A DNA stretch of 64,000 nt from Telmatactis stephensoni (Eukaryota > Cnidaria > Anthozoa > Actiniaria > Isophelliidae), in assembly GCA_029948255.1 (NCBI GenBank), contig JALIZF010001889.1:310001-374000 (forward strand). Reading direction: 5' to 3'. A model generated the notes under the pieces. That model saw only the letters and a list, made by a program, of their open reading frames with translations, searched no databases and had not been told where the DNA came from. Below are positions 1-64,000 of this stretch, one piece after another. Every line of letters begins with the position of its first letter. Positions within the stretch are counted from its first letter, which is position 1. A program made the position numbers and the translations under genes.

Positions 1-34
1 GCCCCTGGCAACTGTCCGATTACAACTGATTACA

Positions 35-170
35 GGACAGTCTCTCGACCAATCAGATAGGAAGATATTGTAATAGTTATGATTATTATTATTGTAATAG
101 TTATGATTAACGCTAAAATAGGACAGTCTCTCGACCAATCAGATTCGAGGATGTTGTAATAGTTATGATT
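35..170. repeat. Two-copy tandem repeat, 86-bp period
   Basis: A segment starting GGACAGTCTCTCGACCAATC occurs at 35 and again at 121, each followed by a TTGTAATAGTTATGATTA-type tail. The two copies differ by a few substitutions. No gene is visible in the first 600 bases. Confidence 0.7.
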
Positions 171-613
171 ACACATTTGACGGCGCGTTCAGTATATGCT
201 ACAATACAGAACTTAAGCAACATTAGCAAGACGGCAACAGCTTAAGCTGTTAAAAATTAAATATCAACCATTCTACGAATCTACAACGTGAAAAGTCCAA
301 ATTTCACGCTCTGTAAAGGACGGGAACTTGAGGACGTAAACAAAAGCTTGGTATTTTGCGTTGTCACTTGCATTTCGTGGCTCACATGCCGTATTCTTCC
401 TCATGCGATTTTGCTTAGCCTGATGCTGTAGACGGTCACAGTGATTATGTATCTGTGATAACGAAAATAATTGCAATATATTATCTTTAATGAGCCCAGA
501 AGGTTTCCTAACTTGCTTATTGTGTGTGGAAACGAAAACTAAATGTTTGCTTCAGATGTTAAAACTGTTCTCACTGACATGTTTAATTTTCCGCATACCA
601 TCATAGAAAAACC

Positions 614-854
614 TAGCCTCCTCCGCAGGCAACTCCTTTTATCTCTTGGGCTTCCTGTTGCAAAGAAGAGAGACTGGGAGCGAGCCAAAAAAGATGAGGG
701 GGGAGGGGGTCAGGGGGAAAGGAAAAAACGGGAGGACTCCTCATTTTTTCTCCTTCCTCTCGTCCCCAGTCTTCCTCTCTTCTGGTTTCTAGTTTCCCTC
801 TCCTCATTTTCCACAGGAAATCCAATAGAAAGGAGTAGCCTGCGGAGGAGGCTA
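614..854. mobile_element. Short inverted-repeat element with 9-bp target duplication
   Basis: The termini are inverted repeats beginning TAGCCTCCTCCGCAGGC. The element is flanked by identical 9-bp copies of AGAAAAACC at 605-613 and 855-863. The interior is a purine/pyrimidine-strand-biased stretch (GGGGGAGGGGG then TCCTCC tracts). A 9-bp duplication with TIRs is typical of Mutator-like elements, so a non-autonomous MULE is the best guess. Long reading frames across it on both strands are by-products of the palindrome. Confidence 0.75.
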
Positions 855-863
855 AGAAAAACC

Positions 864-1660
864 ATCGTCCGTATCTCTCTGGGATTTCCTCAGAGGACCC
901 CCGTGATGATAAAGCTTGGAGGGCAGCTGTGATAATAGGATCATACTCATTAATAATTTTCATATAACTTGATAGAATTTGTAACTACGATTCTATGACA
1001 ACCAAACTCCTTACTACAACAGTAGGTAGTAGTTGATCTTAATTTTTACACATTTATTAACCTTCACAATAATGGTCAATAAGAAGGCTTTCATTTATTA
1101 GCGCATCGGGGAGGGAGGATTGGGGCGGTGGGGTGGGGAATGGAAGTGGAGGGGAGGTTGTTTGAAACTCCAATGAAATATAGGGGAAATATAGGTGGGC
1201 CGGGTTATTAAATTTTTGCTTATCATGGAGGGGGATACCCTGGGTACCAGAGGCCCGAGAGGGATTGGGGGGGGGGGGGGGGGGGTTGGGGAGAAAGAGA
1301 GGGGGAGGGGGCCTCTGGTCACACGAGCCGTTAACCTCACTTTCATGAGTTCAAAATCTGAACTCTGAATTTCATTGGTTGACAAGGTTTATGTGAAAGA
1401 AACAGCAAAGTGATTGGTTGATCGTGATGACTGGTATCGAAACCGATTTTACAAGCCTTACAAAACAAAGATGGCATCTGACACGGGCGACGAAAAGCTT
1501 TTCTTCCCTCTTGAACGAAGAGAAGCCGTAGGAACGTCACTAGAAAAGTGTACGAATAGTTCGGAATTGATTCGGAATCAGTTAAGTGAGTTCAAGAACA
1601 AGCCTTACTGAGTTTTACTCGGAGAAGAGATGTGTTACTTAGTCATTCACTGATTTCGAT
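864..1660. other. Intergenic stretch with G-rich low complexity
   Basis: No convincing gene. It contains a G-rich tract (about 1,108-1,315) including an uninterrupted run of about 20 G at 1,266-1,285, which could form G-quadruplexes and is prone to assembly error. Short frames at 1,343-1,611 show no family resemblance. Confidence 0.5.
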
Positions 1661-1674
1661 CCCTGGAAGAGCAA

Positions 1675-1860
1675 ACGGCCCGGGTGGGGAGGGGGGGTGG
1701 TACTCCTCTATATTTGCTATACGGGTATGTGCCGCGCTATAGGGTATGGTTTTTTGGCTTTTTGGCTTGGATAGGGTATGGTTTTTGTCTGGGATAGGGT
1801 TAGTCTGGGATAGGGGTAGGTTTTGGTCGGTTTTAGTCTGGGATAAGCTACGCTTTCTGT
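1675..1860. repeat. Diverged partial copy of a GGGTATGTGCCGC-type repeat
   Basis: It contains a C/G-rich lead followed by CTATACGGGTATGTGCCGC and then several GGGATAGGG-type short repeats. The same phrase (TATACGGGGACGTGCCGCC) begins the palindromic element at 52.24 kb, so this appears to be a truncated member of that family. Confidence 0.45.
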
Positions 1861-2832
1861 CGACACAGAAAAAATGTAAATTCCATTCAAAAGTTAGTAA
1901 ATATTGATTTCAATCAGATTACAGATTCTGAAAACTTTTAATTACTTCCTGTCTGTTATTTTAGAGCTTAACACGTCATAAGGGTAAAAACCTATTTACT
2001 CCATTATTTTTAGATAATTTCTTCATTTGTTTTCATACATTGTCCAAGTGATGCAATCTCGGCAAACCGCGTAGAGTGATATCGAGTACCAATGAAACAC
2101 TGTTCATGTTTTACCACTAACGTTTTGTTCTTACATTGATATGATTGCTGCGAGCGAAAGGAGTAGCGACAATAATTTTGACGGTGGGGGCTTCTTGTTG
2201 ACATAGCTGCAATACAACTCGACTGTTTGGATTTTCCGAACGATGACTTGACGTCATCGAAATGAGAAAATATTCATGCATGGCCAGCGGTAGCCTTTAT
2301 GAAACTGTGTGAGCGAGAAGCGAGTAGTCACACTGTCGACCCTCGATTTTTGCAGCGATTTTCCAAGGGTGGTTTGAGGTCATCTAAATGAAATAATAAT
2401 GCTAATGCATGAACAGTAAGTCTATGAGGTTCTTGAGATAAATGTTATCTTGTCAAAGCGAGCTGACTTTTTTACGGTTTATTTTTTTACGTGAAAGTAT
2501 TCATAAAGGTCACGATCACGCTATGTCGAGGAAGACAGTGCATGTTTTTCAATGAGATCTTTAGCGGTCTTATGTGCTCAATACCGTCCTGTTTATATGG
2601 AAATGGAGTCGCTGTGCTCTAAATTGCCCACTTTAGAAACGAGTTGGGGACTAGGGCGAGTTTGTTGGGTGCACAAAGTCTCATGGGATCGTTACTAGGG
2701 ACACGTTTGATCTCCAGCTCTGAGTACAGTGTTTAGAGTGTTTCACCATGAATACAAGTAATTACGGGGTGCCTGGGTTGAAATTTCAGCTTCGTTAGTT
2801 TTTGCCTTCATTCCAAAATCGCAGTCATGTCC
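1861..2832. other. Intergenic, nothing recognised
   Basis: AT-rich sequence with no reading frame above about 65 codons, no splice-supported exon and no clear inverted repeat. Confidence 0.5.
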
Positions 2833-2836
2833 TTAA

Positions 2837-5800
2837 GGATACACGGGACACAAAATCGCTTCAAATTACTAATTTTTAGAAAACGTGCTGTAAGGATAAT
2901 TAGGGTATAATCTTTCATTTTATAAGAGAAGCAAATTAAAAAGTTTTTCGCAAAGCGAGTTATTTCAAAAAATAATCACCCCTGTGTAAATACACCTTAA
3001 TCCTTTGAAAGTTAAAATCATGCTTTTCTCGGGAAGAGTTTTTAGATAAAAATGCAACTTTAAAAGGTTTATTCTCCCTCGGAAATTAATCAATTTCAAT
3101 GATATTTGGCAAGTTGATTCAAAAGATATTCATCTTCCAAAGTGTGTCTGCGTTTCCTATTTTTTCTATTCTTTCTTTAGATATGAGGCATTTTGTGAAG
3201 ACGGTCCCTAAAAACACGTATGTCGAACTTCAAAATTCAATTAGAAAAGAATGGAGCGTTAATTAAAAAAACCCAGACACCCTTTGCGAGATCAATGTTG
3301 GCAAAACAAGGTGGAATAAAAATTTGATCCATCCATACAAAACGGATGGAGAATAAACTTCAAATTCCGAGACTGCGCATTTTTTTCGGTACTTGATAAT
3401 TCCCAAATTAATCAGTTTTATGGGGAAAAGATATAAGATATGTAAACTTTGGTCTTTAGGCTTTTAGAAAATGTATATTTTATTAGGAGTTAACGTAAAG
3501 TAAGCGCGCCACTAGCATATAGAGAATTTGTCTGCGCATGCGTGTATTTTTGATTTTTAAATCTTTTGCATGTTGAATGTGGGAATTTTATTCTGACATC
3601 AAACATTTCATTGGCAATCTCATTCTTCGAAATTATGTTCAAGTGCCCAAATGGTGATACGTAAGCAGTCTACCTACCGCTAGAGCGTTGTGGATAATTA
3701 TTTTAATCGAAGGCAATGCAGATGGATAAATATCACGGGTCAAACTCAGGCCAAAAGTGGAGAAAGGACCAGAACCTCGTACTTTCGAGTACAATTTTGG
3801 GCGCTAAGTTCAAAAATAAGATAAAGCTGTTAGTAGAAGTTATTACTGACTTGTTAAAGTATGGATTCAATGTGATAAGGACGTGTAAGGCTTCCGCGAT
3901 CATCAAATAATTCGCCATGCTGTTGACCTCAATAAAGCACTTTTTGGCTCGAAAATGTCGCATATCATATTCAAACTCGAAATACAAGAACTTGTAGAGC
4001 GTGCACCAAAAAAATTATTAAAACATGAGCTTTTTCCATGTTTAATTTTTGTAACTCAAAGCTTTCTCGGACATAAAACGTAGTCCGCGGGAAAGATTGC
4101 AAGCAGTTTTGGAAGCGTGGTTTAAAGCACGTATTTACTCAAGTCAACATGCGAATTCCAGCGAGCGATAATTCTTCAAGAATTATATACAAACTAGACG
4201 CACACGTGCGTTCACTCGTGTCCCTGGAGCCCTTTTTAAGAGAGGCTCCAATGACCGGCCCCGTTCGTACTCTTCCCCGAGCCGTTTCACGCATTCTTCA
4301 CCATTCCGGGAAATAGCTAACCGTAACATAATGACCTTTTTTGAATCGGCTAACTTAAACAAAAAAATTCTTGATTAGTCAGTTTGTCTGTCAACATATA
4401 AGTGTTTGCCTTTGTCTTTCTATTATCATGCATGTGTATTAGATATATCTCCAACATGCAAAAATATACCAGTTTATTCAACTTCTTATTTCACTATATA
4501 TCTCAATTGTTTGCTGTAAAGACTTCTACAACGGCATATTTGACACAATAACAAATCGTGTATTTTTTCGTTCATGTTTCGGATGTTTTATATATGAACT
4601 AGACGCACACGTGCGTTCACTCGTGCCCCGGGAGCCCTCTTCCCCGAGCCGTTTCACGCATTCTTCACCATTCCGGGACTGATAGTTAACCGTAACATAA
4701 GACCTTTTTTGAATCGGTTAACTTAAACTATACTAGCCTAATTGACATTTAGTGAGTGCTGCCTAATATTGTTTTTCCTTATACAATAAACCGATTGCTC
4801 AAGGTTGTTCGCTTCAGAAATCGAAGCGCGAAATAAAATGCATGATTACTACAGAATATGCAAAAAATATTTCCAAAGAACTGGTATGTATTTTGTTTTC
4901 AAATACCTCATTTTACATGCGACTACCATTAGCTTTTACAAACTATTACATGACGCCGGATTGCTGTCATCTTGTCTTTCACGCCGTTGTATGCCCTTTG
5001 CCCCGCTCTATTTGAAACTAAATCTTGATAAACATTAGATCTGTCGTGAAGATGCGAAAAGCACGAGGCGATGCAAGGCAATTTAAAGGCACCAGATGAA
5101 CTATTTAAGCTACTATTTACCGTAATTATTACTTCGAAAGATAGTATAAGAAATTGTAATATATTGAATTGAATATAATAACAAATGGCAGTGTTTTCAA
5201 AGCATTACATGAAGTAATCAGTTGACACTCAACGATGAGAAGACGCATAAGGTTTTATAGTGTAGGCTTGCAAAGCATGGTGGTAAGAAGTAATTTTGCA
5301 TTGTGGGATAGCAAGAACAAAGAAATCTATTGTTTTTTGCGACACTCGCTAAGCATTGTGGTCGTATCCAAATCTCGATTTTAGCTAGCTACTGAAATAG
5401 GATCGCTGCCTTGCTGCGCTCGCTCAGGCTCGCTCCGCTGCGGCAGCAAAAAGAATATCTGATTAGTCAATTTGTCTGTCATTGCTTCTATTATCATGCA
5501 TAGGTATTGTATATCTCCGACATGCAAAAATATTCCCCGCGAATATACCAGTTTTATTATTATTTTTATTTTACTATGTATCTCAATTGTTTGCTGTAAA
5601 AAACTTCTACAACGGTGTTTTTGACACAATAACAAATCGTGTATTTTTCGGACGGTTTATATATTGAATAAAAGACGTTACGTGACCAAACGCGAAATAC
5701 AAGGTCAATGGAACCTAATTCCATGCAATGGTCTCCGATTATTAAAATTCAGTACAAAAACCTCTCAACTGATCTCTTGAATGCTTGAATGAGGAATATA

Positions 5801-6912
5801 ATTGACTTGCTTCTATGTATGTTCGTTTAGCAACATGTAGGATGAGAAATTCGTAGATTTCCAGCTCAAAAAGAGGAATCACTTCTTTATCGCGTCTCGA
5901 GAGCTTCGGTTTCAAGTACTCCAATTAGAATTGGATATTTGGTCAAAGTATTGGAGATGAAGCTCAAAATAACAGCCCATTCTGAAGCTCTCATGAGTGT
6001 CTAGGTATATCTCGAGTTAAAAGCTCCATTTTATGATGTATTATTCCTAGAAGAGCCTGTCTCTGAAAGCTATTTTCTTTGTAGTCGGCCATCTTGCATT
6101 CCTAAAGTTCCTCACTGGCGTTCACTACGAAGAGTAGGTGATGAATGAAGGGCATTGTTTCTTACGCTCTTAACCAATCAGGAGTGCATCACGTCACCGA
6201 TTGCGCAAGAATGCCGCATTCTCGTGGACGACGAGAGGAAAAAAAACATTTGCAGTTTATAACTCGTTCCCGGCCTAAAGGCCTGGGCACGAGTAATAAA
6301 AGACGTTACGTGACCAAACGCGAAATACAAGGTCAATGGAATCTAGTTTCATGCCATTCCGATATTAAATTAAAATTCAGTACAAAAACCTCTCAAGATC
6401 TCTTGAATGCTTGAATGAGGAATATAATTGACTTGCTTCTATGTATGTTCGTTTAGCAACATGTAGGATGAGAAATTCGTAGATTTCCAGCTCATAGGAA
6501 ATAGTCTTTATCGCGAGGGCATTGTTCCAAGTACTCCATTTAGAGTTCGATATTTGGTCAAAGTATTGGAGATGAAGCTCAAAATAATAGCCCATTCTGA
6601 AGCTCTTATAAGTATATAGGTATATCTCGAGTTAAAAGCTCCAAATTACATTGTTCTACTGCAGGAAAAGCCACAACTATTATCCACAACGCTCTAGCGG
6701 TAGGTAGACTGCTTACGTATCAGCATTTGGGCACTTGAACATAAATTCGAAGAATGAGATTGCCATTGAAATGTTCGATGTCAGAATAAAATTCCCACAT
6801 TCAACATGCAAAAGATTTTTAAACCCAAAATACACGCATGCGCAGACAAATTCTCCATATGCTCGCGCCACTAGGATTCAAAGTGAAGTACTCGATTGTG
6901 TCCCGTGTATCC
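2837..6912. mobile_element. TTAA-flanked foldback element with nested insertions
   Basis: The ends are inverted: GGATACACGGGACACAAAAT at the left and its complement at the right (GTGTCCCGTGTATCC). Both are bordered by TTAA (2,833-2,836 and 6,913-6,916), the target duplication expected of piggyBac-type elements. The arms are also recognisable further in: about 3,510-3,705 is inverted at about 6,665-6,875 (the GCAGTCTACCTACCGCTAG phrase). The centre is filled by rearranged copies of another repeat family (see 4,192-6,660). No transposase is visible. Confidence 0.65.
4192..6660. repeat. Nested, rearranged copies of the ACTAGACGCACACGTGCG / ACTCGTGCCCAGG family
   Basis: Copies begin with ACTAGACGCACACGTGCGTT at 4,193 and again near 4,600. 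A copy ending in the complementary terminus GGCCTGGGCACGAGTA occurs near 6,297. The block around 5,666-5,920 recurs at 6,296-6,480. The complete form of the family is at 56,836-57,821 and 17,397-18,366. Here several truncated copies lie inside an older TTAA element. Confidence 0.6.
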
Positions 6913-6916
6913 TTAA

Positions 6917-7435
6917 CACGCATGCGCGAACTTTTCTACGCACAACTCATGTGATCTGGTAATGGCGGAGAAAGCGAAGCTTCAGCGACTGAAAGTAAGC
7001 ACAAATACTATGGATCAAAATACGCTCAAAACACATACAAAATATGTAAACACCGTTCGTGGTAGACACACACTACAAGAGGTCGAGCGTTTTCGGAACG
7101 GGTCAGTGCGAACATTTAAGAGTGAACCTTATCGAGAGTCATGCAACATCACAGCTATCTATGAGTGAACCTATCGATAATATATCAAAATAATCTAATA
7201 CTGATCTAAATAACCATCTATGTAAGCATCGCCGTCGATTTACACGTGATCGTGAGCCAAGCAGAATATACCGATAAGAACTTTGACTCTATAAGAAACA
7301 GGAGAGAAAGGTTAGAAATTGTCTATGCACGTATTCTTTCATGTATACCTTCATCATCTGACAGTGTACTGCTTACATGTCAATGTTAGAAAACAATAAA
7401 ACGACAATTTTGTATAATTGTTGTGGAAGAATTCG
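6917..7435. other. Intergenic, short unassigned frame
   Basis: A 68-codon frame at 6,962-7,168 starts with an ATG in a fair context and has a basic composition, but matches nothing I recognise. It has no splice signals that would make it a convincing exon. Confidence 0.3.
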
Positions 7436-7439
7436 TCAA

Positions 7440-8190
7440 AGTATATATAAGAAAGATGAATTATCGAGCTAGTCGATATTTAACAATGTTTTAATTCCTT
7501 GTAACAAACTGCACTTGCAATAGTGAGACCCATGTAGCAAATTACTACAAATATAAATTAAATAGAGGCATAGATGAAAAAATCCTGGTCCTGCTCCAAT
7601 ACATTGACTCTAGCAAAACAATAACAGCACCATATAGCCAAGGTAATGAGTTGGTATATGGACAAAATTCAGGACAACAATGCGTTGCAATGAGTTTGTG
7701 CTTTTGATTTACAATAAAAAGCAAGGAATCAATTCTTCCAATGATCTCATGTCAATTATAGATATTAGAAATCAACGGTATTCAGGTTTGTATCAATTTG
7801 CCAGACAGTCTTTTTTAATGCAGACGGGATTATCTCCAAGTTTAAATGTGTTTGAGACTGACTATGAACTTAAATATAGTGAAAGCTACACTGGTACTAT
7901 ACAACAAGAGACTACAATAGAAGGATATCAATACTGTACTTCCTTACAAAGAGCCTTCGAATCACTTATGGCTGAAAACTACACCGATTTTGTATTAACA
8001 ATAGGGTGCACTGCTGTATGCTATCTATAGTAACAGTAATGTGGGGTTCAAAGTATTTGATTCTCATGCAAGGGATTTATATGTTAGAAGCCATGCCCAA
8101 GGTACATGTGTACTGCTTGACGTATTGTCTCTTAGTGACTTAGTACTATATTTTCAGAGTATACATAACAATAATGTTTGAGGTCAAATG
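7440..8190 (+). pseudogene. Decayed C76-like cysteine peptidase fragment
   Basis: Read across frames, the stretch gives a GQQC-type catalytic cysteine block (about 7,655-7,700). A one-base frameshift follows near 7,705, in the T-run after the cysteine block. A clean 116-codon frame (7,680-8,030) comes next, and after its stop there is a block with an FDSHARD motif (about 8,050-8,090) followed by GTCVLLDV-like residues. The Cys block plus a downstream Asp-Ser-His block is the layout I recall for herpesvirus-tegument-like C76 peptidases. These occur in transposon-encoded proteins of invertebrates. Frameshift and stops make it a relic. Family assignment is from memory, and what carried it here is unknown. 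Confidence 0.5.
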
Positions 8191-9855
8191 TATACGGATA
8201 AATGAAGTTCAAAATAGCATGCTTTCTCAAAGCATTGTGAATAAAGCTATAGCACTCTCTTTGCTACTCTATCATGAAACCATGTAATTGCTAGAATAAA
8301 AACACATTATCTAATATATATATATATATATTGTGGACTATGGAAAAAACTGCAGGATCAATCAACTTGAAATTTAGAAGATAACAAGCTATCACCAGCT
8401 AATTTACCAAGAACTGTACATGTGTGTGGAACTGAAGTATTAAAATTAGAATAATTTACTTGAGAGTGAAGGAGAATTGATTGATTCACTTCAAAGCAAA
8501 TTAATCCTTCAGAATGACATAATAAACAATAATAGTGAATGCAAAGGGTTTTTGATATCATTTTCCTCTTATTATATCAGTCAGATCTTTAAACTCACAA
8601 AAGATCCAAATATTTGTATTCCCTCTTGCTTTATAATAAAAGAGAAACACCCTCCATTCAATATATTAAAAACATGTATGGAACCGCTTCACTTGTTGAT
8701 GCCATCAGATCCAAAATATACAAGAGAAATGTAACTTTCCAGGGGATTACAAAATACAATTTGGTTCATGTTCACGCATGTAATATTGTTGACAATAATG
8801 AAAGAAAAAAGGTTGATAAAGAATCATAGACAAAAACAAAACTATGAAGCAATGGTGCCACCAAAGAACAAAAGAACAAAATAATTCTGGAGAAAAAACA
8901 GGCTAGAGATATGGAAAAATAAACAGGAAACACAGAAAAGATGATCGTAACAATACAAAATTATGGATTTTGCTTAGAAAGAAGAGCTGTTTTAAAAACA
9001 AATTAGCACACCTTAAATCTATGGATTTATGTATTTATGATGATGCTTACAAAACTTAATAACCAATTTCTGCACTCGCTTTTCTAGTCAGTGACGCGGG
9101 CTACGTCTATGATCTATGTCTATGATCTACAAATCCCAGACAAGTCGAGAGACGAGCTGTACCCCTCTTACCAAGCTTGGTGTTAATTAAGGTCTTCATG
9201 ACGACGTAGATCAGACTTTACGTAAGGACACACTTGGTACAAAGAGCAACATTTGAAAGTAGAAAAGTTCATCGTTGACACGAAGGATTGTATAACTGTA
9301 GCGCAAAATAATTTAGAAGAGCAAGTCGAGAAGTCTGCATCACCACTTGGAACAACAAAGTCATCTCAAACGAAGTTTTGAAAATTTTATGGCGTCAAGA
9401 GTGTGCCAATAAGGGGAGAGAGTTTTTTACAACAATTATTTGAGACAAAGTTAAAAACTCCTTATCAAACGGGGCAACAGAACGAGGGCGCGCGCCGAAA
9501 CGCGTCAGCAGTGTGCATGTCTATCCTCTTATTAACACACTCTAATCAATCAATCAGATTGCGAGATCTATTAGTATCAAGTGTTGTAAAATTACCAATC
9601 GCATGTAGATAAAAACAAACGTACAAACAAAACCATTTTGCAGACCTATTTCAATATAAGTCGAGCAATGGATCATTGTAATTTTATCTACAAATTCTAA
9701 GAACAGTCGTGAACAGTTCTAAGAACAGAAATTTAGGACTATGTTGAAAGAAAGAAAGAAAAAAAGAAAAGGTTGTGGAATGGGAACAAAAATAAAGAAA
9801 TTAAAAGAAAATATAGGAAAAAAGTGTGTTCAAGCTTGGATAGCTACATTGCTTC
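8191..9855. other. Intergenic, possible remains of the same transposon
   Basis: It includes a (TA)n run near 8,313-8,331 and overlapping frames at 8,477-8,829 with no recognisable domain. These may be further debris of the element that carried the peptidase fragment. The rest is AT-rich without identifiable content. Confidence 0.35.
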
Positions 9856-9862
9856 TCCTTAC

Positions 9863-9892
9863 CAGGTTCCACTTCAGATGTTTCAATCGTCT
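9863..9892 (-). CDS. Candidate 30-nt phase-1 microexon
   Basis: On the minus strand it is bounded by TTTTTACTTACAG and GTAAGG. With phase-1 ends it reads x-T-I-E-T-S-E-V-E-P-x, a multiple of three with both flanks in phase 1. A similar microexon lies at 61,338-61,370 (core K-T-S-E), and the large minus-strand gene has an 18-nt phase-1 microexon. The plus strand also shows an acceptor (TTACCAG) and a donor (GTAAGT) here, but encloses 29 nt, so strand is not certain. No adjoining exons were found nearby. Confidence 0.35.
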
Positions 9893-9957
9893 CTGTAAGT
9901 AAAAAATAATAATGATAGCATTTATCATCAATATGCATACTACTGAACTACAATATA

Positions 9958-10711
9958 CCTGACGTAGTCAATCGAACAAATCCGAACAAAATATCAATCG
10001 AACTCAATCGAACACCAATCGTTCGATTGGTTGCCGATTGGTTCGGCACTCGAACACAATCGAACGAGAACTTTACTGTGAGTACGATTTCCGAACAAAA
10101 TCGAACTTCAACCAATCAAACTGATTGGATTGTTCGATTTTGTTCGGTAAATATATATGGCCGCTAGATAACGTAAATAAGGCACCAAAGAACGTTAAGT
10201 CAACAGTCAACAATGCTTTCATCATTTTATTAGCCTCTATATATGAACTCGATTCATTTATATTTTGGCAATATTTAAATTCCAAAATGAACAGTAATGA
10301 CATTACTACGATTTTCAAATCATCCGAACTCGGATATCTAAACACCCCTAAATAGAACTCACTTAGATATACCTGATGCTATTGGCCAGAGAATTGGTAC
10401 AAGTTCCCGTTGCAAGTGCCCAAGTTGACCTCTGTCATCAACCACTTTTAATGCCCGTCCTTTTTCTCCTACTTTTTTCACCTCAAGCTGTAGTGTAATA
10501 GGTTTGCAGTGTTGCCTAACAGCGACCCTGCAATACTGTTCGATTTGGTTCGATTGCCTTATAGTTCGATTTCCAAACGTTCGATTTTGTTCGATTGCTA
10601 AAGCTTTGCTGTGAGTACGATTGTGTCCGATTTCCCAACCAATCGAAAATCAATCGAACGATTGATGTTCGATTGAGTTCGATTGCCGAATGTTCGATTG
10701 ACTACGTCGGG
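9958..10711. mobile_element. AATCGAAC-rich inverted-repeat element with 6-bp duplication
   Basis: The ends CCTGACGTAGTCAATCGAAC and their complement (GTTCGATTGACTACGTCGGG) are flanked by AATATA at 9,952-9,957 and 10,712-10,717. Both subterminal regions are made of many short AATCGAAC/GTTCGATT units in both orientations, and the middle 400 bp is unremarkable. No transposase is encoded. The dense octamer repeats could be binding sites for the mobilising protein. Confidence 0.7.
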
Positions 10712-11181
10712 AATATAACATTCTCAGATCAAATTTAATAGAAATTTTATTGATCAACTAAAGCGCCTTTTATGATAGGCACATCCACAATAAAGAGCAC
10801 GGAAGCAATAAACCATGTACATCCAGAGGGCCTTTCGTCCTCAAGATCATGTATAGCCTCATTGCCGATCGGTTCGAGGTATTTAGTTGGCTTATTATAT
10901 GATCGACGGGATTTTCACACAGACGCAATCCCAATGGATATAATCGTTGGCATTTCAACAATCTGAAACTTTGAGAGTTACGTTTAGAACCGTATTGCCA
11001 AACCGAACCGTTTAATTTAAAAATCTAGTTTAGAATTTTGTTTCTTGGAAGGAAAATGAAAGGCTGTTGAAACATTGTCTTGTTCACAAACACGACGCTC
11101 AGTTAAGCGTTAAGTCGAATTACCAGCCCGAAGGAATGGACGTATCAAGACGTTGACGCGGAACTGTTTTGTGGAACATTA

Positions 11182-12240
11182 GGACTAGTTCAAACGCGCG
11201 CATCTCACATGTGCCGAATTCAATTCCTATTTTGGTCGATTATAATAATTAAATACGGCATTTGATTCAAACGTCGAGTTCAGTGTTGCCGAATTAATTG
11301 CAAGCTTTTAAATTTTGCCGTTATTTGATATCATATTTTAGTCGTACAGTCAGTTAATTCAACATCACTTTGACTTTTTTAACCAATTAACGTAGTTTTT
11401 TAGAAATAGGGTTCACCATATTCTAGATATCTGTCCTTTCCCGCAAAAGAGCCTCCAAAATACAAGTATAATTATGTCATGTATATGTATTTGGCTTGAA
11501 TCTCCGGTCATTTTGTATTTATTTATTTATTTACAGATTCAGCTAACAAACTTACAAGTTAGTTACACTAGGTGGACAAAACAATAGGACACGTAGTCCC
11601 TACTTAGGTTTAGCCACCCGCCCCACCCCCGATAAGAATCTAGCTGTGATCTTTTATAACCGCCAAAAGAAAGGTGTAAATATTTGAGTCTTCAGCCGCA
11701 ATCACACTGTCTAAAAGTTTGCTAAATCCAGTAATTAAGAACTCTACTAAGCAGTGGTGCTGCGCATGACAATTAGGAAAGCCCGGTGAATTCTGGGTAA
11801 TAATTGAAGACTAACACTGGTCTAATACCTTAATGCATTACATTAAGCACATGTAAAATGCGACATCTAAATCAACTGTCGAACCAAAGTTTTGTCTTGG
11901 ACAGCTTCAGTCGCAGATTCGACTGGAAGTCGTATTTAATTAAATTTGAAACTGTCGAATTTTATTGATTCAAATGTCGTATATTTCACATGCATGTAAT
12001 TCTTGAATTGCATAGGCCATTTGCATAATGCCGTCATATACTACAACTACCAGAATGCTTTGCCCACTTTCTTTTGTAAAATAATTAGTGCCAATTGTTC
12101 TACTATTCTCAAAAGGGAATAAAAATCTGAATAAGAAAGGAAATTCGTAGAGCATGCCCATTCTGGTAGTTGTCGTAAAATGACGCCATCGTGCAAATGG
12201 CCTATTCGGCGCATGTGAGATGCGACGTTTGAACTAGGCC
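11182..12240. mobile_element. Harbinger-like non-autonomous element (TTA duplication)
   Basis: The inverted ends are GGACTAGTTCAAACGCGCGC at the left and the near-complement ending GTTTGAACTAGGCC at the right, flanked on both sides by TTA. A 3-bp TTA duplication with GG-starting TIRs is the usual PIF/Harbinger pattern. The interior has many GTCGAA motifs and no transposase frame. Confidence 0.6.
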
Positions 12241-12616
12241 TTACACAGGCAGCCCAAGCTCAGCTCCTTTTCGTTCTAGTTTTTCGCAGACAAACCTATA
12301 ACCAGACATTTGTTTGGCTATAACGCAGGATAGTTCACAAACGTGTCAACGTGTTCGAATCCGGGACGAATGATCTCTCAACTTTTTCATATTCTTTACG
12401 GCTCTAAGGGTTTTTAAAATATTGATTTGATCTCTTTATACTAATACTATTCATAACACTCGTAATGAGATGCAAAGATGAAATGACACGAAATAACATC
12501 CCCCGTGCAGCTAGATACAAATAGGCACGTGCCTCCCATGGGAATAATGCTATAAAATGCCAAATCCAAATGAATCACTCAGTTCTTGCTCAGTTCTAGC
12601 GGAACAGCGAACAGTG

Positions 12617-13124
12617 TAGTCCAGTCCCAGACTCTCTTTCTTGCCGCTCCAGGACTCGCGGAGAAAGAGAGTCCAGTATAACTTGCATGCGCATGTGCAA
12701 AATGAGCCAATCAATTAATTAATTAGTATTTTGCGAGCTTGCAATATGCAAATGTAAATGTTTGGTAGCAGTGGTAGTGATGCGTATCGAAAAATTCACA
12801 AATACGTCTTTCACAACTGTCCATCCGTAAATGGCCTGTAACTGCTCAAACTTTGGTAAAAGGTTATAGTTGGTTTTTCCAAGTGCATAGCTCACTGAAT
12901 CAATAAATGGCTTTCCGAAATGAGACTGATATCGTGTATACAAAACACTTTCTTCTTCAGCCATCTTGAATCATTAGATGACTTTAGGATTTGTAACCAC
13001 GCGATCACCACATTCATGTGGTGATCGCGTGGTCACTAAACTGACATGCGCATGCAAGTTATACTGGACTCTCTTTCTCCGCGAGTCCTGGAGCGGCAAG
13101 AAAGAGAGTCTGGGACTGGACTAC
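12617..13124. mobile_element. hAT-like non-autonomous element carrying a captured exon
   Basis: About 80-bp near-perfect inverted arms begin TAGTCCAGTCCCAGACTCTC. The element is flanked by perfect 8-bp copies of GAACAGTG (12,609-12,616 and 13,125-13,132), the target-duplication length of hAT elements. Between the arms lies a coding-looking fragment on the minus strand (12,790-12,964) and a short hairpin of ACCACGCGATCACC (about 12,997-13,036). Confidence 0.75.
12790..12964 (-). pseudogene. Captured 5' exon of a RecQ-like helicase gene (fragment)
   Basis: An ATG in good context (CAAGATGG) opens a frame whose first about 58 residues look like real protein, with a segment reading L-P-K-F-E-Q-L-Q-A-I followed by K-D-V-F-V-N. 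That resembles the motif-0/Q-motif region just before Walker A in DEAD/RecQ-type helicases of cnidarians. The resemblance stops where the P-loop should begin, and the frame then runs into AT-rich sequence. It lies wholly inside the 8-bp-TSD element, so it is most simply a gene piece picked up by the transposon. The assignment rests on recalled patterns. Confidence 0.4.
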
Positions 13125-13132
13125 GAACAGTG

Positions 13133-14380
13133 GAGCTCTTTCCTTTTATTTTGTACGACCCACGCGAATTAAGATCAGATAATCACTTCTGCGCCAGCAT
13201 TATTAGGTATTTTACAGGTAGTTCAGTTCGTTCTCCTAGGCCTAATAATGCTGTGAGCGACATTAGGGAAAAACGTTAATTTGGGCATGCGTGCATATTA
13301 CGATGTTTTCTTGAGAAATATGCGAGTTTTAGCTTGAAATGAAATGTTCGTATTCTTGGTGTATATACCTAATCAAAATTTTTCTTGTATACTTTTGCGA
13401 GACAAAGATATTGCATTAATGCAGGTATTATATGAATATTAGCCACAAGTTTCAAGAACTGACCTTAAGTTTTGACATTTTGTGAAAACCATTGTTGAAA
13501 GCAAGCGTAAAAGCCAAATTTGTATAAGTTTACAAAAGTACGAAGACGTGACTACGAGGCATGCGCAGACGTTTTTCGCTAATGTCGATGTTAGCAGTAA
13601 TTACCTATTAAATACAGAATACAGTCAGCTATAATCAAACTCAGTTATATCAATCCTTGGTCAAGGTCTTAAAGGGAGGTCTTGATTACTAATTACACTT
13701 CAAACTTTCCGTCAATTCACGAATCACGCTGTTTGACATCCACATTGAAACAATGTCTTCTTGGTAGAGACAAATGAAAACTGCCGTCTTAGTGTGGAAG
13801 AGCAAGACTTGACCGCCGCCGGCATGGAGTTTTCTTTGATAACCGGGATAACTCTTGTTTTCTTTTCCCTGGGACCCAAATCGATAAAAGGTATTAAGCT
13901 AATTCAGCTAGAAGTTTTAAACTTTAAAACTTTAAAACTTAAGGGTGACAGAAGGTCAGCGCGGGGGTCACTCAAGCGGGACCTGACAGTCCGTATGACA
14001 TATCAATAGTCACCAAAATAGACCAGATTTCAAGACTTTTCGATGAAATTCTATGATATTGAAGGCAATTCTAAAAACCTAGCAGTAGATTAAAGAAACA
14101 AAATATATATTTAAGCTTCCTGCGTATTCTTTGTGCGAAAAGTTGAAATTCCAAGTACGTATTTTCGCCTTCATGTAGAGTCGGAGTCGGATATCAAATA
14201 GCTAGCTAGGCGTGCCACTTTTTGACCACTATAGGCTACAAAAAATGGGCCTCGCGCATAATGTATTTAGTTAATGAAAAACCTAGCGTCAAATTTATAT
14301 AGTTTGCTAAATCTCCCGCATTTTGATATGTGATACATCTATCGTTCTGAGAAATTTCTTGTGTAAACACTTCGCCACTT
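13133..14380. other. Intergenic, nothing recognised
   Basis: No supported gene. Scattered short frames only. A short direct repeat of ACTTTAAAACTT lies near 13,920. Confidence 0.4.
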
Positions 14381-14569
14381 GAACCCACACCACTATTCGG
14401 GGAGAGTAGGCCATGAAGTTGCCGGTGGTGTGGTCTGACCTACACTACCAGCACTGAGGTCGGCTTGGCGTAAATGCAATAATGGGCTACTTGTCAATGA
14501 GACCTCATACTATAAATACAGCAAGTAGTCTAATGAGCTTTGCCAAGTGCTGGGACCATACAGATACAG

Positions 14570-14709
14570 ATGGCTTCACAAGTATTGTATGCTGTGATTT
14601 TGATCATTCTTATAAAGGCTATCGAAGTAAAAGCTACCAACGAAGATTCGCAGGGTTCCAAAGAGCAAGATTCAAGAGATTTCCCGCATTTTATTCATCA
14701 AATAAACAA
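14570..14709 (+). CDS. Small secreted protein, exon 1 (signal peptide)
   Basis: Translation from ATG 14,570 begins with a classic signal peptide: MASQVLYAVILIILI, then a polar boundary ending in VKA, a plausible signal-peptidase site after about residue 22. The rest is an acidic/polar linker of about 25 residues. The exon ends at a strong donor (AA|GTAAGC) in phase 2. The start was chosen because the only frame through the donor that also opens the downstream exon begins here. No long frame exposes this exon, because the intron interrupts it. I do not recognise the family. It could be a peptide precursor, a small effector or a lineage-specific secreted protein. Confidence 0.6.
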
Positions 14710-14785
14710 GTAAGCTTGTGGATTTTCTAATGGCCGATAAAACTACATTTTCTAATATAATTTGCTACATTTTCATTCTTTTCAG

Positions 14786-15011
14786 CCTCATGATTTATAA
14801 TATATCAAAAGATCTGGAAAAGAAAACAGAGGCTGAGTCATATGAATCTGTTTTAAGCCGTATAGTACCAACTATATTAAAGGAATCGGGAGCAACAAAT
14901 GTACTCGTAAATAGTAGAATTATAAATTCGATGGAGACCCAAGTATATAAATTGCGAAGAAAAGCAAAGGAAGTCTGTAGAAAAATTCATATGAGAGAGC
15001 CTGGACACTAA
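14786..15011 (+). CDS. Small secreted protein, exon 2
   Basis: The exon begins after a polypyrimidine acceptor (CATTCTTTTCAG) and accepts phase 2, matching the upstream donor exactly. It continues the frame for 74 more residues to TAA, giving a predicted total of 121 aa. It is lysine/glutamate-rich and helical, with a single cysteine near the C terminus (V-C-R-K) and no obvious domain. The 76-bp intron is short but workable. Composition suggests a soluble helical secreted product. Transcript evidence is needed to exclude further exons. Confidence 0.6.
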
Positions 15012-15094
15012 TTTAGGCAAATGTCACCTCATGTATGGCAATAAGTTTGATATGATCCATGCAGCTTGTTTTTGGCTCAGCTGGCTAATTGGAT

Positions 15095-15890
15095 AATTGT
15101 AAGCTTTTAAGCTGGCCCACTTATACCAGAAACACAGAAACAGGTATAGCAACAATACATTTCTTTGGTCCCATGCTCCGGAATATTCAAATGAGCTAAA
15201 CAAGTGTTTTATGACCATATTTGGCAACGGTATGACCTTCAAAAATGGCGGAACAATTTCCCCATCTACATGTTGCTCACTTTCCAGCAGCTTATAGTGA
15301 TCAAATCATGTTCCAAACGAAACAGAATTTTATTTCAAGGTAACTGACTAAATTGTGAAGACTCGGAGCCCATGCCAGGGCAATTTTCTGGTAAGGAAAG
15401 GCTTGAATCGTAACCTCGAATGTGAAGTAATTTTACATAAGATTTTATGCTTGTAAACAGACAGTCATTATTTTAAAAAAAATCAAATAAATAGAAGCGC
15501 TTAGGTAGACACTAAATACGTTGTTTATTTGTTTGTTCTGAATGTGTTTAAAGTAGTTGAAAGAGCGATAAAATGCTTTGTAAATCCATTTACGTTTGCC
15601 TTGAGAACTCACCATTTTGAGCTGATCGTAAACTTTCTTTTCAGAGTACGAAGTTGCACTTAATGATGTCCAAAGTCATAAAAAATGCAAAATATACTTT
15701 AATAATGACCGAAATTAAAAATTACAAATAAAAGCTACAAAACATATTTTTGGCCATTTTCAAAATATGGTCAAAAAGCGCCTTTGCCTCATTTGCATAA
15801 TTTGAATATTCCGGAGTATGGGACCTGTGTTACACGTTTCAACTCCCTTATGTGTTTCTGCTTATACTTTATGGACTAAGCTGAACTTTT
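15095..15890. mobile_element. Inverted-repeat element ending in CCGGAATATTCAAAT arms
   Basis: The phrase GGTCCCATGCTCCGGAATAT (15,167) is inverted as ATATTCCGGAGTATGGGACC (ends 15,825). Weaker pairing extends outward (ACCAGAAACACA against TGTGTTTCTGCTTAT). No target duplication could be fixed. The interior is AT-rich and non-coding. Confidence 0.5.
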
Positions 15891-16250
15891 AAAAAACAAG
15901 GTTAGCAAAAGGTCATCATGCGGTTCATTTTTCTTAGTGGGGGACACGGAGTAAATAGGGTGGTATTGCTTTTGAAATCTGATAAGCAATAGATTGGAAG
16001 GTTTTAGAGATGATACTCCAAATGGTCTACGTTTTTTTATATTCGGTCCAAGTATCCCCTAGCCTCGATTCGAGCATAGTCTAAATAGCCGAATAACAGT
16101 GTGATAAAGGTGGATCAAGTCACTTTGCACTGGGAATACTTCAAGAGGATAAAGTCCAAGTTGAACCACTCCTCAGTTTTCGGGTTCAATTCCCAATCTG
16201 AGAAGAACTTGTACTTCATCCCTTCTGCAAGGTGTACCTTGATGGATCCT
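15891..16250. other. Intergenic, nothing recognised
   Basis: A 61-codon frame (16,101-16,286) overlaps the left end of the next element and matches nothing known to me. Confidence 0.35.
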
Positions 16251-16254
16251 TTAA

Positions 16255-16902
16255 TGTGGGACGACGATGAAATCTTGACCGTTTGAAAGACGATTTTTCG
16301 GATTAAAAATCAAAATATTAGTTGAGTAAAATAGAAATCCGATGTTTAAAAAAATTGGGAAAAAATTATATATCTAAAATTTTGAGTTGAATTGTCTCTA
16401 AATGCCGTCCGCCATTAATCCATCTGGTACTTTGAAAGGAAAAATTGCTGAAAAGTGAAAACTGATTATTTTTTATCAGAAGGTGAATATAGCTAAATAA
16501 CTTACTACTTTCCGCCAAAAAAATGCATTTTAAGAGAACAATAGCGTTGAGTAACTGACGTCATATGACGTCAGTTACTCAAAATTTAGATGCTAAAATA
16601 CTTAACAATTTCTATCCGTCTCCTCTAAATAAGAAGAAAATGTTTCTTCATGCATGGTGATAGTTGGAGCCATATTTATCGGTGTGACTGAGTTTCAAGT
16701 CATTTTCATTCGTTTTAAATTTTCATCCAAGTGGTCCTTTGAATAATGGCGGCCGATAAAAGCAGAGGAAAATAGCTCCTTTTGAGGTTGTTCTTTTTAT
16801 CGTACGACAGAATTGCTTTGACATGTTAATATGAATGCTATAAGGATGTTAACAAATATAAAAATAATAAGGGCGCTAATTTCATTGTCGTCCCACTTTA
16901 AA
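16255..16902. mobile_element. TTAA-type inverted-repeat element with a central perfect palindrome
   Basis: The termini are TGTGGGACGACGATGAAAT at the left and ATTTCATTGTCGTCCCACT at the right, bordered by TTAA. Near the middle, 16,550-16,581 is an uninterrupted perfect palindrome centred on TGACGTCATATGACGTCA. No protein is encoded. Confidence 0.55.
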
Positions 16903-16904
16903 TT

Positions 16905-17215
16905 GAATCTTTGGCACATCCTCATAAGTGCCAAGTCATGTAACAAGGCAAGCAATATTTTTTGAAATTGATTTTTTTTTAGATAGCCTTAATGTGGTTC
17001 TTCCAGTTTAAATGAGAGTCAAGATAGACTTTTACTTAATTTACTTCCTATAGACAATTTGACAGTTGCAGTAACTTTCTTTTGAGGTGGGTGAAATATT
17101 ACAAAATGTGAAATGTGTTCAACATTCAAGGAAAGTTTGTTTGCACACATCCACTAATTAATGTTTTTCAATTCATCATTAATAGTTGCTTCTAGTGAAA
17201 GTAGGCTTTTATATA
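16905..17215 (-). pseudogene. Non-LTR retrotransposon 1: 3' part of reverse transcriptase
   Basis: The minus-strand translation contains a run like L-E-A-T-I-N-D-E-L-K-N-I-N-E-W followed by N-K-L-S-L-N and F-V-I-F-H-P-P-Q-K-K. This is the characteristic stretch just after the catalytic YADD/FADD box of CR1/Jockey-type reverse transcriptases. It continues the retroelement whose catalytic part is at 18,797-19,114, and the two are separated by an inserted element. Stops are present. Confidence 0.6.
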
Positions 17216-17396
17216 AAGATTCAAACGCTAGGGCGACGGTTTGCATTGAAATTCAAGACCGAGGGCTGCATCTTGAATTTCAATGCAAACCCGAGCCCGT
17301 GCGTTTGAAGTAGTTTAAAAACTAACAAAACCCTATTTTTATTGTTTCAATGCAAAAATTCTGGAAATAAGAACACAAATCATCGGATTTATTATT

Positions 17397-18366
17397 ACTC
17401 GTGCCCAGGCCTTTAGGCCGGGAACGAGTTATAAACTGCAAATGTTTTTTTTTTTCCTCTTTTCGTCTCGAGAATGCAGCATTCTTGCGCAATCGGTCAC
17501 GTGTTACACCCCTGATTGGTTAAGAACGTAAAAAACAATGCCCTTCATTCATCACCTCCGTAGTGAACGCCAGCGAGGAACTTTAGGAATGCAAGATGGC
17601 CGACTACAAAGAAAATAGCTTTCAGAGATAGGCTTTTCCTGCAGTAGCACAATGTAATTTGGAGCTTTTAACTCGAGATATACCTATATACTTATAAGAG
17701 CTTCAGAATGGGCTGTTATTTTGAGCTTGATCTCCAATACTTTGACCAAATATCGAACTCTCAATGGAGTACTTGAAACCGAAGCTCTCGAGACGCGATA
17801 AAGAAGTGATTCCTTTTTTGAGCTGGAAATCTACGAATTTCTCACCCTACATGTTGCTAAACGAACGCATATGGAGGCAAGTCAATTATATTTCTCATTC
17901 AAGCATTCAAGAGATCTTGAGAGGTTTTTATACTGAATTTTTATATATTTATATATTTTCATGGAACCAAGGCTCTATTTGACCTGATGCTTTTGGTCAC
18001 GTAATGGGTAAAACATCCGAAACATGAACGAAAAAATACACGATTTGTTATTGTGTCAAAAACGTCGTTGTAGAAGTCTTTACAGCAAACAATTGAGATA
18101 TATAGTGAAATAAAAAGTTGAATAAACTGGTATATTTTTGCATGTTGGAGATATCTAATATCCATGCATAAAGGCAAACACTAATAGCTGCTGACGGACA
18201 AATTGACTAATCAGATATTCTTTAAAAAGGTCAAAAAAGGTCTTTATTATGTTACGGTGAAGTGAAGAATGCGTCGGCTCTGGGAAGAGTACGAACGGGG
18301 CCGGTCATTGAAGCCTCTCCTAAAAGGGGCTCCCAGGGCACGAGTGAACGCACGTGTGCGTCTAGT
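17397..18366. mobile_element. Copy of the ACTCGTGCCCAGG...CACGTGTGCGTCTAGT element
   Basis: It begins TACTCGTGCCCAGGCCTTTA and ends GCACGTGTGCGTCTAGT, about 970 bp. It is the same family as 56,836-57,821, whose boundaries are fixed by the interrupted palindrome there. It contains a T-run after CTGCAAATG and no plausible protein. Confidence 0.65.
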
Positions 18367-18477
18367 TATCATTATTATTATTATTTTTTAAAGTTATATC
18401 GAGTATTTATATGTGCATCAAATTAACGTCGAACAATAGCTGTTGTTGCTTAAAATTCCGTCATTGTCAACGATTTA

Positions 18478-18560
18478 CCGGATAGCATAGTGGTAAGTGA
18501 ATGGACCGTAAGATGCTAAGGGTTGAGGGTTCAAGGCTTGGTAGGGTCGATTCGTAAGAT
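18478..18560 (+). repeat. tRNA-like (pol III promoter-like) segment
   Basis: It has an A-box-like TAGCATAGTGGTAAG stretch and a B-box-like GGGTTCAAGGCT about 40 bases downstream, the arrangement of tRNA-derived SINE heads. It does not fold into a convincing cloverleaf. Confidence 0.35.
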
Positions 18561-18796
18561 ATCATTAACGATTTTTTAAAGGTTAGAATAGTCAATTTCT
18601 TAAATTTCAAGACTTTCTGACTTCTAGTGTGTGTCTAGAATCTCAAATGTGCATTGAAGGTAAAAACTCTCAAATGTGTGTATTAATGACTAAAGAACCC
18701 TAATGCAGGTCTTGAATTCAAAATTCAAAACCTGTCTCGGGTCTTCCCCCGAAATTCAATGCAAAACCTACATTAAACAATGGAAATAGGGTGTGG

Positions 18797-19510
18797 TTAG
18801 TTTTTAAGAGAGTAGAAGAGATTTGTATCATCAGCAAACAGGTGGAATTTCAATATTGAAGAGCAAGATGAAATATCATTTATATACAAAAGAAAAAGTA
18901 GTGGACCTAAAACAGAGCCTTGGGGCACTCCACATGACACAGAGGTATATTCTGAAGAAACATGTGATAAAGTAACATATTGCTTCTTGTTTGATAAATA
19001 AGAAACAAACCATTCATATGAGAGACCCCTAATTCCACAACAATAAAGCTTACTAAGAAGTATTTGGTGGTTTAATGAATCAAAAGCTTTTTGAAGGTCT
19101 AAAAAATACCGCATGAAAATTTCCCTTCCTCTATAGCTCTTTGAATTTTGTCAACAATGAGTAATAAAGCATGAGTGGTTGAGTGCTTGGCTCTAAAACC
19201 AAATTAAGACTCACAAATGATACGTTGTTCTTCCAGGTATTTAACAAGTCTTTTATGCATAAGTTTTTCTAGAATTTTATTCAAATTAGAAAGAAGTGAT
19301 ATGGGCAGGTAATTAGATAGTGAAGTTCTTGAGCCTTTTTGAAGATCGGAATACCTTTTGCAACTTTCAAGTTTTCAGGCACTAGGCCAGTCGAAAAAGA
19401 AAGATCAAAAATGAATTACAGGGGCTTAGAGAGAATGGTTTTTAAGATTTTTAGAAGAAAGGTAGGTATACTGTAAGGTCCATTGGCTTTTTTAGAAGAT
19501 AGACTATCTA
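18797..19510 (-). pseudogene. Non-LTR retrotransposon 1: catalytic reverse transcriptase region
   Basis: The open part (18,797-19,114) shows L-D-L-Q-K-A-F-D, G-V-P-Q-G-S-V-L-G-P and F-A-D-D-T-N, the RT fingers/palm blocks with the catalytic FADD. Further 5' (19,115-19,510), the SLLSNLNKILEKLMHKRLVK-like fingers block and a KHSTTHALL block are readable but broken by stops and frameshifts. CR1/Jockey-like order. Inactive. Confidence 0.75.
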
Positions 19511-19513
19511 TAA

Positions 19514-19712
19514 CAGGGGCGGATCCAGGATTTTGCGAAGGGGGTGTCCCAAATAGGCCTCTTGAGAAATAACGTCACATCCAAGATGGATGGCCTCCTA
19601 ACAATGGAATCTGATGACGTCATCTCGCAAGAAGCCTATAGCAAAAAAAGGGTAAGTACGGCGCTAGTGGGGGTGTCCGGTGCACCCATGGACACCCCCC
19701 TGGATCCGCCCC
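19514..19712. mobile_element. Short MITE with CAGGGGCGGATCCAGG termini
   Basis: Perfect inverted ends (CAGGGGCGGATCCAGG and complement) are flanked by TATAA on both sides. It interrupts the retrotransposon 1 frame: the protein reads through if the element and one TATAA copy are skipped. A diverged relative lies near 33,080-33,125 (CCCCCTGGATCCGCCACTGG). Confidence 0.75.
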
Positions 19713-19790
19713 TGTATAATCTGTTCAATTTCACTTGATACTGAGGACTCCTCAACAACGCTCGAGTTAACCATAGTAATTTGTTTCATG
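19713..19790 (-). pseudogene. Non-LTR retrotransposon 1: continuation upstream of the MITE
   Basis: The minus-strand frame gives an E-S-S-V-S-S-E-I-E-Q-I-I run that continues directly into the D-S-L-S-S-K-K-A-N-G block on the other side of the inserted MITE. Confidence 0.55.
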
Positions 19791-20535
19791 TATCGTGTGT
19801 ATGTGGTATTCCTGTGTTGTCACAAACTGACACTTAATCAAAGCAACCAGACAGTAAGATCGGCTGAAACTCCTTTAATCTTCTTGTACTTCTTTGAACT
19901 TTGACTTTATACAACTATACAACTGTTTTCCTCAGAGTGCATGGTCTTACTACACTGTTTTCAAACTCGCCCGACTCTCTTATATATCCTTATGGTTCTA
20001 AAAATAACTCATTATTATATACAATCATGATACTAAATATAGATATTACATCATTCTAGAAATCTCTACAAATCTCTACTGGTACAATTAAGCATGACTC
20101 AGCATTTCTCTTAGCTAAGACTAGAATGTTCTGGAAAATACTCAACTCACACACATAATACATAAAGAATGTTCTAGAAAGTTCTTGTTGATATGTGGTG
20201 GATTCTAGATTCATCACAGTGTCGTCTCGTTAATATATTCACGTGATGTTCACATGTTGTCTCGTATCACTTGTCAATATGTCTCGCATGTACTTGTTTT
20301 CAATGTTTTATCCGATGTCCTCATCGATTGGTAAGTGTTTTGTTTCAGTTTTTTTGTGATTTTCCATTGTCTTTGTATTCCGCATGTCAGTGATTAAGTG
20401 TTTAATATGTGTTCGTTTGTTTCTTGTTTTTAAGGATTTTACTTTATACTTGACTGTTTACACATGTACGCCGTGTATATAATCTGGGTTTGAAACATTG
20501 AAGCATTGTAAAACCTTCGATGAGGATCGTTTGTG
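19791..20535. mobile_element. Unidentified insertion within retrotransposon 1
   Basis: Sequence between two readable parts of the retrotransposon linker has no similarity to it and no coding potential. A second, in-phase part of the linker begins near 20,540. Ends were not resolved. Confidence 0.35.
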
Positions 20536-20757
20536 TGTATTACCTCTACACTTGACGTACAAGGAAATAGATAAAAACTTGAAGATGGTTTTGATTTTAT
20601 GAAGCTTAGGGGAGATGTTGGTCTAGTGGCAACAGAATTGCTCATTAATGAACCAACATTTGCAAAATAATTGTTGAAAGAATTTGCCATGGCGTCCAAA
20701 TCAGTAATAATTGTAACATCTTCCAGAATGACTTGGAATGAATGATATGACATAGTA
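20536..20757 (-). pseudogene. Non-LTR retrotransposon 1: 5' linker before the RT domain
   Basis: It contains a M-A-N-S-F-N-N-Y-F-A-N-V-G motif, the hallmark of the endonuclease-RT linker in CR1/Jockey-like elements. The element is truncated just upstream, so no endonuclease domain is present. Confidence 0.65.
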
Positions 20758-20759
20758 GG

Positions 20760-21250
20760 TATTAAAATGGTCTTTATCTATCTCATTAGCAACGTCCATG
20801 TGAACTGGAATCCAGCAAACGCGTTGTATAATATGTATGTGGTGTATACAAAACTAACAAAAGATGAAAAGTTGTTACAACAGTTGCAAATTTGTCGTTC
20901 ACCCGAGTTAGTATGTACACACTTCAAGACCGCAAAATGTAGGGGCTCGAATCTGGAAAAAAAGATAAATCCACACAACTTTATTGACTGAGAGTGACAC
21001 GTATAGTATGTCAACCCCATGTCAACTGATAGAAGTGCCCCTAGTGATTGACTAATCATTATGGCTATAAAGTCATTTATCTTGTAGCTCGAAATTAAAC
21101 CAGATGCTGTCAGTGGAAAAGACAAAAAACTACTACTTGACCCTTTGTTCAGATCAAGAAATGAAATTTAAACGGTGGCAATCTTGTTGATGTTGTCGTT
21201 GTTTTTGTAATGCGTGCCTAGTGTCCAATCGCACCTTTGTGAATTCTTCA
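20760..21250. other. Intergenic, nothing recognised
   Basis: Frames of 74-115 codons overlap on both strands (20,767-21,125) but none shows domain-like composition or supported splice sites. Confidence 0.35.
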
Positions 21251-21382
21251 ATTGCAATCATTCCCAGAAGAGTAAATCGAACAAAAGACATAGCAGCCAT
21301 GTTGGTGGTCTTGACAAAAGAAAACCACCAATATGTCTGCCATGGCTTTTGTTCAATTCACTCTCCTAGGAATGATTGCAAT
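21251..21382. mobile_element. Short palindromic element
   Basis: ATTGCAATCATTCC at the left is inverted as GGAATGATTGCAAT at the right, with pairing continuing inward for about 55 bp per arm. Typical of a small foldback MITE. Confidence 0.6.
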
Positions 21383-22086
21383 CCAATAATAACGATTTTG
21401 ACATGATCATACCGTTGTGAAGCGTGTAGTTACCACACCTTTGTCATCAGTTGGTATCCACGAGTTCACTTTTATGGTACCTTTGATTATTTGATGTGAA
21501 CTTTGTCGTTTCAATCATTAACAAGGGGCTCCACTCATGCCTATTTTTTCTGAGTTTGGATGGAGATGAGGTTCCAATGCAATTAAGTGGATGGTCGGTG
21601 GAATATATATCCAGAGTACAGTAACAGTTTGTTTAAGGTGTTACTAATCAAAATGTTTCCCAATACCTTAATTTCAGCTTAGCATGAATGCGAGTGTTAT
21701 GAAATACAATACTGTCGTTTCTTTTTTCGTGCCTTCGGGAAAGAAAGCAAATAAATACCCCTAGAGTCTAGGGTCATTATTGAATTTCAGGCAATCTGCT
21801 GTTCACTGATTAATACGCTTTCTTTTATTAATTGAGCCTGTTTTAGAAACCCAAATCCTTTAGAAAACTTTCAACGGTAGCTTGTAAGGGTTTCCCATTA
21901 CATGGACGTCGATCATGATATTATAGGTAAACTAATTTTTCTCGATATTAATAATGCAAATTTCTATTCGTGCGCTTACTATTTCCTCAATTCATCCACA
22001 AACGCAATTACTTATGCAAGTCGTCGTAGTTACAATCTTTTTCCTTCTCACAAATGTACAACATGAAACTGCTATAGAAAACTATT
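21383..22086. other. 3' flank of the large minus-strand gene
   Basis: It holds the presumed 3' UTR just left of the stop at 22,087 and otherwise AT-rich sequence without recognisable features. Confidence 0.35.
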
Positions 22087-22208
22087 TTATTTCTCACCCA
22101 GAGTATCCTTGATCCTCGACAGTGTAGTCTTCATTCCCTTATGCTTCCGTTCATGTTGTAATTCACGAACCACATCATCCAAAGTTTGGGATCCCTCTGA
22201 ATGGATTG
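22087..22208 (-). CDS. DED/helical-repeat protein A, exon 5 (C terminus)
   Basis: The exon follows an acceptor (TTTCCATCAATAG) and is entered in phase 1, matching the upstream donor AAAG|GTAAGC. It encodes about 40 residues, A-I-H-S-E-G-S-Q-T-L-D-D-V-V and then a charged helix, ending at TAA. An almost identical exon closes the paralogue at 61,967-62,070. This shows it is a real last exon and not read-through. Function of the tail is unknown. It looks like a short amphipathic helix suited to self-association. Confidence 0.75.
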
Positions 22209-22439
22209 CTATTGATGGAAAATATAGTGAACATTCGGTGATTGAATGGTCGATAAACCATGGGTCATTAATGTAGTTGACGGGTCTATTACAAGCAGCT
22301 AATAAGTATTTGTTGGAAACATTATGGCTGCAAGGGGACTAAGACCTACTGTAAGTGGTCATGATAAATCAATTCAGTATTATAAAACGGAAAACGGGGC
22401 GGGTTGTTCAAATATGTAGATATAGAATTGCCGGCTTAC

Positions 22440-24371
22440 CTTTAAAACTACGAAGAACATCAACTTCACGAATGTAGCTTTCAACTTCATCTTTAAGCCG
22501 CTGTTTTAGATCTATTATTTGTAATAAATCTGGCTGAATCCTTCTTAGCAAATCCTCTATATCGTGCCTATCTCGAATCAGTGATACCAACTGGATCAAT
22601 ACATCGTTAGAAACAGGCAGAGGCGATGGTAACTTGAACAAAAAACACTTCCCGATTTCATTACAGATGAATTCAATATTGTTCATGAGCTCCAATGAAT
22701 GAAACCGATATTCTCTAGACCTCTCCAGAACCAGATTAACAATGGACAATAACATTGCCACCACTTCTGGTGAAATTGACTTCTCAGGTAGTTTTTTACA
22801 AATATCACGAAGCATCTCACCAGATGCCAATAAAGTGGTTCTTTGTTCAAAAACAGGCACCAATCTCTCCAGGCTAGATTGCACCTGTGGGATGATATGA
22901 GATGACATTGAGAGCTGGCTGGATATTGCTAGAATCATACACACTACGTCACCCAGAAATTCAGGATCATGACGAGATTCAGGTAATCTTCGAGCTAGTG
23001 CATCTATGGACAACTCCAAACAAGACAAAACTTTTATTTTCAGATCTTCTTGGAAATCAGACCAATTGACTTTTTCCAAAATCTTTGTACTTAATTCGAT
23101 TATGTCATGAATTAGTGGAACTTCAGGATCTTTTGACAACTGTTGGATAAGTGAATTCATTCTGTTGTGTAGACTTGATGCAAGTCTCACTGTAATATCT
23201 TTACGGCCAGACAAATCCAATTTACTCAAGAGTTTCATATGTTCTTCTATCACGTGTAGCAATACATTAGGGTTACTTTCAGTATTTGTCATCAGCAATT
23301 CCCACTGCTTGAACATTAAAGTCATTCTGCTTTCCATACCAGATGCAAGTGTTGCCTGAACATCTCTGTCAAGATTAGACAAATCTAACTCACCCAAGAG
23401 TTTCAAACACTCTTGTAGCACTTTTAGCAGCACATCATGGTTGGCTTCAGTATTTTCCATCAGAAATTCCCACTTTCTAAACATCGAAGTCATTCTGCTT
23501 TCCATGCCAGATGCAAGTCTTGCCTGAACATCTCTGTCAAGACTAGACCAACCCAAATTACTCAACAACTTCATATGTTGTTGCATCACTTCTGACACCA
23601 CATCAAGGCTGACCTGAGGATCTTTAAACAACTGTTTGATCACTGCAGTCATCCTATCCTCTATGGAAGATGCCAATTTTGCTTTCTCACTGTCACTAAG
23701 GGTTTTCAAACACAACTCATTCATGACCTCTACATGTTGTTGAAACACTTTTGATACCAGTTCAGCGCTGACCTTAGGATCGTTAAGCAACTGTTGGATC
23801 GCTGAAGTCATTCCGTCTTCTATACGATATGCAAGTTTCGCTCTTTCATCACCAGGCAGCAACCAGCAATTCATGTTTTTCAACAGTTCTTTATATTGCT
23901 GCATTACTCGTAACAGTACATCAACACTCTGTTCAGAGATTTGTGTGGTTATGGATGACAATAGTTCATCTAAGAATAAAGCAAATTCAGGGCGCTCTGA
24001 AAGGTGTTTATTCAATAATACCAACATCTCGTCAGGTTCACAATTTTCTAATGGTTTTAGCCATTTGTCAACGGATTCACTGAATATTCCGTGCCTCAAT
24101 TCCAAGTTCGTCTTCTTAAGCTCATGTATTTGATCTTCCAGTTTTTGAATCTTTCTCCTGTGTTCTTCTTGTTGTTCTTCCATCTGATCTTCTGCTTGTT
24201 TTCGTTTTCTAGCCTCAACCATCAGTTGGTTGTCTTTTTCCTTCAATTCCATGCACTCCTGGTAAGTAAGGGATATTACATAATCTTCTCGTAGATCATC
24301 ATCACAAGAGAATGAGTGTCTACGTCGTCTCCCAGCGGAAGATGCTTTTGACTTTTCTTGGACAATTTTAT
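22440..24371 (-). CDS. DED/helical-repeat protein A, exon 4 (coiled coil + helical repeats)
   Basis: A single 1,932-nt exon, phase 1 at both ends. The first about 110 residues hold a basic patch (G-R-R-R-R-H-S) and then a strong coiled coil rich in E, K and Q. The remaining about 530 residues are all-helical with repeating blocks of about 50-55 residues. Each block carries an R-M-T-type helix (L-A-S-x-x-E-x-R-M-T) and a V-M-Q-Q-H-x-x-L-L-type helix, at least five times before the pattern degenerates. This resembles an armadillo/HEAT-like solenoid without matching a family I can name. The paralogue at 62,321-64,000 has the same organisation. Likely a cytoplasmic oligomeric scaffold (inference). 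Confidence 0.8.
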
Positions 24372-24872
24372 CTAAGGAAGACAAATAACAAGAAAGAAGA
24401 ACGTATTTTATAGAACATATTCTGTGTTCCTTTGCCAATGTTTTATTTTCTGTTCAGTAGGCCTAGGGGATATACAGTGTGTTTCATACACCATAACACA
24501 ACTTAAAGCTACACTGTGTCGGGTACAGATTTAGGGAAGTTCAAATTATGAAGATGTGACAAGATTCAGTGTAAGATAAATAGTAGTGTCATGCTCGGGG
24601 CCTGGATACAAATTCAGAGAAATGATATTTCACAAAATAGGAAAGAGAACACGTACATCACAATTGGACTGAATTTCGCTGAAATCTTAGTTAGGTTCAA
24701 ACATATCTAAATAACAATCACGATATACACCTAGGGATACACAGTCGAGGATTTACACTGATAAACAACTGTTAATAAACAACTAGACTGCAAATGAAAG
24801 AGAACGCATCAAATGTGCTTTCCTGGCAAATGGAGTCAGTATATGTAGATAGTTAATATGTAGTTTTATAAC

Positions 24873-25010
24873 TATAGAGGGGTTTCGTGGCAGCCATGTT
24901 TGTGGGCAAGTACAATAGAAGGCTTTTGAATGACAAAAGATTTAATTTCTCTTGGGAGAAAAGGTCTATTATTTTGACCACAAACATGGCTGCCGTGAAA
25001 TTCCACTATA
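24873..25010. mobile_element. Short palindromic element in an intron
   Basis: CGTGGCAGCCATGTTTGTGG is inverted as CCACAAACATGGCTGCCGTG, with TATA at both outer edges. It lies in intron 3 of gene A. Confidence 0.6.
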
Positions 25011-25256
25011 TAATCAAAATCACTTTTCAAGTCCTGAAACTCGGACCTGTAATTTATACACCTGTTTCAAAAAACGTTATCGGGAAAAGGCCTCAGATTT
25101 GAATTACTAACCTATAAAAATAGCAGAATATCAACATGACTATTCAGTCTCAACTAGCTTGCCTCAAGCTTATACAACAAAGACCTTTATTCGTTGATGT
25201 TTAAAATCGATGCCGGAGTTGCAAATGCAACAAAGTGAGTAAAGTGCTGCATGTAC

Positions 25257-25730
25257 CCATTCTCCTTTTCACTCTAGTAGTAAAGACTTGAAGACTCTCG
25301 CCCAAAAACCTCTTTTGAAATAGGCGTTTATCAGGATTGATATGTGCACACTGACCTTGAACTTGAGAAACAACCAGCTCCCAGAAAGCATTTTTATATT
25401 CTTTTTCATCCAGCATGACGTCCACATGGATTTCTTCTCCATTACTCAACTCCTTCAGTTCTGGTATTCCATTAAAAGCCTTCTCAAGTTTCTCTCTGAG
25501 TGAGCCATCTATGTAGTTTTGCCATAGTTGTTTTAGTGAAGACAGACATGATGTTTTAATCATAAAACATATTGAGCCTCCTCTCATCTCAATAACCTGC
25601 ATTGCTACAGGCAGTGCACTTCCTACAAGTTCTATCAATTCAGGGTACGTTTTGAATAATACCACAAGAGCAGCTGTTCCAAGAAAAACATGAGTTTTTC
25701 TGTCTTTCAAGACAGTTGTCAGAGAAAGCA
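25257..25730 (-). CDS. DED/helical-repeat protein A, exon 3 (hydrophobic stretch + TRADD-N-like domain)
   Basis: The acceptor is ATTCTTTTTCAG. The best donor is ATGG|GTACAT at 25,256, chosen because it gives a 474-nt exon that is phase 1 at both ends like its neighbours. The open frame otherwise runs to a stop at 25,201, which would be a shorter isoform. After a hydrophobic stretch (V-F-L-G-T-A-A-L-V-V-L-F), a compact domain of about 80 residues contains S-L-K-Q-L-W-Q-N-Y-I-D-G-S-L and later a V-D-V-M-L-D-E-K-E-Y pattern. From memory this resembles the TRADD-like N-terminal domain common in cnidarian signalling proteins. That name is tentative. Confidence 0.6.
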
Positions 25731-25942
25731 CTGAAAAAGAATGATTATGGTGAGCACACCATTAAAGTCTTTCTTTTGTTATTTGGCTTGCTCAAGCATG
25801 ATGATTGATTTAAAATATTGCAAAAAATGTACTTATTTGAATATTTGTTGAGCAAATACGTTTTAATGATGATAAGAAAAATCAACAGTGAATAGTCAAT
25901 GTTTAATACAAATCTTTTAAAAATAGTCACAAAAAATGTTAC

Positions 25943-25960
25943 CTGTTTCTTTTGCACCAC
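25943..25960 (-). CDS. DED/helical-repeat protein A, exon 2 (18-nt microexon)
   Basis: It is bounded by CATTTTCCATTAG and GTAACA, phase 1 on both sides, and reads G-G-A-K-E-T between its neighbours. Such a short exon is credible because it keeps the phase-1 frame from exon 1 to exon 3. Comparable phase-1 microexons are seen at 9,863 and 61,338. Confidence 0.5.
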
Positions 25961-26012
25961 CTAATGGAAAATGAAAAAACAAACGCACAGTTAGTGTTGT
26001 TAAAATCTTAGA

Positions 26013-26015
<3 letters not shown>

Positions 26016-26096
<81 letters not shown>

Positions 26097-26120
26097 TAAT
26101 AATAGATAATAATAATAATA

Positions 26121-26183
<63 letters not shown>

Positions 26184-26185
26184 TC
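26016..26185. repeat. (AAT)n microsatellite
   Basis: An almost pure AAT/ATT trinucleotide array of about 170 bp with a few interruptions. A second shorter array is at 26,348-26,386. Predicted poly-Asn/Ile/Leu frames here are artefacts. Confidence 0.95.
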
Positions 26186-26346
26186 AAAAATGTCAAAAGT
26201 GGATACAATCACAGAACACTGAAATCGTGAAAACATTTTACGGATTTGTTAAGTAATTATACATGTACACATAACGTTAAGTACAAATGTCTTAGGTCAA
26301 GAAACCCGCTTTGTACTGAATATGAAAAGGAGAAAATAAAGATTCC

Positions 26347-26391
<45 letters not shown>

Positions 26392-26544
26392 ATATTTATA
26401 CAGAGTATAACCCATCAATACATAACACTGTTGTCCTTGGGGCCGGGTTTTGTAAAAAATATAAATAATAAATAAAATATAAAATGTATGAAGCCATAAA
26501 AAATTCCAAAATGTTCTATAGATTCATTATAAACATGTATTAAT

Positions 26545-27645
26545 TGGAATTAAAATACTCTCTTAATTTGTTCTCAAATTGCAATCTTGAATCTAACGAT
26601 CTTAGTTCAGCAGGCAGATTGTTGAAGGTTTTCGCTCCTTGATAATAGAAGCTCTTTTTACCAAATTCCAAACCAACTTTGGGTGATTTCACCAATATTC
26701 GATAATATATTATTCCTTGTGGCCTTGGAGTGAAGCAATCTTTCAAAGTAGTTCTTAAAGGGGCCGCAAACATTATTCTGGAGACAATCAAAAACAAACT
26801 GACTGCTTTTACGCTTGATCAAATTGTTCACTGATGGAAGATGAAGGGTACTATTGCCAATAACTTTGAAGCTTCGTCGTTCAATGTTCTTTATCATTTC
26901 TTTTCGATGTTCTGAAAAACTAAGACCAAGTGCTCCACAATAAGTGAAAATAGCTATAGTCTTATAGAGTATAGTCTAAAAGATTGTTTCTGCACACTTT
27001 TGGTCGATTTAACTCTGCTTGCAGCTTTTCTGTCAAAATGTGATGCGAGGTTTAATGTTGGGTCAAGGTGAACACCTAAGTACTTGTAGGTACAATTATT
27101 ATTAATGTATGTCCCATTAGCAGAAAGTTTAAGTTCCTTGTCTTAAAGGTTGATCTTTTTAGCCGTTCCAAATAACATAGTCTCTGTCTTGTCCTTTTTT
27201 AGGTTGATAATCAATTTATTATCTTTAAACCAATCACATAGGTTATTCATATCTTCCGCGTTAAAGGCTTCACTGTATAGTATCAACATCCTTTGAAGAG
27301 GTATAGATGACTGAATCATCGGCATAGGTGATAATCTTCGAATGTTGTAGCGGTTTATGCACGTCGTTGAAATGAATAATAAATAAGACGGGCCCCAGGA
27401 TACTTCCCTGAGGTACACCTGTGAAAATGGGTTGAGGTTCTGTTAACACGCCTTTGTATTGGACAACTTGTGATCTACAGCTTCTCTTCTGATAACATCA
27501 GTAAGATGTGTAACTGCCAATTCTGTAGAGTGCTTGCGACGGAAACCATACTGGAAATGAGAGAGCAGACCATTCTGTTCAAAATGTGCCTACTGTGCCA
27601 GTAACTGCTTAAATAACACTTTCTCCAGGATCTTTGACAAGGATG
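26545..27645 (-). pseudogene. Non-LTR retrotransposon 2: RT palm to C terminus, decayed
   Basis: On the minus strand, blocks run in order: an I-L-E-K-V-L-F-K fingers block (27,600-27,645), a Y-G-F-R-R-K-H-S-T block (27,520-27,555), a G-P-V-L-F-like block (27,380-27,420), Y-A-D-D (27,300-27,330), C-D-W-F-K-D-N-K-L-I-I-N-L-K-K-D-K-T-E (27,165-27,260), and a C-terminal block with F-G-K-K-S-F-Y-Y-Q-G-A-K-T-F-N-N-L-P (26,590-26,680). Several frameshifts and stops. RTE/CR1-like order. It lies in intron 1 of gene A in the same orientation. Confidence 0.7.
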
Positions 27646-27650
27646 GAAGT

Positions 27651-27966
27651 ATGGATATATATATCTTATTAGACAGTTTTGTGTGGAGTATGGCTGGATA
27701 TTTTACGAGTCACGCGGTATTTTGGCGAGCCTTTAGGCTCGCCAAAATACAAGCTGACGAGTAAAATATCAAGCCATACTATACACAAATACTGTCTAAT
27801 AAGTTATTTATTATCCAACGGACCTTGGTTTTAGCGCAAAGGGAGCATTTTCCGACCCTTTTTATTGTCGCAAGATGGCCGATATTATAGCGCCCAGTTC
27901 CCAATGGAGAAGTAACGCGAGGGCAAGCAGGGAGTTGGAAAGGAAAACATTAAGCAATTATTGGAT
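27651..27966. mobile_element. Insertion with hairpin core within retrotransposon 2
   Basis: GGATAT borders the segment on both sides, and the RT protein is continuous if it is removed. The left half is a hairpin: CTTATTAGACAGT ... ACTGTCTAATAAG, with a GGCGAGCCTTTAGGCTCGCC tip. The right half is unrelated sequence. Confidence 0.5.
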
Positions 27967-28761
27967 GAGGTCGAGTAGGATATGGGGAAATATAGTTGTC
28001 AATCTCGGCCACTGAACCAGATCTAAAAAGTGGTATTACTTTAGCCGCTTTCCAGTCAGTAGGTATAGACAGTGCTGCAAGAGATAAATTGATTATATAC
28101 GTAAGAAGCTTGACTATTATACCCGCAGCGTCTTTTAACATCCCAGGAGGAAAATTGTCAAGGCCAGAGGACTTCTTTCTTTTAAGGCTCTTTAATTCTT
28201 TAAAGACATCCTTTTCCGAGACTGCTCTAAATTCAAAGTTCTCTTGAGACTGCTGAATTTTAATTGTAGTGGGTCTTTTCCAAACAAAGTTGCAGAGAGG
28301 AAAGATCTTTCTTTTTAGAGTTCCGCAACATCAGTGAAGAATTTGCAAAACAAATTACCAATAGCCCCTTTATCTGTGACTTTTTCTCCGTTAACGAGAA
28401 AAGCCGCTCCTGGTTCCTTTGTGGACTTTGTAGGATACAGCTTTTTAATAGCTGACCAGAATTTGTCGGGTGAACCCATATTCTCTTCTAAAAGATCACG
28501 GTGATACTTGGTTTTGCAATTTTTGATCATACCATTGACTTTGTTACGTTGGCGAAGAAGACCAGTCAATTTCTCGATTTGTCTTTCTCGCTTTTCTCAG
28601 AAGTTCATCTTTGGTATTCATTTCGTGCTTTACATTTTGTGTAAGCCATGGACAAAGTTTCCCTTTGATCCTTTTCTTGATAGTTGGCGCATGCTTATCA
28701 ATACATTCTTTCAAAACAGCTTTCAGAAAAGACCATGCTTTATTAACACAAGAGGATTTAA
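27967..28761 (-). pseudogene. Non-LTR retrotransposon 2: linker and start of RT, decayed
   Basis: Readable blocks include S-P-D-K-F-W-S-A-I-K-K-L-Y and F-C-K-F-F-T-D-V (28,315-28,569) and I-P-T-D-W-K-A-A-K-V-I-P-L-F (27,990-28,141). An upstream P-W-L-T-Q-N-V-K block lies near 28,650. All belong to the endonuclease-RT linker and first RT motifs. A TTAA foldback interrupts the element at 28,762. Confidence 0.65.
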
Positions 28762-29975
28762 GGTGGCCCGTACCTATTGATTTGTTTGTCAGACATAAAT
28801 TAATTTTAATCGCGTCTTTTTACATCCGATTTTTACGTCCGATTTTTAAGAAATTTGCAGCCATTTGTCTACAAGCCTTGAAATTTGTAACAGTAATTAT
28901 TTTTCTGCGAATTAGATCAAATAATTTGAGATATCAGACGATTTTTAAAAGTAGCTTTTTGAGAAAAATTGGTCATAAATCCAAAATTCCAAGGTGAATT
29001 TTTTTCCTATTTCGTTAATCAAGTATAAAGGCATAGAGGACTACATACAATGTGTATCGCGCCAATTAAATCCTTAGAAGTTGCAATACAAAATTTGCGC
29101 TGCCTGTTACGACGCAAAATTATGTAGTCAAAACTACCGCCAAAATCTCAACAAAATTTCAAAAACAGCGAGACCCATATCTGCTATAAGAAAGACAAAT
29201 ATCTATTGTAACTTGTGAACAAAATATGCAGAGATGAGAGGCTAATTATAAACGCCAATGTTATCCTCAAGCAAACTTGACGAGTAATTTTTGTGACCAC
29301 GAGGTAAACCCTGCGAATTTGTATTCCTTCGACTTCTACAAATTCTGTCGAATTATTTCCTGAAATTTTCTAGGTATGGGATAGAACAAGATGTTAACAT
29401 ACCTGTTGCCAAGTGTCGTTGTCTTTGCTGCACTAGATATAATTCAGTAAGCTTCAAAAGTAAGCAACTACATCGAGTCGACGTTTGAGCTGCCAAGGTA
29501 AAGCCCTCATGGTTTGTTAATTTATTCAAAACAACACTTTACTATCTGTTGCAAAATTCGGCACGGGATCTAGACTTTTGGGAATAAAGACAGTAGTTCT
29601 CTGAATACAATTGCTTCTGAGTCTAAATCCCGTGTGGAATTTTGCAACGGATAGTAAGGTGTTGTTTTGAATGAATTAACAAACCATGAGGGCTTTACCT
29701 TGGCAGCTCAAACGTCGACTCGATGTAGTTGCTTACTTTTGAATTCACTTTGGAATTTTGGATTTATGACCAATTTTTCTCAAAAAGCTACTTTTAAAAA
29801 TCGTCTGATATCTCAAATTATTTGATCTAATTCGCGGAAAAATAATTACCGGTGCAAATTTCAAAGCTTGTAGAAATATGGCTGCAAATTTCTAAAAAAT
29901 TGGACAAGGTTTTGATGTAAAAAGACGCGGTTAAAATTTATGTCTGACAAACAAATCAATAGGTACGCGTACGGG
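28762..29975. mobile_element. TTAA foldback element, copy 1 (intact)
   Basis: The ends GGTGGCCCGTACCTATTGAT and complement are flanked by TTAA at 28,758-28,761 and 29,976-29,979. The arms are about 600 bp and nearly self-complementary around a small centre near 29,600. No coding capacity. It interrupts retrotransposon 2. Copy 2 (38.9-46.4 kb) hosts the Polinton-like element, and this copy preserves the matching unoccupied site near 29,610-29,635. Confidence 0.8.
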
Positions 29976-30089
29976 TTAAAGACGGATTCAAAATTGTTAA
30001 CGTAATGTTACACGGATCGATTCGCAACAACGATTTTCCGCCGCAACAAATGTTGCTCGTCACGGCTGTTTCAACCGGAAATGTAAGCT

Positions 30090-30224
30090 CATTCCAAGAC
30101 CGCAAAGCACTATTGATTTCTAATTGATTTACATACGAATAGCCAAATATTTGATGGAAGAGTGTAAAGAAAGATTTAGGATGGCTTAATTAAGAAATCA
30201 ATAGTGCTTTGCGGTCTTGGAATG
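30090..30224. mobile_element. Short palindromic element
   Basis: ATTCCAAGACCGCAAAGCAC at the left is inverted at the right (GTGCTTTGCGGTCTTGGAAT). The loop is about 70 bp. Confidence 0.6.
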
Positions 30225-30249
30225 ACCTATTACCTATCGCCTATCGCTC

Positions 30250-30860
30250 CTAGCGGTGACAACCTTTTTTGAAATAGGTTTATATAAATTTAGCGCCCAC
30301 AATATTACTCGAAAGTGAGGAGTAGAGTTCTGGTTCTTCCAACGACTTTCTACTGACTTTGAAGCGCGATATTTTTCCATCTGGAGTGCCTTCAGTTCGA
30401 ATAATTATCCACAGCGCACTAGCGGTAGGCAGACTGCTCATGTTTTTGTTGTCTAAGTATTTCAGTAGTTGAACATAATTTTGAAGAACGAGATAGTCAG
30501 CCAAATGTTCCGTGTCAACATAAAATTTCTTGCATTCGATATGCAAATGAATTTCAAGCCCAAAACACAGTCATGCGCAGACAAATCAGTTTACACAAGC
30601 TATCATCTCCCCCACGGAAGGCGATTGTCAATTGTTCAAATTACCCGTTCGCAAAACTCAGCAGCTTATATGTATAATCGGCTGATTCTGTTATACTCTG
30701 CGAACAAAAACTTTACCAAATAAGGTCATTTTTGGTGTTCCAACGACAACATATTATTTAATAGATAATCACTGAGGCACGCAGAATTCGTGGGTATAAT
30801 GTGCATTATACCCACGAATGCTGTGTGCCGAAGTGATTATCTTTTATAATTACTGTTCAA
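30250..30860. repeat. Diverged copy of the 2.8-6.9 kb family arm plus a small hairpin
   Basis: The block ATAATTATCCACAGCGCACT ... AGGCAGACTGCT and neighbouring sequence corresponds to inverted sequence near 3,660-3,810. A separate hairpin (AGATAATCACT ... AGTGATTATCT with TGGGTATAATGTGCATTATACCCA core) lies at about 30,757-30,843. Confidence 0.45.
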
Positions 30861-32205
30861 CTTCATAACCACCAAAATCACCAAAATTGTTTAAATTGAG
30901 GTATTTATTTATTTTTAAAAGTTGAAGTATTGTTTGAGCATGCGTAGTTCTGCTGATTTTGTACCCCACACGTTTTGATACCCGTGTTTGTCATAACAAA
31001 GAAAGGCTACGGTACTTAAGTGTCATTGACTCTAAATATCAAATATACGGCGGCCATTCCAAAAATTAGATTTTCTTGAAACTCTGCATACAGTTTCCCT
31101 ATACCTACCTATGAAGAAACACCTATATGATTAGGTGTGGAAGCCTTTGGTTTCCATGGCAACGCACATGTCTTATTTTGGGCCAGTTTTGATTAAAAAC
31201 ACTCCCAAATTTCCAACTTTTTAAAACCTCACTGTAACTAGGTTACCTAATGCCTGAAAATAATTTTAACATCCTAGAAAAGATCAATCTTTTGTTATTC
31301 GTTTGGTTGCGTTTGTGTCTCAATTGTTGCCTTGGCAACCGAATACAGGTATTTTAAACATTACATGGTTTTCGAGTTTTAAAAATTGCTGAATTTTGAC
31401 CAACTTTAGGGATCCATAACTCTGGTGGTAACGCTGAAATTGTAAAGCAACTTACATCATGTGAACACTTTATCTTAGCCTTTGCCAGGAATTGTTTTAT
31501 ATTTTTGGGCAATCAAATAATAACGATGTCACGCTGCTTTAAACTAACCCATCTATTGCAATTGCAGGAAATATGACCTTGCATTTTGTTCTGATTTTTA
31601 TGGTTAAATCCTCTTTACTTGGCTTGAGAAAGTGATGAATAAGGGCTCTAATGACAACAATTTATGTTTTTATCAATTTCAAAGAAATATTGATCAGTTA
31701 ACTGACGGGTCTTCCAACTGAAATATGCTAATTAGCCTGCTTTGACCCCAACTTTTACTGCATCATAGTTCCAAAATTTTCAATCACCACAACGTAAATT
31801 TGGCACTATAACTAGTAGACTTACCTTGACTCAAAGCAAAAATATATCATCAAAGAATAATTGTTCTCCATGTTAAAAGCATTGGCAACCGAATCAGTCC
31901 AAGAGAAACGTGACAACGCCAATGAAGTCCAGCTTCATAATTCACGGAAACTTTCAAACATCTCTTTCTGCATTACTTGATAATGCTTCATAAGAAGTCT
32001 TAGCATATCCATCAGAGGTCAGTCAAGTCCATAATCCTCTTTGAAGAAGCCATTTCAGGAGAAAAAATCAAGCGAAAGCTACATAGCTCGAAGACTTTGA
32101 AAATATGTACCGCTGACCACATCAATAATCACTCAAGGCTCACCACAGGTAACCCAGATATTCGATATTTGGCTTTGTTCTCCGCTTTTTGAGGGAGGGA
32201 GGCGC

Positions 32206-32315
32206 AGGAAAGGAAGGAAGGAAGGAGGGAAGGAAGAAAGGAAGGAAGGAAGGAGGGAGGGAAGGAAGGAAGATAGAAAGGAAGGAAGAAAGGAAAGAAG
32301 AAACGAGGGAGGGAA
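32206..32315. repeat. (GGAA)n-type microsatellite at the inner edge of the left arm
   Basis: Runs of GGAAGGAAGGAGGG, mirrored on the other arm by TTCC runs at 33,572-33,640. Long S/F/P or K/E/G reading frames here are artefacts. Confidence 0.85.
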
Positions 32316-33296
32316 GAAAGCTAGAAGGAACTGTTTCATCGCGGTCTTCTTGGGATGTGAAACTTATGTGTGAAGAGTTTGACTTAGAGGTAGACGTTGC
32401 TACTGAAAAACGAAAGGCTCCATATCTTGTAATGCATTTCATGCCCTTGTAATGCTTTGTCCTTGCAAGTCGTCCTGATTAAGAAGTACAGTGCACTGTA
32501 CAGTGAGAGATTGAAAGGGAAGTAAAGTGAGAGATTGAAAGGGAAGTAAAATGCACGGGGAACTCCACTAAATACTCTAACTGAATCACATGGTTTGAAA
32601 GAAGCCAAAGCATCTGGTCAGAAGCATGTGCATTGAACTGAAATATATATACAGGATAACAAATCAATTATCCAATTCAGTGTAATTGTCAGTCAAATTT
32701 AAACATGACTAGTTGTACCGCCGACACAACAGAAATGCGGATCTAGACTTTTTGAAAGGGGGTGCACAAATTTAAAAAAACACAGAGGGCATAATTTCCT
32801 CAAGCCCCCTTCTAAAGTAACATCGCAGGGCTGTAGCAAGCCATACAATTCTGAGAGGCTAAAACAACCTATTCTATAGTTATCCTTTTTCGCGAGCGTA
32901 GCGAGTGCGAAATTTGGGCTAAGGAGCGTCAATTTGATAAACATTAACGATAAAACCAACAACAACAAACATTTAGAAAGTAAAGCTTTGGGAAAGTATA
33001 TTGTTCTACACGTTTAGACAAGATATAGAGAGTGAGTGAGAGAGAGAAAGAAAAAAATAAGTAGGACCCAACTGAAAAGGGGAGGGCACCGGCCCCCTTG
33101 GACACCCCCTGGATCCGCCACTGGATCCCCACCACCGAATTGATCCCCAATTACCACGTTGTCATGCAAATGATCCCGAGACAAATCATTGGACCTGTGC
33201 CGCATATTCAGACTGCATAAAACACTGTTGTTTTTTCTCATTTTTACCCCCCCTCCCCCTCCCTCCCTCCCTTCCTTCCTGAGGGGGACATTGGGG

Positions 33297-33565
33297 TTTG
33301 CGGTGTTGCGGTGTTGGCCTTTTTATAATGTGATGTTGCGGTGAACAAGGCTGAAAAATTGCGGTGTTGCGGTAATCACAAACCTTGCAATCTGCGGTGT
33401 ACATGTTTACGTTATTTTGTGTGCGTTGTACGGTGAAGCGAAATTTGCGGCGTTGCGATTTTAAAGTCACGTTCCTCTTGAAAAAAAGCAGTGATGGTGC
33501 TCCGTCGAATTTTTTTGTGGTGTTGCGGTGTTGACATTTATTTCTTTGCGGTGTTGCGGTGTACC
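33297..33565. repeat. GCGGTGTT short-repeat block
   Basis: Repeated GCGGTGTTGCGGTGTT phrases, dense at 33,297-33,370 and 33,520-33,565, with degenerate copies between. Confidence 0.6.
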
Positions 33566-34944
33566 AGATCCTTCCTTCCTTCCCTCCCTCCTTCCTTCCT
33601 TCCTTTCTTCCTTCCCTCCTTCCTTCCTTCCTTTCCTGCGCCTCCCTCCCTCAAAAAGCGGAGAACAAAGCCAAATATCGAATATCTGGGTTACCTGTGG
33701 TGAGCCTTGAGTGATTATTGATGTGGTCAGCGGTACATATTTTCAAAGTCTTCGAGCTATGTAGCTTTCGCTTGATTTTTTCTCCTGAAATGGCTTCTTC
33801 AAAGAGGATTATGGACTTGACTGACCTCTGATGGATATGCTAAGACTTCTTATGAAGCATTATCAAGTAATGCAGAAAGAGATGTTTGAAAGTTTCCGTG
33901 AATTATGAAGCTGGACTTCATTGGCGTTGTCACGTTTCTCTTGGACTGATTCGGTTGCCAATGCTTTTAACATGGAGAACAATTATTCTTTGATGATATA
34001 TTTTTGCTTTGAGTCAAGGTAAGTCTACTAGTTATAGTGCCAAATTTACGTTGTGGTGATTGAAAATTTTGGAACTATGATGCAGTAAAAGTTGGGATCG
34101 AAGCAGGCTAATTAGCATATTTCAGTTGGAAGACCCGTCAGTTAACTGATCAATATTTCTTTGAAATTGATAAAAACATAAATTGTTGTCATTAGAGCCC
34201 TTATTCATCACTTTCTCAAGCCAAGTAAAGAGGATTTAACCATAAAAATCAGAACAAAATGCAAGGTCATATTTCCTGCAATTGCAATAGATGGGTTAGT
34301 TTAAAGCAGCGTGACATCGTTATTATTTGATTGCCCAAAAATATAAAACAATTCCTGGCAAAGGCTAAGATAAAGTGTTCACATGATGTAAATTGCTTTA
34401 CAATTTCAGCGTTACCACCAGAGTTATGGATCCCTAAAGTTGGTCAAAATTCAGCAATTTTTAAAACTCGAAAACCATGTAATGTTTAAAATACCTGTAT
34501 TCGGTTGCCAAGGCAACAATTGAGACACAAGCGCAACCAAACGAATAGCAAAAGATTGATCTTTTCTAGGATGTTAAAATTATTTTCAGGCATTAGGTAA
34601 CCTAGTTACAGTGAGGTTTTAAAAAGTTGGAAATTTGGGAGTGTTTTTAATCAAAACTGGCCCAAAATAAGACATGTGCGTTGCCATGGAAACCAAAGGC
34701 TTCCACACCTAATCATATAGGTGTTTCTTCATAGGTAGGTATAGGGAAACTGTATGCAGAGTTTCAAGAAAATCTAATTTTTGGAATGGCCGCCCATTTC
34801 AAAAAATGTTTGATATTTACAGTCATTTACACTTAAATTCTGAATGGGGAGCTGGATTTTGAAAAGGCTCTGAAAAGTACTGTGACTGCTAGCTTAGTAG
34901 TTACATTACTTTATCATCCTGCAAATCTGGTTCCCCTGTAAGCA

Positions 34945-35062
34945 AAACACATTGCATTATTATTAATAATGCTGTGGGAAAACAGAATCACACAGCATTA
35001 TTAAAAATAATGCCGTCTGCTAGATTTAGACAGACGGCATTATTTGCAATAATGCAGCTGCT
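34945..35062. repeat. Clustered hairpins built on GCATTATT
   Basis: Two adjacent hairpins: GCATTATTATTAATAATGC and TGCCGTCTG ... CAGACGGCA. No gene. Confidence 0.5.
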
Positions 35063-35640
35063 CTATGCTTTTTCTCTCTGCATTCGTTAGTATAATGCAG
35101 AACGAAAACAATGAGTTTTGATAAGAACAGTAATTATATCATATATTATCCAAGAAGGCATTTTCAAGGTCTCGCAGGCAAGAAAAAGTAATTATCATCA
35201 TCATTATATATTTATTCGCATGTAAATTTGTTTTCATCAGTTTTGGCATGAATCTTTTTTCAATATTACAATTGAAACCTTCGTTTATTCTATTTTGTAT
35301 ATATAATAACGAACGATCGACTGCTGATTTCAATAATGAAGTTAAGGGGTGCACGCTTGAGCTGGTTTGAATGCAACGCTTTGATTTACATAACTTTCAA
35401 GATGTAAATTCTTTGTTCTACGACGCTGTATTACTCGGGTCATTCATTTTTTAATGTAATCGTGTATGGCTGGGATAATATTGTGATCTTATTTGACTTG
35501 TTTATTATTGGCACATTTGATGGCAGATGTGGTCAATTTAAAAAGGAATTGTTGCAAATTCAGTTAACCGAAATTAAAGTCCTATTCCGGGATACTTAAT
35601 ATCGACAAAAACAAGATCAAATACAGCAGTTTTCAAGTCC
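35063..35640. other. Intronic/intergenic, nothing recognised
   Basis: AT-rich, no supported exon. It lies just 3' of the donor of gene A exon 1. Confidence 0.4.
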
Positions 35641-35644
35641 TTAC

Positions 35645-35945
35645 CACTTCTATATGATTCATATTCGTCAACTTTGTCTTCAAGAGCTTTTAATCCCAAT
35701 ATCTTTGATAGGTCTTTCAATAGTTCAGTTTTATCTTGTCCCAGCTTCTCAGCGGTTTCGAGCTCTACAAGCAGCTTTCTTGCAGTTGTTATTCTATCTC
35801 TAGCTTCATTAGACAGGGTCGAACGGAAACGATCCTTAAGATCTTTAATACCTCTAGCTGTACTATCAACGTATTCATCAAGATGTTTAACAGCATCGGC
35901 GAATAGATTATCATAATGAAATTTAACATCTTCGCTAACAGGCAT
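35645..35945 (-). CDS. DED/helical-repeat protein A, exon 1 (death-effector-like domain)
   Basis: It starts at ATG 35,945, opening M-P-V-S-E-D-V-K-F, and encodes 100 residues to a strong donor (AGTG|GTAAGG), phase 1. Residues about 25-97 form six predicted helices. A D-L-K-D-R-F segment is followed by K-L-L-V-E-L-E-T-A-E-K-L and L-L-K-D-L-S-K-I-L-G-L-x-x-L-E-D-K-V-D-E-Y-E. The order and spacing match death effector domains, where an L-L-x-x-L-x-x-x-G-L stretch precedes the last helix. An AG at 35,953 could instead be an acceptor of a 5' UTR intron. Role inferred: homotypic recruitment in an apoptosis/innate-immune complex. Without splicing the frame would end at 35,574. Confidence 0.65.
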
Positions 35946-36417
35946 TCTTTTGCTAGAGATTAGCAACATGTACAAATTTACCAAACAACAAGTTAGCTGT
36001 TTAGTCTACGGTGGGCTATAGATGCTTCCGCCTTAGTCTAGCAACCAGTCTTCCTCGACTATTCCTTAAGGTGGTAACTCGTGGATAGCATATAAGTAAA
36101 GCACTTGAATTGAATTTTAATCTAATATATTAGTAATTCCTCATAGAAAGTGAAGTCCTGTAAGGTCAATGTATGACCAGCGAAGAAGGTATATATTGTG
36201 TTATCAGTGTGGTGAAATAATTCCTGATTGGTCAAAAGACAAGAGAGATTTCTGAAATATTTGTAAAATTTCATATGATTGTACGATTGGCAAATTAAGC
36301 ATAAGAATATCAAGAAGATCATTACAAAACATTTCATGTAAATGTACTTTACAATTGTTGATTGATTTGTTTGTGCCTCAATGGCGGGCAATTGATTTGC
36401 TTTGTTTGCTGACTTAC

Positions 36418-36625
36418 GATTGTTGACAAACTGTTCAAAGATGATGTCCCTGTGTCTGAAATGGAACCTCTGCTTAAGGAATCGAGATAAAGATTGTTTT
36501 CCTCTGTCAAGTACATCATCGACAGTACCGGAAATCCACCTTTCAATCAGCAAAAGTAATTGAGCTGAAAAACTCGCAAAAGAACATTGTCTTCCTCTTG
36601 AAAGTGTCTCAAAATTGTTCGTGAC
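36418..36625 (-). CDS. Orphan helical exon with phase-1 donor
   Basis: A 208-nt candidate exon between a possible acceptor (TATTATTCGAG) and a strong donor (AATC|GTAAGTC). It encodes about 69 residues, mixed basic/hydrophobic, ending F-E-Q-F-V-N-N. The phase-1 donor would splice in frame to the 18-nt microexon at 25,960 but not to the DED exon, so it could be an alternative first exon of gene A or the end of a neighbouring gene. No domain recognised. Confidence 0.35.
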
Positions 36626-36689
36626 CTCGAATAATATGTCCAGCAATGAATAAACATGCGTTTGTCAATGACAAATTGCAATAATAAGG

Positions 36690-36955
36690 AGCAAGAAAGG
36701 CACAGTTGGTTAGTGCGCGGCCTTCGGTGCGAGAGGTTCCGAGTTCGATCACTAGTTCTGACTTCGCATCCTTGTTTCGACTTCTTTCCTTTCCGTGTAG
36801 CTTTAAGTAGCTTTAAATACCCTTAAAACGGAGCACTGATGGAGAGAGTGCGTAAAATGAGCGCACCATTGCTTCCTGGAAGATTAGCTCAACTAAAGGA
36901 ACTACCGACGTTAAACAAGGTCCTTTACCCTTTTTTAATAAAAAACAATTTTTTC
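36690..36955 (+). repeat. tRNA-derived SINE-like unit
   Basis: A tRNA-like head has an A-box-like AGTTGGTTAGTGCGCGG and a B-box-like GAGTTCGATCAC, followed by an unrelated body and an A-rich end (AATAAAAAAC). The cloverleaf is incomplete, so not a functional tRNA. Confidence 0.5.
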
Positions 36956-37252
36956 ACTATAAGCTTTCACCAAAGCTGCCAGATGTAGGTCTGATCAGAG
37001 AAAGAGCGCAGTCAATAATCGACGATGATAACGGCCGCTGGACATATGTACTGAGTGTTCGAAAATGCGAAATCCGAAAATCTCGATTTTTCCTGCTAGT
37101 ATACGCGAGACGGGGTAATTACCAAACGACGGGAATAGTAAGCTGCTCGCAGCAATTCTAACTCAAATGATAATAGTTGTAAAAATAATCGATGAACAAT
37201 GACAGATATAATAAAGTGATATGATGGGAAAACGCAGGGTAACCCAAGTAAC

Positions 37253-38382
37253 GTTAGCACGTTCCACAGACATTCGGTGGCCCTCATCTGTAGGTGGTGG
37301 CCACACTCACATCTGGTGTCCCTTTGGCCATAAACTCTTTAACGAAGCATGCTATGGTAACCATAATTAGTTGAATGGTTGTGACTTGTGTCATAAGTCA
37401 TATGACCACGCGAAGTGTTGTGACGTTACATACCACGTGACCTACGAGCCGAAAATAATCGTCTATTTTTTAGTATAGCTGTACGTAAAAGTAAATGCCA
37501 TGACAACCAAACTTAGTAGGATGGATCGGCCTTTTGTCACGTGGTATGTGACGTAACAAAACATTACGTGGTCATATGATTGCCAACCTAAGTGTTGATC
37601 ATTCTGCTATGTTTGGTTAGCATAGCATGCTTCGTTAAGAAGCTATGGCCAAGGGGCCACCAGATGTCGGTGCCACCTTATTCGGGTCCAGCAGGTATAG
37701 GCACGATGGGGCAACGAGATGTGTGTGTGTACGCGTGAGTTTCGATATGTTTAGGAAAAAATCGTTCTTCAGGATAACATGATCACAAGTTATAGGTGGT
37801 AACTCATGTGAGATATCATGACTTTCCTCGAAAATAGGCTTTTATGTCACGTATTATGTGACGTCACATCCGTGACCATACGACACAAATCTTACTAAGT
37901 ATGGTTGCCATTGTATTTATCTTTACCGCTATACTTAAAAATAGACAATTTTCAGTTCGTAGGTCACGTGGCATGTGACGCACATGACACGACTAAGTGT
38001 GGTTGTCATGGCATTTTCGGTTCGTAGGTTACGTGATATGTGATGTCATTACATGACACGTGACTAGATGACACATGACACAAGTTCCACCCATCCTACT
38101 AAGTTTGGTTGTCATGGCCTTTTACTTTCACGGCTATACTCAAAAGTAGACGATTATTTTCGGCTCGTAGGTCACGTGGTATGCGACGTAACAACACCGG
38201 CTCGCGTGGTCATATGACGTCACAACACCATTTGTTGTCATATGACTCGTAACACACTATCCATCCATCCCACTATGTTCGGTTGCCATAGCATGCTTCG
38301 TTAAGGAGTTATGGCCATGGGCCACCAGATATGTGTCTGGGGCCACCGGTTGGGGTCACCAGACGTCTGTGGAACGTGTTAA
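37253..38382. mobile_element. Inverted-repeat element packed with GTCACGTG palindromes
   Basis: The ends GTTAGCACGTTCCACAGAC and near-complement GTCTGTGGAACGTGTTAAC bracket it, with further pairing (ATAGCATGCTTCGTTAA). The interior contains at least five versions of a GGTCACGTGGTATGTGACGT phrase in both orientations, plus ACTTAGTAGGATGG repeats. No coding capacity. Confidence 0.6.
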
Positions 38383-38476
38383 CCCTTTTTCGGTAACCGC
38401 AAGAGCGTCAAAGTCAATTACTGCGGTCCCAGTCTAAAACTATAAAATATATATAAACAATGATTATATGTTTCTT

Positions 38477-38647
38477 AAGCCTGGTTTTCACTTCGACGGA
38501 AGCAGAAGCATAAGCAACATACGCAGACTCAGTATCGCGTTTATCACCTAGGTGTGAGAAAAGACAAGCGCTGCTAATGAGCAGTACGCTACCGAGTCTG
38601 CGTATGTTGCTTCCGCTTGTGCTTCCGTTGAAGTGAAAACCAGGCTT
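38477..38647. mobile_element. Short MITE with AAGCCTGGTTTTCACTTC ends
   Basis: The arms are about 60-70 bp with near-perfect inversion (AAGCCTGGTTTTCACTTC / GAAGTGAAAACCAGGCTT). 171 bp overall. Confidence 0.75.
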
Positions 38648-38659
38648 TATAATTATACT

Positions 38660-38840
38660 CGGGTGGCATGGTTAGCCGAGCGGTTAGAGCGCTTGCCATT
38701 CATCGCTTTGGTCCGGGTTCGAGTCCCAACTCGAGTGCCTGGCTCATATGAGAAATGAGTTTTAATGTGTTGTTCTCTATCATGCTACGAGGGTTTTTTC
38801 TTCGGGTTCTCCGATTTTCCCTCAATAAAAATCAACATGT
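38660..38840 (+). repeat. tRNA-derived SINE-like unit
   Basis: An A-box-like TTAGCCGAGCGGTTAGAGCG and a perfect B-box-like GGTTCGAGTCC, then a non-tRNA body with a TTCTTCGGGTTCTCC stretch. The acceptor stem does not pair, so it was judged a SINE and not a working tRNA. Confidence 0.55.
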
Positions 38841-38935
38841 AAGTGGAGTGATTATTTAGCAAAAAAGTTAATGTAGAGGTAGTGTGCGCGAGAGTACAGT
38901 GTCCCCAGTTAGTGCGCACGCGCTAGAAGAACATT

Positions 38936-39663
38936 GTCCGATTTCTAAGAAATATGCAGCCATTTGTCTTCAAGCCTTAAACCTTGCACCAATAATGATT
39001 TTTCTGCGAATTAGATCAAATATTTCGAGATATCAGACGATTTTTAAAAGTAGCTTTATGAGAAAAATTGGTCATAAATCCAAAAATCTAAGGTGAATTT
39101 TTTTTCTTATTTCATTAATCTATAAATGCATAGAAGACTACATACAACATCCATGTATCGCGCCAATTTAACCCTTAGAAGTTGTGATACAAATTATATT
39201 TGCGCTGCCTGTTAGGACGCAAAATTATGTAGTCAAAACTACCGCCAAAATCTCAACAAAATTTCAAAAACATTAAGAACCATATATAAGAAAGACAAAT
39301 GCCTATTGTAACTTGCATGTGAACAAAATATGGAGACATGAGAAGCTAAACGCCAATGTTATCCTCAAGCAAACTTGGGGAGCAATGCTTGTGACCACGA
39401 GGTGAACGTTGCGAATTTGTATTACCTCGACTTCTACAAATTCTGTCTTATTGTTTCGTGAAATTTTCTAAGTATGGGATAGAACAAGATGTTAACATAC
39501 CTGCTGCCAAATGTTGTTGTCTTTGCTGCACTAGGTATAATTCAGTAAGCTTCAAAAGTAAGCAACTACATCGAGTCGACATTTAAGCTGCCAAGGTAAA
39601 ACCCTCATTGTTTGTTAATTTATTCAAAACAATACCTTACTATCTGTTGCAGGGATTTAGATT
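38936..39663. mobile_element. TTAA foldback element copy 2, left arm
   Basis: It is very similar to 28,850-29,560 of the intact copy (shared TAGCTTTATGAGAAAAATTGG-type phrases). The left end is truncated. It is broken at CAGAAG by the Polinton-like element. The remaining right end is at 46,240-46,436, where it finishes CGGGCCACC followed by TTAA. Confidence 0.65.
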
Positions 39664-39669
39664 CAGAAG
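39664..39669. repeat. Target-site duplication CAGAAG, left copy
   Basis: Identical to 45,605-45,610. In the intact foldback (minus strand near 29,615) the corresponding sequence ACTCAGAAGCAAT has one CAGAAG, the pre-insertion state. Confidence 0.85.
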
Positions 39670-40874
39670 AGTAGTAGGAAAGTAAGAGTTCTGCGCCACC
39701 TGAGCGCCGGTGCAGGGGAAGTCACGCCCCCAATAGAGGAGATGTCACGCGACAGTGCTGCAAGGGGAGTCACACAACAGCGACCAGGGAGTCACGCGCC
39801 GGGGATCCGCTTGCAGGATTGAAAACTCCATTGCACAGCAACCAAACAAATATTCCAGAGCAGAAAAACAAAATAAATTCTTTTCAGTGCGTCTGAGTAA
39901 GCTTCCATCACTCGTGCGACCGAGAAACAAACGTAATACTGAGAACTCCGTTGCGCAGCAACCGAGCAACGTTTTCGGAATTTCAAAACATGCTACACTT
40001 AAGGGTCTATTGTGTTCGATTCAACCACCAGCAAAGAACAATATGGTTGACTATCATGTTGAAAGACATTCCTGGTTTGATTTGAAAAATTTGGAACGTT
40101 ATAAAATCTTCAAAATACCAAAAACAAATTCTTGAAATACTAGAGTTGGCACACTAAAAACGATACATTTTAAAAATACTTGAGAATTAAAGACACCACC
40201 GAATGCGCGCCTTTGAAACACAGTGTTTTGAAAGAAACATAATTACCGAACAAAATGACCATAAGGGATGTGTGTGTCTTTGAAACACAGTGTTTTGATT
40301 AACATAATTACCGAACAAAATGACCACAAGGGATGTGTGTGTCTTTGAAACACAGTGTTTTGATTAACATAATTACCGAACAAAATGACCAGGACGGACG
40401 TGTGTGCCTTTGAAACACAGTGTTTTGATTAACATAAATACCAAACAAAATGACCGCGAGGGATGTGCGCGCCTTTGAAACACAGGTTTTTTGAAAGAAA
40501 CATAAATACCGAACAAAATGCACAGCGAGGGATGTGCGCGCCTTTGAAACACAGTGTTTTGAAAGAAAACCTATAAATACCGAGCAAAATGCACACTCAT
40601 AGTGCCCACAAACCCACGAAGAGTCGTCATCCCCTTTCCCCCTCCCCACCCCCACCCCAACCCTTCCGGGGGAGGGGGGGGGGGAGGGGTTGACCCACAC
40701 GGACGGCGAAGCCGTCCGAAGGGGAACCTCTCATCCTCGGATCCAACACTTTCTTACGAATGAAATACTGGGAACAGTCCGTTGCGCAGCAACCGAACGA
40801 CGTTTTCGGAATTTCAAACAAGATCAAATCTAATTTTATTAAGTACAACAAATACTGTCTTCAGTTCCATCTGG
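39670..40874. repeat. Left terminal inverted repeat of the Polinton-like element
   Basis: 1,205 bp, nearly identical to the complement of 44,401-45,604. It includes three copies of a GTTGCGCAGCAAC-centred motif, an array of about 66-bp units and a C/G-rich tract (40,630-40,690). Frames within the TIR appear twice as mirror images and look non-coding. Confidence 0.9.
40205..40595. repeat. Six about 66-bp tandem units inside the left TIR
   Basis: Each unit contains CTTTGAAACACAGTGTTTTG followed by a CATAAxTACCGAACAAAATG phrase. Mirrored in the right TIR at about 44,700-45,075. The AAACACAGTGTTT core is itself palindromic. Confidence 0.85.
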
Positions 40875-40884
40875 CTTTAATATA

Positions 40885-40890
40885 TTTATT
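40885..40890 (-). terminator. Polyadenylation signal AATAAA for the ATPase gene
   Basis: AATAAA on the minus strand about 50 nt after the ATPase stop, at the junction with the left TIR. Confidence 0.5.
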
Positions 40891-40939
40891 TAAGTTACAT
40901 TCAGTTCTTAATATTTTTCCCAGCCAGGAATAGATTTCA

Positions 40940-42373
40940 TCACGGCTCTCTGAATCGTTCTGAACGTCTTGGGGGTTGGAATACCTGTCCTCTGTACTTG
41001 TGCTCATCTTGATAACGTATCCACCTGAGAGGTTTTTCTTGGCTGGATGGGGGAGTAGGTGGAAACTCTCCTGGGACTGTACTCGACAGAGGAGTAAAAG
41101 GAGTTGGTTGATCCGAGGGAGCTTTTAATGGGGTCGACGGTATTTCCTGTGAACTAGCAGTTTTAAAAGGCGTTCTAACTTTGGATGTCAGACGTTGAAG
41201 AAAGGAGGGTTCTTTCGGTGTTGCTGTGGCAATACCACTGTCACTGGGCAGAGTTGCTGTCGGGACGTTTTCTGAGGTCATCACGTTAGGAGGTTGACTC
41301 TGAACAGACATGGTTGGTACGGTTGGTGTCTGTCTCGGTATCGTGAAACCGTTATTGGAGAGTTGCTGTTGATGGACGAGGTAACGAGTCAACAGTGACT
41401 CATATTGTTTGGTTTTCACCTCCGGAGGTAGGGAAGGGTCATTCAAAATAGTGTCCATCTGTTCTGCCAATTCCTGCATGACTTTAAGAACGGGTGACTG
41501 TAAGTACCCCTGACGCTCAAAATAGTTAGCCATGGTCTTCATCGAATCTGTTTGGCCTCCAGTCTGCGATAGGTGGGCGTCGTTCGGGAGAACATTTGTA
41601 CGCAATCGACACTCCTCCCTGGTGTTAGGTTTGAGATCGACAAACAGGTAGCCGTACGACCGCTGAACGGCGGCCTCGTACTTTTGAACAAACTGTTCCG
41701 TCTTTCCTGGGTACATTTGTTTTCCTAATGTCATCATCTGCAATTTGTCTCTTGGGTTTTTAAACAAGACGAGGTACGATGCATTTAGACTCAAGGTGCG
41801 CATGATCCTGCCTTGAAAATAGACATTTTGCAAGAGGAAGACGACACTGAGATTTCGGTGATGGGAACCCTTTGTGAACAAATTCAGGATCCGTTTGTCG
41901 TTGGAGGTCTCGGTCATTTGATCATCGATGACCATGAGATTGTTGATATTTGGATCAAAGTACCAATCTTCGTCGAGGTCATGAGGTATCCCTTTGACAA
42001 ACTCGATCCCAGGTATAGTTTTGAGCATCTGGTCGTAAGCTGGTTGCCATTGGGAATAACTCCAAACAATACGTTGAGGAGGGGGTTGAATGACTTGAGC
42101 TCCGTGCTCAAGTAGGTTCTGAACCCAGACCGTCTTTCCGGAGCCAGTCATTCCAGCCACTAAGGCTGTGAAGGGATGGAGTAACTGAAAACGGTCACAT
42201 TTGGTTTCCACAGGCTTCGCCTGGGGATAGTGAGTAAACCGCTGACCCCCTTTTGTGCATTTTTCCTGGCCAAGCCAATACGCCCGCTGCGAATTGTCCA
42301 ACTTATGAGTTCTACTTAAATGAGTGTATATGTTTTGTTGCGGCTTGCCGCATATAGGACACATCCGCACCAT
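40940..42373 (-). CDS. A32/FtsK-HerA-like genome-packaging ATPase of the Polinton-like element
   Basis: 477 aa, intact, starting at ATG 42,373. Residues 5-24 hold a C-x2-C...H-x4-H zinc-finger-like motif. The ATPase core follows: Walker A G-M-T-G-S-G-K-T at 74-81, Walker B L-M-V-I-D-D at 146-151, a sensor-like F-L-L-Q-N near 179-183, and K-N-P-R-D (205-209) as a possible arginine finger. Residues about 310-477 are a Pro/Ser/Thr-rich low-complexity tail. Such ATPases pump DNA into capsids in Polintons, adintoviruses and large DNA viruses. Here no capsid gene accompanies it, so packaging would need helper-supplied shells (inference). Transcribed divergently from the other two genes. Confidence 0.85.
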   Translation of the reverse strand: MVRMCPICGKPQQNIYTHLSRTHKLDNSQRAYWLGQEKCTKGGQRFTHYPQAKPVETKCDRFQLLHPFTALVAGMTGSGKTVWVQNLLEHGAQVIQPPPQRIVWSYSQWQPAYDQMLKTIPGIEFVKGIPHDLDEDWYFDPNINNLMVIDDQMTETSNDKRILNLFTKGSHHRNLSVVFLLQNVYFQGRIMRTLSLNASYLVLFKNPRDKLQMMTLGKQMYPGKTEQFVQKYEAAVQRSYGYLFVDLKPNTREECRLRTNVLPNDAHLSQTGGQTDSMKTMANYFERQGYLQSPVLKVMQELAEQMDTILNDPSLPPEVKTKQYESLLTRYLVHQQQLSNNGFTIPRQTPTVPTMSVQSQPPNVMTSENVPTATLPSDSGIATATPKEPSFLQRLTSKVRTPFKTASSQEIPSTPLKAPSDQPTPFTPLSSTVPGEFPPTPPSSQEKPLRWIRYQDEHKYRGQVFQPPRRSERFREP

Positions 42374-42415
42374 CTCACGTCTTTTGAAGAATGAGACCCA
42401 TTCTTGAAGGAAACG

Positions 42416-42424
42416 CTATTTATG
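42416..42424 (-). promoter_or_regulatory. TATA-like box upstream of the ATPase gene
   Basis: CATAAATAG on the minus strand, about 45 nt before the ATG. The other two genes of the element have similar boxes at similar distances. Confidence 0.45.
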
Positions 42425-42454
42425 GGCTATGACCTAGATCTGAATAGAATGGAT

Positions 42455-42885
42455 TTAACATTCTATCTAATGTAGATTCTACTAGATACTAGATTCTAAT
42501 ATCTTCTAGATTTGAATATAGTCTAGTGTAGATTCTACTAGATTCTAGTTAGATTCTAGATTCTACTAGATACTAGATTCTAGCTAGATTCTAGTTTCCT
42601 AGCTAGTGTAGATTCTAGTATTCTATAGCTATATTCTAGTGTAGATTAATTCTAGTTTTCTATAGCTAGCTAGTGTAGATTCTAGTAGTCTAGTAGATTC
42701 TAGTAGTCTTAACTAGCTAGTGTAGATTCTAGCTAGATTCTAGTAGTCTAGTGTAGATTCTAGTAGTCTAGTAGATTCTAGTAGTCTAGCTAGTGTAGAT
42801 TCTAGCATTCTACCTAGATTCTAGTTAGATTCTAGGATTGTAGTCTAGATTCTAGTATTCTAGCTAGATTCTAGTGTAGATTACA
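42455..42885. repeat. TCTAG-rich degenerate simple repeat between divergent genes
   Basis: About 430 bp built of AGATTCTAG, TAGTCTAG and CTAGTGTAG words in irregular order, rich in CTAG tetramers. It separates the divergent ATPase and small-protein genes and could act as spacer, origin or regulatory region. Function unknown. Confidence 0.8.
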
Positions 42886-42935
42886 TCCTTCAAATTATAA
42901 AATTCCAACTGCCTTTAGTTGACAATGGAAAAAGG

Positions 42936-42944
42936 GATAAATAG
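42936..42944 (+). promoter_or_regulatory. TATA-like box upstream of the 108-aa gene
   Basis: GATAAATAG about 52 nt before ATG 42,996. Confidence 0.4.
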
Positions 42945-42995
42945 GAATGGTTTTTTGTTGTCCTTTCATTTGATGCAATCGGCTGTGCAGACAAC

Positions 42996-43322
42996 ATGAG
43001 CCACTTGCTAAGAGAAAATTTTGGCTATTTGTGCCATTTAACCAATTGTTCACCTAACCAAAGAAAGGTTTTACTGATCACCGCTAGTCCGGAACAGGTT
43101 CATGCCATTAGTGAAGTTTGCTCGAATTTATCAAAAGGCCTGATCCCCATAAAGGACGCACAAAAAGAAAGACTTAGAGAGCATGTGGACGACATACGTG
43201 AGTTAGCCAACCCATCCGTCCCTTTCAAAACCAAGAAACAAATTTTGGCTCAACGGGGCGATGGTTTTGTATCCGATGTCATGTCACCCCTGATGTCGGC
43301 TTTGAGCCTGTTTTTGTTATAA
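42996..43322 (+). CDS. Small helical protein of the Polinton-like element (core/pX-like)
   Basis: 108 aa, intact. It begins M-S-H-L-L-R-E-N. There is a helical middle with A-S-P-E-Q-V-H-A-I-S-E-V and K-G-L-I-P-I-K-D-A-Q-K-E-R-L, a basic K-T-K-K-Q-I-L-A-Q-R-G segment near residue 82-92, and a hydrophobic C-terminal tail (last about 15 residues). This pattern recurs in small proteins of Polinton/adintovirus-like elements that have been compared with adenovirus core protein pX/mu. I recognise the pattern from memory, so the name is an inference. It might bind DNA or disrupt membranes. It is followed 57 nt later by the next gene with its own TATA-like box. Confidence 0.65.
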   Translation: MSHLLRENFGYLCHLTNCSPNQRKVLLITASPEQVHAISEVCSNLSKGLIPIKDAQKERLREHVDDIRELANPSVPFKTKKQILAQRGDGFVSDVMSPLMSALSLFLL

Positions 43323-43333
43323 ATATTCCTGTG

Positions 43334-43340
43334 TATAAAG
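43334..43340 (+). promoter_or_regulatory. TATA box upstream of the Cys-rich protein gene
   Basis: TATAAAG about 40 nt before ATG 43,380 and only 12 nt after the preceding stop codon. The short spacing suggests each gene has its own transcript. Confidence 0.45.
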
Positions 43341-43379
43341 AAGAAGCTCATTTTGACGTTGATTTTTCGAGGGAGCAAC

Positions 43380-44201
43380 ATGAAGAGAGCACGTAGCGAT
43401 TCCACTGACACTGAATACGATTCAGAGCATTCTCATGACGGGAGTATTCACTCAGAACAGGACTTGTGGGACAAGGAAGATATCGAACAAGTTCTACAGG
43501 ATCTCTCCCAGAGTATCCCAGAAGATAAAGCTCTAGCGTTTCTCCATACTCTGGCGGCTTCAAAAAGTATTTTATATTGGAATTCCCATGGTGAGATGCT
43601 GTATCACGAACGAAGAATTCCCGTCACCAACATGGCAGAGCTTATCGAGTATGCCATGCTACCTTTGAATCTAGATGTTAAAGTGCCCCGTGGGTTGAAA
43701 ACGTTCACTCAAGGATTATCGGAGATCGGTGTTGACAAGAAACTAATCCGTAATAAGAAGTTGCTGGCGGATCTGGTTGCTAGGCAACCGGAAGAGGACG
43801 AGACAGACAGTGAAACAGGTGACAAATCCTCTGAAAGAGAAAGTTTCGAGTCGGACGGTGAAAGTGTTGGTGAAAGCTTAGAGCCAGAGGAGAGTTCCGA
43901 ACCGGAGCTTTCCGAATTGGACGAGGAACCCAGAGAGTGTCACGTTTGCCGTGACTTTGTGAAGTTTTACTCAATTCCTGTGGTTGAATGCCCTTGCTGT
44001 TTGTGGCGTGAAGCATATTACTGCCGCGAAAACGAATACATCGAATGTGATGTTTGTACTCACGTCTTTCCAGCCAATGCTCAGACCACTAAAGTTAAAT
44101 TTTGTCGCTGTACAGACTGTAACGCTGTACACCAACAGTCCCTAAAAACCAAGAAATTAAAACTCATGGACGACCACCAAGAAGAATCAAGTGAATTGTA
44201 A
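43380..44201 (+). CDS. Acidic, cysteine-rich protein of the Polinton-like element
   Basis: 273 aa, intact, starting at ATG 43,380, the first ATG after the TATA box. The N terminus is basic then Asp/Ser-rich. Residues about 45-135 form a compact domain with I-L-Y-W-N-S-H-G-E-M, V-P-R-G-L-K-T-F and D-K-K-L-I-R-N-K-K-L-L motifs, a layout I have seen in accessory proteins of Polinton-like elements. Residues 136-185 are highly acidic (E/S/D). A Cys cluster follows (about 187-247: C-x2-C, C-x-C-C, C, C-x2-C, C-x-C-x2-C), suggesting a zinc ribbon or RING-like fold, then a lysine-rich tail. Function unknown. A regulatory or nucleic-acid-binding role is possible. Confidence 0.7.
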   Translation: MKRARSDSTDTEYDSEHSHDGSIHSEQDLWDKEDIEQVLQDLSQSIPEDKALAFLHTLAASKSILYWNSHGEMLYHERRIPVTNMAELIEYAMLPLNLDVKVPRGLKTFTQGLSEIGVDKKLIRNKKLLADLVARQPEEDETDSETGDKSSERESFESDGESVGESLEPEESSEPELSELDEEPRECHVCRDFVKFYSIPVVECPCCLWREAYYCRENEYIECDVCTHVFPANAQTTKVKFCRCTDCNAVHQQSLKTKKLKLMDDHQEESSEL

Positions 44202-44214
44202 AATCGATCACTTG

Positions 44215-44220
44215 AATAAA
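44215..44220 (+). terminator. Polyadenylation signal AATAAA
   Basis: 14 nt after the stop of the Cys-rich protein gene. Confidence 0.5.
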
Positions 44221-44284
44221 AGGAATGACTTTGAGACTGATTTGTTCCTTACTAAGTGGTTCTAAATTTTGGGCTGAGGATAAA

Positions 44285-44357
44285 TGGCCAAAATATCAGT
44301 CGGTTAGAGCGCGGGACTGTAGTTCCTGAGGCCGCCGGTTCAAATCCGGCTGGAGAG
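44285..44357 (+). pseudogene. tRNA-Tyr-like remnant (anticodon GTA) inside the Polinton-like element
   Basis: The anticodon arm (CGGGA-CTGTAGT-TCCTG), variable region and T-arm (GCCGG-TTCAAAT-CCGGC) are intact and the D-loop is recognisable, with an intact B box. The 5' acceptor half and outer D-stem do not pair with the 3' half (TGGAGAG), and there is no intron. It therefore looks like a 3' portion of a tRNA-Tyr gene lying between the last gene and the right TIR. Confidence 0.7.
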
Positions 44358-44400
44358 ACTATCTTTTTCGAGAAAAAAAAATAAAAATAAATAAATAACG

Positions 44401-45604
44401 CCAGAGGGAACTGAAGACAGTATTTGTTGTACTTAATAAAATTAGATTTGATCTTGTTTGAAATTCCGAAAACGTCGTTCGGTTGCTGCGCAACGGACTG
44501 TTCCCAGTATTTCATTCGTAAGAAAGTGTTGGATCCGAGGATGAGAGGTTCCCCTTCGGACGGCTTCGCCGTCCGTGTGGGTCAACCCCTCCCCCCCCCC
44601 TCCCCCGGAAGGGTTGGGGTGGGGGTGGGGAGGGGGAAAGGGGATGACGACTCTTCGTGGGTTTGTGGGCACTATGAGTATGCATTTTGCTCGGTATTTA
44701 TAGGTTTTCTTTCAAAACACTGTGTTTCAAAGGCGCGCACATCCCTCGCTGTGCATTTTGTTCGGTATTTATGTTTCTTTCAAAAAACCTGTGTTTCAAA
44801 GGCGCGCACATCCCTCGCGGTCATTTTGTTTGGTATTTATGTTAATCAAAACACTGTGTTTCAAAGGCACACACGTCCGTCCTGGTCATTTTGTTCGGTA
44901 ATTATGTTAATCAAAACACTGTGTTTCAAAGACACACACATCCCTTGTGGTCATTTTGTTCGGTAATTATGTTAATCAAAACACTGTGTTTCAAAGACAC
45001 ACACATCCCTTATGGTCATTTTGTTCGGTAATTATGTTTCTTTCAAAACACTGTGTTTCAAAGGCGCGCATTCGGTGGTGTCTTTAATTCTCAAGTATTT
45101 TTAAAATGTATCGTTTTTAGTGTGCCAACTCTAGTATTTCAAGAATTTGTTTTTGGTATTTTGAAGATTTTATAACCTTCCAAATTTTTCAAATCAAACC
45201 AGGAATGTCTTTCAACATGATAGTCAACCATATTGTTTTTTGCTGGTGGTTGAATTGAACACAATAGACCCTTAAGTGTAGCATGTTTTGAAATTCCGAA
45301 AACGTTGCTCGGTTGCTGCGCAACGGAGTTCTCAGTATTACGTTTGTTTCTCGGTCGCACGAGTGATGGAAGCTTACTCAGACGCACTGAAAAGAATTTA
45401 TTTTGTTTTTCTGCTCTGGAATATTTGTTTGGTTGCTGTGCAATGGAGTTTTCAATCCTGCAAGCGGATCCCCGGCGCGTGACTCCCTGGTCGCTGTTGT
45501 GTGACTCCCCTTGCAGCACTGTCGCGTGACATCTCCTCTATTGGGGGCGTGACTTCCCCTGCACCGGCGCTCAGGTGGCGCAGAACTCTTACTTTCCTAC
45601 TACT
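44401..45604. repeat. Right terminal inverted repeat of the Polinton-like element
   Basis: Complement of 39,670-40,874 with a few substitutions (for example near 45,175 and 45,240). It carries the mirrored 66-bp array and GTTGCGCAGCAAC motifs. Confidence 0.9.
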
Positions 45605-45610
45605 CAGAAG
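45605..45610. repeat. Target-site duplication CAGAAG, right copy
   Basis: Pairs with 39,664-39,669. Confidence 0.85.
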
Positions 45611-45614
45611 CAAT

Positions 45615-45921
45615 AGACCTTTTTGCCGTTACACTATTTTCCAACTTCGTGCATCTTGAAACAAAGAACTGCATCGTAGAATGTGCGGGATGTGAACTTC
45701 TTTTGTTTGAAATGAAACTTCCCTTTGTCTTCCAATCAAGAAGACATTAATAAGGCTCCACGGTTCTGTTGCTCGGAGCCTTATTTTTATGCGTTCTTGA
45801 TTGGAAGACAAAGGGAAATTTTATTTCAAACAAAAGAAGTTCACATTCCGCACATTCTACGATGCAGTTCTTTGTTTCAAGATGCACGAAGTTGGAAAAT
45901 AGTGTTACGGCAAAAAGGTCT
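45615..45921. mobile_element. Foldback element with 130-bp arms
   Basis: AGACCTTTTTGCCGTTACAC at the left is mirrored at the right (GTGTTACGGCAAAAAGGTCT). The arms are almost fully complementary around a loop with a nested GGCTCC hairpin (45,750-45,790). Inserted just outside the right end of the Polinton-like element. Confidence 0.75.
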
Positions 45922-45936
45922 AAAAATTTCACCTTA

Positions 45937-46236
45937 GGCCCAGGGCAAACGTCGAATCTTAGGACCAGGGCAAACGTCGAATCTTAGTCGAATTTAATTC
46001 GTCGACCCTATTTATTTTGAAATAGGCGCATGAATGGCGCGACGTTTGCTGCAATTAAATTCGACTCAAATTAATTGATTCGACTCTAGCATGGGTTCGA
46101 CTTGCCAAGTCGGATAACGCGACAGCGGTTCGGCACAGGTGCGACGTTTGCTACCACGCTGGAATGAAGTCGACTCTTTGTCGCACCTATTTTAAATGTA
46201 TTCGACGCGACTTAGATTAGACGTTTGCCCTAGACC
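45937..46236. mobile_element. Harbinger-like MITE (TTA duplication)
   Basis: The ends GGCCCAGGGCAAACGTCGAA and near-complement (GACGTTTGCCCTAGACC) are flanked by TTA. The interior is rich in GTCGAA/TTCGAC like the element at 11.2-12.2 kb. Confidence 0.65.
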
Positions 46237-46239
46237 TTA

Positions 46240-46436
46240 GATATTTGGATTTATGACCAATTTTTCTCATAAAGCTACTTTTTTATTATTCTAATTCGCA
46301 GAAAAATCATTATTGGTGCAAAGTTCAAGGCTTGAAGACAAATGGCTGCATATTTCTCAGAAATCGGACAAGGTTTTGATGTAAAAAGACGTACGTGAAA
46401 CTCATGTCTGACAACAAATAATAGTTGCGGGCCACC
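46240..46436. mobile_element. TTAA foldback element copy 2, right end
   Basis: It continues the copy interrupted at 39,663 and ends at CGGGCCACC followed by TTAA (46,437-46,440). The arm is partly deleted relative to the intact copy. Confidence 0.6.
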
Positions 46437-46732
46437 TTAAATAAACAGTTATTTATATTTTATGATGACTAAGTTTTTACCAAGACACTCGAAACCTGAG
46501 TAAATTAGTCTGAAGACATTTTTAATTTGAAAAAAATCGATTAATTACACTTTTGGTGAATCGGAACGTCTAAATTAATTTGTTACTGGTGGATTCAGTT
46601 GCAAATTTAAATTAAATACTTATGACTAAGGCCATTTTAGATGGTCTCAAAGTGTATCCAAACGGTATTTTTAAAGTAAACGTCTTATTTAAAAGCATCT
46701 TGGTGATCATTTTGACACCATAACGCATTTTA

Positions 46733-46999
46733 AGGCCCGGTAATACGAGCAACAAAATTGTGCAACTTGTCGCGCAACACTGTTGCGTTGCAAGTTGCAG
46801 AGCAAATGTTGCTCGCATTACCACCCCGCGCGCAACAAATTTTCTTTGTTGCAAAAAGTAGACAGTGCTTCTACTTCGTGCAAAAAAGAAAATTTGTTAC
46901 GCGCAGGATGGTAATACGAGCAGCATTTGCTCTGCAACTTGCAACGCAACAATGTTGCGCGACAAGTTGCACAAGTTTTTTGCTCGTATTACAGGGCCG
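46733..46999. mobile_element. MITE with GTAATACGAGCAAC arms (TTA duplication)
   Basis: Nearly palindromic 267 bp with ends AGGCCCGGTAATACGAGC and GCTCGTATTACAGGGCCG, bordered by TTA. Arms about 100 bp rich in GTTGCGCGACAAGTTGC phrases. Confidence 0.7.
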
Positions 47000-47002
47000 T
47001 TA

Positions 47003-48078
47003 GCAAACTCATTAGAATATCTAACTCAAGAACATGCAAATCAAGTTACAGTTGAGTACAGTTGTACTATCCAAAGCCTCATTTTCGTTACATGCAGAGA
47101 CGTTGATGTAGTTTATGATCACCATAATCTGCGTACGACATTAATCGCAAAAGGCGGGAATTCAGTATCTATATCGTAAAAGTAGTAAAACATTTCAGTA
47201 AGTTTGAGATTCTTAGATATGAACCAAACTTCACATGAACAGGATTGAAAATCAAAATAAATAAGTAAAAAATGGTCGTTATTTTGCGAACTAAATAGGA
47301 GTTTAGTACAAGATTTTCTCATGGAATAAACACCTGAACAACAAACCAGACGAATGGAATGAAGATGAAACAGGTTATGATAAACTTATTTGTGGCTTGT
47401 ACACCATGCAAGACGAATATCAAAAACACTCTATGAATGCTGCCTCTATTCTGGCTGGAAAAACAGCGACAAGTCACTAGAAGAACAGAGAAAAGATCTA
47501 TAGCACTGTGCAAAATGGCTAAAGCTTCTGGACTTTTGCCGCGTTTGAATTTGCAAATGATTGGAAGATAGAGAGATGGTATTTCTATTTGACAAAAAAT
47601 TACATATCACAGAAATTAGTGTATACAACGTAAACATTTAGCATAACAGATAAGTCAGCAATTCGTAGAATATAGTAATGTAAATGATTTGTACGATTTT
47701 GCGCAATTTAATAGTATTTATTATTCAATTTTCATACACTGTACAAATTCTGATTTTCTGATTGGTCAGTTTGTACCACGTGACGCGTTGTTATGACGTG
47801 ACAACACGTCACGACGTATTAACTCCGACGAATTAATTTTGATAATACGTTGGCAATAACGCATACTTGGAAAGAAACAATGTTCCTGGTGGTAAATTTG
47901 AGGATTTTTCGAAAAAGAGAAGATCAACGAGCATACTTAAAACTGCTTAGCGTGCCTGTTTTGAAGGTAAACTCAATTTCATTGAAGTTTTTGGAGCTTA
48001 CTGAGATCAACATATTTCAACGGCTTAAAAACAGAGTTCGCCGGCTTTCCAAATTCATCTTAATATTTACTGTTTTTT
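47003..48078. other. Intergenic, no clear gene
   Basis: Overlapping short frames on both strands, with a small palindromic CACGTGACGCGTTG cluster at 47,778-47,818. A possible upstream exon ends near 47,966 (TTGAAG|GTAAAC) but its frame is unclear. Confidence 0.3.
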
Positions 48079-48080
48079 AG

Positions 48081-48157
48081 ACTGGTTATCCAAAACCTAT
48101 CTCATAGAAAGTTTAGAAAGTCTGCATGCCGCCACAAGTCTGTCTCTGTTTTTAACG
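48081..48157 (+). CDS. Candidate exon, diverged copy of the next one
   Basis: Acceptor ACTGTTTTTTAG, donor ACG|GTAAGC. It enters in phase 1 and leaves in phase 0, reading W-L-S-K-T-Y-L-I-E-S-L-E-S. Its first half and preceding intron match the exon at 48,277, so one is a tandem duplicate. The second half has drifted, so it may be dead. Confidence 0.3.
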
Positions 48158-48276
48158 GTAAGCTTACAAAGTTCTAACTTTCATTCAAACCGTATTCAGT
48201 TTTTGGCGTGTTGTTGTTGTCAAAACACTATTCGCCGGCTTTGCAAATTCCAGTCATTATAATTTTTGTTTTTTAG

Positions 48277-48464
48277 ACTGGCTATCCAAAAAATATCCAA
48301 CAGAAAGTCTGGAAATCCTTTCCCCGCAACTTCTCTCAGATGGGGTAAAGAAATTTTATCAGGAATCGAAGAAAACGCCAAACTACTTCAGCCTTCGGTT
48401 GTCGACAAACGAAAACTACACTTCTTCCCGGCTTCATGCACCAAGATTTAGCAGCGTTTCAACA
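48277..48464 (+). CDS. Candidate exon (possible DUF3504/Crypton-like N-terminal region)
   Basis: Acceptor TTTGTTTTTTAG, donor ACA|GTAAGT. 188 nt, same phases as its upstream duplicate. It encodes about 62 residues opening W-L-S-K-K-Y-P-T-E-S-L-E, then S-P-Q-L-L-S-D-G-V-K-K-F-Y-Q-E. This W-L...Y-P...L...F-Y pattern recalls the N-terminal domain of DUF3504/Crypton-type recombinase-like proteins widespread in corals. Neighbouring exons were not found. Family assignment is weak. Confidence 0.35.
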
Positions 48465-48860
48465 GTAAGTCGCCAGTTTAAACCTATATCCAAAACTCCA
48501 GCGATAATTTTCTAGACCTTTCACTTACCGAGTTCTAGGACTCAGTGCCGAATCACTTTTAACGATCCAAAAAAGTCTGAGTTCTTTGTTTATAAGACTT
48601 ATGGACGATTTCAATTTTACCGAGCAAGTTGTAAACATGGATTCTGAGAACTCGTTTATTATCTTTAATCTAAAGTTCTTGTATCACGATACTTTTCTCC
48701 TAGTTTTCTTCTGAAAGGTTTATTGTGTATTGTTAAAATTACCAAATGCTATTAAATAAATTTTGAATAAGTCTTACTATTTTGAGTGATTTCTAGTGAT
48801 CTTAGATGTCGACTGACAGTTTTAGCCTGCTTCTGCAGTGTATTCAAATTGAATAATAAA

Positions 48861-49048
48861 AAGGTTAACGCACTCTTTGCTCGTGAATTATCGGGATTTT
48901 ATCTTCACTCGTTTACTAACAATGAACTCGAAATTTTTTCATACTGCACTCGGCTAACGCCTCGTGCAGTATTTAAAATTTCTCGTTCATTGTTAGCAAA
49001 CTCGTGAAGATAAATCCCGATAATTCACTCGCTGAGTGCGTTAACCTC
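48861..49048. mobile_element. Short palindromic element
   Basis: AAGGTTAACGCACTC at the left mirrors GAGTGCGTTAACCTC at the right, with pairing of GTGAATTATCGGGAT blocks inward. Arms about 80 bp. Confidence 0.65.
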
Positions 49049-49555
49049 TAAATAATGAATTTAAAAAAATATATCATAAAGGATGAGGCAAACATTGGAA
49101 ATCTCTTGACCTTTTCCCATTGGTTAATTTTCTAGTTTATCAAGGAAAAACCACGTGACTGATTAATATATATCGTTCAAGTGTCCGAGGGTGCTGGAGT
49201 AGCGTCTTCATACTAGGTTTAAACGTGCCTCTAATTATGTAAGTAATGTTACCATATCAGTAATAGTACAATAATTGCCTTGGTTGTAAAAATGTTGTTC
49301 TATAAAAATAAACATTAAAAACCCGCGGTCCTTCTGTATGAATGTTATAAAAGTAAATGTGAATGGGGCAATACCGCTGTGCTACGTTCACGACATCAAC
49401 ATACAACTTTATTCACTTATTTGAGAAGAAACTAGATTCATTAACACACTAGAAATAAAATATGAAGATATTATTACATTGCTAAACTGAATGCGATCAA
49501 ATCCTATCAGATACTATAATCAATGATACTATTAATATTTACATGTTGACAGCAT

Positions 49556-49708
49556 AGAGTGATTTTCATCGGACTGTGAAATAATTACTAATAGTCAGTG
49601 TTTAATAGTGTCTGATAGTTGTATTGCAACAAAAGAAAACAATGGGTGCAGAGTCTATTAGTGTCTATTAGCTTAGTAACTATTTTACAGTCCGGTGAAA
49701 ATCACTCT
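49556..49708. mobile_element. Short palindromic element
   Basis: AGAGTGATTTTCATCGGACTG at the left is inverted at the right (CAGTCCGGTGAAAATCACTCT). A related single arm (AGAGTGGTTTTCAT) appears at 49,747. Confidence 0.55.
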
Positions 49709-49859
49709 AATTAATGCTGGTATTGGTATAGTAAAACTAGTCTAATAGAGTGGTTTTCATTAACCCGTGAAACACAGTGTATTAGTTAAAGTGCAATAGT
49801 CGAATGACAACAAAAGAACACAATGGAATTAGCTAGGTGTACTAGGGTGTAATACACTA

Positions 49860-50425
49860 AAGTGTGTACTCTATCTAAGTATTTATTGGTTTAACATACA
49901 TGTAATCTTTACATGTTGACAGTATTTAATACTGGTATTGGTATATTAGTAAAACTAGTCTATTATTAATGATACTATTATTAGTTTCAAGTACATTGTA
50001 CTCTATCTAAGTATTTATTGGTTTAACATACATGCAATCTTTACATGTTGACAGTATTTAATACTGGTATTGGTATATTAGTAAAACTAGTCTAGTATTA
50101 ATGATCCTATTATTAGTATCAAGTACACTACACTCTATCTAAGTATTTATTGGTTTAACATGCATGTAATCTTTACATGTTGACAGTATTTAATACTGGT
50201 ATTGGTATATTAGTAAAACTAGTCTAGTATTAATGATCCTATTATTAGTATCAAGTACACTACACTCTATCTAAGTATTTATTGGTTTAACATACATGTA
50301 ATCTTTACATGTTGACAGTATTTAATACTGGTATTGGTATATTAGTAAAACTAGTCTAGTATTAATGATAGTATTCCTAGTATCAAGTACATTGTACTCT
50401 ATCTAAGTATTTAATACTGTTATTT
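49860..50425. repeat. Tandem array, about 133-bp unit, four-plus copies
   Basis: The phrase CTCTATCTAAGTATTTATTG recurs near 49,868, 50,000, 50,132, 50,266 and (degenerate) 50,396. Each is followed by an ACATGTTGACAGTATTTAATACTGG block. Satellite-like minisatellite with no coding potential. Confidence 0.8.
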
Positions 50426-50429
50426 GTAT

Positions 50430-51000
50430 ATTAGTAAACTATACTCTAATATTAATGACCCATTATTATTATTAAGTACATTTACTGGTTAAATGTGTAT
50501 GTTAACTTTTACATATTGAAAGCTTATTTTAAAACATTGTTCCTACCCCCTAATAAAAGTGAGCAACCTAGGTACTACATGTGCTCTTTAATCACATCTT
50601 CACTGCCACAGACATCTTGTTCCTGGACAACTGTCTTCGTCTTTAGATGTCTTTGCTCACTTTGCTAGGTTTTGCTTGGTCTTGCTTTGCTTTCTGTAAA
50701 ATTGAAACAGCACCACACTTATAACTTCTATTTGTTGCTGTTATAATTATTAGTCCGCAAGCAGCGAGTGATAACATCTGCGCACGTCTCCAATTTCTAT
50801 ATATTGTCTTGGACAAATCAACAATTTTGAAAGGATAACTTCTAGCTGTTCATACTTCTGCACTCAACTGTAATACTCCAAAACTGACTTTGGTGAGAGT
50901 ATATACGACAGCGGTTCGCGCATACTCGTCATGTTATCACTTGCTGTTTAGTCTGCACACAAGATCTACGTCATCGATGACTTCACGTTCAAAGATGACT
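50430..51000. other. Intergenic, nothing recognised
   Basis: AT-rich. No supported gene. Confidence 0.4.
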
Positions 51001-51007
51001 TTCGTTA

Positions 51008-51320
51008 GCCTGCGCTGCATCCGGTTTTTTCTTCGTAAGATTACGAGTAACGTGAGTAAATTCCGGATGCACGCAGGCTAGACTTTCGTAGATTTTCATG
51101 CTGGTTCGGCCGTTCTTTGTAACATTAGAGAGCTTAGGCATGAGACGGGGTACGTTTTGTCAGAACGGACGTCAAGTCGTGCGTGCGCCGTCATAGATGA
51201 GGTTCCCGTTCTCGCTAGAACGTCAGTTGAGGCTTTCTCACGTTCTAGATTTCATGTATGACGGCGTGCGCACGAAAAAAAACGTACGCGTGACGTCCGT
51301 GTTGACAAATACGCCTCGTG
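51008..51320. repeat. Two adjacent palindromic elements
   Basis: First: TTAGCCTGCGCTGCATCCGG mirrored as CCGGATGCACGCAGGCTA (51,008-51,083). Second: imperfect mirrored GACGTCA/GTGCGTGCGCCGTCAT blocks (about 51,145-51,316). Confidence 0.5.
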
Positions 51321-51990
51321 CTTAAGCTCCCTATTTACTTGACGAAAAGGTTATATAACAATTTGTTTGAAGAAAAGTTATTTCACATGCGTATTAAGAA
51401 AGAACGGCTCTGGAAACAAGGTTGTTTCGTTTTATATTCCTTTGGTATGCAAAGAGTTATTACAGCACCGCGACCCCACAATATGAGCTTTTTAGCTTTA
51501 ATTTCATTCGTGACAAAATAAAGATAATCCTATTCGTTACATATTTTTGCATAACCATTACATTTTGTGCATGTTAAAAAATCAGCACGTGAGTTTAGCG
51601 TTTTACGTAAAACATTTGATTTAATAATGAAGAGGTAGTGAGTGTGAGTGTCAGCACATGAAGAATCACTTTGAGGATATGCTCCACTGTGAAAAGACGA
51701 TGATAATGATGATGATGATATCTCACATTATGGCATAACAACATCGATCAAATCTGATATCACATACCAATACCGTGTTCTTCCTGTTCTTTGAGTAATT
51801 TGGTTTGTCCTGGTGCCATAGACGTTTCTTGTGAAGTTACGACAGGTTCTTTGGTAATGATAAAAATACCAATAAATAAACTCCATAAACACAGTGCATA
51901 CACCGTGTGGTTTACATTTTGGCATAGCATGTGTGAAAATACAATTTGAATCTTTTCTTCGAGATGAATAAAGGTGAGCAGAACATACTA
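51321..51990. other. Intergenic or intronic, weak coding traces
   Basis: A minus-strand stretch (51,740-51,925) read out of the annotated frames gives a hydrophobic segment and then S-M-A-P-G-Q-T-K-L-L. It faintly matches minus-strand sequence near 54,530-54,690. Too weak to call an exon. Confidence 0.25.
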
Positions 51991-51995
51991 CATAC

Positions 51996-52150
51996 CATCA
52001 TAGACTTTTGAATGTTTTCCTCCTCCTATTGCTCCTCCTCCTCCTTCTCCTACTGATTCTGATTCTGACTCTAATTCTGACTCTGATTCTGACTCTGATT
52101 CTTCTAAAAATCCAGGTGGTATTTTGATTTTAGCTATGATATAAGATAAC
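51996..52150 (-). CDS. Candidate exon with (SE)n acidic repeat
   Basis: On the minus strand an open frame reads I-K-I-P-P-G-F-L-E-E, then an alternating Ser-Glu tract of about 18 residues, a Gly-rich stretch and K-H-S-K-V-Y-D, ending at a phase-1 donor (GATG|GTATGT). The 5' boundary is not fixed. Alternating Ser/Glu tracts occur in acidic matrix and nuclear proteins, but the simple-repeat nature also allows a non-coding explanation. Confidence 0.3.
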
Positions 52151-52239
52151 AAACAATCTTTAATGTTTAAAGATCGAAAGAGCTTTTTTGTTCATCTAGT
52201 TTATAAACGCTACAATCGGGTTCAAAACGTTGGGACTGT

Positions 52240-52676
52240 GCCCGGGGGGCACTTGCATATATTTACTATACGGGGACGTGCCGCCCGTCAGGGTCGTGAT
52301 TTTAGCTCCTGCGGTCTTAGACAGGGTATAGATTTTACGATAAATTGTCTTAAACAGGGTCATTTTTTTTCAAATAGTGTAATATTCGAGGCCAACGTTT
52401 TTTCCTGTTTGACAATACTTGATTATTCTGCAGTTTCTTGCACGAGTTATGACTATAATTCCCCTATAATTTCACTGGAGTCCAGACTTTTTTTAATGTA
52501 CAATTGTCCTCACAGTCTTAAATAGGGTCCCTAAAATGCCCTCTTGTCTTATATAGGGTATCGTTTTCGAGAATTTAGGTGTCTTAAACAGGGTCAGGTT
52601 TGAGGAGGCTGGGCGGCACGTCCCCATCAGATCCGGAACAAGTGCCCCCCCCCCCCCCCCCGGGGGACTGTGTCAC
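52240..52676. mobile_element. Palindromic element with GGACGTGCCGCC arms
   Basis: CGGGGACGTGCCGCCCGTCAG at the left mirrors GGGCGGCACGTCCCCATCAG at the right. Poly-C/G tracts lie at both outer edges and GTCTTAAACAGGGT repeats within. A frame of 120 codons across it is not credible. Related fragment at 1,675-1,860. Confidence 0.55.
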
Positions 52677-52679
52677 TTA

Positions 52680-53780
52680 AAATTACATATTTTTGCGATG
52701 ATTTACTCTTTCCTGGTATTAATTAGACCTTTTGGGATTAAAGTTGTAATATTGTAAAGCGCCATTGAGCTATCGGAAATGGTAATATATAAATATTTAT
52801 TCATTATTTATTATTATTAGCTTTTGAGATCTCCGTCCCTGCCCCTCCCAAACAATGTTATCTAGTCTTTGAGCCCTGGACGTTTCGAACATTGCGTTGG
52901 CAGGGAGGGGGTAAAGAACGGAATTTACAGCGGACTTTTGCATGTACGCGTAAAATGTTTTTGAGTCTCAAGGTCTTCATAAAACAGCTGGGTTCATAAA
53001 ACAAGCTTAATATAAACATTGTATCACTACGTGACGGATTAGAGCGCAAGCGCATACCAGAGTTAATATACCCAACAATGTTGAAAGAGGGTGGCAAACG
53101 ACTTCAGCCGGAGATACACGCTGCAATTTTTTCTCGCGCTGGTAAGCAATTTTAGATTTTGTTGCAGAGAAAAATTGCAGCGTCTGTCATCACTCTGCAA
53201 CATTCAGTACGAGCGTGCAATGTTGCAGAGAAAAGTTCAAACTCTTGAACTTTCTGCAAGAAATTTGTTGAGAGACATCATTGAATAGGGGAGTAATGTG
53301 TAGTGTGATGTCGATATGTGCTGATCAACTCCCAGAGATCCATAACCACTAGGGATGTGGACAGCTTCTCGTTGATTTAGACCCCTAGCAAAATTCAATA
53401 GTAATACACTACGGTCAAAAGGAAACAGTGCCACAGGCGATAAGTAGAACAAAAAGACATTGTTCAGAGTAATCCACATATTCTTTGTTTTTGTCGTTTT
53501 AACAAATCGCGAGCTTCGTTCTAACCGTAGTGGATGACCCAAACTCAATCGGAGAGTGTGAAAGTGATTTCTTGCGCCACAAAATGTAACAATCAATGTA
53601 AATGTAGTATTAACCCAAAAGTAACCATTTCATTTAATCATGTAATTGTGCAAAATCTAAGAACGGAAATTTTTGATGTGCTTATCGAAAGGCCTGCAAA
53701 ATTTAGTTATCCGTGACGTAAAGTTTAAAGGTTTGACATATTACCGCGCGCGCGTAAAGAGAAACGGGAACCCGAAAATG
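52680..53780. other. Intergenic, one possible terminal exon
   Basis: 53,161-53,288 on the plus strand follows TTTGTTGCAG and encodes a coiled-coil-like E-K-L-Q-R-L-S-S-L-C stretch to a stop. It may be a last exon, but the nearby short palindrome (TGCAATTTTTTCTC/GAGAAAAATTGCA) makes this doubtful. Nothing else recognised. Confidence 0.3.
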
Positions 53781-55434
53781 TAAACAAAATGAATAACTCA
53801 GTGACCGCAAATGTATAAATAATCTTTATTTCGCCTCGATTAAAATCAGTGACTATTTTCCTTTAAATGTCATACTCCAACAGCCAATGCTTTAATCTTC
53901 TACGCACTCTATTTCGGGAATGAAGTGTTGCTAAAATGTGTAATAACATTTAGGGGTATTACAAACAAGTTACCGTGAAAAATGCGCACAATTAGACTTA
54001 CAGGCAACAACTGTGGTAAAAGCGTAAACTGACTAATTTTATTACCAGAGCTGTTCTTTCTCAATACGCATGCGAAATAACATTTTGTCAAGCAAAATTA
54101 TACTACTTTTTTCCGTCAAGCAAATTTAAGAAAGAAAGGCTAGTTCTGCCAATTAACGTGAATGAAAATGTACGAAAGTCGTCAATGAATGTAACGCCAT
54201 CGATCACGTGATCACGAGAAAATTGTAGACTAATAACATCAACAAAAAGTGGATTTTGAAAAGAAGGGGAATATGGAGCAAATATATGCCGGATTTTAGT
54301 CAGATCACTCCGTTTTGATCTGTTTTGTCTGCGGAAGTGGAAAATTTCTGCACAAGTCGTGAACTTAAAGCTATCTTGTAGCCTCACATTCTATTTGAAT
54401 AAAGATTTTTGGTTAACTTTTGTTATTTATAACGATTATTCCTTGCATTTTGCATAACCATTACATTACATTTTAATTTGTGCAATTTCACACAATATAA
54501 CATGAAAACATTGATCAAAATATCACGTTCTATACCGTATTCTTTCAGTTTTCCAGTTCTTTTCGGCAGGAATTGTGCTGTAGACGACTGTGGTAAAGAA
54601 TAGAGAGGTTCGTGACTGAGTTCCAATAGAGAACCTGTGTTAACGATAATAATATAAAAACATAAACCATGAAATATATACATATATCCGTTAAATAGCA
54701 TTAATAACTAATAAAAGAAAACTATGAAAAACTAATAGCAATATTTGATTAAGAGATGGCTCCTACTGCTATTTCCATGTCTAGGTCAACGATAATTATA
54801 AGTAATACCATGACCCTGAGGGATTTAGTGCAGTGATTAAATGTCCCCGAAGCCGAGGGAGGTTTAGTGGAAGTCCCGAGGCCATAGGCCGAGGGACTTT
54901 TACTAAACCTCCCGAGGCTGAGGGGACATTTAATCACTAATATCCCGAAGAAGTCATGGTATTACTTTGTAATACCATGATCACCGAGGAAACAAACGAA
55001 ATATACTTCGCTGTTTGTTCATCCAAAACTTGAAAATATTATACAATTCTTTTACCAATTGTGCGTAACCCTGTTCTCTGGGGACTTTCGAAAATAGATT
55101 TCTTTGTTATATACTTACAATGAACAAGTATTTATAGGTTGTTAATCAATTCGAAAGCTAAATTGTTTTTCATAATTCGTTATGCTCATGCGCAAAATAG
55201 AATGCATAGATCCCACACGCGTAAGAGTGTTCAGTGGTAAGAGGTATCGGTGCGTTAGAAAGTTACAGAATTTCGGGACAGCGTGCAAAGTTGTCCCGAT
55301 CGTCCCGATGATTGCGTCATTAATTATGGATGAGGGACGATTAGTTCTAATCATCCCTCATTCATAATTAATGAGGGAATATGGGAACTAATTTTCCCTC
55401 TTTCTATTCATGAGGGAGGGATGTTAGCGATTAA

Positions 55435-58309
55435 GGTGGCTCGACCCAATTTTCAAGTAGAGCTACCAGTCGTCTTTGAGTGAAAACTATTTGTTCATAA
55501 GCAGTCTGATAGTAAATTAAGTATTGCACCCTTACCAGACAAAGATCAAAGTTTATGATGACGTATGTTATATGGAGATCGGCGCTATTATGGCGACGCC
55601 TTAAAAGAATTCCCCTTTTTACATATTCTCGATTTTAATGAGTTCTAGGCTTATTCTTGAAAAATGCTCTTGTGATTTTGTAGTTAACATCATTGCCTTT
55701 AGCTCTAGTGAATTAAATCAAATTCTGAGAGAGCGTTTTCGAAATATCATCGATGAGAGATTTTAACTGCAAAAATCGAGCGTAAACAAAACAACTTTTT
55801 AAATCTCCTACAATTAAAAATAAAGTAGCACATCCAAGTTAATTTTTCATCTCAAATTGTTGTAAAGATATCAAATTTGGCTACTGAAAGAGACGAGAGA
55901 AATCACATTAATTGATATTGAGAAAAGTGAGCCGAACTCATGTATATGGACATGCTGAATTTGCTTCTGTTGCCCAAGTTTCGCTCTATTGTTACATAAA
56001 CTGCAATACTTAAAGATCCCTTCGATAAATATTGTTTAAAAATTAGTATGGTTTAGTTTAGGTAATAGTTGATATGATATAGCGTTTTCAAATTCATTGA
56101 ATCATTTTACGGCTGTAAAATATTAGCCTCAAATCAGTATATTTTTCAGCCGGATACAGTGGTCGACAACTCATTGATGCATGATGTAGCTCCTTTGTTT
56201 TAGTTTGTCATGTTTTCGTGCATTCTAGCACCTGATGCAAATTGCGGAACGTTTCAATACCTTCCGATCACTCTTCCGAGATATGGTAATCGCTAGAAAG
56301 AAACTTTGTAACTGTACATTTCTTTGCAGCATGTCAGCACATCGTTCTATTTTTACTTTGTCTCCCCATGATTCTGCTTTTGACGAGTTTCCATCTGCAG
56401 TTGTGTGACAAAAAGTTTCTTTCCTTTTTGGCATTCTTATGTATATTTAGTTTTCAGTAGAATTACCATATTTCGGAAGAGTGCTCGGAAGGTAATGAAG
56501 CGTTCCGTAATTTGCATCAAGTGTTGGAATGCATGAAAACACGACAAACTAAAACAAAGGAGCTACATCATGCATCAATGAGTTGTCGACCACTGTATCC
56601 GGCTGAAAAATATACTGATTTGAGGCTAATATTTTACAGCCGTAAAATGATTCAATGAATTTGGAAACGCTATATATATATCATATCAACTGTTACCTAA
56701 ACTAAACCATACTAATTTTTAAACAATATTTATCGAAGGGATCTTTAAGTATTGCAGTTTATGTAACAATAGAGCGAAATTTGGGCAACAGAAGTAAATT
56801 CAGCATGTCCATATACATGAGTTCGGCTCACTTTTTACTCGTGCCCAGGCCTTTAGGCCGGGAACGAGTTATAAATTGCAAATGTTTTTTTTTTTTTTTT
56901 TTTTTTTTCCTCTTTTCGTCTCGAGAATGCAGCATTCTTGCGCAATCGGTGACGTGTGCACTCCTGATTGGTTAAGAACGTAAGAAACAATTCCCTTCAT
57001 TCATCACCTCCGTAGTGAACGCCAGCGAGGAACTTTAGGAATGCAAGATGGCCGACTACAAAGAAAATAGCTTTCAGAGACAGGCTTTTCCTGCAGTAGC
57101 ACAATGTAATTTGGAGCTTTTAACTCCAGGTATACCTTTATACTTATAAGAGCTTCAGGATGGGCTGTTAGTTTGAGCTTCATCTCCAATACTTTGACCA
57201 AATATCGAACTCTAAATGGAGTACTTGAAAGAGAACCCTCGCGATAAACATGGATAAACTGAGTATTTCCTATGAGCTGTGAATCTACGAATTTCTCATC
57301 CTACATGTTGCTAAACGAACATACGTAGAAGCAAGTCAATTGTATTCCTCATTCAAGCATTCAAGAGATCTTGAGAGGTTTTTGTACTGAATTTTAATAC
57401 GGAATTCTAAAGCAGACCATTGCATGGAACGGATAGGTTCCATTGACCTTGTTGGTCACGTAACGTCTTTTATTATTTAAAACATCCGAAACATGAACGA
57501 AAAAATTCACGATTTGTTATTGTGTTAAAAAACGCCGTTGTAGAAGTCTTTACAGCAAACAATTGAGACACATAGTGAAATAAAAAGTTGAATAAACTGG
57601 TATATTCGCTGGTAATATTTTGCATGTCGACTAATAGCTGCTGACAGACAAATTGACTAATCAGATATTCTTTAAAAAGGTCAAAAAATGTCTTTATTTT
57701 GTTACGGTTAAGTGAAGAATGCGTGAAACGGCTCGGGGAAGAGTACGAGCGGGGCTGGTGATTGAAGCCTCTCTAAAATGGGGGCTTCCGGGGCACGAGT
57801 GAACGCACGTGTGCGTCTAGTCTCAATATCAATTAATGTGATTTCTCTCGTCTCTTTCAGTAGCCAAATTTGATATCTTTACAACAATTTGAGATGAAAA
57901 ATTAACTTGGATGTGCTACTTTATTTTTAATTGTAGGAGATTTAAAAAGTTGTTTTGTTTACGCTCGATTTTTGCAGTTAAAATCTCTCATCGATGATAT
58001 TTCGAAAACGCTCTCTCAGAATTTGATTTAATTCACTAGAGCTAAAGGCAATGATGTTAACTACAAGATCACAAGAGTATTTTTCAAGAATAAGCCTAGA
58101 ACTCATTAAAATCGAGAATATGTAAAAAGGGGAATTCTTTTAAGGCGTCGCCATAATAGCGCCGATCTCCATATAACATACGTCATCATAAACTTTGATC
58201 TTTGTCTGGTAAGGGTGCAATACTTAATTTACTATCAGACTGCTTATGAACAAATAGTTTTCACTCAAAGACGACTGGTAGCTCTACTTGAAAATTGGGT
58301 CGAGCCACC
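55435..58309. mobile_element. TTAA foldback element with 0.85-kb arms
   Basis: The ends GGTGGCTCGACCCAATTTTC and complement are flanked by TTAA (55,431-55,434 and 58,310-58,313). The left arm is 55,435-56,287. The right arm is 56,466-58,309 once the nested element at 56,836-57,821 is removed. Unit 2 of the tandem duplication keeps the empty TTAA at 60,103-60,106. No transposase. Confidence 0.9.
56836..57821. mobile_element. ACTCGTGCCCAGG...CTAGT element, boundaries fixed by the interrupted arm
   Basis: It starts TACTCGTGCCCAGGC and ends GTGCGTCTAGT. Removing it restores the right arm of the foldback exactly, so its ends are known to a base or two and any target duplication is at most very short. 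Contains a long T-run (56,887-56,908). Confidence 0.85.
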
Positions 58310-58452
58310 TTAAGGAGGCTTCCTACAATTTTTCTTGTGCTCGACCGGTCAACTTGAAACGGCTGTAGTTCTTACATGAAAGCACCCACAGTTATGACCT
58401 TTCGTCCACTTACTACATAAAGACTGGAATTTTTATTGGTGTGTATTTTGTT

Positions 58453-60245
58453 TAAACAAAATGAATAACTCAGTGGCCGCAAATGTATAAATAATCTTTA
58501 TTTCGCCTCGATTAAAATCAGTGACTATTTTCCTTTAAATGTCATACTCCAACAGCCAATGCTTTAGTCTTCTACGCACTCTATTTCGGGAATGAAGTGT
58601 TGCTAAAATGTGTAATAACATTTAGGGGTATTACAAACAAGTTACCGTGAAAAATGCGCGCAATTAGACTTACAGGCAACAACTGTGGTAAAAGCGTAAA
58701 CTGACTAATTTTATTACCAGAGCTGTTCTTTCTCAATACGCATGCGAAATAACATTTTGTCAAGCAAAATTATACTACTTTTTTCCGTCAAGCAAATTTA
58801 AGAAAGAAAGGCTAGTTCTGCCAATTAACGTGAATGAAAATGTACGAAAGTCGTCAATGAATGTAACGCCATCGATCACGTGATCACGAGAAAATTGTAG
58901 ACTAATAACATCAACAAAAAGTGGATTTTGAAAAGAAGGGGAATATGGAGCAAATATATGCCGGATTTTAGTCAGATCACTCCGTTTTGATCTGTTTTGT
59001 CTGCGGAAGTGGAAAATTTCTGCACAAGTCGTGAACTTAAAGCTATCTTGTAGCCTCACATTCTATTTGAATAAAGATTTTTGGTTAACTTTTGTTATTT
59101 ATAACGATTATTCCTTGCATTTTGCATAACCATTACATTACATTTTAATTTGTGCAATTTCACACAATATAACATGAAAACATTGATCAAAATATCACGT
59201 TCTATACCGTATTCTTTCAGTTTTCCAGTTCTTTTCGGCAGGAATTGTGCTGTAGACGACTGTGGTAAAGAATAGAGAGGTTCGTGACTGAGTTCCAATA
59301 GAGAACCTGTGTTAACGATAATAATATAAAAACATAAACCATGAAATATATACATATATCCGTTAAATAGCATTAATAACTAATAAAAGAAAACTATGAA
59401 AAACTAATAGCAATATTTGATTAAGAGATGGCTCCTACTGCTATTTCCATGTCTAGGTCAACGATAATTATAAGTAATACCATGACCCTGAGGGATTTAG
59501 TGCAGTGATTAAATGTCCCCGAAGCCGAGGGAGGTTTAGTGGAAGTCCCGAGGCCATAGGCCGAGGGACTTTTACTAAACCTCCCGAGGCTGAGGGGACA
59601 TTTAATCACTAATATCCCGAAGAAGTCATGGTATTACTTTGTAATACCATGATCACCGAGGAAACAAACGAAATATACTTCGCTGTTTGTTCATCCAAAA
59701 CTTGAAAATATTATACAATTCTTTTACCAATTGTGCGTAACCCTGTTCTCTGGGGACTTTCGAAAATAGATTTCTTTGTTATATACTTACAATGAACAAG
59801 TATTTATAGGTTGTTAATCAATTCGAAAGCTAAATTGTTTTTCATAATTCGTTATGCTCATGCGCAAAATAGAATGCATAGATCCCACACGCGTAAGAGT
59901 GTTCAGTGGTAAGAGGTATCGGTGCGTTAGAAAGTTACAGAATTTCGGGACAGCGTGCAAAGTTGTCCCGATCGTCCCGATGATTGCGTCATTAATTATG
60001 GATGAGGGACGATTAGTTCTAATCATCCCTCATTCATAATTAATGAGGGACTATTGGAACTAATTTTCCCTCTTTCTATTCATGAGGGAGGGATGTTAGC
60101 GATTAAGGAGGCTTCCTACAATTTTTCTTGTGCTCGACCGGTCAACTTGAAACGGCTGTAGTTCTTACATGAAAGCACCCACAGTTATGACCTTTCGTCC
60201 ACTTACTACATAAAGACTGAAATTTTTATTGGTGTGTATTTTGTT
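58453..60245. repeat. Tandem duplication, unit 2 (uninterrupted)
   Basis: Aligns with unit 1 at a constant offset of 4,672 up to the TTAA site, then with the continuation at 58,310-58,452. Confidence 0.9.
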
Positions 60246-61337
60246 TACATCAGGGTTACCATAGCGACGAAACGATGACGTCACCGTTTTAGATTCCAAG
60301 CAATTTTACGCGTTTTTCGACCTAAACTTTTAAAATGACACACAAGACGTTAATATTTAGGACTTTGCCTAGCAGCATACGAATTTTGGAGAAATTCGTA
60401 TAGACAGATTTTGAATTATTCGAGGCGCAATTTTTTCACCCCAAAAATCACATTTTCTAGTCTTCGATTCCATAATTTTAAAAGCAAAGCAGCATGACAA
60501 CTCTTCGACTGTCCAAATGTTGTTCAAATATCAGACTACTTCTCTACGAAGTTGCACGTGAGAAAGTGCTTTGGATCTCCGTCAGCATACGTCCATTTAG
60601 ACATGAAATTGGGCGAAATTTTACCAAATTTTATCCACAAAGCGTTTAGTGCTCCTAAAGAAAAATTTCTCGGTCAGCTGTTTTTTCCCTTTGGTGAGTA
60701 GAACTTTAGTACATTTGCAATAAACTGTCCAAGCGCCGATTCAATTGAAGCTTTCTAAGGTACTGAAATAAAATTTCAAAGTAGAGTATATTCGGTGTAA
60801 CTTAGCGCAGCAAGATTCTAGGTTCAAGTTGTTGTTTTCATTCTCACATTCCTGCATGCAGGCATGCTTCAGTATGCTAATTCGAGGCAATGTTCACCAT
60901 GGCGTGACGAAATCACACTAGTTATGCAATGTAGCTAGAATGATATATTCGGCAGCTGTATTACAGTTATAAATTCGCAAAAAGTTATTAAAATGAAAAG
61001 CAAAATAGAATCAGAAGCTATTTTGAACATTGAAAATTGGTGTGGGGTTCCTGTGGTCAGTCTTAAAGTTGAAGGACACACAAGTTGCAAGTTGTCTCGT
61101 GTAACACAACCTTTTAAGGTTAAAAGTGTATACTTAAAAGTGTAGCGAAAATGCGTCATTCGTAAAGTGTTACATCATTATGTAACATTTTTGCTAATTC
61201 GCGAGATTATATACAACGTCCAAAATAGGGATATCAATTGACATCCCGCGAAAACTTCATGTAATAAGTTTGATATTTCTTTTTCTTCTTAGCAGAAAAT
61301 GAAAACAAATGTCTTCTAAGAAAATATGTCTTCTTAC
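60246..61337. other. Intergenic, nothing recognised
   Basis: No supported exon, no clear palindromes. Confidence 0.4.
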
Positions 61338-61370
61338 CAGATTTCATTTCAGATGTTTTGATCATGTTCC
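61338..61370 (-). CDS. Candidate 33-nt phase-1 microexon
   Basis: Bounded on the minus strand by TTTTTTTAATTACAG and GTAAGA, phase 1 at both ends, reading N-M-I-K-T-S-E-M-K-S. Similar to the candidate at 9,863. It lies 3' of the stop of paralogue B, so it must belong to another transcript or be a relic of a further gene copy. Confidence 0.35.
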
Positions 61371-61625
61371 CTGTAATTAAAAAAAAATACATTGCATGAC
61401 AAATTTGTTAATATGGTACACAGTAGCCTATTAATTAAAAATCAATGCGAAATAAATGCAACGAGATTATGCTGGAATCAACTCGTATGTGAATGCCAAA
61501 GCAATATAATTGTCTGCTAAAACACCATATACCATGCACAAAATAGGAATAGTTAACCAAGAGAAATACCAAGGAAGCGCATTCCTAACGCGCGTCATAT
61601 GGAGCACCATGTATGATTTAACAAA

Positions 61626-61803
61626 TAGATTCCATTTTTCCGTGCGTCTGTACTCTAATCGATGCACAGATGACGTCAAAATGTGGTGAGAACAAAAACG
61701 TACGCCACAAGACGAAGTCGAGTGGCGTGACTGTTGTTCTCACCACATTTTGACGTCTTCTGTGCATCGATTAGAGTACAGACGCACGGAAAAATGGAAT
61801 CTA
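61626..61803. mobile_element. Short palindromic element
   Basis: GATTCCATTTTTCCGTGCGT mirrored as ACGCACGGAAAAATGGAATC, and ACTCTAATCGATGCACAGA mirrored inside. Near-perfect arms of about 70 bp. Confidence 0.75.
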
Positions 61804-61966
61804 TCTGTTTTATATAATATTTATCGAAACATTCCAACCAATCAGAGCGCGCGTAAGATTCGATGACGCAATCTATGTGTGTGTACTCTAATCACACATG
61901 GTTGTTCGACCAATCAGAGCGCGCGTCATATGCCAATTATTATATAAAGTGATATATAAAACTATT

Positions 61967-62070
61967 TCATTTCTCACCCAGTGTGGTCTTCATTCCTTTC
62001 AGCTTCTGTTCATGTCCTTGTAATTGATGAACCACATCATCCAAAGTTTGGGATCCCGCTGAATGGATTG
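61967..62070 (-). CDS. Helical-repeat paralogue B, last exon
   Basis: The acceptor TTTTCCATCAATAG is the same as in gene A. Phase-1 entry, about 34 residues beginning A-I-H-S-A-G-S-Q-T-L-D-D and ending G-E-K before TGA. It has a small in-frame deletion relative to gene A in the lysine-rich helix. Confidence 0.75.
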
Positions 62071-62320
62071 CTATTGATGGAAAATAAATGGTTATAGTTA
62101 ACATTCCGCACTGTATGGTAAATAATCGATAAGAGTTGATAACTGGTCAGTAGGGACTACAAGTGGTTGGTACGTGGTCGGTAAGTAGATAAAGGAAACA
62201 TAAAGCAAAATGACTAGTTCAAGCAGTCATTAGCTAATTTGAGTCATTATTGATCAGTTGTTATAAAGCGTTGAAAAAATTTATTCAAATGCGTCAGTAT
62301 AATTAAGAAAAGTGTCATAC

Positions 62321-64000
62321 CTTTCAAGCTACGAAGAACATCATCAAATTCAGAAATGTTGTTTTCGATTTGAACTTTAAGCTCTTTTAGATCCACTAAT
62401 AACTTTGGCTGAATTCTTTCTATGAAATCCTTTACATGATGGCTAACCGAGTATCTAGGCATATTCTCCATCATTGATATCAACTGGATCAATACATCAT
62501 TAGAAACCGGCAGGCTGGATGGTAACTTGTTCAGGATGATATCCATGGAACGTCGAAACTGAAACTGTTCAGGCATCTTCACAATCAGACTGTTGACAAC
62601 AGACAACAACATTGTTACCACCACTTCTGACGACATTGCTTTCTCTGGTATCGCTTTACAAATGTCACCAATCATCGTCATTATTTCGTTACCGCTACAT
62701 GCACTTTGAGAGACAGTTCGTTCAAAAGCAGGCAGTAATTTTTCCAGCTGAGATTGCACTTGTGGGATAATATCAGACGATACTGGAATGGTGCTTGACA
62801 TTGCTAGAACAGCATTCACTACATCTCCCAGAAATTTACGATCATGCGGAGGAGATTCAGATAATTTTTGAACTAGTATGTCCATTGACAACTCCAAACA
62901 AGATAAAATTTTCATCTTCAAGTCTTCTTGGAAATCAGACCAACTGACGTTTCCCAAAATCTTTGCACTTATTTCAATTATGTCATGAATTACTGGTACT
63001 TCAGGATTTTTAGACAACTGTTGGATCAGTAAATTTATTTTGTTGTGTAAACTAGTTGCAAGTCCCTTTTTAATATCTTCACCACAATCCAACTCGCTCA
63101 AGAGTTTCCTGTGTTCTCGTATCACTTGTAACAGCACATGATCATTTACAAGAGGATTCTGTGTTAACGTTTGGAACACCACAGTCATTCTGTCCTCCAT
63201 GTTGGACGCAAGCCTCTCTGCAATATCTTCACTAAGACTATGCCAATTCAATTTAATTAATTCAATGATTTGCAGCACATCAAGGTTGATTTCAGAATTT
63301 TTCTTCGCCAATTCCCACTGTTGGAACAAAGTCTTCGCCCTTTCTATGCCGGATTCGAGTGTTACCTGAACATCTCTATGAAGCACAGACAGATCCAACT
63401 TACTCAAGATGTTTATGTTTTCTTGTATCACTTGGAATAACTCATTAGAGCTGACTTGATCATGATGAGCTTTCACCCAATGCCGGATCACTAAACTCAT
63501 TCTGCTCTCTATATTCAATGCAAGTTTTGTCTGAGCATCTTTATCAAGGACATCCCAAAATTTGTTGAAACTGCTCAACACCTGCACATGTTGTTCCATC
63601 ACTTGTAAAAAGACATCAGAGCTAACTCCAGGACGTATTATCAAATGTTGGGTTATTAAAAACATATTGTTCTCTATAAAAGATACAACTTTTCCTCTAT
63701 CATCTTTATCAAGGAAACGTTTCACGGCATCCAGCAAATTGACATATTGCTGCATCACTGGTACCAATGCACCAGGGTTGACTAGTTCAGGAGATTCCAA
63801 CAATTTTTGGGTTAATAAAGTCATTCTTTTCTCTACGTTAGATGCAAGTTGTACTCTGACGTCATTATCCTTGGAGTACTTTGCCAAATTGTTTAACACC
63901 TCTACATGTTGTTTCATAACTTCCAATATTATAGGACCTTTCTGTTCTTTGCTGATCAACGACAAAATTTTCACAAATAATACCGAAGATTCAGGCAGCT
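62321..64000 (-). CDS. Helical-repeat paralogue B, large exon (continues beyond the window)
   Basis: Open from the right window edge to a phase-1 donor (AAAG|GTATGA). About 560 residues of the same helical repeat type as gene A exon 4, with repeated L-A-S-N-x-E-x-R-M-T and V-M-x-Q-H-V-x-L-L motifs, and a C-terminal half (from S-W-S-D-F-Q-E-D-L-K onward) highly similar to A. The upstream coiled coil, TRADD-N-like and DED-like exons, if present, lie outside the window. It is intact within view, so B is probably a functional tandem paralogue. Confidence 0.8.

Follow-up and report, generated by a model that had tools for sequence, protein, structure and literature searches.

Introduction

Polintons (Mavericks) have ends that read AG...CT. 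Their target-site duplication is given as 6 bp (PMC10045372), and PMC3671162 describes elements of 20 kb or larger in which four core genes, those for PolB, integrase, C5 protease and ATPase, are carried together. Most Polinton-like viruses (PLVs) are described as being without the Polinton polymerase and integrase (PMC11071308), and adenovirus-class virion genes without PolB or integrase are described for some genomes (PMC11071296). Transpovirons and virophages are small, linear and tied to a larger virus (PMC3671162, together with general knowledge); six core genes, two of them for capsid proteins, are ascribed to virophages (PMC3671162), and a PolB derivative and a helicase to transpovirons (PMC11071308). 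Among tailed phages, satellites are described whose genes include homologues of those of the helper, by which packaging is redirected to their own DNA (PMC12324425). No description of a short Polinton that keeps its ATPase was met in the literature searched, a scope from which subscription journals were mostly excluded.

The window analyzed here (the whole 64-kb stretch of DNA) holds a single occurrence of a 5.9-kb element that resembles Polintons/Mavericks, adintoviruses included, in its 6-bp duplication, long terminal inverted repeats (TIRs), A32-type packaging ATPase and AG...CT ends. It differs from them in size, in having no fitting capsid gene and in carrying one of the four core genes described in PMC3671162, and was therefore filed as a non-autonomous, Polinton-type element and not as a Polinton. 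Like Polinton-like viruses and meldviruses it is without the Polinton polymerase and integrase; unlike these, which keep capsid genes, it has none that would fit, and PLV sizes are given as 14-40 kb (PMC12220804). It is small and satellite-like, as are transpovirons and virophages, whose gene sets as described in PMC11071308 and PMC3671162 are not in the element; no major capsid protein of virophage or Polinton-like virus type was found by Pfam on the three genes or by ORF inventory. The logic proposed below is that of the tailed-phage satellites, the viruses and proteins being unrelated and the behavior of the element being something that we infer.

Results

Structure of the element

Coordinates are collected in Table 1. 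Direct reading of the sequence and alignment of the two arms bore out the AG...CT ends, the perfect CAGAAG duplication and the 1.2-kb TIRs reported by the first-pass annotation, and the 6-bp duplication together with the long TIRs supports the Polinton-type integration footprint that it had proposed. Since the TIRs fix the ends, a 6-mer match by chance is expected at 1 in 4,096 (by arithmetic). Over its outer 1.2 kb (39670-40868), the left TIR shows only 5 differences from the partner arm (4 substitutions and 1 indel), which points to a young insertion or to recent copying of one end from the other. The 65-bp tandem units within the TIRs are candidate protein-binding repeats. GC content was 43.3% in the element vs. 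37.6% in the window. Outside the element, a 115-nt inverted repeat (45636-45900, 95% complementary, 35-nt spacer) begins 31 nt past its right end.

Table 1. Features of the element and its target site, with positions in the window.
Feature	Position	Strand	Description
Mobile element	39670-45604		5,935 bp (5.9 kb); ends AG...CT, read directly
Target-site duplication, left copy	39664-39669		CAGAAG, read directly
Target-site duplication, right copy	45605-45610		CAGAAG, read directly
Left TIR	39670-40891	+	99.3% identity to reverse complement of 44385-45604 (1,222 aligned columns)
Right TIR	44385-45604	-	inverted copy of 39670-40891; ~1.22 kb
65-bp tandem unit, left TIR	40209-40562	+	5.4 copies (Tandem Repeats Finder)
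65-bp tandem unit, right TIR	44712-45065		5.3 copies (Tandem Repeats Finder)
Candidate poly(A) signal AATAAA	40885-40890	-	50 nt past ATPase stop
Conserved C-terminal tail of ATPase family	40908-40949	-	present, but out of frame with the ATPase ORF (stop at 40940)
ATPase	40940-42373	-	477 aa; N-terminal C2H2-type finger, A32/HerA-type P-loop domain (Walker A and B), long low-confidence C-terminal part
ATAAATA box	42417-42423	-	50 nt before ATPase ATG
Low-complexity CTAGATTCTAG-type array	42473-42882		between divergent genes
ATAAATA box	42937-42943	+	59 nt before small-protein ATG
Small protein	42996-43322	+	108 aa; hydrophobic last 18 residues
ATAAATA box	43319-43325	+	61 nt before Cys-rich ATG
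Cys-rich protein	43380-44201	+	273 aa; conserved N-terminal domain, acidic linker, four CxxC motifs
Candidate poly(A) signal AATAAA	44215-44220	+	14 nt past Cys-rich stop

The unique part is filled by three ORFs (477, 108 and 273 aa). A stop-to-stop ORF inventory of the element gave, besides these, none longer than 183 aa, and the 183-aa one sits in the right TIR; there is thus no room for a polymerase or an integrase. Protein-primed PolB is absent, no unassigned stop-to-stop ORF of the element exceeding 183 aa. For RVE integrase the inventory is likewise too short, and the three genes and ORF 44255-44581 gave no integrase match in Pfam. Major and minor capsid proteins are absent, with no ORF of suitable size and no capsid family match (Pfam) among the three genes, and a Pfam scan limited to these and ORF 44255-44581 gave no match to a C5-type cysteine protease. 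By ORF inventory the element is without replication and capsid genes of its own, as the first-pass annotation had claimed for polymerase, integrase and capsid.

The motif ATAAATA occurs just three times on both strands of the unique region, once ahead of each start codon (50, 59 and 61 nt). The chance of finding it 40-80 nt upstream of one gene was 0.0029 by first-order simulation, a value that serves as a guide and not as a test since the motif was chosen after looking. The CTAGATTCTAG-type array that separates the divergent genes could hide a deletion junction, or be a scar or a regulatory region.

The ATPase and its family

Pox_A32 matched all 34 ATPase family members (E of 1 or less; best 6.8e-07), the score of the window ATPase itself lying 0.1 bit below the cut-off, and the Walker A and B motifs were matched in 34 of 34 aligned rows. 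The best match of the structural model was the STIV packaging ATPase B204, with middling scores; a PDB sequence search with the ATPase alignment placed a GPN-loop GTPase first (E 0.0075). In 25 of the 34 rows the ATPase carries a fused C2H2-type finger; since this architecture is also found in coral relatives, it does not by itself mark a satellite.

The window ATPase falls in a tree group with 11 relatives; a Trp-containing C-terminal tail is present in 9 of them and missing in P0011 and P0013. In the window the tail is encoded in another frame, which may reflect either a true lesion or a sequencing error; the motor core is untouched by the frame change. Of the earlier description of all genes as intact, what stands is that the two smaller genes are full-length ORFs and that the ATPase core is intact, whereas the conserved ATPase tail is out of frame.

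The small and Cys-rich proteins

The last 18 residues of the small protein have a mean Kyte-Doolittle value of 1.68, and its alignment holds 33 invariant columns over 18 rows. The first-pass annotation was right in naming three genes, an A32-like ATPase among them, but its description of the small protein as core-like found no support in Pfam, PHROGs or PDB sequence searches (best PDB E 0.21). The PHROGs search gave nothing usable (best E 0.045).

In the Cys-rich family, four CxxC motifs are present in 19 of 21 aligned rows (two in P0139 and P0147), and in 16 of those 19 they are spaced by exactly 17, 19 and 21 residues. The best PDB sequence match was ribosomal S27e (E 0.016); with these weak S27e-type matches, the motifs are likely to form paired zinc ribbons.

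Relatives and their contigs

Relatives were counted as protein clusters at E up to 0.001, giving 451 for the ATPase, 30 for the Cys-rich protein and 17 for the small protein. The ATPase family is thus far wider than the other two, a difference to be read with the fact that short proteins are harder to detect with the method used. Among the ATPase matches listed (120 of 451), at least 11 were from the sea anemone Actinostola and at least 3 from the coral Oculina; among the Cys-rich relatives, Actinostola accounted for 4 and another sea anemone, Exaiptasia, for 1. These names make a sea anemone the most likely host. No relative was found in viral contigs by single-protein and alignment scans. 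The ATPase alignment likewise found none in contigs of prokaryote genomes, as expected for an animal element.

The longest contig was shorter than 3 kb for 23 of 30 Cys-rich rows and 16 of 17 small-protein rows, and these short contigs may be transcripts. Three contig sizes (2095, 1647 and 1231) are common to the small-protein and Cys-rich lists; when the lengths were jittered, 0.0001 of trials gave three or more such coincidences (mean number 0.13). The pair extends over 1,206 nt in the window. The coinciding sizes suggest recurrence elsewhere for this pair but give no such sign for the whole three-gene set. A contig size of 16562 nt is common to ATPase P0011 and small protein P0167 and occurs in no Cys-rich row. 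The Cys-rich list shared no contig size with 28 ATPase rows, and the Actinostola rows of the two families differ in contig size. Contigs carrying the relatives' genes could be full-length elements.

Other matches in the window

A tRNA-Tyr(GTA)-like stretch (44293-44351, + strand; anticodon as read by us) lies just inward of the right TIR and gave the sole gathering-level Rfam match in the 64 kb (tRNA, 30.5 bits; gathering score 29). It was rejected as a working tRNA gene, with no acceptor stem, no ARAGORN prediction and a fold z of 0.37. Rfam matches to microRNAs and snoRNAs were below gathering scores, most of them in the G/C-run hairpin of the TIRs, and were treated as chance.

Elsewhere in the window, ORF 25204-25761 (-) has a TRADD-like N-terminal domain (Pfam, 24.4 bits, above cut-off) and ORF 35577-36005 (-) a death-effector-like domain (Pfam, 31.5 bits, below cut-off); both are perhaps host immune or cell-death genes. 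The long ORFs 22411-24453 (-) and 62250-63998 (-) are similar by eye, match no Pfam family at cut-off and are possibly paralogous host genes. A reverse-transcriptase fragment at 18800-19150 (-; RVT_1, 55.7 bits) is a retroelement remnant.

Discussion

The best explanation, to which a probability of about 0.45 is given, is that this is a non-autonomous Polinton-type element which uses helper enzymes and has retained a three-gene module with an ATPase that favors packaging. Judging by the genes that are missing, the element probably needs a larger relative for its movement. A role as a packaging satellite is plausible, with packaging suggested by homology. The integrase and polymerase of a full-length relative would act on the shared ends, copying and inserting the element, and its own three genes would be the retained module, each with its own promoter. 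The A32-type ATPase would favor loading of the element's DNA into the capsids of the relative, with its zinc finger perhaps directing it to the TIR repeats, and the hydrophobic-tailed small protein and the zinc-ribbon-like protein may be core or regulatory partners. Such a mechanism is attractive, since it is the motor that remains of the four core genes and since tailed-phage satellites are described as redirecting packaging (PMC12324425). Helpers are plausible since sea anemones have Polintons, as described for Nematostella (PMC4642659).

The main alternative, which deserves serious weight at somewhat under even odds, is that the element arose recently by internal deletion from a full-length Polinton or Polinton-like virus in the same animal and was moved by helper enzymes. 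The three genes would then be leftovers of no use to the element that look good only through the youth of the insertion, and this account of them carries the same weight. The near-identical TIR arms, young or recently copied, agree with such a history, as does the out-of-frame ATPase tail; the low-complexity array could cover a candidate deletion junction, and the 16,562-nt size common to an ATPase and a small-protein relative is one that a full-length element could have. The compact layout with a box ahead of each of the three genes and the seeming recurrence of the small and Cys-rich pair point the other way, weakly in both cases, as genes inherited from a full-length ancestor would match them too. 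That families exist for all three genes, and that the pair seems to recur, argues against a meaningless remnant.

In another alternative, judged improbable, the ATPase no longer packages, and the element is a helper-dependent transposon whose three proteins serve in regulation, DNA binding or host interaction (e.g., by silencing a competitor). Fusion of a C2H2-type finger to the ATPase in most of the aligned rows would suit this, as would the resemblance of the Cys-rich protein to a nucleic-acid-binding zinc ribbon, but the Walker A and B motifs, matched throughout the family, and B204 as the top structural match favor a retained motor. Similarly improbable is a split (multipartite) sea-anemone Polinton-like virus of which the element would be one segment, with motor and core genes on a 5.9-kb integrating segment and replication, integration and capsid genes but no ATPase on a TIR-sharing partner, each needing the other: the gene set does complement what is missing, but no partner was seen, and the packaging ATPase is among the four core genes that Polintons are described as carrying together (PMC3671162).

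If selection maintains short elements of this kind, with packaging-type genes only, an animal would be harboring satellites of Polinton-type viruses of its own. Phages and giant-virus systems are where such an arrangement is best known. Were this true, it would also count as indirect evidence of continued particle formation by animal Polintons.
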